45,029 nt of DNA from Actinomycetota bacterium (GTDB taxonomy: Bacteria; Actinomycetota; Humimicrobiia; Humimicrobiales; Humimicrobiaceae), in NCBI GenBank assembly GCA_023487035.1, contig JAMDEN010000118.1, positions 1-45,029 on the forward strand, written 5' to 3'. Positions 1 to 45,029 of this stretch are shown piece by piece; positions within the stretch are counted from its first letter, which is position 1, and each line of letters begins with the position of its first letter. The notes below the pieces were generated by a model. It was not told the origin of the DNA and did no database searches. It was given only the letters and a program-made list of their open reading frames with translations. The translations under genes were made by a program, and so were the position numbers.

Positions 1-67
1 TTACTGGGATTACGGCACCAATTACCAGGCATTTTAACAACATTTTTGAGCCATTAATCTTGCCCAT
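1..67 (-). CDS. ilvB: Probable acetolactate synthase large subunit, N-terminal fragment
   Basis: Only the first 22 codons lie in the window, read leftwards from an ATG at 67 and running off the left end. An AGGAGA Shine-Dalgarno sequence (72-77) sits just upstream. The residues KINGSKMLLKCL resemble the start of acetolactate synthase catalytic subunits, and the position directly after ilvD is the usual operon place for ilvB. Acetolactate synthase condenses pyruvate (or pyruvate and 2-oxobutyrate) with thiamine diphosphate in Val/Leu/Ile synthesis. Odd: the next residues, VIGAVIPV, look like the conserved GYPGGAVIPV segment joined directly to the first helix, as if about a dozen residues are absent. 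The fragment is too short for certainty. Confidence 0.4.
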   Translation of the reverse strand, partial: MGKINGSKMLLKCLVIGAVIPV

Positions 68-287
68 TATATCTCCTATGTTCTCAATTATTTCTATTTT
101 TATTAAATTTTAAATCAAATTATAATTATTTTATATTTATAATTATTTTATATTTACAAAAAAATATTAAATTAAATTTTATTTACAATTTTATTATATA
201 TTTTTTAATATATTTTTTTAAAAAACTTAAAAAAATTTATTTTTCTTTTAAGTTTACTTTTAAATTTTAATCAAATTTAAAATTAAT
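68..287. other. AT-rich gap between ilvD and the ilvB-like start
   Basis: Almost pure A/T, with several direct repeats of a TTATATTTATAATTA-like unit around 120-160. I see no ORF, no GC-bearing terminator hairpin and no convincing promoter apart from the Shine-Dalgarno sequence of the leftward gene. It may simply be an intra-operon spacer. Confidence 0.4.
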
Positions 288-1946
288 TTATTTAAGCACC
301 GCACCTCTTGAAGCAGATGTCACGAGTTTTGCATATCTACTTAAATAACCTTCCTTAACCTTAGCTTCAGGAGCTTTCCAGTTTTTAAGCCTTTCTTTAA
401 TTTCCTGATCAGAAACAAGCAGATTAATCTTATTATTAATAATATCTATTTCGATATTATCCCCTTCATTTATAATGGCAATTGGACCTCCAGCCATAGC
501 TTCAGGAGAAATATGACCAATTGAAGCACCTTTCGTGGCACCTGAAAATCTACCATCAGTGATTAATGCAACTTTTTTATCAAGACCAATTCCAGCAATT
601 GCTGAAGTAGGTGCAAGCATCTCTCGCATACCAGGTCCACCTTTAGGACCTTCATATCTGATTACAATTACATCACCTGGATTTATTTTCCCGTTCATTA
701 TAGCTGCAACTGATTCTTCTTCACTATTAAAAACTCTTGCTTTACCTGTATGTTTATACATTGAAGGATCAACAGCAGATTTTTTTACTACACCACCTTC
801 TGGAGCAATATTTCCATATAATATTTTAAGTCCACCATCAGGAAGATAAGCATTATCTACTGTTCTAATAACTTCTTTATTAGTTATTTCCTTATTATTT
901 ATATTTTCTTTTACTCTTTTCTCAGTAACTGTTAATAACTCTCCATCAATTAACTTGTTTTTAAGTAATTCATTCATTAATGCTTCAATCCCGCCAGCCA
1001 TGTACAAATCAAAAATATGGTATTGGCCTGCGGGGCTTAATCTGCATAAATTAGGTGTTTTTGAACTTATTTCATTAACTGATTCTAATGAAAAATCAAT
1101 TTTAGCTTCATTTGCAATTGCAGGTAAATGAAGTATCGTATTTGTTGAACCCCCAAGTGCCATATCAACTGCTAAAGCATTTTTTATTGAATTTATATTT
1201 ACTATATCACGCGGCTTTATGTCATTTTTAACTAAATTTAAAATTTGCATCCCGGCAGTTTTTGCAAGTCTTATTCTTTTTGAATATACTGCAGGAATTG
1301 TACCATTGCCTGGAAGACCGATGCCTAAAGCTTCTGTTAAACAATTCATAGTATTTGCAGTAAACATACCTGAACAACTTCCACAGGTCGGACATGCTTC
1401 GTTTTCAATAAAATCTAAATCATTCTGTGAATATATTCCTTTGCTAAATTTACCTATTGCTTCATAACAAGTGCTGTAATCTATATCCATTTCATTATAT
1501 TTCCCGGTAAGCATTGGCCCGCCGCTTATTACAATTGAAGGTATATTTAATCTTAAAGCAGCCATTATCATGCCCGGTATTATTTTGTCACAATTAGGAA
1601 TTAAAACAAGACCATCAAAAGGATGTGCCATGCATACAGTTTCAATGCTGTCTGCTATTAATTCTCTTGACCCAAGTGAATATTTCATACCAGGATGATT
1701 CATTGCAACTCCATCACAAACTCCGATTGTTGAAAATACCTGTGGAGTTCCTCCAGCTGCATAAATTCCAGCTTTAACAGCTTCAACTATATTATTTAAA
1801 TGTATATGTCCTGGAATTAATTCATTAAATGAATTTGCTATCCCGATTATTGGCTTTCTTATTTCTTCATTTGTAAAACCTAAAGATTTCAAAATCGAAC
1901 GGTGTGGTAATCTTGCCACTCCTTCTTTCATTAAATCACTTCTCAC
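288..1946 (-). CDS. ilvD: Dihydroxy-acid dehydratase
   Basis: Dehydrates 2,3-dihydroxy-isovalerate and 2,3-dihydroxy-3-methylvalerate to the 2-oxo acids, the third common step of Val/Ile/Leu synthesis, in the cytoplasm. The protein has 552 residues, normal for the family. Seen in sequence: the NCDKIIPGM segment with Cys119 and the [12 protein letters not shown] segment (184-195) that supply iron-sulfur ligands. The early PGHIHL stretch (about 45-50) has Gly where the three-cysteine [2Fe-2S] enzymes carry Cys, as in the E. coli-type [4Fe-4S] enzyme. The start is GTG at 1946, set by AGGAGG at 1951-1956. The upstream leader-like ORF and hairpin (2092-2270) suggest control by amino acid supply. 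The downstream neighbour looks like ilvB. Confidence 0.97.
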
Positions 1947-2091
1947 AATTCCTCCTGTCAGTAAATAATTTTATTAAACTAAATTTTTATATTTTTTTAA
2001 ATTAACTGCTAATTATATTTTTATTCTTTTTATTTTATTACCAATAACTTTTAAATACTAAATAAATATGAATAATAATATTAATAATTTA

Positions 2092-2141
2092 ACGGACATA
2101 AAAAATGAAAAATTTCAGATTCTTTGGGTAATTATATCCGT
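2092..2141 (-). promoter_or_regulatory. Candidate attenuator hairpin upstream of ilvD
   Basis: On the minus-strand RNA, ACGGAUAUA (2141-2133) can pair with UAUGUCCGU (2100-2092): nine pairs with one G-U. The loop contains a small GAAAUUUUUC hairpin, and the run after the stem is U/A rich. A competing short pairing is possible between GGGUA at 2160-2156, inside the leader ORF, and UACCC at 2130-2126. Alternative pairings of this kind downstream of an Ile/Val/Leu-rich ORF are what classical attenuation would need. The U-tract is weak, so terminator activity is an inference. Confidence 0.35.
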
Positions 2142-2144
2142 AAA

Positions 2145-2270
2145 TTAAGATAAAATACCCTGGAGAATGAGGCTGACGAGCACAATAATGACAATAGAAA
2201 TTATTCCGGTTATTTTAACCGTAAGAATATTTTGAGCTAATACTATTGAGTTTAATTTAAAATTACTCAT
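2145..2270 (-). CDS. Candidate ilv leader peptide (41 aa)
   Basis: An ATG-TAA ORF of 41 codons, about 200 bases upstream of ilvD on the same strand. Of its residues 22 are Ile, Val or Leu, concentrated in KITGIISIVIIVLVSLIL just before the stop. This stretch uses CTC and GTC codons that are uncommon in the neighbouring AT-rich genes. Known ilv leader peptides in other bacteria are short, rich in these three residues and use rare codons so that ribosome stalling reports charged tRNA levels. A hairpin follows (2092-2141). Against: no clear Shine-Dalgarno sequence precedes the ATG, and a single-pass membrane peptide would have similar composition. Confidence 0.42.
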   Translation of the reverse strand: MSNFKLNSIVLAQNILTVKITGIISIVIIVLVSLILQGILS

Positions 2271-2310
2271 TAAATTAATAATTTCTATTTGTTAATTTTA
2301 TTGGAAAAGA

Positions 2311-2319
2311 ATTTTAACA
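2311..2319 (-). promoter_or_regulatory. Possible extended -10 promoter for leader-ilvD-ilvB
   Basis: The minus strand reads TGTTAAAAT (TGn plus TAAAAT) at 2319-2311, about 35-40 bases upstream of the leader ORF start. A TTGTAT at about -35 with 17-base spacing matches the consensus at only three positions, so the call rests on the extended -10. Confidence 0.33.
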
Positions 2320-2355
2320 CACAAATATAATAAATACAATAATTTAAAACAATAA

Positions 2356-2396
2356 AAATTAAGAGAACTATAGAATTTCTTTAGTTCTCTTAATTT
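2356..2396 (-). terminator. Rho-independent terminator after the protease gene
   Basis: Perfect 15-bp inverted repeat, 2356-2370 with 2382-2396, around an 11-base loop. On the minus strand the stem runs into a T-rich tail (TTTTTATTG). It lies downstream of the protease stop at 2518 and upstream of the ilv leader region, so it separates the two transcripts. Confidence 0.75.
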
Positions 2397-2517
2397 AATA
2401 TTTATATCTGAAATTATATCTGAAATATTAGCAAAAACATTATATAAATTTAAAATCAATTAAATTTTAAATTCATTTATATTTTATTATTTCATATCAA
2501 TCATTAATTAACTTTAA

Positions 2518-4042
2518 CTATTTTAATTTTGTGCCACATTTTGCACAAAATACCTGATCAGGCTCAACTTTTGCTCCGCAATTTGGACAAAATTTTATCT
2601 CTTCTTCTTTTTCTTCCTTTTTCTCTTCTGCTTTCCCCTGTTCAGCTTTTTCTGTTACTTGCTGAGGTACAGGTTGTTTATACACTGGTGTTTCCTGAAC
2701 CGGAGGAACATTCCTTCTTCTTGTAAGAACAAGAACAACTATAACTACGATTACTATAATTAAAATTAAAGGAATAACAATAATTAATACTAATACAATT
2801 GTTGTAAGCTTGGAGCTAACTTTTGTAGTAGCAGTTGGCAGTGTACTTTCTGTTGCAGCAGTTATTGTTACCTCGGAAGTATTTTGTGAAACAGTAGTAG
2901 TTTCCTGAACAAGAGGTTTATCCTGACCAATATTAGCTTGAGCTTTTGCTTTATATTCCTGAGCAAGAAGATGTCCGGCACTTAAATTAAGCACTGCATC
3001 AAAATGTTTAATTGCTTCGCTGTAATGCTGGAGTCTATACATTATTAAACCTGTTTTCCACTCATTATCAACCATACCAAGCTTGTTTTCTACATTTAAT
3101 AACGTTTTAATATCATTGCCTGGTCTTATATAATTATTTGTATTATCTGTGCCGGCAGATAAAATACCTATTACATTGCCATTTTTATCAAGAACAGGTC
3201 CTCCACTATTTCCAGGTCTTGCATCACTTTGAATTTGAATCCATTCTGTCCCGCCAACCATTTGCTTCCCGCTTATGGTACCATTGGTTACAGTTGGATT
3301 TAAAGTGTTTTCCTGTCCTATTTCAGATGTTCCGGGATAGCCAATTACCGTAACAGGATCTTGAATTTCTATCATTGAAGAATCTCCAAATAATAGCACT
3401 TGATAATGCTCTCCCTGTTTGAGGAGTAATTCTTAAGATACCTATATCTCTTTGATCAAACGGGCTTTTTGATATAATTTCTGCTCTTAAATAAGAACTT
3501 TTCCCTGGTCCCTCAGGTTGAGAAGCTGTTGCTGTGTTAAATTGAATATAAACTTCAAGATCATAAGGGGTAGTAGTTTGATGGCCTGAACCCTCAACTT
3601 TAATATTTTCATATGCCCAATTCCAGTCTGCATCAGTCCAGGAATCAAGTTGTCCATTAACTCCATAAGTATCCTGCAGATACTGATAAATTAAATCATA
3701 CTTAAATTGAGCAGCATCTATATCAATAACATGGCCAGCTGTGACAATAGTTCCTGTATCCGGATTTACAACAAAACCTGTACCTGCAAAAGCTTCATAA
3801 TAATAATTACTCCAGGTGTTTGTCCATGGGTCAAGTACATATCCATAGAATATAGATGTTATATAACACACTGAAGGTTCAACAAGGAGAACCTTGTCAG
3901 CAGCGGTAAGCTGATAATTTTGCACATCAGCGGGTATATTAGATAAAGAGGTTGTATCATCAGCAAATAAAAGTGTGGTAAAACTTGATAAAAGGGTAAA
4001 TATTGTTATAAACAGTAATACTTTAAAAAAGTTTTTCCGCAT
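2518..4042 (-). pseudogene. Frameshifted trypsin-like protease with TPR, membrane segment and zinc ribbon
   Basis: Two reading frames make one S1C/HtrA-like serine protease. The first part (4042 to about 3400) has a signal peptide or anchor (residues 1-27), the catalytic His in TAGHV (His104) and Asp in RDIGILRI (Asp199). The second part continues from about 3399 with LLFGDSS, IGYPG and the serine motif GNSGGP. A tetratricopeptide-like helix pair (MYRLQHYSEAIKHFDAVL), a Thr/Ser linker, one hydrophobic membrane span and a C-terminal double-CxxC zinc ribbon (FCPNCG..FCAKCG) follow. The frames join at TTATCAAGTGCTA near 3400, where removing one base restores LSVLLFGDSS. No PDZ domain is seen. 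AGGAG precedes the ATG at 4042. It may be a real pseudogene or a single-base assembly error, since both halves otherwise look intact. Confidence 0.8.
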
Positions 4043-4092
4043 TTTTTTCTCCTAAGATAATAATTTGATTGGTATTTTTTAGAAATATTTAT

Positions 4093-4115
4093 AAAAATTA
4101 TTATAAATAATTTTT
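4093..4115. terminator. AT hairpin downstream of bshA, overlapping the protease promoter
   Basis: A 10-bp perfect inverted repeat (4093-4102 with 4106-4115) made only of A/T, ending in a T-run on either strand. It lies just after the bshA stop and overlaps the -10 of the protease promoter, so its function as a terminator is uncertain. Confidence 0.3.
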
Positions 4116-4127
4116 ATATTGTGTCAA
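4100..4127 (-). promoter_or_regulatory. Consensus sigma-A type promoter for the protease gene
   Basis: The minus strand has TTGACA (4127-4122), a 16-base spacer and TATAAT (4105-4100), both perfect matches. Transcription would begin near 4093, about 50 bases before the ATG at 4042. Confidence 0.75.
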
Positions 4128-4167
4128 TTTCATATTAATACTTTTTTCATATTAATATTTATAATAT

Positions 4168-5289
4168 CTAAGAATTAATAATTTTTTTATAATATTCAAT
4201 ATATTGAGGAACAATTATTTTTGTATCAAATTTTAATGCTGTTTTTCTTGCCTCATAAGACATTTTTTCCATTAAATCCGGATTACTTAAAATATTTATA
4301 GAAGCATTAGTTAATGAATCAATATCATCAGGGTCATAAAGATAACCACAAATTCCATGCTTAACAACTTCCTTTAAGCCACCTACATTTGTTCCAACAA
4401 CAGGAACTCCACAGCTTAATGCTTCAAGAGCTGATACTCCAAAACTTTCACTTTTTGACGGCAAAAGATATAAATTTGAACTGTTAAGTAAAGGAACTAC
4501 ATTATCCTTACGTCCTAAAAAAAAGATTTTATCACATAAATTTAATTTATGTGTTATTTCCTTTGCATAAGCCAGTTCCGGGCCGTCACCAACCAGAATT
4601 AATTTACTATTAATTTCCTTTCTTATCCTGCAAAAAATCTCAATTATATTTCTTATTTTTTTTACAGGTCTGAAATTTGAAATATGAATTACCCCAAGCT
4701 CATTATTTTTAATAAGATTTAATCTTTCCTTATCAAGCTTATTTCTTTTATACTTAGAAGTATCTACAAAATTATAAATAACATTTATTTCTTTATTTAT
4801 TTGAAAAGTATCAAGGGTAAGTTGCTTTAAATAATTTGAAACGCATGTAATTCCATTACTATTTTCAATACAAAACTCTGTCAGTTTGAAAAATGAACTA
4901 TGATTTCCAACTATTGTTATATCTGTACCATGCAAAGTAGTAATAAATTTAAAATTTGAATCCTTTCCTAAGATTCTTTGAGTTAAATAAGCAGAAGCTG
5001 CATGAGGTATTGCATAATGAACATGCATGATATCAAGCCCGGCACTTTCAAAAACCTCTGCCATTTTTACACTTAAAGACAAACTGTATGGTGGATATTT
5101 AAATAATGGATATTCAATAACTTCAACTTCATGAAAATAAATATTTTTATAATATTTATTTATTTTAAACGGGACTTCATAACTTATAAAATGAACTTCA
5201 TGACCTCTTTTTGCGAGTTCAATTCCAAGCTCACTTGCAACTACTCCACTTCCTCCATAAGTAGGATAGCATGTAATACCTATTTTCAT
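4168..5289 (-). CDS. bshA: N-acetyl-alpha-D-glucosaminyl L-malate synthase
   Basis: A GT4 glycosyltransferase joining GlcNAc from UDP-GlcNAc to L-malate, the first step of bacillithiol synthesis. The protein has 373 residues, as in known BshA. It starts MKIGITCYPTYGGSGVVASE, the family N-terminus with its glycine loop. HVHYAIPHA (about 89-97) and TLHGTD (118-123) are typical. The retaining GT4 E-x7-E pair is Glu281 and Glu289 in SESFGVSALEAL. Its cytoplasmic partners bshB and bshC lie immediately upstream on the same strand, which removes most doubt about substrate. No strong Shine-Dalgarno sequence is visible, so translation may depend on the AT-rich leader. Confidence 0.93.
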   Translation of the reverse strand: MKIGITCYPTYGGSGVVASELGIELAKRGHEVHFISYEVPFKINKYYKNIYFHEVEVIEYPLFKYPPYSLSLSVKMAEVFESAGLDIMHVHYAIPHAASAYLTQRILGKDSNFKFITTLHGTDITIVGNHSSFFKLTEFCIENSNGITCVSNYLKQLTLDTFQINKEINVIYNFVDTSKYKRNKLDKERLNLIKNNELGVIHISNFRPVKKIRNIIEIFCRIRKEINSKLILVGDGPELAYAKEITHKLNLCDKIFFLGRKDNVVPLLNSSNLYLLPSKSESFGVSALEALSCGVPVVGTNVGGLKEVVKHGICGYLYDPDDIDSLTNASINILSNPDLMEKMSYEARKTALKFDTKIIVPQYIEYYKKIINS

Positions 5290-5390
5290 TTTAATGTTTA
5301 TAAATGAATGTTTTTAATTTTATTTTCATATTTTAAAAGAATATTACAATTAAGTTAATTACAATTTAAAATTTTTAAAACAATAATAAT

Positions 5391-6128
5391 TTAAAATCTT
5401 ACATAACTAAAAAAATCTACTGGATCATTAATTTTTATTTTTGAGTTTATAAAATACGGTTCACCAAAACTTGTATTAATTTTAAGTCCGTAATATCTTG
5501 CCCTTGTATGTAATATATCATTAAATGATTTCGTACTTATGTGCGTTACTATATCCTTTTTTTCAGAACTGAAAAATTGTGATTTATATGCTGTAACAGC
5601 TTCAACTTTTTTTTCAAATACATCAGAAATATCTGTAATAAAAGAAGGAGCAAATTCAAAATGAAGCATATAATTTATTACAATATCAGGCCTGTAAAAC
5701 TTAAGTGAAGTTTCGTATTTTACAAGTCCTGCAATAAAAATAGAGTCTTTTAGTAATTTATGAGCATTTTCATGGTCAGGGTGTCTATCTTTATAATATG
5801 GAATTAAAACTAATTTTGGCTTATATTTTCTTATAATATCTATTACTTTATTTCTGCTTTCAACATCATTTATGATATTGCCATCCTGCAATTTTAAGTT
5901 TTCCCTTATATCAAGATTAAGAATATTTGAGGCATCTTGAGTTTCTTTTTGCCTTACTTCAATATTACCATTGCTTGACAATTCACCCATTGTCAAATCT
6001 ATTATTCCCGTTTTGTATCCTGATTTTTTTAATTTTAAAAGTAACCCGCCACATCCCATCTCTACATCATCAGGATGTGGGCCAAATGCTAAAACATCTA
6101 TTTTTATATCCGCCATATTAATATCCAT
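5391..6128 (-). CDS. bshB1: Bacillithiol biosynthesis deacetylase BshB1
   Basis: A zinc-dependent LmbE-family deacetylase that removes acetate from GlcNAc-malate to give GlcN-malate. It has 245 residues. The zinc-binding PHPDD motif is at about 17-21, followed by the family GELSSNG segment. A second conserved stretch YYKDRHPDHENAHKLL lies near the middle. LmbE proteins also include mycothiol MshB and other sugar deacetylases, but the position between bshC and bshA fixes the role. The start could be the ATG at 6128 or the in-frame ATG at 6116; neither has a clear Shine-Dalgarno sequence. It begins 25 bases after the bshC stop, which suggests one transcript. Confidence 0.92.
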   Translation of the reverse strand: MDINMADIKIDVLAFGPHPDDVEMGCGGLLLKLKKSGYKTGIIDLTMGELSSNGNIEVRQKETQDASNILNLDIRENLKLQDGNIINDVESRNKVIDIIRKYKPKLVLIPYYKDRHPDHENAHKLLKDSIFIAGLVKYETSLKFYRPDIVINYMLHFEFAPSFITDISDVFEKKVEAVTAYKSQFFSSEKKDIVTHISTKSFNDILHTRARYYGLKINTSFGEPYFINSKIKINDPVDFFSYVRF

Positions 6129-6152
6129 TAATAAAAAATTTCTTAATGTTAA

Positions 6153-7832
6153 CTAATTTATTTCAATAAATTTATGTGAAAAATCAAATATTTTAAATGT
6201 TAAATAAATATTATCAATTAAATCAAATCCATATTTATTTATATACTCAAAAATATTAATTACTCTTTCCTGGAGCTTCCCATCAGGTAATATATTATTA
6301 TAGATTTTAGAAATAGTCTCAACAATAAAGCTATTTTTTCTTTTATATTCATTAATTATTTTTTTTCCGAGAACTTCAACTTCTTTTTTTAAGTTCTGGT
6401 TAATTCTTCCAAAAGCTTCACTAGCATCAAATCCATGGTTTTTTATTTCCTCTACATATTTTTGTAAAACCGCATATAACTCTTTTTCCATATTTTCAAG
6501 ATAAATTTGATAATTAAATCCAGCTATATTTTGAAATATTTTATTTGCAAGATTATCCTGGTTATCTTCAATTTCATCATAACTTAAATTTAGTTTTAAA
6601 AAAGCTTTCCTGACTTTATTTTCAATTAAAGTTGCAGACATTCTTGGATACAAAACAGGAAGTTCACTTCCGAATAATGTATATACATCCTTTAACTGTG
6701 CATAATAACTAATTTCACCAGGTCCGCAAACAGTGGCAATATTTGGAAGTATGAAATCCTGAAATAAAGGTCTTAAAACTACATTTAATCCAACATCTGT
6801 AATATTTTTAAAAATTATATCTCTTAGTTTATTTTTATCGAGTTCATTTTTTTCTGTTTTAACAGATTTTTCAAAAATAAAAATATTCTTATCTTCACTT
6901 TTTGATTTTATTTTTTCACGACCATTTTCTGTGTTTAAAAAAAAGTCCAGATTATTTTTAATTAATTTTAATTGTGCATGATAACCTTCAGAAATAAGTT
7001 CGTTTCCATTGAATTCAACTAAACTATTTATTTTATTAAAATTATCTAAATCAAAATTTATTAATTTAATAAATAATTTTTTTATTTCCTGTATCTCAGG
7101 GTCAAATATTACAAGGCCATAATTTTTAAACATTTTTGCAATAATCAAAGAATAAAATTTTGATATGCTAATTCCTGATTTTCTTTTATCGGTTCTAAGA
7201 TTAATTATAATTTCTTCTATAAATTTATTTATTTCTTTTTTAAAATCAGTTTCAGGAAGACTGTAAATCATTTTCCTGCTTACATTTTCAATCTCATCAA
7301 TTGGAAGAATTATTTTTGAGTAAGAAAAACCGCTTAAATATTCCGGTACATCTAACGATATCTTTTCAAATTGACTTTCAGAAATTTTAATACTTTTTAC
7401 CTCAGGTAAATCATTATCATCTGATGCATTCCAGAATAAAGGAATTATATTTAAATTCAGACTTTTTTTAAGATAATCAGCCAGATTTAAAACAGTAATA
7501 ATTTTATAAATTGAAAAGATTGCCCCCGTAAAAATTGCAGGTTGCTGACCTGCAATTACAACAAGCGTATCTTCATTTTTTAAAAGTTTAATATTTTCAA
7601 TAGTTTTATTACTGCAATTAATTGATTTATTATATTCAAGTAATGAATTTGAAATTATTTCCCTGAATTTATGATCATAAGAATTTTTTATATAACTAAT
7701 TCTGTTAATATATGAATCATTTAACCTGTAATCGTAAGTATAAAAATCCTTTAATTTTTCGAAGTTAAAAATATAATCATAATAAAGTTTGTTATAATAA
7801 AATTTTTCTTTTGTAATATTTCTTATATCCAT
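6153..7832 (-). CDS. bshC: Bacillithiol synthase, putative cysteine-adding enzyme
   Basis: Adds L-cysteine to GlcN-malate, the last step of bacillithiol synthesis. It has 559 residues, slightly longer than the usual about 540. Family hallmarks are AGQQPAIFTGAIFSIYKI (about 94-111) and IPLFWNASDDNDLPEVKSI shortly after, which form the nucleotide-like binding core of this Rossmann-type protein. The C-terminal third (from about 440) is helical and probably forms the coiled-coil dimer arm. It starts 13 bases after the lysE-like stop and is followed by bshB1, so all four genes probably share one mRNA. Confidence 0.92.
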   Translation of the reverse strand: MDIRNITKEKFYYNKLYYDYIFNFEKLKDFYTYDYRLNDSYINRISYIKNSYDHKFREIISNSLLEYNKSINCSNKTIENIKLLKNEDTLVVIAGQQPAIFTGAIFSIYKIITVLNLADYLKKSLNLNIIPLFWNASDDNDLPEVKSIKISESQFEKISLDVPEYLSGFSYSKIILPIDEIENVSRKMIYSLPETDFKKEINKFIEEIIINLRTDKRKSGISISKFYSLIIAKMFKNYGLVIFDPEIQEIKKLFIKLINFDLDNFNKINSLVEFNGNELISEGYHAQLKLIKNNLDFFLNTENGREKIKSKSEDKNIFIFEKSVKTEKNELDKNKLRDIIFKNITDVGLNVVLRPLFQDFILPNIATVCGPGEISYYAQLKDVYTLFGSELPVLYPRMSATLIENKVRKAFLKLNLSYDEIEDNQDNLANKIFQNIAGFNYQIYLENMEKELYAVLQKYVEEIKNHGFDASEAFGRINQNLKKEVEVLGKKIINEYKRKNSFIVETISKIYNNILPDGKLQERVINIFEYINKYGFDLIDNIYLTFKIFDFSHKFIEIN

Positions 7833-7845
7833 CTTAATTTATTTT

Positions 7846-8508
7846 TTATCTTTTAATAAAATCAATTATAAATTTTATACCTGAATAAAGTAGAAATATT
7901 CCACATAAAATAATAATGGTTTTATAAACTTTTTCATTTAAAAACTTTCTACCTTTACTGACTAAAAATCCGATTATAAGATACCAGATAAAATCAGAAC
8001 TGATATGACCAATATAGAAAAAACTTACTCCAAAAATTTTATATTTTATACTTTTTAATAAAAAAGCTGCTCCAACAGTAACCCACCAAATATACCAGTA
8101 AGGATTTATTACACTTACAAACATACCTTGTAAAAACGAAAACCCTGTATTTTTATTATATTCTTTTTTATCTGGATTTTCTTTTTTAAAACTTATCTTT
8201 ATTTTATTTTTTAATACAGAATATATTAAATCAAAAGATAGGTAAAGAAGCGCAACTCCTCCGGTAATACCAATAACTTTAATTACAATTTCATTATTTA
8301 AATATTTAAGTATCCCAGCTAAAAATAATATTAATATTATTAATTCAGTTAAAGCATGTCCAATTACAATAAATACTGAAGCATTAAAGCCATTTTTAGC
8401 CACGTTTGTAACAACCATGGTAAACATTGGGCCAGGAACAATAGCACCTGAAAATCCTACAATTAATGAACTTAAAAAAATCTGACTTATTTCAAAAATA
8501 TTATTCAT
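7846..8508 (-). CDS. LysE/RhtB-family amino acid exporter
   Basis: An integral membrane protein of 220 residues with about six hydrophobic spans. The N-terminal GFSGAIVPGPMFTMVV segment is the LysE/RhtB signature, and YWYIWWVTVGAAF follows mid-protein. Members export Lys, Arg, Thr, homoserine, or Cys and O-acetylserine; the substrate cannot be read from sequence. It is the first gene of the bshC-bshB1-bshA operon. Because bacillithiol is built from cysteine, a role in thiol or cysteine export is an attractive but unproven inference. Confidence 0.85.
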   Translation of the reverse strand: MNNIFEISQIFLSSLIVGFSGAIVPGPMFTMVVTNVAKNGFNASVFIVIGHALTELIILILFLAGILKYLNNEIVIKVIGITGGVALLYLSFDLIYSVLKNKIKISFKKENPDKKEYNKNTGFSFLQGMFVSVINPYWYIWWVTVGAAFLLKSIKYKIFGVSFFYIGHISSDFIWYLIIGFLVSKGRKFLNEKVYKTIIILCGIFLLYSGIKFIIDFIKR

Positions 8509-8656
8509 TAATTTTTTTATATAATGATATTATTATTTTATTTCATATAATATATATTATTGATTAATTTATTTTTATTTTTTTATCATATTAAGAATTA
8601 TTAAAATTTATTACAAATAAAAAATTAAAAAAAATAAAATTTTTTATTAATTCATA

Positions 8657-8685
8657 TTGACACAAATATTTTTAATTGATATATT
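8657..8685 (+). promoter_or_regulatory. Consensus promoter for the structured RNA
   Basis: TTGACA (8657-8662), a 17-base spacer and TATATT (8680-8685). The predicted start is near 8692, two or three bases before the first base of the RNA's closing stem (8695), which supports this being a true transcription start. Confidence 0.8.
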
Positions 8686-8691
8686 AATAAT

Positions 8692-8860
8692 TGTCTTAGA
8701 GCAGGAGGCAACCTTCAGAAATAACTGAAATTTGACAACGAAAGTAGTTAAAGATTAAGTGTTTTTCTGAAAAGTCCCTGAGAAAAGTTCTAAGCGAAAC
8801 TCCGAGATGTTGAGTAACCTAAGGTGTAAACTATGGTGAAAGATAACTCGGAGTTTTTTT
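8692..8860 (+). ncRNA. Structured non-coding RNA, family not assigned
   Basis: A GC-richer island of about 165 bases in an AT-rich gap, bounded by a consensus promoter and a strong terminator. The 5' CTTAGAGC (8695-8702) pairs with GTTCTAAG (8787-8794), enclosing a domain with a TTCAG/CTGAA hairpin (8714-8729), a possible TTTGAC/GTTAAA stem around an ACGAAAGTA loop, and CAGG/CCTG inner pairing. A second domain is the 10-bp terminator stem (8797-8806 with 8847-8856) with a 40-base structured loop. I see no ORF in it. It could be a free small RNA or a riboswitch ahead of ilvE. It does not match the T-box, SAM, lysine, TPP or ykkC cores I know; raiA-type RNAs are one family to test. Confidence 0.75.
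8797..8860 (+). terminator. Intrinsic terminator ending the structured RNA
   Basis: AAACTCCGAG (8797-8806) pairs perfectly with CTCGGAGTTT (8847-8856), followed by a T-tract to 8860. The loop is unusually long (40 bases) and appears itself structured, so ligand- or protein-dependent readthrough is possible. Confidence 0.8.
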
Positions 8861-8894
8861 ATTTACTTTTTTATTTTTTTAATATCTTTTTTAA

Positions 8895-8922
8895 TTGCAT
8901 TATCTTTTTAAAAGAGTAAAAT
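8895..8922 (+). promoter_or_regulatory. Possible separate promoter for ilvE
   Basis: TTGCAT (8895-8900), a 16-base spacer and TAAAAT (8917-8922) lie between the RNA terminator and ilvE. If used, ilvE would not depend on readthrough of the RNA. Confidence 0.35.
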
Positions 8923-9046
8923 TTATAAATTAATTTTAAAAAACAATCAAAAACTAAATTAAAGATTATTATAATTTTACATTTATTATATTTTTCATCA
9001 TTTATTATATTTAAAAAATTTTATGAATAAATTAAGGGAAGTAAAA

Positions 9047-9988
9047 ATGAAAGAAAATAGCAATATGGAACATCCTAAATATGCTTTTTTTAAAGGTGAA
9101 ATTATTCCAATAAGTGAAGCAAAAGTTGATATTAGAACTAATGCGTTACAATACGGAACAGCTGTATTTGAAGGAATAAGATGTTACTGGGCGTCTGATA
9201 AGAAAAAGAATTATGTTTTTAGAATCAAATCTCATTATGAAAGGCTTCTTGACAGCGCTAAAATAATGATGATTGATATTAAATATTCAATCGATGAACT
9301 TTGCAGTATTACACTTGAATTATTAAAAAAAGAAGCTTATGAAGAAGACTCATATATAAGACCTTATGCATATAATAGTGGATTAAACATAGGACCAAAA
9401 TTAATTCATAATGAACAGGATTTGTTTATTTATACTATACAATTAGGTGAATATCTTAATCTTTCAAAACCAATAAATGTTTGTGTTTCCTCATGGACAA
9501 GAATTCCAGATAACTGTATGCCACCAAGAGCTAAGATCGCTGGAAGTTATGTTAATGCTGCTCTTCAAAAAACTGAGGCACTTTTGGGTGGATATGAAGA
9601 AGCTATAACTTTATCTTCAGATGGACAGCATGTTAGTGAAGGCAGTGCAATGAACCTGTTTATGGTTAAAAATGAAAAACTTGTAACTCCTCCAACTTAT
9701 AATGATATTCTTGAAGGTATAACAAGAAATACCGTAATTGAACTTGCAAAGAACGAACTGAATTTAGACGTAATTGAAAGACAAATAGATAGAACAGAGC
9801 TATATACTGCGGATGAATTGTTTTTTTGCGGAACTGGTGCACAAGTTTCTCCTATTGGAAGTGTTGATGGCAGAATAATCGGGAATGGTGAAATGGGCAG
9901 CTTAACAAAAAAAATTCAGGATATTTATTTTAAAGTTGTAAAAAACGAATTAAAAAAATATTCTCAATGGTGTACCGAGGTAAAATAA
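9047..9988 (+). CDS. ilvE: Branched-chain amino acid aminotransferase
   Basis: A class IV PLP aminotransferase interconverting Leu/Ile/Val and their 2-oxo acids with glutamate/2-oxoglutarate. From the ATG at 9047 it has 313 residues, typical of the family. The segment YAFFKGEIIPISEAKVDIRT and ALQYGTAVFEGIR begin the fold; the PLP lysine is in PPRAKIAGSYVN (about residue 163), and EGSAMNLFMV and ELFFCGTGAQVSPI follow. An earlier in-frame ATG at 9023 exists, but AAGGGAAG five bases before 9047 favours the later start. The gene stands alone on the plus strand, about 7 kb from ilvD, with the structured RNA upstream. Its stop nearly touches the convergent helicase gene. Confidence 0.95.
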   Translation: MKENSNMEHPKYAFFKGEIIPISEAKVDIRTNALQYGTAVFEGIRCYWASDKKKNYVFRIKSHYERLLDSAKIMMIDIKYSIDELCSITLELLKKEAYEEDSYIRPYAYNSGLNIGPKLIHNEQDLFIYTIQLGEYLNLSKPINVCVSSWTRIPDNCMPPRAKIAGSYVNAALQKTEALLGGYEEAITLSSDGQHVSEGSAMNLFMVKNEKLVTPPTYNDILEGITRNTVIELAKNELNLDVIERQIDRTELYTADELFFCGTGAQVSPIGSVDGRIIGNGEMGSLTKKIQDIYFKVVKNELKKYSQWCTEVK

Positions 9989-10001
9989 TTATAATTATTT
10001 T
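9982..10001. terminator. Weak bidirectional AT terminator between ilvE and the helicase gene
   Basis: AAAATAATT (9982-9990) and AATTATTTT (9993-10001) form a 9-bp inverted repeat between two convergent genes, with T-rich flanks both ways. It is all A/T and therefore weak. Confidence 0.35.
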
Positions 10002-10003
10002 AA

Positions 10004-13000
10004 TTAATTATTAAAACAAAAATTTTTAAAGTTACAAAAATCATTACATTTTTTAAAATCAGGTTCCATGTAGCTTTTATTTATTATATTATTTATTGCA
10101 TTTATAATGTTCCCCTTTATTTCTTTTTTTTCTTTATTTGTAACATTAATATGCATACTTCCCCCATCTTCAAGATAAAAAATTCTTCCTTCTATATTTT
10201 CTGCAGGTATATTATATAAATCAGATATACCGCAAATATATGATTTTACCTGATAAATATAATTGTTATTTTCTTTATTTTTTTTATAGTTTGAAGTCTT
10301 ATAATCATATAATCTTATAAATCCGTTATCTAATAAATCAATTCTATCTATTTTGCAAGTTAAATAAAACGAATTAATTTTCCAGTAAAATAACTGCTCT
10401 GTTAAAATATTTTTTACTGATGCAAAATTTAAAAGATCACTTTCAAAAAAATTTTTTATATACCTTAATAATCTTAAATCTTCTGAATCTGAATTATTTT
10501 TCTTTTTTATCCCGTTTAATTTAAATACAATTGATTTATTTAATTTTAATTCTAAATTGTCTTGCAATTTATCTTCAAGATATGTTCTAAAATAAAAAGA
10601 TGTTACATTTTCTATAAATTTATGCATTTTTGTTCCATAAACTGCAAAACTGCTTTCAGCTTCAGGTAAATTAATCTCATATCTATATCTATAAAGTAAT
10701 GGGCATTCAAGAAAAGTTAAAATTTCAGTTAAAGAATAAAAATTATTTTTTAATAAACTTTCATTAATATTTACTTCATCCAGACTTAAATTTGAAGGAA
10801 CAATTAAAGAATTTTCATTACATAACTTGCTACCGGATAATTTACTTATATTCTCTGCAAGAATTTTTTCAATTTTATATAATACATTATCTTCATTAAT
10901 ATTTTTATAATTTCTACTACTATCTTTTTCAATTTTATAAATTTTATCATTTTTCTTATTACTATAAGAAAATATCTCTTTAAAAATCATTTCAGGATCA
11001 TCAGTATAAAATTTTGCATTTAAATTAAAAGTATCATTTATATATTTTTTTGTTTCTTCTCCATAAAAAACTATATCACTACCTTCTTTAAAAATATCTT
11101 TGATAAACGGAAGGATACTTTTTCCACTTATTTTATCATTTAGAATATCTGACTGGTTTTCATATTGAGGATATGAAAGAATCAGCAATTCTTTTGCCCG
11201 ACTGCATCCAACATAAAATATTCTTTTTTCCTCCTCTATCATTACAGATTTTATCTCATCTTCAAATTTTTTTATACTTGAGTAAGTACTTTTATCTCTC
11301 CATACTTTACCATCTTTTCTTAATGGAGATGGAAGAGTATAAATTTTTTTTTGAGATTTCCTCGGTTTATAATCAGATTCCCAGAGCATTGGTAAAAAAA
11401 CAACTTTAAATTCCAATCCTTTGGACGCATGAATACTCATAAGCTTAACAGAATTTCCCTTTGATACAGTCTGAAAATCAGGATCTTCGTAATCAGTTTT
11501 TGCAATATCTTTAAGATATATAACAAAACTGTCAAAGTTTGCATTAAAATTATTTTCTTCAAACTCACAAGCAAGCTTTATTAAATTTTCAACATTTCTA
11601 ATTTTCTTTTTTGCCTGAACCCCGAATCTTGAATTAAGTTCATCATATAAACCTGAAAAATGAAAAATCAAATTTATAATTCCATTTAAAGATGATGTCT
11701 CGGAATTCTTTAAATAATAATTTAATTCATTAAGAAAAAGGTTAAATCTTTCTTTTGTTTTTTCTTTAAAATATCTACTTGAACTGAAATTTTTTAGGGC
11801 ATCTATTAATGAATTTTTTTCAAAATCTGATTCTGATCCTGTATTTATTTTCGATAAGCTATTTTTAATATTTTCTTCATAATTTTGTAAATAATTTTCA
11901 TTATTTTCAAATTTATTAAGCTTATTATAATTATATCTTTCATTATTTATTTTTCTTAAAAAATAAATGTCTCTATCTGAAATTTTATATTTTGCTGATT
12001 TGAGCAAATAAATAATAGCCTCATCATCATAAATATTGTTAATTACCTTTAGCCATGAAATAAGAAAAAGTATTTCAGGTTCATAAAAATAATTTTTACT
12101 TCCTATAACTTCATATCTTATATTAAACTTTTTAAAAGATTTAATTATGTTATTAAATCTTTTCTTTCGGCATAATATTGCTATATCTTTGTATTTATAA
12201 CCAGTAAGGTTAAGCTTGATAATTAATTTAGAAATTTGATTTGCTTCTTTTTCTAAAGAATCTTCTTTAAAAAAGATAACAGATGATTTTTTTTCATTAT
12301 TTTCAGGTTCTACAACTTTTAATTCTCTTTTTTTATTATCTCTTATTATTGAGTTGGTAAAATTTATTATATTTTTACCTGATCGAAAGTTTATTGTTAA
12401 AAAGAAAAATAAAAATATTGTTTATGCTGTCTCGCCAAAATAACTAAAATCCCGTATGTTTTCAATACATGCACCTCTAAAACCATAAATTCCCTGATCA
12501 TCATCTCCAACAATCATTAATTTGTTCTTATCTTTAGAAAAAATCATTGAAAGCAAATATGCCTGAGCATTATTTGTATCTTGAAATTCATCAACAAAAA
12601 TATATTTATATTTTAAAACATATTTTTGCTTAATAACCTGATTTTCTTTTAATAAAAAATATGGTAAAAATACCTGGTCAGCATAATCAATATAATTATT
12701 TTTCTTTTTAATATTTTCATAAATATCATAAATACCAGCAAGTTCTGTGATATATGGTATTTTTTCTTCTTCCTCTCTAAATAAACCTGAGCTTTGATAA
12801 TCAGCTAAATATTCTTTATAATTTTTAATATAATCTTTAAGGTTTTGTAAAGTTATAAGATTATTTTTTAAATTCCATATATAATCCAGCAAATCCTTTA
12901 CAAATTTTCCAATATCTTTTCCAGCTTTTAATTGTTTAAAATCATAATTTTTAAAAATATTATAAATTATCTGCCAGGATTGAACTTCATTTATTAATTT

Positions 13001-13333
13001 AAAATTTTTTCCATAACCTAAAATAAAACTATTTTCCTTAATAATGTAATTACCAAAAGAATTAAAAGTATAAATATCAATACTATCTGTATCAATATAA
13101 TCATCATAAAGATTCTTTTTTATTCTTTCACGCATATTTTCTGCAGCATTGTTAGTGAAAGTAAGTGCAAGTATTTCATGTGGTTTACAGACTTTATCTT
13201 TTAAAATTTGGATTATATTTCCCGTTAAAATTGAAGTTTTCCCGGAGCCAGCACAAGCAATAACCTTTTTTATTTCATTTTTACTGCTAATTATCTCTTT
13301 TTGTTCATCTGTTAAATTAAATTCTATTTCCAT
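10004..13333 (-). pseudogene. AdnB-like UvrD helicase-nuclease, split by one in-frame stop
   Basis: A superfamily 1A motor with a C-terminal RecB-type nuclease, for resecting double-strand DNA breaks. ATG 13333 (overlapping the upstream gene by 17 bases) opens 303 codons containing Walker A ACAGSGKT, Walker B VDEFQDTN and motif III DDDQGIYGFRGA. A TAA at 12422-12424 follows, and the same frame then runs on without another stop to 10004. It carries motif IV NFRSGKNI, motif V SIHASKGLEF, motif VI FYVGCSRAKE, the nuclease residues CKIDRID and YDYKTS, and an iron-sulfur set (LECP plus CNDFCNFKNFC). Without the stop the product would be about 1,109 residues, like its 1,096-residue partner. A single substitution (for example AAA to TAA) would explain it. 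The downstream half is a full-length open frame, so decay is recent or the stop is an error. Confidence 0.82.
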
Positions 13334-16300
13334 AGTATTTATCACAAAAAATTTTATAATCACAATAACGACAACTCATATAATTTCCTGGCATTATTTC
13401 AAAATTTTCATCTTTTATATTTGAAATTATTTTTTTAATCTTTAGTATTAAATCACTTTCATCATAATATTCATCAGGTAAATCTACGAAGGGATCCTTT
13501 TCGCTTCCTAAAAAATAATATCTTAAATTAATATTTTTATTTGCTAAATTTAATCCATCATGATTTAAAGATTTGCTGTGTTTTAAACCAAATTTATAAA
13601 TTTTTAGCTGTAATTCATCCATTAAATCCTGTTTTGAATATTTATTTTGTGAAGATTTAAAATCTATTATTTCTGCAGTATTTTCATCAATAATATTTAT
13701 AAAGTCTATCTTACCTGTAATAATATCTTCGTTCCCGAATTCAAATTCAAATTTTTTTTCACAAAAAAATGTTTTAGAATTTCTTATTTTAGTTAAATTT
13801 GCAAGAAAATAGTCAGCAACAAAAAAGTTATAAAAATTTTGAAAGGTTTTTATGCCATCTTCTATTATTTCTTTTAAATAAAAATCAAACCCGAATTGAT
13901 TTTTTACTTTTTGTATTTCCTCGTTAAATATTTCCAGTAAATAACACAATTCATATTTTGAGCTTTCTTGAAAAAATCTTCTTATCACTTCATGATAAAT
14001 GATACCTGTAAGAAGCGGAATCTTTTCTTCTGCATTTCTTATTTTAAACAAATATTGATGTTTGTATTTAAAGGGGCACTGGTTATAAGATTCCAAAGAA
14101 CTATAAGAAAAATAATTTTTATGTAAATTAAAAGGATTAAAATCATTTGTAGTTTCATCTTTTAAATTCCACCAGTTTTCAAAATTATAAATCTTGTTTA
14201 AATATAAAAGATATTCATTATATTTATTATTATCAGCTAACAAATTTTCAGTTATTCTGTAAGTAGAAACAAGGGCTTTCTTTTTTAATAACCATTTATT
14301 CCTTAAATAACTAAAATAAATTATCTTTGAATTAAAATCATCATTATTCTGTAAACATGTTAGTAATCCTGATTCTTTATTTTTAAAACTTTCTTTAATT
14401 TTTTTTAAATCACTGGAAATTTCTATAAAAAAAGATGATGTTTTTTTATATTTATTTGAAGTTATATATAAGTAATTTTTTGATCTGGTAAAACCCATGT
14501 ATAATATTTTTCTTTCCTGCTCCTCATGAATTTTTTTTATTTCATCATCGTCAGGGTATTTTTTTTCAAGAAACATTTGGAATATTTTGCTGTCATAAAT
14601 TTGAGGAGTATAAAAATCTGAAGGGATATAGCCTTTATTTAAAAATGGAATAAAAACTGCTTCAAATTCATAATTTTTGCTTTCATAAAAACTTATTATT
14701 CTGATTCCTTCATTTTCATCAATGTCTTTATTGCTTTCTTCAATTTCTTCTATAAACTGGTTATCTTTCAATTTATCAATATAATATAAATAATCCCTGA
14801 CTGAATTTTGCATTAAATTATCTTTATCAAAATTTTTAACACTTTCAAGATAGTCATTTAATACTTTTAAAAGATTTTTTTCAGAAGACATTAAATTATT
14901 ATAATTTAATATTTTTTCTTTAAAGCCAGTTTTTTCATTTTCAAACAAATCAGTAATAAATTCAAAAGAACTGATATGAGTTTTTTTTGAATATTTACTA
15001 ATTAAAGAAATAAATTTTATTAGTTTTTCATAATTATTTTTATCAATTTTTTTAAAATACCTTAGATTTTTTAAAATAAAATCCCAAATATTTTTATATT
15101 TAACTGAATCTGAGAAATAAACTGACTCTATTTCCTTAAAGAATAAAGGTTCTATGTCAAAAAATTCAAAAAATAGTAAATTTTTAACTAGCAAATCAAT
15201 AGAATTAAAAAAATAATTATTAATCTCATCTGGTATCTGGCTTAATAATTGATTATTATTATTATTAAAATCATTAATTAAAATGCACAATCTGCAGATA
15301 TTAAGAACATACTTGACATATTTACTTGTCGGTATAGATCTGGAATTCCTGAGGTAATAAGTTATATTGTTTTGAGCTAAAAAATTTTCAATTACTTTTG
15401 TTTCAAATTCAGATCCTCTTAAAATAATAGCTATATCTCTTAAGTTGATACCTTTTACCTTATTAAGAAAATAAATTTTACTAAGGATAAAATTTAATTC
15501 TTCATGTAAATTATTAAAATCTGTTACTACTACTTCTCCATTTACCTGATTATTATTATAGACTGATTTTGAATCTTTTTTTATCCTATTTTTATTTCTT
15601 TCAATAAACATTCTGGAAATTTCAGCAATAAGATAATTATTTCTGAAATTTTCGTTTAAAAAAAATATATTTTCAGGTTTAAGACTTTCATAAATTTTAA
15701 AATAATTATTTATATTTGAACCCCTGAAAGCATAAATAGATTCATCATCATTACCAAAAAAAATAATATTATTGTTTGCAATTTTTTTAATTATTTCAGA
15801 TTCCGCATAATTAATCTCCTGTAAATCATCTATAAGAACAAATTTATATCTTTGCTTATAATAATCTAATGCGCTTTTATCATTTTCTAAAATTGATTCT
15901 GTTTCCTGTAAAATTCTTCCATAATCATAAAAATTATTTTCTATTAATTTGTCATTATATTTTACATAAATATTATTTATCTCTGACATTAATTCATTTA
16001 TATAAGGAGTAAATTTTTTTGCGAGATACTCAGGACTTAATAAATTTTCCTTTGCCCTTAAAATATAATCAAATATTTCCTGAATTATGCTAACTTTTGT
16101 ATATGAATTACTTCTTAAAAGTTTATCAATATGAAAATAATTATTTTCATCTAAATTATTTAAAATGTTAGTAATTAATTCCCATTGTTGAGGCGCAGTT
16201 AAAAGTTTTATTTCACCTGTTAAATCATTAAAAATATTTTCAAATTTTTCTTCTTCATTAAATTTAAAATTATTAAAATTACTTTTAAAAAAATTTTTTA

Positions 16301-16607
16301 AGGCAGCATTTGCATAATACCGGCTTAAAAATTCAAGACAAAAAGAATGAAAAGTTAAAATTGCAATTTCACTTACGGATGAGTCAATAACTTTGGAAAT
16401 TTCTTCCCTGTAATATCTTGAAGTTTTTCTGTTAAAAGTAAAAACTATAATTTTATCAGGATTTATTTTTTCTTCTTTAATTAAATATCTGACAAATTGA
16501 ATTAAAAAAAAGCTTTTTCCTGTACCAGGGCAACCTGTAACAAGATAATTATCATTTTTTTGAACTATATTTCGAAAATAATTTATATAATTTAATTCTT
16601 GAGACAT
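13317..16607 (-). CDS. AdnA-like UvrD helicase-nuclease subunit
   Basis: A 1,096-residue SF1A helicase fused to a C-terminal iron-sulfur nuclease, partner of the downstream gene; together they resemble the mycobacterial AdnAB double-strand-break resection complex. Seen: Walker A GCPGTGKS (25-32), motif Ia FTFNRKT, a Walker B variant LIDDLQE (258-264) with Asp where Glu is usual, motif III GNDDESIYAFRG, and motif VI LYMGFTRSKNYL. The nuclease has KIDFIN and IDFKSS, and four cysteines in NQCP and CRYCDYKIFC for a [4Fe-4S] staple as in AddB/AdnAB. In mycobacteria AdnB is the lead motor and AdnA is secondary, which fits the altered Walker B here. Assignment as AdnA rather than AddB-like rests on architecture, not alignment. 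Confidence 0.8.
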   Translation of the reverse strand: MSQELNYINYFRNIVQKNDNYLVTGCPGTGKSFFLIQFVRYLIKEEKINPDKIIVFTFNRKTSRYYREEISKVIDSSVSEIAILTFHSFCLEFLSRYYANAALKNFFKSNFNNFKFNEEEKFENIFNDLTGEIKLLTAPQQWELITNILNNLDENNYFHIDKLLRSNSYTKVSIIQEIFDYILRAKENLLSPEYLAKKFTPYINELMSEINNIYVKYNDKLIENNFYDYGRILQETESILENDKSALDYYKQRYKFVLIDDLQEINYAESEIIKKIANNNIIFFGNDDESIYAFRGSNINNYFKIYESLKPENIFFLNENFRNNYLIAEISRMFIERNKNRIKKDSKSVYNNNQVNGEVVVTDFNNLHEELNFILSKIYFLNKVKGINLRDIAIILRGSEFETKVIENFLAQNNITYYLRNSRSIPTSKYVKYVLNICRLCILINDFNNNNNQLLSQIPDEINNYFFNSIDLLVKNLLFFEFFDIEPLFFKEIESVYFSDSVKYKNIWDFILKNLRYFKKIDKNNYEKLIKFISLISKYSKKTHISSFEFITDLFENEKTGFKEKILNYNNLMSSEKNLLKVLNDYLESVKNFDKDNLMQNSVRDYLYYIDKLKDNQFIEEIEESNKDIDENEGIRIISFYESKNYEFEAVFIPFLNKGYIPSDFYTPQIYDSKIFQMFLEKKYPDDDEIKKIHEEQERKILYMGFTRSKNYLYITSNKYKKTSSFFIEISSDLKKIKESFKNKESGLLTCLQNNDDFNSKIIYFSYLRNKWLLKKKALVSTYRITENLLADNNKYNEYLLYLNKIYNFENWWNLKDETTNDFNPFNLHKNYFSYSSLESYNQCPFKYKHQYLFKIRNAEEKIPLLTGIIYHEVIRRFFQESSKYELCYLLEIFNEEIQKVKNQFGFDFYLKEIIEDGIKTFQNFYNFFVADYFLANLTKIRNSKTFFCEKKFEFEFGNEDIITGKIDFINIIDENTAEIIDFKSSQNKYSKQDLMDELQLKIYKFGLKHSKSLNHDGLNLANKNINLRYYFLGSEKDPFVDLPDEYYDESDLILKIKKIISNIKDENFEIMPGNYMSCRYCDYKIFCDKYYGNRI

Positions 16608-16636
16608 ATTTTAAAAAAGAAAGAAGTTTATTATTT

Positions 16637-16710
16637 TGGAGCGGACTACGGGAATCGAACCCGCCCCTTGAGCTTGGGAAGCTCATGTACTACCACTGTA
16701 CTAAGTCCGC
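16637..16710 (-). tRNA. tRNA-Gly (anticodon CCC)
   Basis: The minus strand folds as a cloverleaf. The acceptor stem is GCGGACT with AGTCCGC, the D stem GTAC/GTAC, the anticodon stem TGAGC/GCTCA around TTCCCAA (anticodon CCC), and the T arm GCGGG-TTCGATT-CCCGT. The discriminator is T and the CCA end is encoded. It reads GGG glycine codons. It lies 29 bases upstream of the adnA-like gene on the same strand, so the two may be cotranscribed. Confidence 0.95.
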
Positions 16711-16773
16711 TTTAAAATATAAGAATAAAATTATGCAATATTATATTTTGCAACATTATATTATACATTAGAA

Positions 16774-17502
16774 TTAAATATTAGAATTTAAATTATTATT
16801 TTTATTCTCAGGGTCATTTTCATTATTGCTATTATTAATGTCTTCTTCATTTTCGCTTTTATCCTGTGTATAACTGCTATTACTACTATTTAAATTAATA
16901 TTTTGTTTTTCAGCAACTTCAGGTTCTTCTTTTTTTACAACGCTTTTTTCAATATTTACGCTTGCAGGTTCATATTGAATATTTGATAAATTAATTATGG
17001 TTAAATTAGTTTTAAAAACCCTTATTCCAAGTTTTTTTACTGTGAAATCTGCAGCTCCTTTTATTATTTCCTGCATTTTATCAGGTACATTACAATCAGA
17101 ACAAATTTTTGCATAAATATTTAAAATAACTCCATTGGATTTTGGAACAACTTTAACAGTAATATCTGCAGTGCCACTGATTTTACTTATACTTTCTTTT
17201 ATTTGGTTAGCTGCTGATTCCAAAGTAATCATAGCTGTTCCTTCTCTTACTGCAGAAACTATAGCTGTTTTCGATTTTCTTCTATAAAATTCCAATATAA
17301 AAAGGAAAATGCAAAGAATTATCACAAGGAGTAAAACAAGTGCAGATATATAAGGATTTATGGTTTTATCCGGATTTAAAAGTTTAATTACCAGATCTGA
17401 CCATTTAAAAACTTTTACAAAAGAATTAAATATGCCTACTACCGAAATACAAACAATCGCAATAAGAATTAAGACAATTATTATTTTATTGAAGACATTC
17501 AT
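16774..17502 (-). CDS. amaP: AmaP-like alkaline shock membrane anchor protein
   Basis: A 242-residue protein with two N-terminal membrane spans (about 5-27 and 50-72), then a basic RRKSK turn. An Asp23-like domain follows (about 78-170), with AIVSAVREGTAMITLESAANQIKE-type sequence and a later KMQEIIKGAADFTVKKLGI helix. The last 60 residues are Asn/Glu/Ser-rich and probably disordered. In Firmicutes AmaP tethers the cytoplasmic Asp23 protein to the membrane under envelope stress. No asp23 gene is adjacent here. AGAAGGTG four bases before the ATG supports the start. It is the first gene upstream of the tRNA-Gly on the same strand. Confidence 0.75.
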   Translation of the reverse strand: MNVFNKIIIVLILIAIVCISVVGIFNSFVKVFKWSDLVIKLLNPDKTINPYISALVLLLVIILCIFLFILEFYRRKSKTAIVSAVREGTAMITLESAANQIKESISKISGTADITVKVVPKSNGVILNIYAKICSDCNVPDKMQEIIKGAADFTVKKLGIRVFKTNLTIINLSNIQYEPASVNIEKSVVKKEEPEVAEKQNINLNSSNSSYTQDKSENEEDINNSNNENDPENKNNNLNSNI

Positions 17503-17836
17503 AATACACCTTCTGAAGTTTTAAGTATTATTTTAAATTTAAAATCTTAATTAGGTTATTATAATTAAATTTAAAAGTCAATAATGCAGCAATATAATGT
17601 TACAGCCAATTAGAAATACCCTATAATTAAGCTGATCAATTTATGCTCAACAATTCAACTATTTCTGGTTTTTAACATTATGGGCTTAAAATTTCAAAAA
17701 TTACTTAATTTTTATTAATTATTCAGCAAGAACTAATTAAGAATTTAAAATATTGCTTATCTTATAAATTCCTTTATAATTTTTTTGATTTAATTTTTTT
17801 AAAAATTAATAACTTTTAAAAAGGATAATAATTATA
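17503..17836. other. Divergent intergenic region amaP / dagK
   Basis: 334 bases without an ORF between divergent genes. It holds the amaP Shine-Dalgarno sequence at its left end and a candidate dagK promoter at 17753-17780. The middle (17580-17690) is slightly richer in G/C than the flanks and contains AGAAATA/TATTTCT as a loose inverted pair, but I see no clear RNA fold. Confidence 0.4.
17753..17780 (+). promoter_or_regulatory. Candidate promoter for the lipid kinase
   Basis: TTGCTT (17753-17758), a 16-base spacer and a perfect TATAAT (17775-17780), about 50 bases upstream of the ATG at 17837. Confidence 0.45.
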
Positions 17837-18715
17837 ATGGATAAAACAATAGTAATCTTAAACCCTTCAGCTGCACAAGGTAAAACAATTAAGGAAAAGG
17901 AAGAAATAGAATCAGTATTATCAAAATATAATATTGATTATCAGATTTATATTTCAAAAAGTGCCACTGATATTAAAGAAGCAACATTAAGGTATATTAA
18001 CTCGGGTTATAAGAACTTTATAGGCGTTGGTGGGGACGGGACATTACATTATATGGCAAAAATCCTTGCAGGTACTGATTGCAACCTTGGGATTATATCA
18101 ACTGGCTCTGGAAATGACATAATAAAATCATTTGGCATTAAAAAAGATATCGAAGAAAATATAAGAATAATAAAACAGGGTAAAATTTCAAGAATAGATT
18201 TAGGTCTTTACAATAATAAGGAATATTATATTGGTGTTGCTGGTTCAGGGTTTGATTCAGAAACAACAAAATTTGCCAATGAAACAAAACTGCCCTTAAA
18301 AGGCATGGCAAGATATAATTTTGCAGTTTACAAAACTTTAATAACCTATAAATCAAAATTTTTTAACCTTGAATATGATTCAGTTAAAAGAACAATAAAC
18401 ATAATGATGATGGTTGTTTCAAATTTAAAATATTATGGTGGCGGAATGAAAATAACTCCTGATGCTGATGCTTATGACAGCAAATTTGATGTATGCTTAA
18501 TAAAATCAATGTCCAAATTAACTTTTATTAAAAGTTTCCCTAAGGTTTATGAAGGATCTCATCTTCAATTACCTCAAGTTGAAATTTTTAGAACAAGTGA
18601 AATTAATATTGATTGTGATTATAAATTTGATGTTTATGGTGATGGTGAATATATGGGTAAACTTCCTGCAAATTTTAAAATTGCTCCAAAAATGTTAAAT
18701 ATCTTTTTACCATAA
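17837..18715 (+). CDS. Diacylglycerol/lipid kinase family protein (DagK/YegS-like)
   Basis: A soluble or membrane-associated kinase of 292 residues that phosphorylates diacylglycerol or a related lipid with ATP, feeding phosphatidate back into phospholipid synthesis. The N-terminal NPSAAQGKT (9-17), the GVGGDGTLHYM nucleotide-binding loop (GGDGT at 65-69) and STGSGND (88-94) define the DAGK catalytic domain. The C-terminal part has the two-layer beta fold with GGGMKITPDADAYD and FDVYGDGEYMG. The exact lipid is not determined by sequence, as YegS, DgkB and sphingosine-type kinases share these motifs. AAGGAT lies upstream of the ATG. Confidence 0.9.
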   Translation: MDKTIVILNPSAAQGKTIKEKEEIESVLSKYNIDYQIYISKSATDIKEATLRYINSGYKNFIGVGGDGTLHYMAKILAGTDCNLGIISTGSGNDIIKSFGIKKDIEENIRIIKQGKISRIDLGLYNNKEYYIGVAGSGFDSETTKFANETKLPLKGMARYNFAVYKTLITYKSKFFNLEYDSVKRTINIMMMVVSNLKYYGGGMKITPDADAYDSKFDVCLIKSMSKLTFIKSFPKVYEGSHLQLPQVEIFRTSEINIDCDYKFDVYGDGEYMGKLPANFKIAPKMLNIFLP

Positions 18716-18732
18716 ATTTTTATTATTTAATT

Positions 18733-19914
18733 TTATTTTTGAAATCTTATCCATGTTCCATTTTTCATTATAAATACTGTGGATTGAGGATTTTTTAAAT
18801 TTCCATTTGAATCAAATTCAATATGCCCTGTAACACCATCAAAAGATATACTTCTTAATACATCAATGTAATCTTCAGGTAAAATAGAATTTGCTTTTTT
18901 CATTGCCTCTATTAATACATAGAAAGCATCATAAGCATAAGGAGCAAACTTCCCGGGTTCTTTAACCTCAACTCCTTTAATTTGAGGAGCAGTATCTTTA
19001 AACTTTCTCCAAAATTCTACTGCTTTCGGGTCTTCAGAAAACATTGCTATTGAAGGAGGATCAGGTACAATTGCTGTTAAACCTTCAAGTGATTTCGCAT
19101 CAGCTAATTGTGATATTCCTTCATCCATTCCCATTTTTTCAGTCAAAAAATTTGATAATACTCCTGTTTCCCGCGCAACACTTATAACTTTTGCTAAAGC
19201 TTGATAATCACCACAAAAGAAAATAAGATCACAATCATCTATTAATAAATTTTCTGCCAGAAGTTTATAATCTTCTGATTCAGGTTTAATTGTATATTTT
19301 TTAAAAATGTTAATTTTTTGGCTTGAAATACTTAATAATGTTTTTTCAAGATAATCTGTAAAATTTAAAGAATATTCAGAATTTGTATTAATAATTACCA
19401 TTTTTTTTGGTTTATAATTATTTATTATAAAATTCGCTGTATTTTCAACCACCTGATTATTATTAATAATAACTCTGAAAAAATTTGAACCTGTTTTTTC
19501 TAAATCATTACCTGCAGCACCAGGAGTAATCATTGGGATATTATACTCCTGATAAATAGGTAAAGCTGCTTTTGTTGTTGCATTAAATGATGATCCTATA
19601 ACCCCGGAGACATTTTCCTGAGCCATTTCCTGTGAAACAAGATAAGATTTTTCTGCATTACCTTCATCATCTTTGGAAACTATGCTAATTTTATAATCAA
19701 AACCTGCTATTCTTACAGGAGCAAGTTCTCTTGCAGCAATATTTATACTTACAAGCTGCTCCTGACCATAATTTTTATAATCACCGGTTAATACACTTTG
19801 ACTGCCTATTTTAATTATTCTTTCTCTTTGTGAACATCCTGTAATATTAATAGTACAAATAAAAAATAATATTAAAATCCCGATATATATTGAAAATAAA
19901 ACATTTTTTTTCAT
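18733..19914 (-). CDS. Leu/Ile/Val-binding-type ABC transporter substrate-binding lipoprotein
   Basis: A 393-residue periplasmic-type binding protein (LivK family, Peripla_BP_6) anchored as a lipoprotein: a hydrophobic leader ends in ITGC with Cys27. The mature part opens with KIGSQSVLTGDYKNYGQEQL and continues with VSGVIGSSFNATTKAALP and ITPGAAGNDLEKTGSNFFRV, all typical of amino-acid-binding members. The C-terminal end has GVTGHIEFDSNGNLKNP, conserved in LivJ/LivK-like proteins. Ligand could be a branched-chain amino acid, amide or another small molecule. No permease or ATPase genes lie nearby, so it is an orphan here. GGAG precedes the ATG, and an extended -10 lies at 19988-19996. Confidence 0.88.
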   Translation of the reverse strand: MKKNVLFSIYIGILILFFICTINITGCSQRERIIKIGSQSVLTGDYKNYGQEQLVSINIAARELAPVRIAGFDYKISIVSKDDEGNAEKSYLVSQEMAQENVSGVIGSSFNATTKAALPIYQEYNIPMITPGAAGNDLEKTGSNFFRVIINNNQVVENTANFIINNYKPKKMVIINTNSEYSLNFTDYLEKTLLSISSQKINIFKKYTIKPESEDYKLLAENLLIDDCDLIFFCGDYQALAKVISVARETGVLSNFLTEKMGMDEGISQLADAKSLEGLTAIVPDPPSIAMFSEDPKAVEFWRKFKDTAPQIKGVEVKEPGKFAPYAYDAFYVLIEAMKKANSILPEDYIDVLRSISFDGVTGHIEFDSNGNLKNPQSTVFIMKNGTWIRFQK

Positions 19915-19987
19915 AAATTTTCTCCAAAAAATTTTTAATTAAAATTAAAATAAGATTAAAAAATTTTTATAATTTAAAACTTAGCTG

Positions 19988-19996
19988 ATTATACCA
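19988..19996 (-). promoter_or_regulatory. Extended -10 promoter for the binding lipoprotein
   Basis: The minus strand reads TGGTATAAT at 19996-19988: TGn directly before a perfect TATAAT. No good -35 is visible. The start of transcription would be about 65 bases before the ATG at 19914. Confidence 0.45.
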
Positions 19997-20193
19997 AAAA
20001 ATAAACTTTTTATAATTATTTTTAATTTAAAAGTATATTAAAATTAAGACAATTATTTTTTATTTTAAAATTTTTTAAAAAATGTTTTAATATTATCATA
20101 AGATATAATTCATTTAATATTTTTTGCAATTGATTATTTTTAATTACTTCAACTAATCGTTAATACTAAATTAAATATAAACAGGAGGGAATT

Positions 20194-21039
20194 ATGACAG
20201 TAGCAATAATTACAGATAGCTCTTCAGATGTGCCTAAGGATATTTGTGAAAAATATAATATTTCTGTTGTGCCGCTTTATATTATTTTCGGAAAAGAAAC
20301 TTATAGGGATGATGGCGTGCAATTATCAATAGAAAAATTTTATGAGAAAATAAGAACAAGCACTGTTATGCCCACTACTTCACAACCTACTACTATAGAT
20401 TTTTTAGAAACCTATAAGAAGCTTTTAAAAAATCATGACAGTATTATAAATATTTTGATTTCAAAAAAGATGTCAGGCACTATTACTTCAGCTGAACTTG
20501 CAGCTAAAGAATTGCCTGGAGCAGATATAACTATAATAGATTCTGAAAAAGTACATATGCCATGCGGTTTTTTAGCAATTAAAGCAGCTAAGTTAGCTTT
20601 CAATGGAACAACTAAAGAAGAAATTTTAAAAACTGTTTCAGAATTTAAAGAAAAAGTAAAAGTCCTTTTTATACCCAGTACTCTTGAATATCTAAAAAGA
20701 GGCGGGAGGATTGGAAGAGCTAAATCATTGCTTGCTTCCTTACTTGAATTAAAACCAATATTAACATTACATGATGGAGAAGTTTCTCCTTATAAAAATA
20801 CAAGAAGATGGGAACATGGTAAGCAGGAAATTATTAATATTATGGAAACAATGATAAAAAATCCTGCCAGTCTTCATGTTTTTGTTGGTGATTCAGATAT
20901 TAAATCTGAAGGCGATGAATTTGCTAATAAAATTAAAGAAAAGTTTAATCCAATTGAATTAATAAGAGGTTCTATAGGATGTATTGTTGGTTCTCATCTT
21001 GGTCCTGGAGCTTTAGATGTTACTTTTTATGAAGATTAA
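20194..21039 (+). CDS. DegV family fatty-acid-binding protein
   Basis: A 281-residue DegV/FakB-type protein. It opens with VAIITDSSSDVPKDI, the family N-terminus, and has PTTSQPT (about 54-60) and ISKKMSGT (about 87-94), whose Ser/Thr residues contact the lipid carboxylate in FakB structures. EYLKRGGRIGRAKSLLASLL and a C-terminal GSHLGPGALDVTFY are also conserved. FakB proteins present fatty acids to the FakA kinase; no fakA is in this window, so a fatty-acid role is inferred from family. AGGAGG lies five bases before the ATG. It overlaps the next gene by 23 bases and begins a three-gene plus-strand operon. Confidence 0.92.
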   Translation: MTVAIITDSSSDVPKDICEKYNISVVPLYIIFGKETYRDDGVQLSIEKFYEKIRTSTVMPTTSQPTTIDFLETYKKLLKNHDSIINILISKKMSGTITSAELAAKELPGADITIIDSEKVHMPCGFLAIKAAKLAFNGTTKEEILKTVSEFKEKVKVLFIPSTLEYLKRGGRIGRAKSLLASLLELKPILTLHDGEVSPYKNTRRWEHGKQEIINIMETMIKNPASLHVFVGDSDIKSEGDEFANKIKEKFNPIELIRGSIGCIVGSHLGPGALDVTFYED

Positions 21040-21643
21040 TAATAATAACAATAATAATATAAAAATTAAAAAGAAAATAATCAGGGAAAAAATTTCAAAC
21101 GCAAGAAATAGCTTAACTCCTGAGGAACATAAAATTAAAAGTAAATTAATTACAGAAAAATTACTTGGATTAAGTGATTATATAAAAGCAAATACAATTT
21201 TTATCTATTATCCTTTTAGAAGTGAGATTGACACAACTGAAATAATTAAAGATGCTTTATCAAATAATAAAAAAGTAGTTTTACCTAAAGTTACTGGGGA
21301 AAGTCTTAAAATTTTTTTTATTTCCGATATAAAAAGAGATTTAAAACCAGGAAGTTATGGTATTTTAGAACCAGATATTAATAACTGCACAGAAGCAAAC
21401 CTGAACAAAATAGATTTAGCTATAGTGCCGGGTTTGTGTTTTGATTTAAATTTTAATCGCATAGGTTATGGTGGAGGATTTTATGATAAAATTTTAAGTA
21501 AATTAAGAAAGAATGTGAAGGTAATAGCTCTTGCTTTTGACTTACAAATAGTAAATAATCTTCCTGCATGTGCACATGATAAAAAAGTTAATATAATAAT
21601 AACTGAATCAAGAATTTATAAGGATTTTAAAATTGATAAATAA
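21017..21643 (+). CDS. 5-formyltetrahydrofolate cyclo-ligase
   Basis: Converts 5-formyl-THF to 5,10-methenyl-THF with ATP, returning it to the one-carbon pool. It has 208 residues. KKIIREKISNARNSL near the N-terminus, FIYYPFRSEIDT, and the C-terminal VPGLCFDLNFNRIGYGGGFYDKIL are the family's conserved folate/ATP segments. The start at ATG 21017 is favoured by GGAG six bases upstream inside degV; an in-frame ATG at 21029 is possible. Residues 7-13 are a run of seven Asn encoded by AAT/AAC repeats, a low-complexity tail that could vary between strains. It overlaps degV and the next gene (by 11 bases). Confidence 0.92.
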   Translation: MLLFMKINNNNNNNIKIKKKIIREKISNARNSLTPEEHKIKSKLITEKLLGLSDYIKANTIFIYYPFRSEIDTTEIIKDALSNNKKVVLPKVTGESLKIFFISDIKRDLKPGSYGILEPDINNCTEANLNKIDLAIVPGLCFDLNFNRIGYGGGFYDKILSKLRKNVKVIALAFDLQIVNNLPACAHDKKVNIIITESRIYKDFKIDK

Positions 21644-22394
21644 TAATTATTTTAAAAATAATGATTATTCCAAAGTTGCAATATTAATTCCTGCATATAA
21701 TGAAGGAAAATATATAAAAGCAGTAATAAACAAATGCATTAATTATAATCTTGATATTATTATTATTAATGATGGATCTACGGATAATACAAATGAAATA
21801 TTAAAAGAATTTAAATCAGAAAATAAAATAATTGTTATTAATCATGATATTAACAAAGGAAAAGGAGAAGCATTAAAAACAGGCTTTAATTATATAATAA
21901 ACAATAATTATTCAGGAGTAATTACAATTGACGCTGATGGACAGCATGACACAAATGAAATACAAAATTTTTTAAATGAAATAAAAAATAATAACCCTGA
22001 TCTAATAATTGGAAGCAGATTTCAAAATACAAAAGGAATGCCTTTTATAAGAAAATTTGTAAATTTCTTTACTTCATGGATTATTTCAAGCATTGCAGGG
22101 AAAAAAATTGAAGATGTTCAATCTGGCTTTAGATATATAAATCGTGATGTATTAAAAAATATAAAACTTGAAACAAAAAATTTTGATACGGAACCTGAGT
22201 TAATACTGAAAGCTGGATGGCTTAATTATGATATTAAAAATATTCCAATTAAAACCATATATTATCCTGGAGAAATTAAAAGTCATGTAAATCCTGTAAT
22301 TGATACAATTAAATTTTTTAAATTAGTTTTCAGAAGTATCGGTTGGAAAAGAAAATTATTAAAAGAATTAAAAAATCAAAAAACTTTAAATTGA
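21633..22394 (+). CDS. Family 2 glycosyltransferase (dolichol-phosphate-mannose-synthase-like)
   Basis: A GT2 inverting transferase of 253 residues, probably using a nucleotide sugar at the inner membrane surface. VAILIPAYNEGKYI opens the fold, INDGSTDNT binds the nucleotide, TIDADGQHD holds the metal-binding DxD, and IGSRF and VQSGFRYINRDVL follow. The single-domain length without a membrane anchor matches DPM1-like enzymes that load polyprenyl phosphate, but the acceptor is not known. The start TTG at 21633 overlaps the previous stop by 11 bases and has AAGGA about eight bases upstream; no better in-frame start exists. Confidence 0.85.
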   Translation: MINNNYFKNNDYSKVAILIPAYNEGKYIKAVINKCINYNLDIIIINDGSTDNTNEILKEFKSENKIIVINHDINKGKGEALKTGFNYIINNNYSGVITIDADGQHDTNEIQNFLNEIKNNNPDLIIGSRFQNTKGMPFIRKFVNFFTSWIISSIAGKKIEDVQSGFRYINRDVLKNIKLETKNFDTEPELILKAGWLNYDIKNIPIKTIYYPGEIKSHVNPVIDTIKFFKLVFRSIGWKRKLLKELKNQKTLN

Positions 22395-22451
22395 AAATTT
22401 AAGATTTCTTATTTAAATTATTCTTAAAATTTTATAAATTGTTTAAAATAT

Positions 22452-23699
22452 TTAATTAATTTGTTCTTCTTTTAAAATCTCGATCATTTTTAAACAAATA
22501 TTTTCATCAAACTGTTTACCGATATTATTTTCAAGTTCTTTAATAGCCTGATAATTATTTAAAGCTTTCCTGTAAGGACGATCTGTAGTCATTGCATCAT
22601 AAGAATCTGCAATACTGATTATCTTTGCAAATAAGGGTATTTTTTCATCACTTATTCCAAAAGGATAACCGCTTCCATCGTGTCTTTCATGATGATACAG
22701 CACTGCATTTGCGTAATCTTTTAAAAAAGTAATTTCCTTTACTATTTCATAGCCAACTACAGGATGCTTTTTAATTTCAAGCCAATCTTCATTTGTAAGT
22801 TTTTCAGTTTTATTTAATACAGATAAATCTACCTGAATTTTTCCAATATCATGGAGATTAGCAATATTTTTAAGTAATTCTATATCGTATTCATTTAATC
22901 TTAATTTCCTTGCTATTTTCTCAGAATAATCTGCAACTCTAACCGAATGGCCGGCAGTATAAATATCCTTTGCTTCAACTATTTTTACAATATGCATTAT
23001 ACTGTTTAATAATGCTTTTCTTTCATTATTTCTGAGCATATAAGTATATTGTGCAATAACTAAAGGCATTAAAGTAAAGAGCAGTGTAAATGGCCCATAC
23101 GTTTTGTAAAGAAATGAAATTGCAATAGCCATTACAACTAAAAATATATGAAATGGAAACAGCCACGCAAAATTATAAGCCCAGATATTAAAAATTTTAA
23201 TTTTCTGGCTTATGGATATTACTGAAGCTGTTAAAAAAGTATTTATGATAAAAAAGGTAACCGCAGTTAAAAAAATTACTCCAATATTTTTCGGGATAAA
23301 GATACTGTCATATTTTCTTTCGTACATTATTTCAAAAATCCAACTGGAAAAACCAATAGAAATTAAATACTGCCCGATATTAAATAAATGTTTATAATAT
23401 GGTACTTTTCTTAAAAAATCGCGGATAAAAAATGAAGAAATAAATGTGACTATTATTGCAGTTGATGGTCCAAATAATATTAATGCCGAAAGATAAATGC
23501 CGGAACTTACTGATACAAAACCTGTTTTTGGGAGTGGAACTGAAAAATTATCTGCAGCAAATATTAAAATACCAAACAGTACCACTCCCAGAACAGAAAC
23601 ATTTTTAAACCTTGAAATCAGATAAAATGATAGCGATAAGCCTGAAAGAAATATCGTGAATATATAAATCAATAAAAAGCTTTTACTATTATTTTTCAC
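22452..23699 (-). CDS. Membrane-anchored HD-GYP domain phosphodiesterase
   Basis: A 415-residue protein: about seven or eight N-terminal membrane spans (to about 220), then an HD-GYP domain that typically hydrolyses cyclic-di-GMP. Seen: His251 in YTAGHSVRV, the HD pair at 283-284 in NLHDIGKI, HPVVGYEI, and HHERHDGSGYP (336-346) with the eponymous GYP, then IADSYDAMTTDRPYR. All metal-binding residues appear intact. The membrane part has no named sensor domain that I recognise. The start is GTG at 23699 with AAGGA seven bases upstream. It lies downstream of the three-peptide array but seems to have its own extended -10 (23729-23737). Confidence 0.92.
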   Translation of the reverse strand: MKNNSKSFLLIYIFTIFLSGLSLSFYLISRFKNVSVLGVVLFGILIFAADNFSVPLPKTGFVSVSSGIYLSALILFGPSTAIIVTFISSFFIRDFLRKVPYYKHLFNIGQYLISIGFSSWIFEIMYERKYDSIFIPKNIGVIFLTAVTFFIINTFLTASVISISQKIKIFNIWAYNFAWLFPFHIFLVVMAIAISFLYKTYGPFTLLFTLMPLVIAQYTYMLRNNERKALLNSIMHIVKIVEAKDIYTAGHSVRVADYSEKIARKLRLNEYDIELLKNIANLHDIGKIQVDLSVLNKTEKLTNEDWLEIKKHPVVGYEIVKEITFLKDYANAVLYHHERHDGSGYPFGISDEKIPLFAKIISIADSYDAMTTDRPYRKALNNYQAIKELENNIGKQFDENICLKMIEILKEEQIN

Positions 23700-23728
23700 T
23701 AATATTCCTTTTTACAAAAATAAGTAAA

Positions 23729-23737
23729 ATTATAGCA
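23729..23737 (-). promoter_or_regulatory. Extended -10 promoter for the HD-GYP gene
   Basis: The minus strand reads TGCTATAAT at 23737-23729, a perfect extended -10, with the GTG start about 25 bases beyond the predicted transcription start. Confidence 0.5.
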
Positions 23738-23755
23738 AATAAACATAAAATAATT

Positions 23756-23795
23756 AATATATTATTTAATATATTTATTTATTAAATAATATATT
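23756..23795 (-). terminator. Perfect 16-bp hairpin closing the small-peptide array
   Basis: AATATATTATTTAATA (23756-23771) is followed after eight bases by its exact complement (23780-23795). It starts three bases after the stop of the last 20-codon ORF and lies before the HD-GYP promoter. All A/T, with a modest T-rich tail, so it may terminate or stabilise the peptide mRNA. Confidence 0.5.
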
Positions 23796-23798
23796 TTT

Positions 23799-23861
23799 CT
23801 ACCATCTTACTGCAGAACCAAGGCCTATAAGTGAAAACATCATTTTGAAGAATCTAGCCAT
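23799..23861 (-). CDS. Small peptide copy C (20 aa), tandem array
   Basis: Encodes MARFFKMMFSLIGLGSAVRW, ending in TAG. AAAGGGGG lies eight bases before the ATG. It is the last of three near-identical ORFs of the same length; compared with copy B it differs at K3R and I14L. Charge is positive (R3, K6, R19) with hydrophobic faces, consistent with an amphipathic or membrane-associating peptide. There is no signal peptide, cleavage site or nearby maturation enzyme. Function unknown. Confidence 0.8.
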   Translation of the reverse strand: MARFFKMMFSLIGLGSAVRW

Positions 23862-23922
23862 TTTACTAACCCCCTTTCCTATAGTGATATTTGTATTACA
23901 TGTTGCTTGCAAAAATCATGAT

Positions 23923-23985
23923 TTACCATCTTACTGCAGAACCAATACCAATCAGAGAAAACATCATTTTGAAGAATTTAGCCAT
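23923..23985 (-). CDS. Small peptide copy B (20 aa), tandem array
   Basis: Encodes MAKFFKMMFSLIGIGSAVRW, ending in TAA. AAAGGGG is placed ten bases before the ATG. It is the middle copy. Lys3 replaces the Arg of the other copies, a conservative change. The C-terminal GSAVRW is identical in all three copies, which suggests that end carries the recognised feature. Confidence 0.8.
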   Translation of the reverse strand: MAKFFKMMFSLIGIGSAVRW

Positions 23986-24045
23986 TTTAAATTTCACCCC
24001 TTTCTTAAGTAAATATCAGCAGTTACTACATTAAAGATTATTTCT

Positions 24046-24108
24046 CTACCATCTTACTGCAGAACCAATCCCTATAAAGGAAAAAATCATTTTGAAGAAT
24101 CTAGCCAT
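24046..24108 (-). CDS. Small peptide copy A (20 aa), tandem array
   Basis: Encodes MARFFKMIFSFIGIGSAVRW, ending in TAG. It has the strongest ribosome site of the set, AAGGAGGTG nine bases before the ATG. It is the first copy, starting 45 bases after the 52-residue membrane peptide ORF, so it is probably on the same mRNA as the upstream HTH and ATPase genes. Differences from copy C are M8I, L11F and L14I. Confidence 0.8.
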   Translation of the reverse strand: MARFFKMIFSFIGIGSAVRW

Positions 24109-24153
24109 TTTTTAACACCTCCTTAATTAGTACTAATTTTTATAAATAGTTAA

Positions 24154-24312
24154 TTAACCTTTGTTATACCAAAGCTTAAATTTTTGTATTGCATCTATTA
24201 TCTTTTCATTAAAAATTAAAAAAATTATCAGCAAAATGAGGATAATAATCATTATCACAATTAGCTTTTCCCACCATTTCAATTTATTATTAGTATCAAA
24301 ATTACCGGGCAT
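24154..24312 (-). CDS. Small membrane peptide (52 aa)
   Basis: ATG at 24312 opens 52 codons ending in TAA. The N-terminus MPGNFDTNNKLKWWEK is polar with a Trp-Trp interface, followed by one strongly hydrophobic span (about 17-34: LIVIMIIILILLIIFLIF). A short charged amphipathic tail ends in KLWYNKG. It is a single-pass membrane protein by appearance. AGGGGA precedes the start. It sits 36 bases after the HTH gene and 45 before the first 20-residue peptide, on the same strand. It could be an anchor, receptor, export or immunity partner for the peptides; sequence does not decide. Confidence 0.65.
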   Translation of the reverse strand: MPGNFDTNNKLKWWEKLIVIMIIILILLIIFLIFNEKIIDAIQKFKLWYNKG

Positions 24313-24348
24313 CTTTATTCCCCTGCTTTAAAACATTAAAAATTAAAC

Positions 24349-24750
24349 TTAAACAAGATTTTTAGTTCGAGCTTCTATAAATTCTTTTAAATTATCTGAA
24401 GTTATTCTCCATGAGCTTCTTCCTTCTCTAATTTTAAAACCTTTAAGCTTGCCGTTTTTTAGTAAATTCCATACATTATCAACGGAAAGTTGAAGTATCT
24501 TTGCAACTTGTTCTGCAGAATATAAAATAAATTCCGAATCTTTTGATTCCACTTCATCTTTTTTTTCATCAGTACCACCAGTAAATAAATCTAAAAATTT
24601 ATCTAAATCTTTTTCTTTAATTCTTATTGCTTTACCAATTCTGATGGCATTTAATTTTTTCTTCATTATCAGGTTTATAAGCTCAGATTCACTTATACCT
24701 GTAAGTTCAGCAGCTTCCTTTATTGTGTAAAGATTTTGTTCTTCCATCAC
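24349..24750 (-). CDS. Double excisionase-type helix-turn-helix protein
   Basis: About 132 residues with two MerR/excisionase-type winged HTH domains. The first is NLYTIKEAAELTGISESEL to about residue 55, with RIGKAIRIKEKDLDKFL. The second is FILYSAEQVAKILQLSVDNVW to RSSWRITSDNLKEFIEA. An acidic-polar linker (DEKKDEVESKDSE) joins them. Such paired domains usually bind DNA as small regulators or architectural proteins; no integrase is nearby, so an excision role is not supported. The start is ATG 24747, whose A is the last base of the upstream TGA (TGATG), or GTG 24750. Tight coupling to the ATPase gene implies joint function. Confidence 0.8.
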   Translation of the reverse strand: MMEEQNLYTIKEAAELTGISESELINLIMKKKLNAIRIGKAIRIKEKDLDKFLDLFTGGTDEKKDEVESKDSEFILYSAEQVAKILQLSVDNVWNLLKNGKLKGFKIREGRSSWRITSDNLKEFIEARTKNLV

Positions 24751-25838
24751 GGTAAAATATATTTATTTATTAGTTGCCTTATTTCATATTCAATATTTAT
24801 TACCTCAGTTTGTTTGTTGCGAAAATTAAAAAAATTTTTGTTTTTATATTCAAAATAAGGAATTTCAAGTAGAACCGGGAATTTAGATATTTTCTCAAAT
24901 TCATCTTTTGAAATTGTAGAAAAATTATATGGATTATTTAAAATACTTATTTTATTTTGCAATTTAAAAGAATTGTTTTTAAATTTGTATTTTGAAAGTT
25001 TTAACGCGCAAGTTTTATCTGGTAATGAAATAATTATTAATGAATCGGATAAATTTATTGCTTCAGTAGTTAATTCTGTAAAATCATCAGGTAAGTCTAT
25101 TACGATAAAATTATAAAATCCCTTTACTAAATCAATAAGAGAATTCAGTAATATTAAATTAAATTTATTGCTTTGAGCAATTGATAAAGGAGGAAGTAAA
25201 ACATCTAAATCTTCGGGATCTTTTAAAATCAGAGATTTTTGTAAAGCATCTTCACCATCTTTATAATTTTCAATATAGTAATTTAAATTTGGAATCTGAT
25301 TTGTTTTTAAATAAGCAGACAAATCAGAAATTCCATCTGCAAAGTTTAAATCTATTAAAAGAACTTTTGCATTTAAAATTTTTTTTAAAAAATAAGCAAT
25401 ATTAAATGAAATAGTTGTTTTACCAGTTCCACCTTTTAATGAATATACTGATATTATCTGTTGATTAATAAGTTTATAGCTGTTTTTATAATTAATATTT
25501 TTTTCATTTTCTATTTTAGAAATAATATTAATAATTTCTCTTATATTATTTTTATTATTTATTTTATTTAAGGTAATAAATTTTGGATTAGAATTGTATG
25601 ATTCTTTATAATTAATAAGTATTACAGTTGCTTTCGGGTTTATATCTATATAGCTATTTAAAATATCATTGTTATCAAGATTTATATCCACAATAACATA
25701 ATCAGGCAAATACTCCTCAAGGTAATGTCTTAAGTATTTTTCTTTTTTAATAATAACTAAATCAAGATTTTCAGGTTTATATTTAGTTATATTATCAGTT
25801 ATTTCCCTATTTTCTGAAATTAATAATATTATTTTCAA
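24747..25838 (-). CDS. CpaE/TadZ/ParA-like ATPase with receiver-like N-terminus
   Basis: 363 residues. The N-terminal 110 resemble a response-regulator receiver fold (IILLISEN, then YVIVDINL with Asp51 in the acceptor position). The C-terminal part is a MinD/ParA-type ATPase with the deviant Walker A KGGTGKTT (135-142), the LLIDLNFADGISDL switch and FIVIDLPDD as Walker B. This order is that of CpaE/TadZ proteins, which position pilus or secretion machines at the pole; no tad genes are present here. The start is TTG 25838 without a clear ribosome site. A consensus promoter lies at 25953-25981, making this the first gene of the operon that ends in the three small peptides. Confidence 0.8.
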   Translation of the reverse strand: MKIILLISENREITDNITKYKPENLDLVIIKKEKYLRHYLEEYLPDYVIVDINLDNNDILNSYIDINPKATVILINYKESYNSNPKFITLNKINNKNNIREIINIISKIENEKNINYKNSYKLINQQIISVYSLKGGTGKTTISFNIAYFLKKILNAKVLLIDLNFADGISDLSAYLKTNQIPNLNYYIENYKDGEDALQKSLILKDPEDLDVLLPPLSIAQSNKFNLILLNSLIDLVKGFYNFIVIDLPDDFTELTTEAINLSDSLIIISLPDKTCALKLSKYKFKNNSFKLQNKISILNNPYNFSTISKDEFEKISKFPVLLEIPYFEYKNKNFFNFRNKQTEVINIEYEIRQLINKYILP

Positions 25839-25952
25839 TTTATTTTTATTATTAATAACTTATTAATTTTTTATTGGTAAAAATAGCTGATTATGTTTTA
25901 TTTTATGATGTATGGCTACATTTATTTTTATTAAAGCTAATTTTATATTTTT

Positions 25953-25981
25953 ATAATATATTTATTATTTTTATTTGTCAA
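25953..25981 (-). promoter_or_regulatory. Consensus promoter of the ATPase-HTH-peptide operon
   Basis: The minus strand has TTGACA (25981-25976), a 17-base spacer and TATTAT (25958-25953). Transcription would start near 25946, leaving an AT-rich leader of about 108 bases before the TTG start. Confidence 0.7.
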
Positions 25982-26216
25982 ATAAGTTTATAATTTATTA
26001 TTTTTTTATAATATTAGATTTAATTTTTTATTATAAATTTTTATAAGGTAAATATTAATGATATAGTTATTATGAGCTACAATTTAATTATTTATCAGTT
26101 ATTATAGGTTATTTTTTAATAATTGGAAGCAAAATTACAACAATTATAAAATTGGTTTGAGGTTTTTAAAAAATTTATAAAATTTATAAATTAAAAAACA
26201 GTAGTTTATTTTGAAG
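25982..26216. other. Spacer between the dcw cluster and the ATPase operon
   Basis: AT-rich, no ORF. It holds the 3' flank of yggU, with weak A/T inverted repeats such as CAATT/AATTG near 26140 and repeated TTTATAAATT around 26170-26190. No strong terminator is visible for the long dcw transcript. Confidence 0.35.
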
Positions 26217-26483
26217 TTATTTTTTTAATAAACTGGAAATTATGCCATCTTTTGTCATATTCTTAACTCTTATTTCCTTTAGATTTGAAAATTCGCCATG
26301 AACAATTTCTATATCCTGTTTTGGTACTTTAAGAGCTAATGATAAAAATTCCAGTAACTCTTTATTTGCTTTTCCCTTTTCAGGCGCAGCAGAAATTTTA
26401 ATTTTAATAGTATCATTATACAATCCTGAAACTGTATTATTTGAAGAATTTGGTCTTACCAAAATCTTAATATTTCCGTTCAT
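26217..26483 (-). CDS. DUF167/YggU family protein
   Basis: A small protein of 88 residues from ATG 26483. IKILVRPNSSNNTVSGL, the KIKISAAPEKGKANKELLEFLSLAL core and IVHGEFSNLKEIRV are the YggU family signature. Its biochemical function is unknown. It often sits at the end of dcw-type clusters next to yggT or divIVA. The start lies inside the end of divIVA (17-base overlap), in a run with ATGs at 26489 and 26483; a longer frame up to 26531 exists but has no family similarity at its start. Confidence 0.85.
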   Translation of the reverse strand: MNGNIKILVRPNSSNNTVSGLYNDTIKIKISAAPEKGKANKELLEFLSLALKVPKQDIEIVHGEFSNLKEIRVKNMTKDGIISSLLKK

Positions 26484-27336
26484 CACCATCACCAAAAAAT
26501 TCACTAATAATATCAGGATTTGCAATATCAATTTTTTTGCTTTCTTTTATAATTTTTTCTTCCTCATAATCATTAAAAATCTTTTTTTCCTTTTTTATTT
26601 CCTTTGGATAATTTTCCTGTTGCACTTCATCATTTTCTTTATTTTCAATAATTTTTCTTATTTCTTTCTCTTTTTCCTCATCTGATAATTTTTTAATTTC
26701 AGGGACTATAATATTTTCTTCTTCTTTATTAACTTTATGATGGCTTTCATCACTTTCATATTCAGCTTTTTTATAATCAGAATCACCTGCATAAGTAACA
26801 GTTTTATCATAATCAGTAGTTTCCTGATCTTTTATTTCATTTTTAAAAACCTGTAATTTTTCCTTTATATTATTAATCTTATAGTTATTCTCAATATCAG
26901 CAATTTTTAAATTAAAATCATTTATAATATTTTTTAATCCTGTCATAAAGTCATTATAAAAATTCAGCATGAATTTAATTTTATCTTCAATTTCTTTTTT
27001 TTCTTTTATTAAATCTTTTAATTCATTTTCTTCAATATTTTTTTTGTTTTTTATTATCTCTTCAGCATCTGCTTCTGCTTTTTTTCTAATTTCATCAGCA
27101 ACTTTATGAGCAGAAACTAAAACTTCCGAAACAAGCTTACTTACATCAGTTTCCTGTTCTGCATTTCCTTCATACTTAACTTTATCAAGAGCATCCTGAA
27201 GTTCTTTATTCTTTTTTGTAATTCTGTCAAATTCTACAGCCAGAATATCAAGAAATTTATCCACTTCTTCCATACTATAACCTTTAAAAGCCGTATGAAA
27301 TTCTTTCTTTTGTATATATTCTGAATTTATATTCAT
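26467..27336 (-). CDS. divIVA: DivIVA-domain cell-division positioning protein
   Basis: 289 residues. The N-terminal IQKKEFHTAFKGYSMEEVDKFLDIL is the DivIVA/GpsB membrane-curvature-binding domain, followed by a long coiled coil (about 30-165) and an acidic, low-complexity tail rich in Glu and Lys. In Gram-positive bacteria it marks negatively curved membrane at poles and septa and recruits division or growth factors. GGAGG lies four bases before the ATG. The neighbours ftsZ, sepF and yggS place it in the usual division cluster. The C-terminal tail (about 190-289) is longer than in small DivIVA proteins and of unknown role. Confidence 0.93.
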   Translation of the reverse strand: MNINSEYIQKKEFHTAFKGYSMEEVDKFLDILAVEFDRITKKNKELQDALDKVKYEGNAEQETDVSKLVSEVLVSAHKVADEIRKKAEADAEEIIKNKKNIEENELKDLIKEKKEIEDKIKFMLNFYNDFMTGLKNIINDFNLKIADIENNYKINNIKEKLQVFKNEIKDQETTDYDKTVTYAGDSDYKKAEYESDESHHKVNKEEENIIVPEIKKLSDEEKEKEIRKIIENKENDEVQQENYPKEIKKEKKIFNDYEEEKIIKESKKIDIANPDIISEFFGDGDERKY

Positions 27337-27371
27337 ATTTCCTCCATTCGCATAATAAGATAATAAATTTT

Positions 27372-28211
27372 TTAATTACCTTTTTTTAAAATATCTGCTT
27401 CAAGTTCATAAGATCTGTTAAGTGCCGCCTTTAACGCCTCAAATAAAACTTCTTTTAAATTATTATCATTAAATTTATTTAAAGCTGCTTCAGTTGTTCC
27501 CCCAGGAGAAGCAACAGCCTTAATTAAATCATTTATTGATTTATCAGAATTAATTAAAATTTCTCCTGCTCCAAGCAATGTATTTATAACTAATTTTTTA
27601 GCAGTTTGTAATTCAAGCCCGTTTTCAACTGCGAAATCAATCATTATTTTACAAAAAAGAAAAAAATAAGCAGGTCCACTACCCGAAATTGCTGTAATAA
27701 GATTTTGAAATTTTTCATCAATCAAAACAGTTTTACCAACGCTTTTCATTAATTTCTCTGAAAAATCTTTATGTTCTTTTTTAGTAAATTTTCCTGATGA
27801 AATTGCTGAAATACCTTTATTGTAAATAGCCGGAGTATTCGGCATTATTCTTATTACAGAGATATTTCCAATATTTCTTTCAAAAAAATTTGTAGAAATT
27901 CCTGCTGCTATACTTATTATTACATTTTCATTTATATTGCAGTTTTCTTTTAATACAGACATCATATCTTTTATATTTTGTGGTTTAACAGCAATTAAAA
28001 TATATTTGGAATTTATAATTATTTCTTTTAAATTTTTAAAAGAATTTATCTTAAATAATTCTTTTATTTTTTTTATTTTTCCATTGTCTATATCAAAAAC
28101 AACTATTTCCTTACTATTAAGAAAACCTGAATTTATAATTCCTTTTAAAAGGGTACTCCCCATATTTCCAAGACCAATTATTCCTAATGTATATTTTCTT
28201 TCTGTTATCAT
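27372..28211 (-). CDS. proC: Pyrroline-5-carboxylate reductase
   Basis: Reduces 1-pyrroline-5-carboxylate to proline with NAD(P)H in the cytoplasm. It has 279 residues. GIIGLGNMGSTLLKGI (9-24) is the dinucleotide fold; VIRIMPNTPAIYNKG and SGSGPAYFFLF are conserved, and SPGGTTEAALN is in the C-terminal dimerisation domain. It lies between sepF and divIVA, a placement seen in several Gram-positive division clusters. A gap of about 190 bases separates it from sepF, without a clear promoter. Confidence 0.95.
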   Translation of the reverse strand: MITERKYTLGIIGLGNMGSTLLKGIINSGFLNSKEIVVFDIDNGKIKKIKELFKINSFKNLKEIIINSKYILIAVKPQNIKDMMSVLKENCNINENVIISIAAGISTNFFERNIGNISVIRIMPNTPAIYNKGISAISSGKFTKKEHKDFSEKLMKSVGKTVLIDEKFQNLITAISGSGPAYFFLFCKIMIDFAVENGLELQTAKKLVINTLLGAGEILINSDKSINDLIKAVASPGGTTEAALNKFNDNNLKEVLFEALKAALNRSYELEADILKKGN

Positions 28212-28397
28212 GAACTTTTTTTATTATTTCAAATAAATTAAATACTTATTGAATTTTAATATTTATTTATATTTATGTTATTAATAAAAATTTTTTATTA
28301 AAAAATTACTTATTAAAAAACAAAAAATTAACATTATAAAAATTATTAAAAGTTAAAACATTTAATTTATTAAAAATTTTAAATTAAAATACATAAA

Positions 28398-28922
28398 CTA
28401 ATAATTATCATATAAACCTTTGTCTTTTAATATCTCTTTTTCATCAGAAGTAACTTCAACGTTATAAGGAGTTATAAGAAAAACCTTATCTGCTACTTTT
28501 TCAATACTTCCATTTAACGCATAAGTTAAACCACTACAAAAATCAATAATTCTCTTAGCAATATCTGAATTTTCATTTTGTAAATTTACAATAACAGGAA
28601 TATCATTTTTAAATTTATCTCCAATAATTTGAGAATCCTCATAACCTTCGGGTTCAATAACAAAAACTTTTGTCTTCTTCTCCATTTTAACTTCTTCCAG
28701 TTTAGTTATTTTCCTTTGAGTTCTAAACCAGCTGGTACTTGCATGCTGACTTATATTTACAGGTTCAGGCTCTTCAATTTTATGTAATTTAATATCTTTA
28801 TTTTCCCTTAAATATTTTGAAACTCTTCTATCTCCATTATATTTCTGTGGAATATTTTCTTCCACATCTTCATCAATAAATCCAAGAAAAGATAAAGTTT
28901 TTTTAAAAAAACCTGGCATCAT
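28398..28922 (-). CDS. sepF: Cell division protein SepF
   Basis: 174 residues. The N-terminal GFFKKTLSFLGF is the amphipathic membrane-binding helix, then a variable linker. The SepF domain (about 80-165) contains KVFVIEPEGYEDSQIIGDKF, IPVIVNLQNENSDIAKRIIDF and a GLTYALNGSIEKVADKVFLITP core. It bundles FtsZ and ties it to the membrane, alongside FtsA. AAGGAG is two and five bases before ATG 28922 and ATG 28919; the second fits spacing better. FtsZ in this window keeps the C-terminal IPTFLRK peptide that SepF and FtsA bind. Confidence 0.94.
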   Translation of the reverse strand: MMPGFFKKTLSFLGFIDEDVEENIPQKYNGDRRVSKYLRENKDIKLHKIEEPEPVNISQHASTSWFRTQRKITKLEEVKMEKKTKVFVIEPEGYEDSQIIGDKFKNDIPVIVNLQNENSDIAKRIIDFCSGLTYALNGSIEKVADKVFLITPYNVEVTSDEKEILKDKGLYDNY

Positions 28923-28945
28923 TTCTCCTTAAAATAAAAATTTAT

Positions 28946-29632
28946 TTATATAAAAATAGCTGATCCGATTCTTAACATTGTTGCGCCTTCTTCAACTGCA
29001 ACCTGATAATCATTACTCATTCCCATTGATAATTCAGTTAAATTTAAATTTTTAAAATGATTATTTAATTTATTTAATTCATTTCTTAGGGTGCTAAATA
29101 TATTTCTTATATAATTAAAATCATCGGTTAGCGGAGCCATAGTCATTAAACCACATATTTTAATATTATCATATTTTAATGCATTCGTTATAAAATCTAT
29201 AGTTTCGTTTAATTTAATTCCATACTTAGTTTCTTCATTTGAAATATTTACTTCTATTAATATTTTTTGAATTTTTTTTATACTTGTTGCAAGATTATTA
29301 ATCTTATTTAAGGTACTTAAATCATCAATTGAATGAATGTATTGTACAATCGGGACAACTTTTTTTATTTTATTACTTTGAAGATGACCAATAAAGTGCC
29401 AAATTGGATTACCTTTTACTATACTTGATTTAAAAACAAGATCATCAGCTTTGTTTTCACCTAAATCAGTTATGCCGTAATCAATTAATATTTGTATTTG
29501 TTCCGGGTTGGCATATTTTGTTGCTGCAATTATTTTAATATCAAAAGAGTTCCTTGAGGCATTTTCACATGCTTTTCTTATATTTTCTTTTATTTTATTT
29601 AAATTAGAAATAATTTTATCTTTATCAGTCAT
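28946..29632 (-). CDS. yggS: YggS-family PLP homeostasis protein
   Basis: A 228-residue alanine-racemase-fold protein that binds pyridoxal phosphate and keeps its free level low; no catalytic reaction is known. The PLP lysine is in IIAATKYANPEQI (about residue 36). GENKADDLVFK, WHFIGHLQSNK and LSMGMSNDYQVAVEEGATMLRIGS are the family's conserved blocks. It is 23 bases upstream of sepF and follows pgeF, the standard Gram-positive order. Confidence 0.94.
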   Translation of the reverse strand: MTDKDKIISNLNKIKENIRKACENASRNSFDIKIIAATKYANPEQIQILIDYGITDLGENKADDLVFKSSIVKGNPIWHFIGHLQSNKIKKVVPIVQYIHSIDDLSTLNKINNLATSIKKIQKILIEVNISNEETKYGIKLNETIDFITNALKYDNIKICGLMTMAPLTDDFNYIRNIFSTLRNELNKLNNHFKNLNLTELSMGMSNDYQVAVEEGATMLRIGSAIFI

Positions 29633-29716
29633 TTTTATATTTAATATAATTTATTAATTTATATTTAATTGAAATTATGTTAATATTTTTATTAATTAAT
29701 TTTTAATTTCAAATTT

Positions 29717-30586
29717 TTATTCAAGCATTATTATACCTGCTTGCCTTCCAGTTTCTTTTCTCTTTCTGTAAGAAAAAAACAAATTTTCATTATTACAATA
29801 TGTACATAGCTTTGTATCTGAAATATTACTTTTTAATATTCCATAATCACATAAATCATTTTTAATTATACTTACTAAATCAATAAAATAATAATTAATA
29901 TTTTCTTTATTATCCTTGAATTCTTCAAAATTCATTTTGTTTTTAAATTTAAGATAAAATAAATTAAAGGTATCTTTTGTTACTTTAAAGCAGCATTTTC
30001 TTATTGAAGGTCCTATAAACACAAGTATATCTTTTAAATCGGAATTATATATATTTTTAAAATTATTAATCGCATTTACAATAATCTGATTTAAAACCCC
30101 CCTCCAACCTGCATGAACTGCAGCAATAACTCTTTTTTTTATATCAGCAATTAAAACTAAATTACAATCTGCCCCCATAACCATTAAAGGAAGTAGTGAG
30201 ATGTCAGTTATCATTGCATCAGCATTTAAAACACCATTAAATTTTGGATTTAAGAAACCATCTGAATTAAAGAAATTATTTTTTGATATAAAAATTTTTT
30301 TTAAAAAATTATCGTTTATTATTAAAACTCTGTTACTATGTATTTGATTTAAAGAAAAAAGATTTGTAGCTTTATCATAACCAAATAAGCTTAAAATTTT
30401 CAACCTGTTCTTTTTAACCGAATCAATGTTATCCCCTAAGTAATAAGAAGTATTTAAACTGCTATATTTTCCCTTACTAAATCCTCCATTTCTAGTAGTA
30501 AAAAATAATAGTATTTTATATTTTTCTTTAAGATCTAATGGTATAAATATTGTTGTACCATTTATTTCAACTTTATTTATTTTCAT
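29717..30586 (-). CDS. pgeF: Polyphenol oxidase / laccase-domain protein (PgeF, YfiH)
   Basis: 289 residues. FFTTRNGGFSKGKYSSLN, LNQIHSNRVLII, MGADCNLVLIAD, AAVHAGWRGVLNQI and FIGPSIRKCCF are the conserved Zn/Cu-site blocks of the YfiH family. Members were called polyphenol oxidases; later work points to purine nucleoside phosphorylase/adenosine deaminase activity or correction of mis-incorporated amino acids in peptidoglycan precursors. Here it lies directly downstream of ftsZ, a nine-base gap, which fits a cell-wall link. Confidence 0.92.
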   Translation of the reverse strand: MKINKVEINGTTIFIPLDLKEKYKILLFFTTRNGGFSKGKYSSLNTSYYLGDNIDSVKKNRLKILSLFGYDKATNLFSLNQIHSNRVLIINDNFLKKIFISKNNFFNSDGFLNPKFNGVLNADAMITDISLLPLMVMGADCNLVLIADIKKRVIAAVHAGWRGVLNQIIVNAINNFKNIYNSDLKDILVFIGPSIRKCCFKVTKDTFNLFYLKFKNKMNFEEFKDNKENINYYFIDLVSIIKNDLCDYGILKSNISDTKLCTYCNNENLFFSYRKRKETGRQAGIIMLE

Positions 30587-30594
30587 TAAATAAA

Positions 30595-31746
30595 TTAATA
30601 ATTGTTTTTATCCTTCCTTAAAAATGTAGGGATATCCAGAATATCATCTTCATCATTAAATTTTATATTTTTAGTAGTTTCTTTTAATTCAGGAAATATT
30701 TTGTCTCTTTCAGTTTCTTTTTTAATCTCACTTGTTTTAAACACAGCTTCTTCTTTTTTTTCTTCTACAGAATTTTTTTCATTTTTTTGTTTTTTATCAA
30801 AAAGTTTATCTTTAAACCCGGTCGCAATTATCGTTACTTTAATCTTATCTTTCATGTTTTCATCAATAACTGCACCAAAAATAATATTTGCATCAGGACT
30901 TGCTGAATTTCTTATAATTTCTGCAGCTTCATTAACTTCAAATAACTTTAAATCAGGACCACCTGAAACATTTAATAAAATACCCTTTGCCCCATCAATT
31001 GAAGCTTCAATCAGCGGGCTATTTATTGCACTTTGAGCAGCCTTAATTGCTCTGTTATCACCTGAAGCAATTCCATCTCCAAGTAAAGCATTACCTGCAT
31101 CTTTTATTATTGATTTTACATCAGCAAAATCAAGATTTATAAGTCCTGGTAAAGTAATTAAATCAGTAACTCCTCTTACTCCTGCCTTTAAAACATTATC
31201 AGCAAGTTTAAAAGCATTTAATAATGTGGTATTCTCATCAGAAATTTCAAGAAGTTTGTCATTTGGAATTATAATAAGGCAGTCAACTTTTCCTCTTAAA
31301 TTATTTATGCCTTCTTCTGCTTGCATAGCTCTTTTTGCCCCCTCAAAAGTAAATGGTCTTGTAACTACTCCAACTGTTAAACAACCTTCATCTCTGGCAA
31401 TTTCAGCTATAACTGGAGCAGCTCCGGTTCCGGTACCTCCTCCTTCACCACAAGTTATAAAAATCATATCAGCACCATGTACAACTTCTCTTATGGCATC
31501 AGAGGATTTATCAGCTGATAATTTTCCTATTTCAGGATTAGAACCTGCACCAAGTCCACTATCCCCAATTAAAACTTTTCTATCAGCATTAGACATCATA
31601 AGAGCTTGGGCATCTGTATTTATAGCTATAAATTCACATCCATTTAAATTATCTTCCATCATTCTGTTTACAGCATTACTTCCACCGCCACCAACACCAA
31701 TTACTTTTATTACAGCATAATAATTTTTATCAAATTCCAAGCCCAC
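30595..31746 (-). CDS. ftsZ: Cell division GTPase FtsZ
   Basis: Tubulin homologue that forms the Z ring. From GTG 31746 it has 383 residues. IGVGGGGSNAVNRM (about 16-29), the tubulin signature GGGTGTGAAP (about 102-111) and VDCLIIIPNDKLL are seen. A charged linker and the C-terminal DILDIPTFLRKD peptide that binds FtsA and SepF follow. The frame extends to an ATG at 31767, but AGGAGG at 31758-31753 lies inside that extension and six bases before the GTG, so the shorter start is preferred. The ftsA stop is ten bases upstream. Confidence 0.97.
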   Translation of the reverse strand: MGLEFDKNYYAVIKVIGVGGGGSNAVNRMMEDNLNGCEFIAINTDAQALMMSNADRKVLIGDSGLGAGSNPEIGKLSADKSSDAIREVVHGADMIFITCGEGGGTGTGAAPVIAEIARDEGCLTVGVVTRPFTFEGAKRAMQAEEGINNLRGKVDCLIIIPNDKLLEISDENTTLLNAFKLADNVLKAGVRGVTDLITLPGLINLDFADVKSIIKDAGNALLGDGIASGDNRAIKAAQSAINSPLIEASIDGAKGILLNVSGGPDLKLFEVNEAAEIIRNSASPDANIIFGAVIDENMKDKIKVTIIATGFKDKLFDKKQKNEKNSVEEKKEEAVFKTSEIKKETERDKIFPELKETTKNIKFNDEDDILDIPTFLRKDKNNY

Positions 31747-31756
31747 ATTAACCCTC

Positions 31757-33022
31757 CTATTTTTCACCTTTTAAGATTTTATTTATAAATCCTCTAAATT
31801 TATCAAAAAATCCTGCATTTTTTTTATTTTTATTATTAATATTATCTAATTCTTCATAATTATCAACCTGAAAAGCATATTTTAATAAACCAACACTAGT
31901 TGAAAATATCGGGTTATTTATAACTTCTGAAGGTCCTTCAACATCTATTGAAATTCCTATTCTTGCAGGCATGTCAAAAACCATGCTTGCCATTTGAAGC
32001 AATCCTTTTATTTGTGCAGAACCCCCAGTTATTACAAGACCACAAGGGATTGACTTAATTAAATCATATTCATCTATTTTGTTTTTTATCAGTTGCAACA
32101 TTTCTTTAACACGAGAATTTACTATATTATATAACTGAATATTAAGAGTTGTTTTATTTGCATTAATATTCATATCACTCATACTTGCTCTATTTAAAAT
32201 CTCTGGAAAATTATAATCAACATTAGCAAATCTTTTTTTAATTTCTTCAGCTTTGTTAAATGGTATATTTAATCCAATTGATATATCATTTGTTATTAAA
32301 TCACCGCCAACAGGCAAACAATATGTAAATATCATTTTTTTATTTTTATATATAGCTACATCTGTAGTACCCCCACCTATATCAAGGCAAATTACTCCAC
32401 TTTCCTTCTCTTCATTTGTCAGCACTGCTTCTGATGATGCAAGAGCTTCAATAACAATATCCTGTATTTCAATATTCGCAGCTTTTACACTATTTACAAT
32501 ATTTTTTATAAGTGAAGTTGAGCCATAAATAATTAATAACTCAACCCCAAGTCTTTCAGTAGACAAACCAATTGGATCTTCTATACCCTTTTCTCCATCA
32601 GCAACAAATTGCTTTACTATTGTATGAATTACTTCATACTGGGAAGCAAGATTTATCCTGTTTGTTAATGCTATAAGTCTGTCAACATCAATTTTTCTTA
32701 CAATTCTGTTTGGTGAAGAAATTGTAATTTCATTATAATTATTTTCAAAAGAAACATGCTTACCAGTTACTCCAATATAAGCATTGTCAATAAAAAAATT
32801 TGAAGATTTTTCAGCTAATTCTACTGAATCAAGAATGGATTTTGTGGATTCATTAATATCTATTACAAGACCCTTTTTCATTCCATTGCTTTTTGTGATT
32901 CCATAGCCTCTTATTTCAATAGAACTGTTTTTTTTAAGTTTCCCGATTAATGTACATACTTTTGTTGTACCTAAATCTATTGCTACTATGTAATCGTCTT
33001 TGCCAGGCAATTTCATCTCCAA
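31757..33022 (-). CDS. ftsA: Cell division protein FtsA
   Basis: Actin-fold ATPase that tethers FtsZ to the membrane. It has about 421 residues. IVAIDLGTTKVCTLIG opens the phosphate-1 motif, GVICLDIGGGTTDVAIYK is phosphate 2, and GLVITGGSAQIKG is the adenosine motif. The 1C domain lies between about 85 and 160. The C-terminal FFDKFRGFINKILKG is the amphipathic membrane helix. Candidate starts are TTG 33022, ATG 33016 and TTG 33010; GGAG lies six bases before the last. Confidence 0.96.
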   Translation of the reverse strand: MEMKLPGKDDYIVAIDLGTTKVCTLIGKLKKNSSIEIRGYGITKSNGMKKGLVIDINESTKSILDSVELAEKSSNFFIDNAYIGVTGKHVSFENNYNEITISSPNRIVRKIDVDRLIALTNRINLASQYEVIHTIVKQFVADGEKGIEDPIGLSTERLGVELLIIYGSTSLIKNIVNSVKAANIEIQDIVIEALASSEAVLTNEEKESGVICLDIGGGTTDVAIYKNKKMIFTYCLPVGGDLITNDISIGLNIPFNKAEEIKKRFANVDYNFPEILNRASMSDMNINANKTTLNIQLYNIVNSRVKEMLQLIKNKIDEYDLIKSIPCGLVITGGSAQIKGLLQMASMVFDMPARIGISIDVEGPSEVINNPIFSTSVGLLKYAFQVDNYEELDNINNKNKKNAGFFDKFRGFINKILKGEK

Positions 33023-33033
33023 TTATTAATCAT

Positions 33034-33822
33034 TTATTCCACAATAGGATTATCAGAAATCCTTAAATCAATTATACTATAATAAATATTTTCATTCTGT
33101 ATATTTTTTAAAATTTGTTCAAGAATTGCATTTTTTTTAATAATTTCATTACTGTTGCCAAATATTATTTTTTTATAATCTATGGTTTCAAAATAAATAT
33201 CTCCAGAAGAATTATTAATTATCCCGCCGTATTTTATCTTTTTTTTAATATCATCACTTAAACCATTATAAATAACTGCAGAACTTAATATGTTTTTCCT
33301 GGCAATTTTTGTGCCAATTTCAGGAAAATAATTAATAGCATCTTTAACTATTAATAAGTTATTATATTTATCCATATTTTCAGTAACTTTTTCAAGTACA
33401 ACTCCTTCATTATCTATAAGAAAATAATCATTTTTATAAAGAATTATTAAAAACGGTATTCTCTCAGTTATGTTTATTATCAGTTTATCAGGAAAAACTT
33501 TTAATATTTCAGCCTTTTTAATTCTTGCAAAATTATTCATTAAAGCTGTTTCATACTTTCTTTTATCAATTTCAAATATATTTGTTCCTTTCAGGTCTTT
33601 AGCCTCACTAATAATAACTTCTGATTTATAATAATTGTTTCCTTTTACTTCAATATTTTTTATTTTAAAATAATCACTATTATAAAAATAATTTAAACCC
33701 CATGTTATTGCTACAAACAAAGCTATAATTAAAATAATCCATAAAACAGAAAGAAACTTCCTGATAGTTGCTTTACGTTTTCTGGAAGAAATTCTTTTAT
33801 CTTCAATAATTTTTCCAGCCAT
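33034..33822 (-). CDS. ftsQ: Cell division protein FtsQ/DivIB
   Basis: 262 residues: a basic cytoplasmic N-terminus (RISSRKRKATIRKF), one membrane span (about 24-47), then the POTRA domain (YFKIKNIEVKGNNYYKSEVII) and the FtsQ beta domain with FPDKLIINITERIPFLIILYKNDYFLIDNEG. It links FtsA/FtsZ inside to FtsL/FtsB/FtsI outside the membrane. It lies between ddl and ftsA, as in many dcw clusters. Confidence 0.92.
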   Translation of the reverse strand: MAGKIIEDKRISSRKRKATIRKFLSVLWIILIIALFVAITWGLNYFYNSDYFKIKNIEVKGNNYYKSEVIISEAKDLKGTNIFEIDKRKYETALMNNFARIKKAEILKVFPDKLIINITERIPFLIILYKNDYFLIDNEGVVLEKVTENMDKYNNLLIVKDAINYFPEIGTKIARKNILSSAVIYNGLSDDIKKKIKYGGIINNSSGDIYFETIDYKKIIFGNSNEIIKKNAILEQILKNIQNENIYYSIIDLRISDNPIVE

Positions 33823-33860
33823 TTTTTTAATTTTTATTTAATTTAATTAAATAAAAAAAC

Positions 33861-34850
33861 TTACATTTTCAAACTGGAATAATTAAGTATAATTTCAACC
33901 AGTTTTTCAAAATTTATTCCTGCTGCAGCAGCTGCTTTTGGAACAAGACTTGTTTCTGTCATGCCTGGCATTGTATTTATTTCCAGCACATAAGGAACCT
34001 TATTTTCATCAAGAATCAAGTCTACCCTTGAAATTCCATAACATCCTAGACTGTTGTGAGCTTTTAATGATAGTTCCTTTACTTTTAATTCTGTTTCATT
34101 ATCAAGGCTGGCAGGAACAATATATTCTGTTAACCCGACAGTATATTTAGATTTAAAATCATAAAATCCACTTTTAGGTTTAATTTCAATTACTGGTAAA
34201 GCTATTGGTTTATCCCCAACAATACTAACAGTAAGTAATCTTCCAAAAATAAATTTCTCTATTAGAATTCTGCTATCATAAATCTTAGCAAAATTAATTG
34301 CAGTTTCAAGCTCATTTTCACTGTCAACAATTGTAATTCCAATTGTTGAGCCTTCTCTTGAAGGTTTAACTACAAGAGGATATCCGGTAACCTTATTAAC
34401 TTCATTTTTTATTTTATTAATATCCAAATTACTGATAGAACTTAATTCAATATATTCAGGGGTTGGTATTTTTTCAAAAACAAAAATTTTTTTTGAAAAT
34501 ATTTTATCAATTGCAAGAGAGCTTGCCAGTATTCCGGATCCGGTATAAGGAATTTTAAAAAGTTCAAGAATTCCCTGCACAGAGCCGTCTTCACCATATT
34601 TACCATGTAAAGCCAGAAAAGCTATGTCTATTTCATTAAAAACAGAAATATTGTCTCCCTTAAAATCAATATATTTAGCATTATAACCATTATTAATAAG
34701 GGCATTATAAATTCCTTCACCTGTTTTTAATGAAATTTCCCTTTCGGAAGAAATTCCTCCACAAATAACACCAATTGTTATTTCTTTTTTCTTTTTTGTA
34801 ATTTCTAAATTTTTAAATTCATCAGAAATATTTTTAAGTTTGAAATCCAA
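33861..34850 (-). CDS. ddl: D-alanine--D-alanine ligase
   Basis: Joins two D-Ala with ATP for the pentapeptide stem. 329 residues, ATP-grasp fold. ICGGISSEREISLKTG opens the N domain; LALHGKYGEDGSVQGILE, VVKPSREGSTIGI and LEINTMPGMTETSLVP carry substrate, ATP and Mg contacts. The start is TTG at 34850, inside the end of murB (17-base overlap), with GAGG nine bases upstream. It appears D-Ala type rather than D-Lac; the residue that decides this would need alignment. Confidence 0.95.
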   Translation of the reverse strand: MDFKLKNISDEFKNLEITKKKKEITIGVICGGISSEREISLKTGEGIYNALINNGYNAKYIDFKGDNISVFNEIDIAFLALHGKYGEDGSVQGILELFKIPYTGSGILASSLAIDKIFSKKIFVFEKIPTPEYIELSSISNLDINKIKNEVNKVTGYPLVVKPSREGSTIGITIVDSENELETAINFAKIYDSRILIEKFIFGRLLTVSIVGDKPIALPVIEIKPKSGFYDFKSKYTVGLTEYIVPASLDNETELKVKELSLKAHNSLGCYGISRVDLILDENKVPYVLEINTMPGMTETSLVPKAAAAAGINFEKLVEIILNYSSLKM

Positions 34851-35763
34851 CTAATTTCACCTCGTAATCTAAATTTATGTTAAAATTTTCTCTTACAAGC
34901 CCCTTAATTATTTTTGCAAGGTTAAAAATATCTTCTGAAGTTGCATTATTAATGTTTTCTATGAAATTTGCGTGTTTTTTTGAAACAGCAGCTCCACCAT
35001 ACATAAAACCCTTAAGTCCAAGACTATCAATCAATTCTCCGGCAGTTTTTTTTGAATTTAACGGATTTTTGAAAAAACAACCACAATTAAAAGTATTTAA
35101 AGGCTGAGTTGCTTTTTTAGATTTTATTTTTTCCCTGATATTATTAAATATAATTTCTCTTTCTGTTTTATCTTTTTTAAAAAAAACTTTTGTTATAACA
35201 GCAAGGTTCTCAACTTTCAAAAATCTGTATCCGTAATTTAAAGGTTTTAATTTTATTTTTTCTTTTAAAGCCTTGTTTTTTATTATCTTTAAACATTCAA
35301 TACTTTCCACATAATCACATATTCCTTCAAGCTGAGTACCACAGTTTCCATAAACTGCACCACCAATAGTTCCGGGAATACCAGCTAAAAAAGAAAAATC
35401 ATATTTATTTTTATAAGAATGAGTTATAAATTTTCCTAAGATACATGATGCTCCTGCAGTTATAAATCCATTGTCATAAAATTCCTGAAAATCATAATTT
35501 TTGCCAAGTTTTATTAATATATCATTGCAGTTATCACTTATTAATGTATTTGAGCCTCCGCCAATAATGTAATATCTTGCGTTAATATCATTTAAAATAT
35601 TTAAAAGACTTATTAATGCTTCGTCAGAATTAGCAACTATCAATATTGATGTTATACCGTTTATTCTAAAAGTTGATAAATTTCTGATGTTATAGTTAAA
35701 AAATATTTCAAGATTTTTTATGTCAGATTTCTTTAAAAGTATTTTTATTTCTTCTATTTCCAT
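34834..35763 (-). CDS. murB: UDP-N-acetylmuramate dehydrogenase
   Basis: FAD enzyme reducing UDP-GlcNAc-enolpyruvate to UDP-MurNAc with NADPH. It has 309 residues. NLSTFRINGITSIL and YYIIGGGSNTLI bind FAD. LAGIPGTIGGAVYGNCGTQ and NCGCFFKNPLNSKKTAGELID follow; the last has Cys where many MurB proteins have the proton-donor Ser, a known natural variation. The C-terminal Glu is in the SKKHANFIENINNATSEDI region. It starts 77 bases after murC. Confidence 0.95.
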   Translation of the reverse strand: MEIEEIKILLKKSDIKNLEIFFNYNIRNLSTFRINGITSILIVANSDEALISLLNILNDINARYYIIGGGSNTLISDNCNDILIKLGKNYDFQEFYDNGFITAGASCILGKFITHSYKNKYDFSFLAGIPGTIGGAVYGNCGTQLEGICDYVESIECLKIIKNKALKEKIKLKPLNYGYRFLKVENLAVITKVFFKKDKTEREIIFNNIREKIKSKKATQPLNTFNCGCFFKNPLNSKKTAGELIDSLGLKGFMYGGAAVSKKHANFIENINNATSEDIFNLAKIIKGLVRENFNINLDYEVKLVGFQT

Positions 35764-35840
35764 TAAACATCACAATATTTTTGCTACTCTAACTTTTTAA
35801 TAGTACAAATAATATTTTTAAAATAATAAAAAAATTTTAC

Positions 35841-37229
35841 TTAGGATTTTATTAAATCATCTGATATTCTTGTAACATCTCCTGCACCCATTACAAGAAC
35901 AATATCATCTTTTTTTATTATATTATTAACATAATCTTTTGCATCAGTTAACTTAGGAATATAAGCAATTTTTTTATTAAAATTATTTTCTATTAGAAAA
36001 TCTACAAGTAATTTACTTGTTATTCCAGGAATTGGGTTTTCACCTGAAGAATAAATATCTGTTAAAATTAAAATATCTGTTTCATTAAAACAGCTATCAA
36101 ATTTTTTATAAAGAGCTTTTATCCTTGAATATCGATGAGGTTGAAATATTGTAATTATCCTTTTATCTTTAAATTCTTTTGCTGCTTCAAGTGTAGCCTT
36201 GATTTCGGTCGGGTGATGTGCATAATCATCAATAATAATAGCACCTGATTTTGTTCCTCTCTTTTCAAATCTTCTTTTAACCCCTTTAAAATTTTCAAGA
36301 ATTTTAACCGCTTCATTTAAATTAAGATTCAGCTTAAGCGCAACTGATAAAGCTGCAAGGCTATTTTTTATATTATGTATCCCTGGAACATTTAACTTTA
36401 CATTAAATTTTAAATTATTGTCCTTTAGCACTGCACAATAACTTGACTTAAACTCACTTAAAACTATATCTTGTGCATAAATATCATTTTTATTTGAAAT
36501 ACCAAATTTAAAAATATTTATTTTTTTTAAACCAGGTAGTTTATCAATTAAAATTTCATCCCCATTAAAGATTAAAAAACCTTTATCCCTGGTATTATTC
36601 ATAAATTTAATAAAATTTTGTTTTAAACTTTCATAATTTGTATAATAATCCATATGGTCTTCTTCAATATTTGTAACTACACTTATATAAGGGTGATATT
36701 TAATAAATGAACCATCACTTTCACAAGCTTCAGCAACTACATAATCTCCACTACCATAATTTGCATTTGTTCCAAGCTCGTTTAATTCCCCGCCAATAAT
36801 TATTGTAGGATAAAGATTCATATGGTTTAAAATCATTGATATCATTGATGTAGTTGTTGTTTTCCCATGAGTTCCTGCCACTGCGATACCATTCCCTTTA
36901 TTTAATATCCATGCAAGTGCATCAGATCTGGTAAAAATTTGAATATTTTTCTTTAAGGCAGCTTTCATCTCAATATTTTCTGAAGATATAGCAGCAGAAT
37001 ATATTACTGCATCATAGCCTTCAATATTTTTTTCATCATGTCCAATTATAACTTTTATACCTGAATCTTTAAGAATATTAACATATCGTGATTCTTTGAT
37101 ATCAGAACCGCTAACAATAAATCCCATTCCTTTTAATACAAGAGCAATTGCACTCATTCCAGCGCCACCAATACCTATAAAGAAAAAACTTTTAAAATTA
37201 TCAAGATTTATATTATTACTTAAATTCAA
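35841..37229 (-). CDS. murC: UDP-N-acetylmuramate--L-alanine ligase
   Basis: Adds L-Ala to UDP-MurNAc, first step of the peptide stem. It has 462 residues. FIGIGGAGMSAIALVL (17-32) is the Rossmann loop, VAGTHGKTTTTSMIS the P-loop, EACESDGSFIKYHP and ITNIEEDHMDYY the central-domain motifs, and DDYAHHPTEIKATL the C-terminal hallmark. The start is TTG 37229, overlapping the murG stop as TTGA (4 bases). Confidence 0.97.
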   Translation of the reverse strand: MNLSNNINLDNFKSFFFIGIGGAGMSAIALVLKGMGFIVSGSDIKESRYVNILKDSGIKVIIGHDEKNIEGYDAVIYSAAISSENIEMKAALKKNIQIFTRSDALAWILNKGNGIAVAGTHGKTTTTSMISMILNHMNLYPTIIIGGELNELGTNANYGSGDYVVAEACESDGSFIKYHPYISVVTNIEEDHMDYYTNYESLKQNFIKFMNNTRDKGFLIFNGDEILIDKLPGLKKINIFKFGISNKNDIYAQDIVLSEFKSSYCAVLKDNNLKFNVKLNVPGIHNIKNSLAALSVALKLNLNLNEAVKILENFKGVKRRFEKRGTKSGAIIIDDYAHHPTEIKATLEAAKEFKDKRIITIFQPHRYSRIKALYKKFDSCFNETDILILTDIYSSGENPIPGITSKLLVDFLIENNFNKKIAYIPKLTDAKDYVNNIIKKDDIVLVMGAGDVTRISDDLIKS

Positions 37230-38356
37230 TTTCTTTCTCCAACTAAATATTTTGTTATAATTTTATGACCATTTACAAAATTATCATTAATTTTTTTATA
37301 TTTTAATTCATTATAAAATTTTTTATTTTCTCTTTCCAAATTAAAAATAATTTCAGCTAATTTGGATGAATTTAAATCATTATCGTTAATAATTATAGCT
37401 TTTCCGTTTTTTTCCAAAAAAGTTGCATTAAAATACTGATGATTATTTATTGCAAATGGATAAGGGATAAGTATAGCTGGAATATTGCAATAAGCTATTT
37501 CAGCAACAGTATTAGCACCTGATCTTGAAATTATTAAATCAGTTATATTATAAATCTCATCCATTTCATTTACATAAGGAAAAATCTTTAAAGATGATTT
37601 TAAATTATTAATTTTTTCATTTTCTTTTTTTAAATTTTCATAAAACCTGCTGCCTGATATTAACAAAAATTGCATATCTTCTCTATCCTTAAAAATTTCG
37701 TAAAGACTAATAAATGTATTATTTATTTTATTGGCACCCAAACTACCGCCAAAAGCTGTTACAGTAAATTTTCCATCATCAAGACCATACTTTTTATAGT
37801 TTTTCATCTTGCTAAAGGCTTCTCTTATTATTTTTCTGACAGGGTTACCTGAATAAATAATTTTACTTTCAGGAATTTTTAAATAATTTGCTGTTTCCTT
37901 AAAACTTAAAAAAAAATAAGTACAAAATTTTGAAAAAAATTTATTAAGTCTTCCAGGAATATAATTTTGTTCATGAAGAGCAAATTTTTTTCTTAAAAAG
38001 ATTGCACTTAAAAGAACGGGGGCACAAACATATCCGCCCATGCCAAGAATAATATCGGGTTTAAAAAAAATAAGTATTTTAATTGACTTTAAAAATCCTG
38101 AAATTAAATTAAATATAAATTTAAAATAATTAATTATTTTTTTAAATAAACTCCCCTTTTGAATTAAACCAGCTGCTTTTATAACCATAAAATTTATATT
38201 TAGCGAAGTTATAATATCCCTTTCCATACCTTTTTCTGTTCCGACATATAAAATATTGCAATTCTTATGATTATCAAGAATTTCTTCTATTATTGACATT
38301 GCAGGATAAATATGACCTGCAGTTCCTCCGCCACATATTAAAATTCGTTTTCCCAT
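37226..38356 (-). CDS. murG: UDP-GlcNAc:undecaprenyl-PP-MurNAc-pentapeptide GlcNAc transferase
   Basis: Makes lipid II from lipid I at the inner membrane face. 376 residues. ILICGGGTAGHIYPAMSI (5-22) is the first G-loop, TAFGGSLGANKIN the second, and ISRSGANTVAEIAYCNIPAILIPYP binds UDP-GlcNAc. A hydrophobic patch near 80-100 probably docks to membrane. ATG 38356 overlaps the ftsW end by 19 bases, so translation is coupled. Confidence 0.96.
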   Translation of the reverse strand: MGKRILICGGGTAGHIYPAMSIIEEILDNHKNCNILYVGTEKGMERDIITSLNINFMVIKAAGLIQKGSLFKKIINYFKFIFNLISGFLKSIKILIFFKPDIILGMGGYVCAPVLLSAIFLRKKFALHEQNYIPGRLNKFFSKFCTYFFLSFKETANYLKIPESKIIYSGNPVRKIIREAFSKMKNYKKYGLDDGKFTVTAFGGSLGANKINNTFISLYEIFKDREDMQFLLISGSRFYENLKKENEKINNLKSSLKIFPYVNEMDEIYNITDLIISRSGANTVAEIAYCNIPAILIPYPFAINNHQYFNATFLEKNGKAIIINDNDLNSSKLAEIIFNLERENKKFYNELKYKKINDNFVNGHKIITKYLVGERN

Positions 38357-39498
38357 TTCTCTTCTTCAGTAGTATAAATTTTATACTTGGAAATGTTTAA
38401 AAGTATCCCTACGCCAATCATAGTTGAGACCAAAGATGATCCTCCCATGCTTATAAATGGCAATGTCATCCCTGTAACTGGAATGGCTCCAATTGCTACT
38501 GCTATATTGATTATAGCTTGAATAGTAACCAAGCTTGTAATACCAATCGCAATTAATCTGCCAAGGTAATCCTTTGATTTAAGTGCTATTCTTATACCAG
38601 TAAAAGCAAATAATATAAATAAAGTTACTACAAATAAAGTTCCAATAAGACCAAATTCTTCACCAATTATTGAAAAAATAAAATCAGTATTTGCTTCAGG
38701 TAAATATGAATATTTTTGAAGACTGTTTCCAAACCCGACACCAAAAACACTTCCTGAACCTAAAGCAATTAAAGACTGGCTGATTTGAAAATTTGATCCT
38801 GTAATTTTACTTGTTTTATCTAAAAAAGCAAATATCCTTTCCCTTCGATAAGTTTCAAGAAATAAATAACCTGCAGAGAAAGCAATCCAAGTAATACCAA
38901 TCCCTAATATATGCTTAAATCTAACGCCTCCTGTAAACATTAAAATAAATATTATTATCCATATCGTAACTCCTACACTAAAATCAGGTTCCATAAAAAT
39001 TAAAAAAGTAGCTGTTAAAATAAATATAAAAGCTGGAAACAGTATTGTTTTTATTTTATATATATCCCTATATTTTTTATTTAAAATATCGCTTAGATAA
39101 ATAATAATCGCAATTTTTACAAATTCAGAAGGTTGTACGCCAGCAAATGGAAGATTGATCCAGCGTCTTGAGCCTCCTATCTCAGTACCAATCCCCGGGA
39201 TTAATACAAGTGCAAGAAGCCCTATTGAGATTAAAATTACAAAATTGGATATTTTCGCTATTTTATGATAATCAATTCTTGAAAAGACAAAAAGAACAAT
39301 TATTGAAATTACACTCCATATTATTTCCTTCCTTATAAAATAAAAAGAGTCATTATAGTAGCTTTCACCGAAAGGCATTGATGCACTTGAAACCATAACT
39401 ATTCCTATTACAAGAAGAAGTGCTGTAATAATAAATAAAAAATAATATTCAATATTTACTTTTACTAAATTTATTTTTCTATCCGGTATATTTTCCAT
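38338..39498 (-). CDS. ftsW: SEDS-family glycosyltransferase FtsW
   Basis: Polytopic membrane protein, 386 residues with about ten spans, polymerising lipid II at the septum with its cognate class B PBP. GSRRWINLPFAGVQPSEFVKIAII and the extracytoplasmic AANTDFIFSIIGEEFGLIGTLF (interrupted here) region and LPFISMGGSSLVS near the end are SEDS hallmarks. FtsW rather than RodA is chosen because it lies between murD and murG. It begins 11 bases after murD. Confidence 0.94.
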   Translation of the reverse strand: MENIPDRKINLVKVNIEYYFLFIITALLLVIGIVMVSSASMPFGESYYNDSFYFIRKEIIWSVISIIVLFVFSRIDYHKIAKISNFVILISIGLLALVLIPGIGTEIGGSRRWINLPFAGVQPSEFVKIAIIIYLSDILNKKYRDIYKIKTILFPAFIFILTATFLIFMEPDFSVGVTIWIIIFILMFTGGVRFKHILGIGITWIAFSAGYLFLETYRRERIFAFLDKTSKITGSNFQISQSLIALGSGSVFGVGFGNSLQKYSYLPEANTDFIFSIIGEEFGLIGTLFVVTLFILFAFTGIRIALKSKDYLGRLIAIGITSLVTIQAIINIAVAIGAIPVTGMTLPFISMGGSSLVSTMIGVGILLNISKYKIYTTEEEKWENEF

Positions 39499-39509
39499 AA
39501 TAATAAAAA

Positions 39510-40976
39510 TTATTTTTTATAAGATAAAACTATTTTTTTAAACTGATTTCCTCTATCTTTATAATCTTTAAACATATCCATACTTGCACATGCAGGTGAT
39601 AATAAAAATGAATGATTTTTGTTTGTAACTTCAAATCCTTTATTTACTGCTTCTTCAAAAGTTAATGCTTTATATATTTTATAATCATGCGGATTTTTAA
39701 AAAATAATTCATAAAGCTTATCCTTGCATGAACCAATTAATATTAAATTTAAAACCTTTTTATTTAATACTGGTATTAAACTTTTAAAATTCATACCCTT
39801 GTCAAGTCCGCCTAATATTAATGTAACTTCTTTTTTAAAAGAATCTAATGCTTTAATTGTTGCATCAGGATTTGTTGATTTTGAATCATTAAAACACTTA
39901 ATTCCGTTTATAACTCCAACATATTCAAGTCTGTGCGGAAGAGGATTAAAATTTTTTATTGATTTACTTATAGACTCATCATCAACATTAAAAATTTTTG
40001 CTGCTGCAATTGCGCCCATAATATTTAAAATATTATGATTCCCAATCAGGTTTCTGTCTTTTATAGAAATTTTACCTTCTAAGCCATTTACAAGATAATG
40101 TATTATTTCATTTTCATAATATATTTCTATATCCTCTTTATGGTTTAAACTGAATTTAATCAGATCAGGTTTTATTTCATTTATAAAGTCAGACTTTTTA
40201 AAAAATTTATTAATATTTTTATCATCTGAATTAATAATTAAAAAATCACTTGATGACTGATTTTTAAATATTTTAAATTTTATTTTTGAATAATCAGTCA
40301 TCGACTTATGGCGGTCAATATGATCATTAGTTATATTTAAAATTAATGCTACATGTGGATTAAAATCATAAATATTTTCAAGCTGAAAACTTGAAACTTC
40401 AATAACCCTTATCAAATTTTCCTGTTTAGTATAATTAATTAAATTTTTATTATTTAATGAATTATCAGTATCAATAGTATTAATTAAAGGGTTTCCGATA
40501 TTTCCACAAGGTTCTGCTTTTAGATTAAAGTCATTTAATATTTTTGCAATAAGTGATGTTACAGTAGTCTTACCATTTGTCCCGGTAATGGCAATTGTAT
40601 TTTTTCTCTGGTTTTCATTTAAAAAAAACCATGCAAGTTCAAGTTCACTCCAAATTTCAATTTTTTTTCTTATAGCACTCCTTATTAAAGGTGCAGCCAT
40701 TGAAATACCTGGACTTAAAATTATAAGATTTATATCTTTTAGCAGTTTATTAATTAAATCTTTATTATCACTAATAAAAAATTTAATATTGTCATATTCA
40801 GTTAATTTTTTATATTCTTCAGGTAAAATAAAATCCGGATTATTATCAACTGCTAATATTTTTTTGCAGATTGTAGAAAGTTTATTTAATGTAGAAAGCC
40901 CACTTCTGCCTAATCCGAAAATAAGTATATTTTTTCCATTAAAAAAATTTGTTTTATTCAAATTTTCATTTTCCAT
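39510..40976 (-). CDS. murD: UDP-N-acetylmuramoylalanine--D-glutamate ligase
   Basis: Adds D-Glu to UDP-MurNAc-L-Ala. It has 488 residues, slightly longer than the usual about 450. ILIFGLGRSGLSTLNKL binds the UDP end, AITGTNGKTTVTSLIAKI is the P-loop, EVSSFQLENI and LNITNDHIDRH are central motifs, and NDSKSTNPDATIKAL and LILGGLDKGMNF are C-terminal hallmarks. An extra insert around 175-190 (DTDNSLNNKNLINYTKQEN) explains part of the length. Confidence 0.96.
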   Translation of the reverse strand: MENENLNKTNFFNGKNILIFGLGRSGLSTLNKLSTICKKILAVDNNPDFILPEEYKKLTEYDNIKFFISDNKDLINKLLKDINLIILSPGISMAAPLIRSAIRKKIEIWSELELAWFFLNENQRKNTIAITGTNGKTTVTSLIAKILNDFNLKAEPCGNIGNPLINTIDTDNSLNNKNLINYTKQENLIRVIEVSSFQLENIYDFNPHVALILNITNDHIDRHKSMTDYSKIKFKIFKNQSSSDFLIINSDDKNINKFFKKSDFINEIKPDLIKFSLNHKEDIEIYYENEIIHYLVNGLEGKISIKDRNLIGNHNILNIMGAIAAAKIFNVDDESISKSIKNFNPLPHRLEYVGVINGIKCFNDSKSTNPDATIKALDSFKKEVTLILGGLDKGMNFKSLIPVLNKKVLNLILIGSCKDKLYELFFKNPHDYKIYKALTFEEAVNKGFEVTNKNHSFLLSPACASMDMFKDYKDRGNQFKKIVLSYKK

Positions 40977-41081
40977 AATTAAAATATTTAAAATAAATTT
41001 TTTTCTTAATTCTATTATTTATTATATTATTATCTTAATCTTGTAATTAACTTTTATTTATTTTTATATTTATATTTAATT

Positions 41082-42095
41082 TTATTTTAAAAATTTTACG
41101 TAATAAACAGAAAATCCTGTAGCTGCAAAAAGCAGACAAATAAGCCAGAATCTTGTAATTACTTTAACTTCAGGCCATCCGAGCAGTTCAAAATGATGAT
41201 GTATGGGAGCCATCTTAAAAACACGTTTTTTAAAAGATTTATACCATATTACCTGTATAATTACTGAAAGAGCTTCTATAACAAAAATACCACCTATTAT
41301 TAAAAGCAAGATTTCCTGTTTTAATAAAATAGATACTGCAGCAATTAAGCCTCCAAGACTAAAAGCACCTGTATCTCCCATAAAAATTTCTGCAGGAGAT
41401 GTATTCCACCATAAAAATCCAATACATGCTGCTATAACTGCTCCGCAAAGAACAGCTAAGTCAATATCTGCTTTTACATTTAAAATTGTCCATTCAAGAA
41501 AAGCTATAAAAATAAACACAGAAAGAACAATAACTGCATTCCCTGCAGCTAAACCATCAAGTCCATCAGTAAGATTAACTGCATTTGTAGTGCTTAAAAT
41601 TATAAAAACAACAATAATATAATACCAATAACCTATATCAAATACGTGGTTTGTAAATGGGATACTAATTGTAGTAGGAAAATGCAGGATAAATTTTGAA
41701 AATAAAATAAAATAAATACATACAGCTATAAGTAGCCCTATTTTAACCCAGCCTCTAAGACCAAGGTTTCTATGTTTTTTAAGTCCTATAAAATCATCAA
41801 TAAATCCTATTATTCCGCATAAAATAAAGATTGAAAGAGCAAAAATACCTTCAAGATTAAATTCTGCATGTCTATAATATTTTATCAAACTAACTGCAAT
41901 ATATGATAAACTTCCAGCAATTAAAAATGCAATTCCACCCATCGTAGGAGTTCCAGCTTTTGCTGAATGAGATTTAGGTCCATCAAGTCTTATACTTTTA
42001 CCGATATTTCTTTTTCTTTGAAAATTTATTAAAAAAATAGTAACAAATACCGATATAACACCGCTAATAATGATTGAAAGAAATATCCAGTTCAT
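41082..42095 (-). CDS. mraY: Phospho-N-acetylmuramoyl-pentapeptide transferase
   Basis: Transfers phospho-MurNAc-pentapeptide to undecaprenyl phosphate, giving lipid I. It has 337 residues with about ten membrane spans. KAGTPTMGGIAFL, GFIDDFIGLKKHRNLGL (Asp pair), NLTDGLDGLAAGNA and MGDTGAFSLGG are active-site loops, and MAPIHHHFELLGW is the C-terminal HHH motif. It is 15 bases after murF; a gap of about 105 bases to murD follows. Confidence 0.97.
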   Translation of the reverse strand: MNWIFLSIIISGVISVFVTIFLINFQRKRNIGKSIRLDGPKSHSAKAGTPTMGGIAFLIAGSLSYIAVSLIKYYRHAEFNLEGIFALSIFILCGIIGFIDDFIGLKKHRNLGLRGWVKIGLLIAVCIYFILFSKFILHFPTTISIPFTNHVFDIGYWYYIIVVFIILSTTNAVNLTDGLDGLAAGNAVIVLSVFIFIAFLEWTILNVKADIDLAVLCGAVIAACIGFLWWNTSPAEIFMGDTGAFSLGGLIAAVSILLKQEILLLIIGGIFVIEALSVIIQVIWYKSFKKRVFKMAPIHHHFELLGWPEVKVITRFWLICLLFAATGFSVYYVKFLK

Positions 42096-42110
42096 TAATT
42101 ACTCAACTTT

Positions 42111-43520
42111 CTAAATATAATCTATAATATTTTCCATTTTATTAGCTCTTGATCCTTTTATAAGAACTGCATCATCTTTTTTAACTATATTGCTAATTTC
42201 TTTTAATAATTCTTCTTTATTTTTAAAATAATATTTTTTAGTTTTAACTTTATCAGCATTAAATTTATTTAATATATTAGCTGAATTTTCTCCAAACGCT
42301 ATAACAACATTTATACCCTTATTTAATAAATACTTACCTATTTCTTCATGCAGCTTTTTTGATTCATTACCAAGTTCAAGCATATCACCAAGAATTGCAA
42401 CACTGCGCATTTTTCTTTTTTGTGATATTGTGCTTAATGCATCAATTGCACTTTTCATTGACAAGGGATTTGCATTATAACAGTCATTTAAAATAATATT
42501 ATCTTTTTTTTCAATTATTTCCATTCTTAAAGTTTCTGCTGTAGTATCTTCGATTGCATTTTTTATTAATCCGGGATCAATATCAAGATATAAAGCTAAG
42601 CTAATAGCAAGAAGTGCATTATATATATTGTGAAAACCAGGGATATTTAATTTTATATGAAAAATCTTCTTGTAATATCTATTTAAATCAAAATCATAAA
42701 TTGCATTATTATCACAGGAATAATTAGAAAAATTATATTCAAAATTTTTTTCTTTCCCGCATTTTATTGAGTTGCATTTAATATTTTTTTCAATAAAATC
42801 CGCATAATAATCATCGCCATTTAAAAATAAAACTCCTTTATTTTTAAAAATTATTTCACTTATCTCGGCTTTAGCTAAAGCGATTTCTTCAATATTATTA
42901 AAAAATTCAAGATGTGAGGGCCCGATACCTGTAATTATTCCTGAATTTAAATTGCAAACTTCAGCAAGATCCATTATCTGATTTTTAGCTCTCATACCTA
43001 ATTCTGCAACAAAATATTTAACTTTGCTGTTTACATCAAATATGGTTTTAGGAATTCCTATTTCATTATTAAAATTTTTTTTTGTAAAAACTGTATTTGC
43101 GGAATTTTTTAAAATATTAACTAAAAAATTTTTAGTTGTAGTTTTACCGACACTACCTGTTATACCGATAGATAAAACATTAAATTTTTTTAAATATCCT
43201 TTTGCCGTATCTTTTAAAAAATCTAAAGTATTGCTGCATTGTATTATTAAAATATCAGGATAATTAATTTTAACATTATTGATTACATAATTTATATTTT
43301 TATAATTTTTGCTTATAACAAATCCTTTAGCACCTTTTTTAATTGCTTCGATTATAAAATCATTGCCGTCATAATTTTCCCCTGTAATCGGGATAAAAAA
43401 GTCATTTTTATTAATTATCCTGGTATCTGTAGAAAAATTTGATACTAATGTATTTTCATTTCCTGATAATAATTTTGATTTTGACCAGTTTAATATTTCA
43501 CTTATTAATATATTTTCCAT
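42111..43520 (-). CDS. murF: UDP-MurNAc-tripeptide--D-Ala-D-Ala ligase
   Basis: Adds D-Ala-D-Ala made by Ddl, completing the pentapeptide. It has 469 residues. SIGITGSVGKTTTKNFLVNIL is the P-loop (Ser in place of the commoner Asn), NNEIGIPKTIF and ELGMRAKNQI are central-domain motifs, and LNDCYNANPLSMKSAIDAL with VAILGDMLELG lie in the C-terminal domain. It begins 15 bases after murE. Confidence 0.96.
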   Translation of the reverse strand: MENILISEILNWSKSKLLSGNENTLVSNFSTDTRIINKNDFFIPITGENYDGNDFIIEAIKKGAKGFVISKNYKNINYVINNVKINYPDILIIQCSNTLDFLKDTAKGYLKKFNVLSIGITGSVGKTTTKNFLVNILKNSANTVFTKKNFNNEIGIPKTIFDVNSKVKYFVAELGMRAKNQIMDLAEVCNLNSGIITGIGPSHLEFFNNIEEIALAKAEISEIIFKNKGVLFLNGDDYYADFIEKNIKCNSIKCGKEKNFEYNFSNYSCDNNAIYDFDLNRYYKKIFHIKLNIPGFHNIYNALLAISLALYLDIDPGLIKNAIEDTTAETLRMEIIEKKDNIILNDCYNANPLSMKSAIDALSTISQKRKMRSVAILGDMLELGNESKKLHEEIGKYLLNKGINVVIAFGENSANILNKFNADKVKTKKYYFKNKEELLKEISNIVKKDDAVLIKGSRANKMENIIDYI

Positions 43521-43535
43521 AATTTTTTAATATGA

Positions 43536-45017
43536 TTAATGATTTTTAGCCCAGTCTCTTACAACTTTCTGATCACTAAAATAAATTCTTTTATCATTAA
43601 ATTCCTGATAATCTTCATGACCTTTTCCTGCAATAATTACTATATCATTTTTATGAGCCATATTTAATGCTTCATTTATTGCAGTTGCTCTATCAGTTAT
43701 TTTTTTGTAATTTTTATTACCACTCTCTTTTACTCCGTCTTCTATCATTTCAATAATTGATAGCGGGTCTTCAGTTCTTGGATTATCAGATGTAATAATT
43801 ACCACATCTGAAATTTTACCTGCAATACTGCCCATAATCTTTCTTTTTGTTTTATCCCTGTCTCCGCCACATCCAAAAACAGTAATAATTTTCCCGTCTG
43901 GCGTTAATATTGAGCTTGCAGTTTTTAGTACATTTTCCAGCCCATCAGGAGTATGAGCATAATCAACAATAACAGTAAAGTTTTTAATTTCCTGTATTTT
44001 TTCAAATCTTCCATTTACCTTAGGCATTTCGTTAATGCCTTTTTGAATCCATTGCACATCTATTTTTAAAAAAATACTTAAGCCAATTGCAGCTAAAATA
44101 TTATAAACATTAAAATATCCGGTTAAAGCAGATTTTATTTTAATTTTTCCAATACTGCGGATGAAAACATCCATTTCAATACCTGAAGTATTACTGATAA
44201 TATTTTTAGCAATAATATCAGCATTTTTATCATACACCGAATAACTTATTGTCTGTAAATCTGTCTCTTTTATTAACTGCCTGCCATAAATATCATCTGC
44301 ATTTATAGTCGCACCTTTACCGGAATATAAATTTCTAAAATCCTTTATAAACAGTTTTCTCTTTGTATTAAAATAATTCTGCATATTTATATGGTAATCA
44401 AGATGATCTTGAGTAAGATTAGTAAAAACAAAATAATCATAATTAAGATAATCTATTCTGTGTAAATCAATGGCATGTGATGATACCTCCATAGTAGAAA
44501 ATTTAACTCCTGATTTAATACTTTCATAAAAAAAATTATTTAAGTCTGAAGATTCTGGAGTTGTTCTATCAAATATAATTTTTTTATTTAAAAGAAATGA
44601 CTCAATCGTTGTGATAAAAGAAGTTTTTTCTCCGGAGTGCCTTAAAATTGAATTTATAAGAAAAGTTGTGGTTGTTTTTCCATTTGTCCCGGTAACTCCT
44701 GTAAGAGTTAATTTTGAAGAAGGATTTTGATAAAAATTACTGCTAATTTTAGCAAGAGCTACTCTACAATCAGAAACAACAATTTGAGTAACATTTTTAT
44801 CTGAATTTATTTTTCTTTGAGTAACAAATGCGCCAGCTCCATTATTGATAGCATCATTTATAAAATCATGACCATCTTTTTTAAAGCCTGAAATAGCTAT
44901 AAATAAACCATCTTTATTAATTTTTTTAGAATTATAAGCAATATTTGATATTTCTTTATTTAAATTACCTTTTATTTCTAAAAATTTTAAATTTTTTATT
45001 ACTTCATTTAAATTCAT
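43536..45017 (-). CDS. murE: UDP-MurNAc-L-Ala-D-Glu--meso-diaminopimelate ligase
   Basis: Adds the third stem residue. 493 residues. GVTGTNGKTTTTFL (107-120) is the P-loop, TTPESSDLN and FTNLTQDHLDYH bind substrate and Mg, and VDYAHTPDGLENVL is conserved. ITSDNPRTEDP has the DNPR motif (411-414) typical of meso-DAP-adding enzymes, so the wall is likely DAP type. ATG at 45017 shares ATGA with a stop in the next frame (45016-45014), suggesting that an upstream gene, perhaps a penicillin-binding protein as in other dcw clusters, ends by 4-base overlap just outside the window. Confidence 0.96.
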   Translation of the reverse strand: MNLNEVIKNLKFLEIKGNLNKEISNIAYNSKKINKDGLFIAISGFKKDGHDFINDAINNGAGAFVTQRKINSDKNVTQIVVSDCRVALAKISSNFYQNPSSKLTLTGVTGTNGKTTTTFLINSILRHSGEKTSFITTIESFLLNKKIIFDRTTPESSDLNNFFYESIKSGVKFSTMEVSSHAIDLHRIDYLNYDYFVFTNLTQDHLDYHINMQNYFNTKRKLFIKDFRNLYSGKGATINADDIYGRQLIKETDLQTISYSVYDKNADIIAKNIISNTSGIEMDVFIRSIGKIKIKSALTGYFNVYNILAAIGLSIFLKIDVQWIQKGINEMPKVNGRFEKIQEIKNFTVIVDYAHTPDGLENVLKTASSILTPDGKIITVFGCGGDRDKTKRKIMGSIAGKISDVVIITSDNPRTEDPLSIIEMIEDGVKESGNKNYKKITDRATAINEALNMAHKNDIVIIAGKGHEDYQEFNDKRIYFSDQKVVRDWAKNH

Positions 45018-45029
45018 TTTTGTCGCATT

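Follow-up and report, generated by a model that had tools for sequence, protein, structure and literature searches.

AgrC and ComD (HPK10) are multi-pass membrane kinases that sense peptides and have a small peptide gene adjacent, and MgrB, CydX and AcrZ are small one-helix membrane regulators of dedicated partners. Among the streptococcal SHP/ComS systems, an engineered 24-aa SHP1358 precursor gives rise to a 9-residue peptide (PMC7564271), and the receptors of the RRNPP type are cytoplasmic (PMC9765709). The locus described here lies within a 45,029-nucleotide stretch of DNA (hereafter, the window) from a genome of the class Humimicrobiia, phylum Actinomycetota (174 contigs totaling 2.23 Mb, with an estimated completeness of 80%), and consists of three tandem peptide genes next to a gene for a membrane sensor with a MASE9 domain. 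There is no RRNPP receptor gene beside these peptides; the adjacent genes encode the MASE9-HD-GYP, HTH_17 and TadZ-like proteins.

The three ORFs, identified from the ORF list, the sequence and the comparison of the copies, are all encoded on the minus strand, at 24046–24108 (copy 1, MARFFKMIFSFIGIGSAVRW), 23923–23985 (copy 2, MAKFFKMMFSLIGIGSAVRW) and 23799–23861 (copy 3, MARFFKMMFSLIGLGSAVRW), stop codons included. Each comprises 20 codons and has its own stop and, by sequence reading, its own Shine-Dalgarno (SD)-like sequence on the same strand: AAGGAGGTG at 24116–24124, AAAGGGG at 23997–24003 and AAAGGGGG at 23870–23877, respectively. The spacers between the copies are 60 and 61 nt long, so that the repeat period is 123–124 nt. 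Copies 2 and 3 also have longer in-frame non-ATG starts, but it is the ATG that, together with its SD, is conserved. This arrangement, including the placement between positions 23799 and 24108, agrees with the preliminary description; the strand is minus.

Comparison of the window copies to each other gives pS of 0.16–0.33 and pN of 0.04–0.07 for the individual pairs, and the pN/pS values pooled over species are 0.33 (20-mers, 8 species) and 0.34 (the 23-mers described below, 15 species). An SD-led 20-mer of the same length is present in all four other genomes of the same genus (G001–G004) and in a second genus (G016, G024 and G029), where it has the form MAKFFKMVLKMVGFGSTVRW; two tandem copies were found in each of these genomes except G024, with one. 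Recurrence of the same exact-length, SD-led peptide in two genera excludes chance ORFs. The 20-mers are a genuine gene family under coding constraint, that is, purifying selection, as the preliminary description had proposed from the codon changes between the copies. Its statement that the peptides belong to no known family also holds, with no matches at the curated cut-offs in the Pfam/NCBIfam profile search.

A single-sequence search with the 20-mer reached two genera only, and the wider relatives required a profile and then a single 23-mer query. Most of the other genera of the class encode a 23-aa form ending in VRW, in one to three SD-led copies. The consensus of 20 aligned 23-mers (GTG starts written as M) is M(K/S)KL.RIL..LGSLIGIC.TVRW, in which M1, S13, G16, V21, R22 and W23 are invariant; when anchored at the C-terminus, the 20-mers and 23-mers have in common a basic residue, a Ser, a Gly and the VRW end. 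Copies from one genome often differ little or not at all, pointing to recent duplication or homogenization. A TTTGC(T/A)GATATT-like element, located in the window 5' of copy 2 (around 24010–24025, minus strand; AACTGCTGATATTT), also precedes the second copy in G001, G004, G016 and G029, and is kept in two genera. Stand-alone copies, with no adjacent MASE9 gene, occur on G018:C157 (L148:3949–4020), G017:C52 (L149:19–90) and G009:C8 (L150, around 2796–2867); the last of these lacks an SD and looks decayed. Contigs break at or inside the peptide ORFs in eight cases (G005:C48, G009:C143, G015:C11, G017:C52, G030:C187, G155:C100, G175:C60 and G261:C116). The tandem repeats probably break metagenome assembly and so hide the peptide family.

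The gene that starts 99 nt from copy 3 (22452–23699, minus strand) encodes a 415-aa protein with an N-terminal membrane sensor and a C-terminal c-di-GMP phosphodiesterase-type (HD-GYP) domain, in which the HD and HHExxDGxGYP motifs are intact (Pfam, alignment, structure models and Foldseek). The sensor matches the MASE9 family (PF20972) with 31.4 bits against a curated cut-off of 24.3 (E 2.3e-7). In nearly all class loci with both flanks, the next gene encodes MASE9-HD-GYP, usually 64–101 nt and at most 272 nt after the last peptide copy. Among the 40 class genomes, 23 have both the peptide and MASE9-HD-GYP, neither was detected in 15, two have the peptide alone, and none has MASE9-HD-GYP alone; in both peptide-alone genomes, the peptide is at or near a contig end (277 nt from the end in G039, and a peptide start interrupted by the contig end in G030). 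Some class genomes first read as peptide-free were reconsidered because the G030 contig ends inside the peptide ORF and the G032 contig stops just before the peptide site. In five of the 15 genomes with neither gene (G006, G012, G013, G020 and G022), the locus is intact but empty, with the synteny kept. The peptide gene and the MASE9-HD-GYP gene are gained or lost together.

In the interval that separates copy 3 from the HD-GYP gene, the extended -10-like sequence TGCTATAAT (23729–23737, minus strand) is a putative promoter, and a TATAAT-like element is found at a similar position in most relatives; an AT-rich inverted repeat 3' of copy 3 (23756–23795, no strand assigned) is a possible transcript end. 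Upstream of the peptides, all on the minus strand, are a 52-aa single-pass membrane ORF (24154–24312; ORF list and synteny), a gene for a protein with two HTH_17 domains (24349–24750; Pfam) and a gene for a TadZ/CpaE-like ATPase with a receiver-like N-terminus and an AAA_31 domain (24747–25838; Pfam). The single-pass ORF of 50-odd aa after the HTH_17 gene (also L158:3346–3504) persists where the peptide and HD-GYP genes are missing and is probably not part of the peptide/MASE9 module. Which genes lie upstream differs among the genera (named by eye from the sequences): most have the TadZ-like and HTH_17 genes, g2 and g4 have a divergent BlaI/BlaR-type pair, and f3 has dinB. HTH_17/TadZ was considered as an obligate partner and rejected: HTH_17 occurs in peptide-free genomes and was undetected in five genomes with the peptide. 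Elsewhere in the window, a trypsin-like protease gene (2518–4042) appears split over the overlapping ORFs 3323–4042 and 2518–3399, likely by a frameshift or assembly error, and a UvrD/AddA-like helicase gene (10004–13363) appears split into ORFs 12422–13363 and 10004–12007, possibly by a frameshift.

Short peptides are paired with MASE9 elsewhere in the phylum, too. Matches to the Pfam MASE9 model are present in 107 of 397 genomes of the phylum. Two early matches had a short SD-led ORF ahead of the gene, whereupon many more upstream regions were read, and similar SD-led ORFs of 24–32 aa, for example, MKTKIIVLLTSLAALVLGGGAGWRW, were found outside the class. Under a strict both-strand rule (a tail-type ORF with an SD, no farther than 1.5 kb from the MASE9 gene, on its start side, GA required), such an ORF accompanies 49 of the 73 non-class MASE9 genes, 42 times co-directionally and seven times divergently, with five such ORFs elsewhere in the same loci; in the block-shuffled sequence control, there was one ORF versus 73. 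By this rule, 24 of the 73 genes have no such ORF, at least two of these (G340 and G175) having been missed for technical reasons. The reciprocal search of 387 phylum genomes with a profile of 27 peptides yielded 76 matches, spread over 60 genomes. A Pfam MASE9 match is located no more than 2.5 kb away for 44 of these (31 on the same strand and 13 on the opposite one), a number that includes the seeds because those were drawn from MASE9 loci. As for the other 32, 26 adjoin a MASE9-like ORF detected with an HMM built here, three are at contig ends, two, both in G186, have no MASE9 gene adjacent, and one was not fetched; in total, 70 of the 76 matches adjoin a MASE9 or MASE9-like gene. A cleaner test is provided by the 26 additional cases, whose contigs had not been looked at earlier. 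The MASE9-like HMM had no false matches among 474 control ORFs, the class MASE9 genes there being also in its training set, and in seven of the 10 HMM-only cases checked, there is a sub-threshold Pfam MASE9 match at the right position. The phylum-wide profile misses the class peptides at E 1e-3, so that homology between the peptides inside and outside the class rests on the layout and the common MASE9 neighbor.

The output domains of the partners vary, including HD-GYP, HisKA_3/HATPase (histidine kinase) and GGDEF-EAL; HD-GYP as the specific partner was accordingly rejected. The sensor domain is constant while the output and the gene orientation vary, so that MASE9 itself is the most likely target of the peptide. 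The stand-alone copies, the two G186 matches and the MASE9 genes without an ORF weigh against a dedicated partnership; we nevertheless hold it highly probable that the peptide is a dedicated partner of MASE9. We propose the MASE9-associated short peptides (approximately 20–32 codons, SD-led) as a previously unannotated family, to which the window ORFs belong on all three counts: their length with an SD, their MASE9 neighbor and the peptide layout described below. Searching viral contigs, we found no relatives of the MASE9 domain; in other phyla, the control search detected MASE9 in Thermotoga maritima and in Thermus. Many non-class loci also contain, adjoining the peptide/MASE9 pair, a conserved protein of about 215–250 aa without a Pfam family (40 non-redundant sequences; for example, L196:1200–1871, L312:246–917, L320:2206–2967 and L305:1095–1712), which is absent in the class loci tested and is a possible third component. 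In L306, L308, L314, L316 and L322, the peptide ORF is located between two MASE9-type genes, mostly histidine kinases.

The window peptides, as in MARFFK-MMFSLI-GLG-SAVRW, have a basic start, a hydrophobic core, G-x-[A/C/G] and a basic/aromatic tail, and in the class peptides in general, five residues come after G-x-[C/A/G], the last three being VRW. The non-class ORFs combine an MKxR-type start, a hydrophobic core, [small]-G-A and mostly 4–6 end residues (GWRW, RFRF, HWRW, NWRY). All 60 non-redundant non-class peptides have a net positive start, Ala at -1 (imposed by the rule) and a small or aliphatic residue at -3; their tails, of 4–7 residues, are basic in 58 and contain an aromatic residue or His in 51. 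The -3/-1 small-residue pattern (the signal peptidase I rule) is present after the core, but its GA part was itself a selection criterion, used for the scan and likewise for the tail statistics and the seeds of the profile. From the sequences, the peptides look like short signal-peptide-like precursors. Where the copies within a genome are unequal (six genomes), none of the 20 variable positions falls in the last five residues (P 0.003, uniform model), which fits the tail being the functional end.

The predicted fold of MASE9 (pLDDT 80.7, pTM 0.80) weakly resembles those of ECF S components, which are among its best PDB matches in Foldseek (TmRibU, probability 1.00, TM 0.62; ThiT; E > 0.1). 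S components bind ligands from outside. In the mechanism that we favor, the basic N-terminus of the peptide would stay inside the cell, the short hydrophobic stretch would insert into the membrane and anchor the peptide much as a signal peptide does, and the C-terminal tail (S-A/T-V-R-W in the window peptides) would be placed outside. A membrane protease would cut at G-x-[A/C/G], freeing a basic/aromatic signal of 4–6 residues, and this signal, or the still-anchored tail, would bind the S-component-like MASE9 domain on its outer face; the bound domain would change the activity of the attached HD-GYP phosphodiesterase and hence cellular c-di-GMP, with the tandem copies raising the amount of peptide relative to the receptor. 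For this full chain of export, cleavage and binding, we see about even chances. Several features weigh against it: a chain of 20–25 aa is very short for Sec export, G-x-A occurs as a pattern of helix packing as well, and VRW does not vary within the class, whereas pheromones diverge fast; no exporter or protease gene linked to the peptide loci was found. The broader reading, namely, peptide communication throughout the phylum, in which 20–32-aa precursors would yield linear signals of 4–6 residues that act through MASE9 on c-di-GMP enzymes and histidine kinases, is put forward more tentatively, at somewhat less than even chances; MASE9 would then be a vitamin-transporter-like membrane fold used as a direct peptide receptor.

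A serious rival is that the uncut peptide is a permanent one-helix membrane subunit or inhibitor, comparable to CydX or MgrB with their own partners, that sits beside the MASE9 helices and tunes or stabilizes the sensor. This explanation fits the genomic evidence almost as well as the external signal: the pairing with MASE9 is equally expected, the hydrophobicity of the 23-mers (about -5 to -6.5 kcal/mol on the octanol scale) suffices for a short membrane helix, the 23-mers contain the small-residue pattern GSxxG, conservation across genera is strong, and exporter and protease genes are absent nearby. Two to three tandem copies and stand-alone ones, however, suit excess production better than 1:1 assembly, and the hydrophobic core is short; furthermore, within genomes, the tail is the most constant part while the core drifts, and between lineages the tails differ in length and sequence, as ligands do. 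We therefore regard the subunit as a realistic possibility, with roughly one chance in three in its favor.

Much less probable is that the ORFs are leader peptides (uORFs) the translation of which controls the downstream sensor gene via stalling or attenuation. They are usually directly upstream of the sensor gene on the same strand and have constant C-terminal residues before the stop codon, but the ORF is divergent in seven of 49 forward cases and lies on the other strand in 13 of the 44 reciprocal ones, the promoter-like TATAAT element lies between peptide and sensor gene, stand-alone copies exist, and there are no matches to known RNA families. A type I toxin (a small hydrophobic peptide counteracted by an antisense RNA) or an antimicrobial peptide such as a leaderless bacteriocin would likewise be short, hydrophobic, cationic and encoded in tandem; such a role is very unlikely, given that it leaves the reciprocal tie to a sensor domain unexplained, that no immunity or transport gene was found nearby with Pfam, that the position is stable at one locus and, for the toxin, that no Rfam antisense family was found in the window, where an undescribed RNA would be missed by Rfam. 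Least credible is a SpoVM-like amphipathic helix with a role in binding curved membrane or in positioning division or pilus proteins: the peptides are cationic and hydrophobic, and a dcw cluster is nearby, with DivIVA, SepF and TadZ-like genes among the neighbors, but the helix is not strongly amphipathic (hydrophobic moment 0.34–0.44, not significantly greater than in shuffles, compared to 0.62 for SpoVM), genera g2 and g4 and family f3 keep peptide and sensor without TadZ/HTH_17 at the locus, and five genomes retain TadZ/HTH or HTH without the peptide.

Of the functions that the preliminary description had offered, pheromone-like signaling is the best match, given the reciprocal, phylum-wide tie between the peptide and a single sensor domain; the bacteriocin, modulin-like and SpoVM-like curvature-sensing roles are not favored because the MASE9 pairing follows from none of them and the hydrophobic moment is unremarkable. 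The HD-GYP partner gene, the relatives of 23–32 aa and the resemblance to signal peptides in layout had escaped that description. In the literature covered, which excludes most subscription journals and preprints, we found no relevant paper on MASE9, be it on its input, a ligand or a peptide partner, and none on peptides combined with HD-GYP. For this curated sensor domain, the reciprocal, output-independent pairing supplies a specific candidate ligand that is accessible by synthesis. If the signaling role is real, peptide signaling would be linked directly to c-di-GMP turnover, and a peptide system would be added to a phylum with few described. It would also show that gene callers overlook a family with members in dozens of genera because its genes are shorter than 33 codons.

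Compared to the known systems, the peptides resemble streptococcal SHP/ComS (Rgg/ComR, RRNPP) in that a short gene adjoins a receptor gene and a hydrophobic precursor would give a short mature signal. RRNPP peptides, however, are re-imported, whereas the partner here is a membrane sensor with an HD-GYP, kinase or GGDEF-EAL output, the tails are of 4–6 basic/aromatic residues, and the phylum is the Actinomycetota. With AgrC/ComD, the present system has in common the multi-pass membrane sensor, the adjacent small peptide gene and, at some loci, the kinase output, but the sensor is MASE9, most of the partners are HD-GYP proteins, and there is no gene for a cyclase or processing exporter. MgrB, CydX and AcrZ are similar in being very short membrane proteins with a dedicated large partner; the peptides described here differ from these in being smaller (20–32 aa) and arranged in tandem, and in combining an invariant processing-like site with a variable tail.
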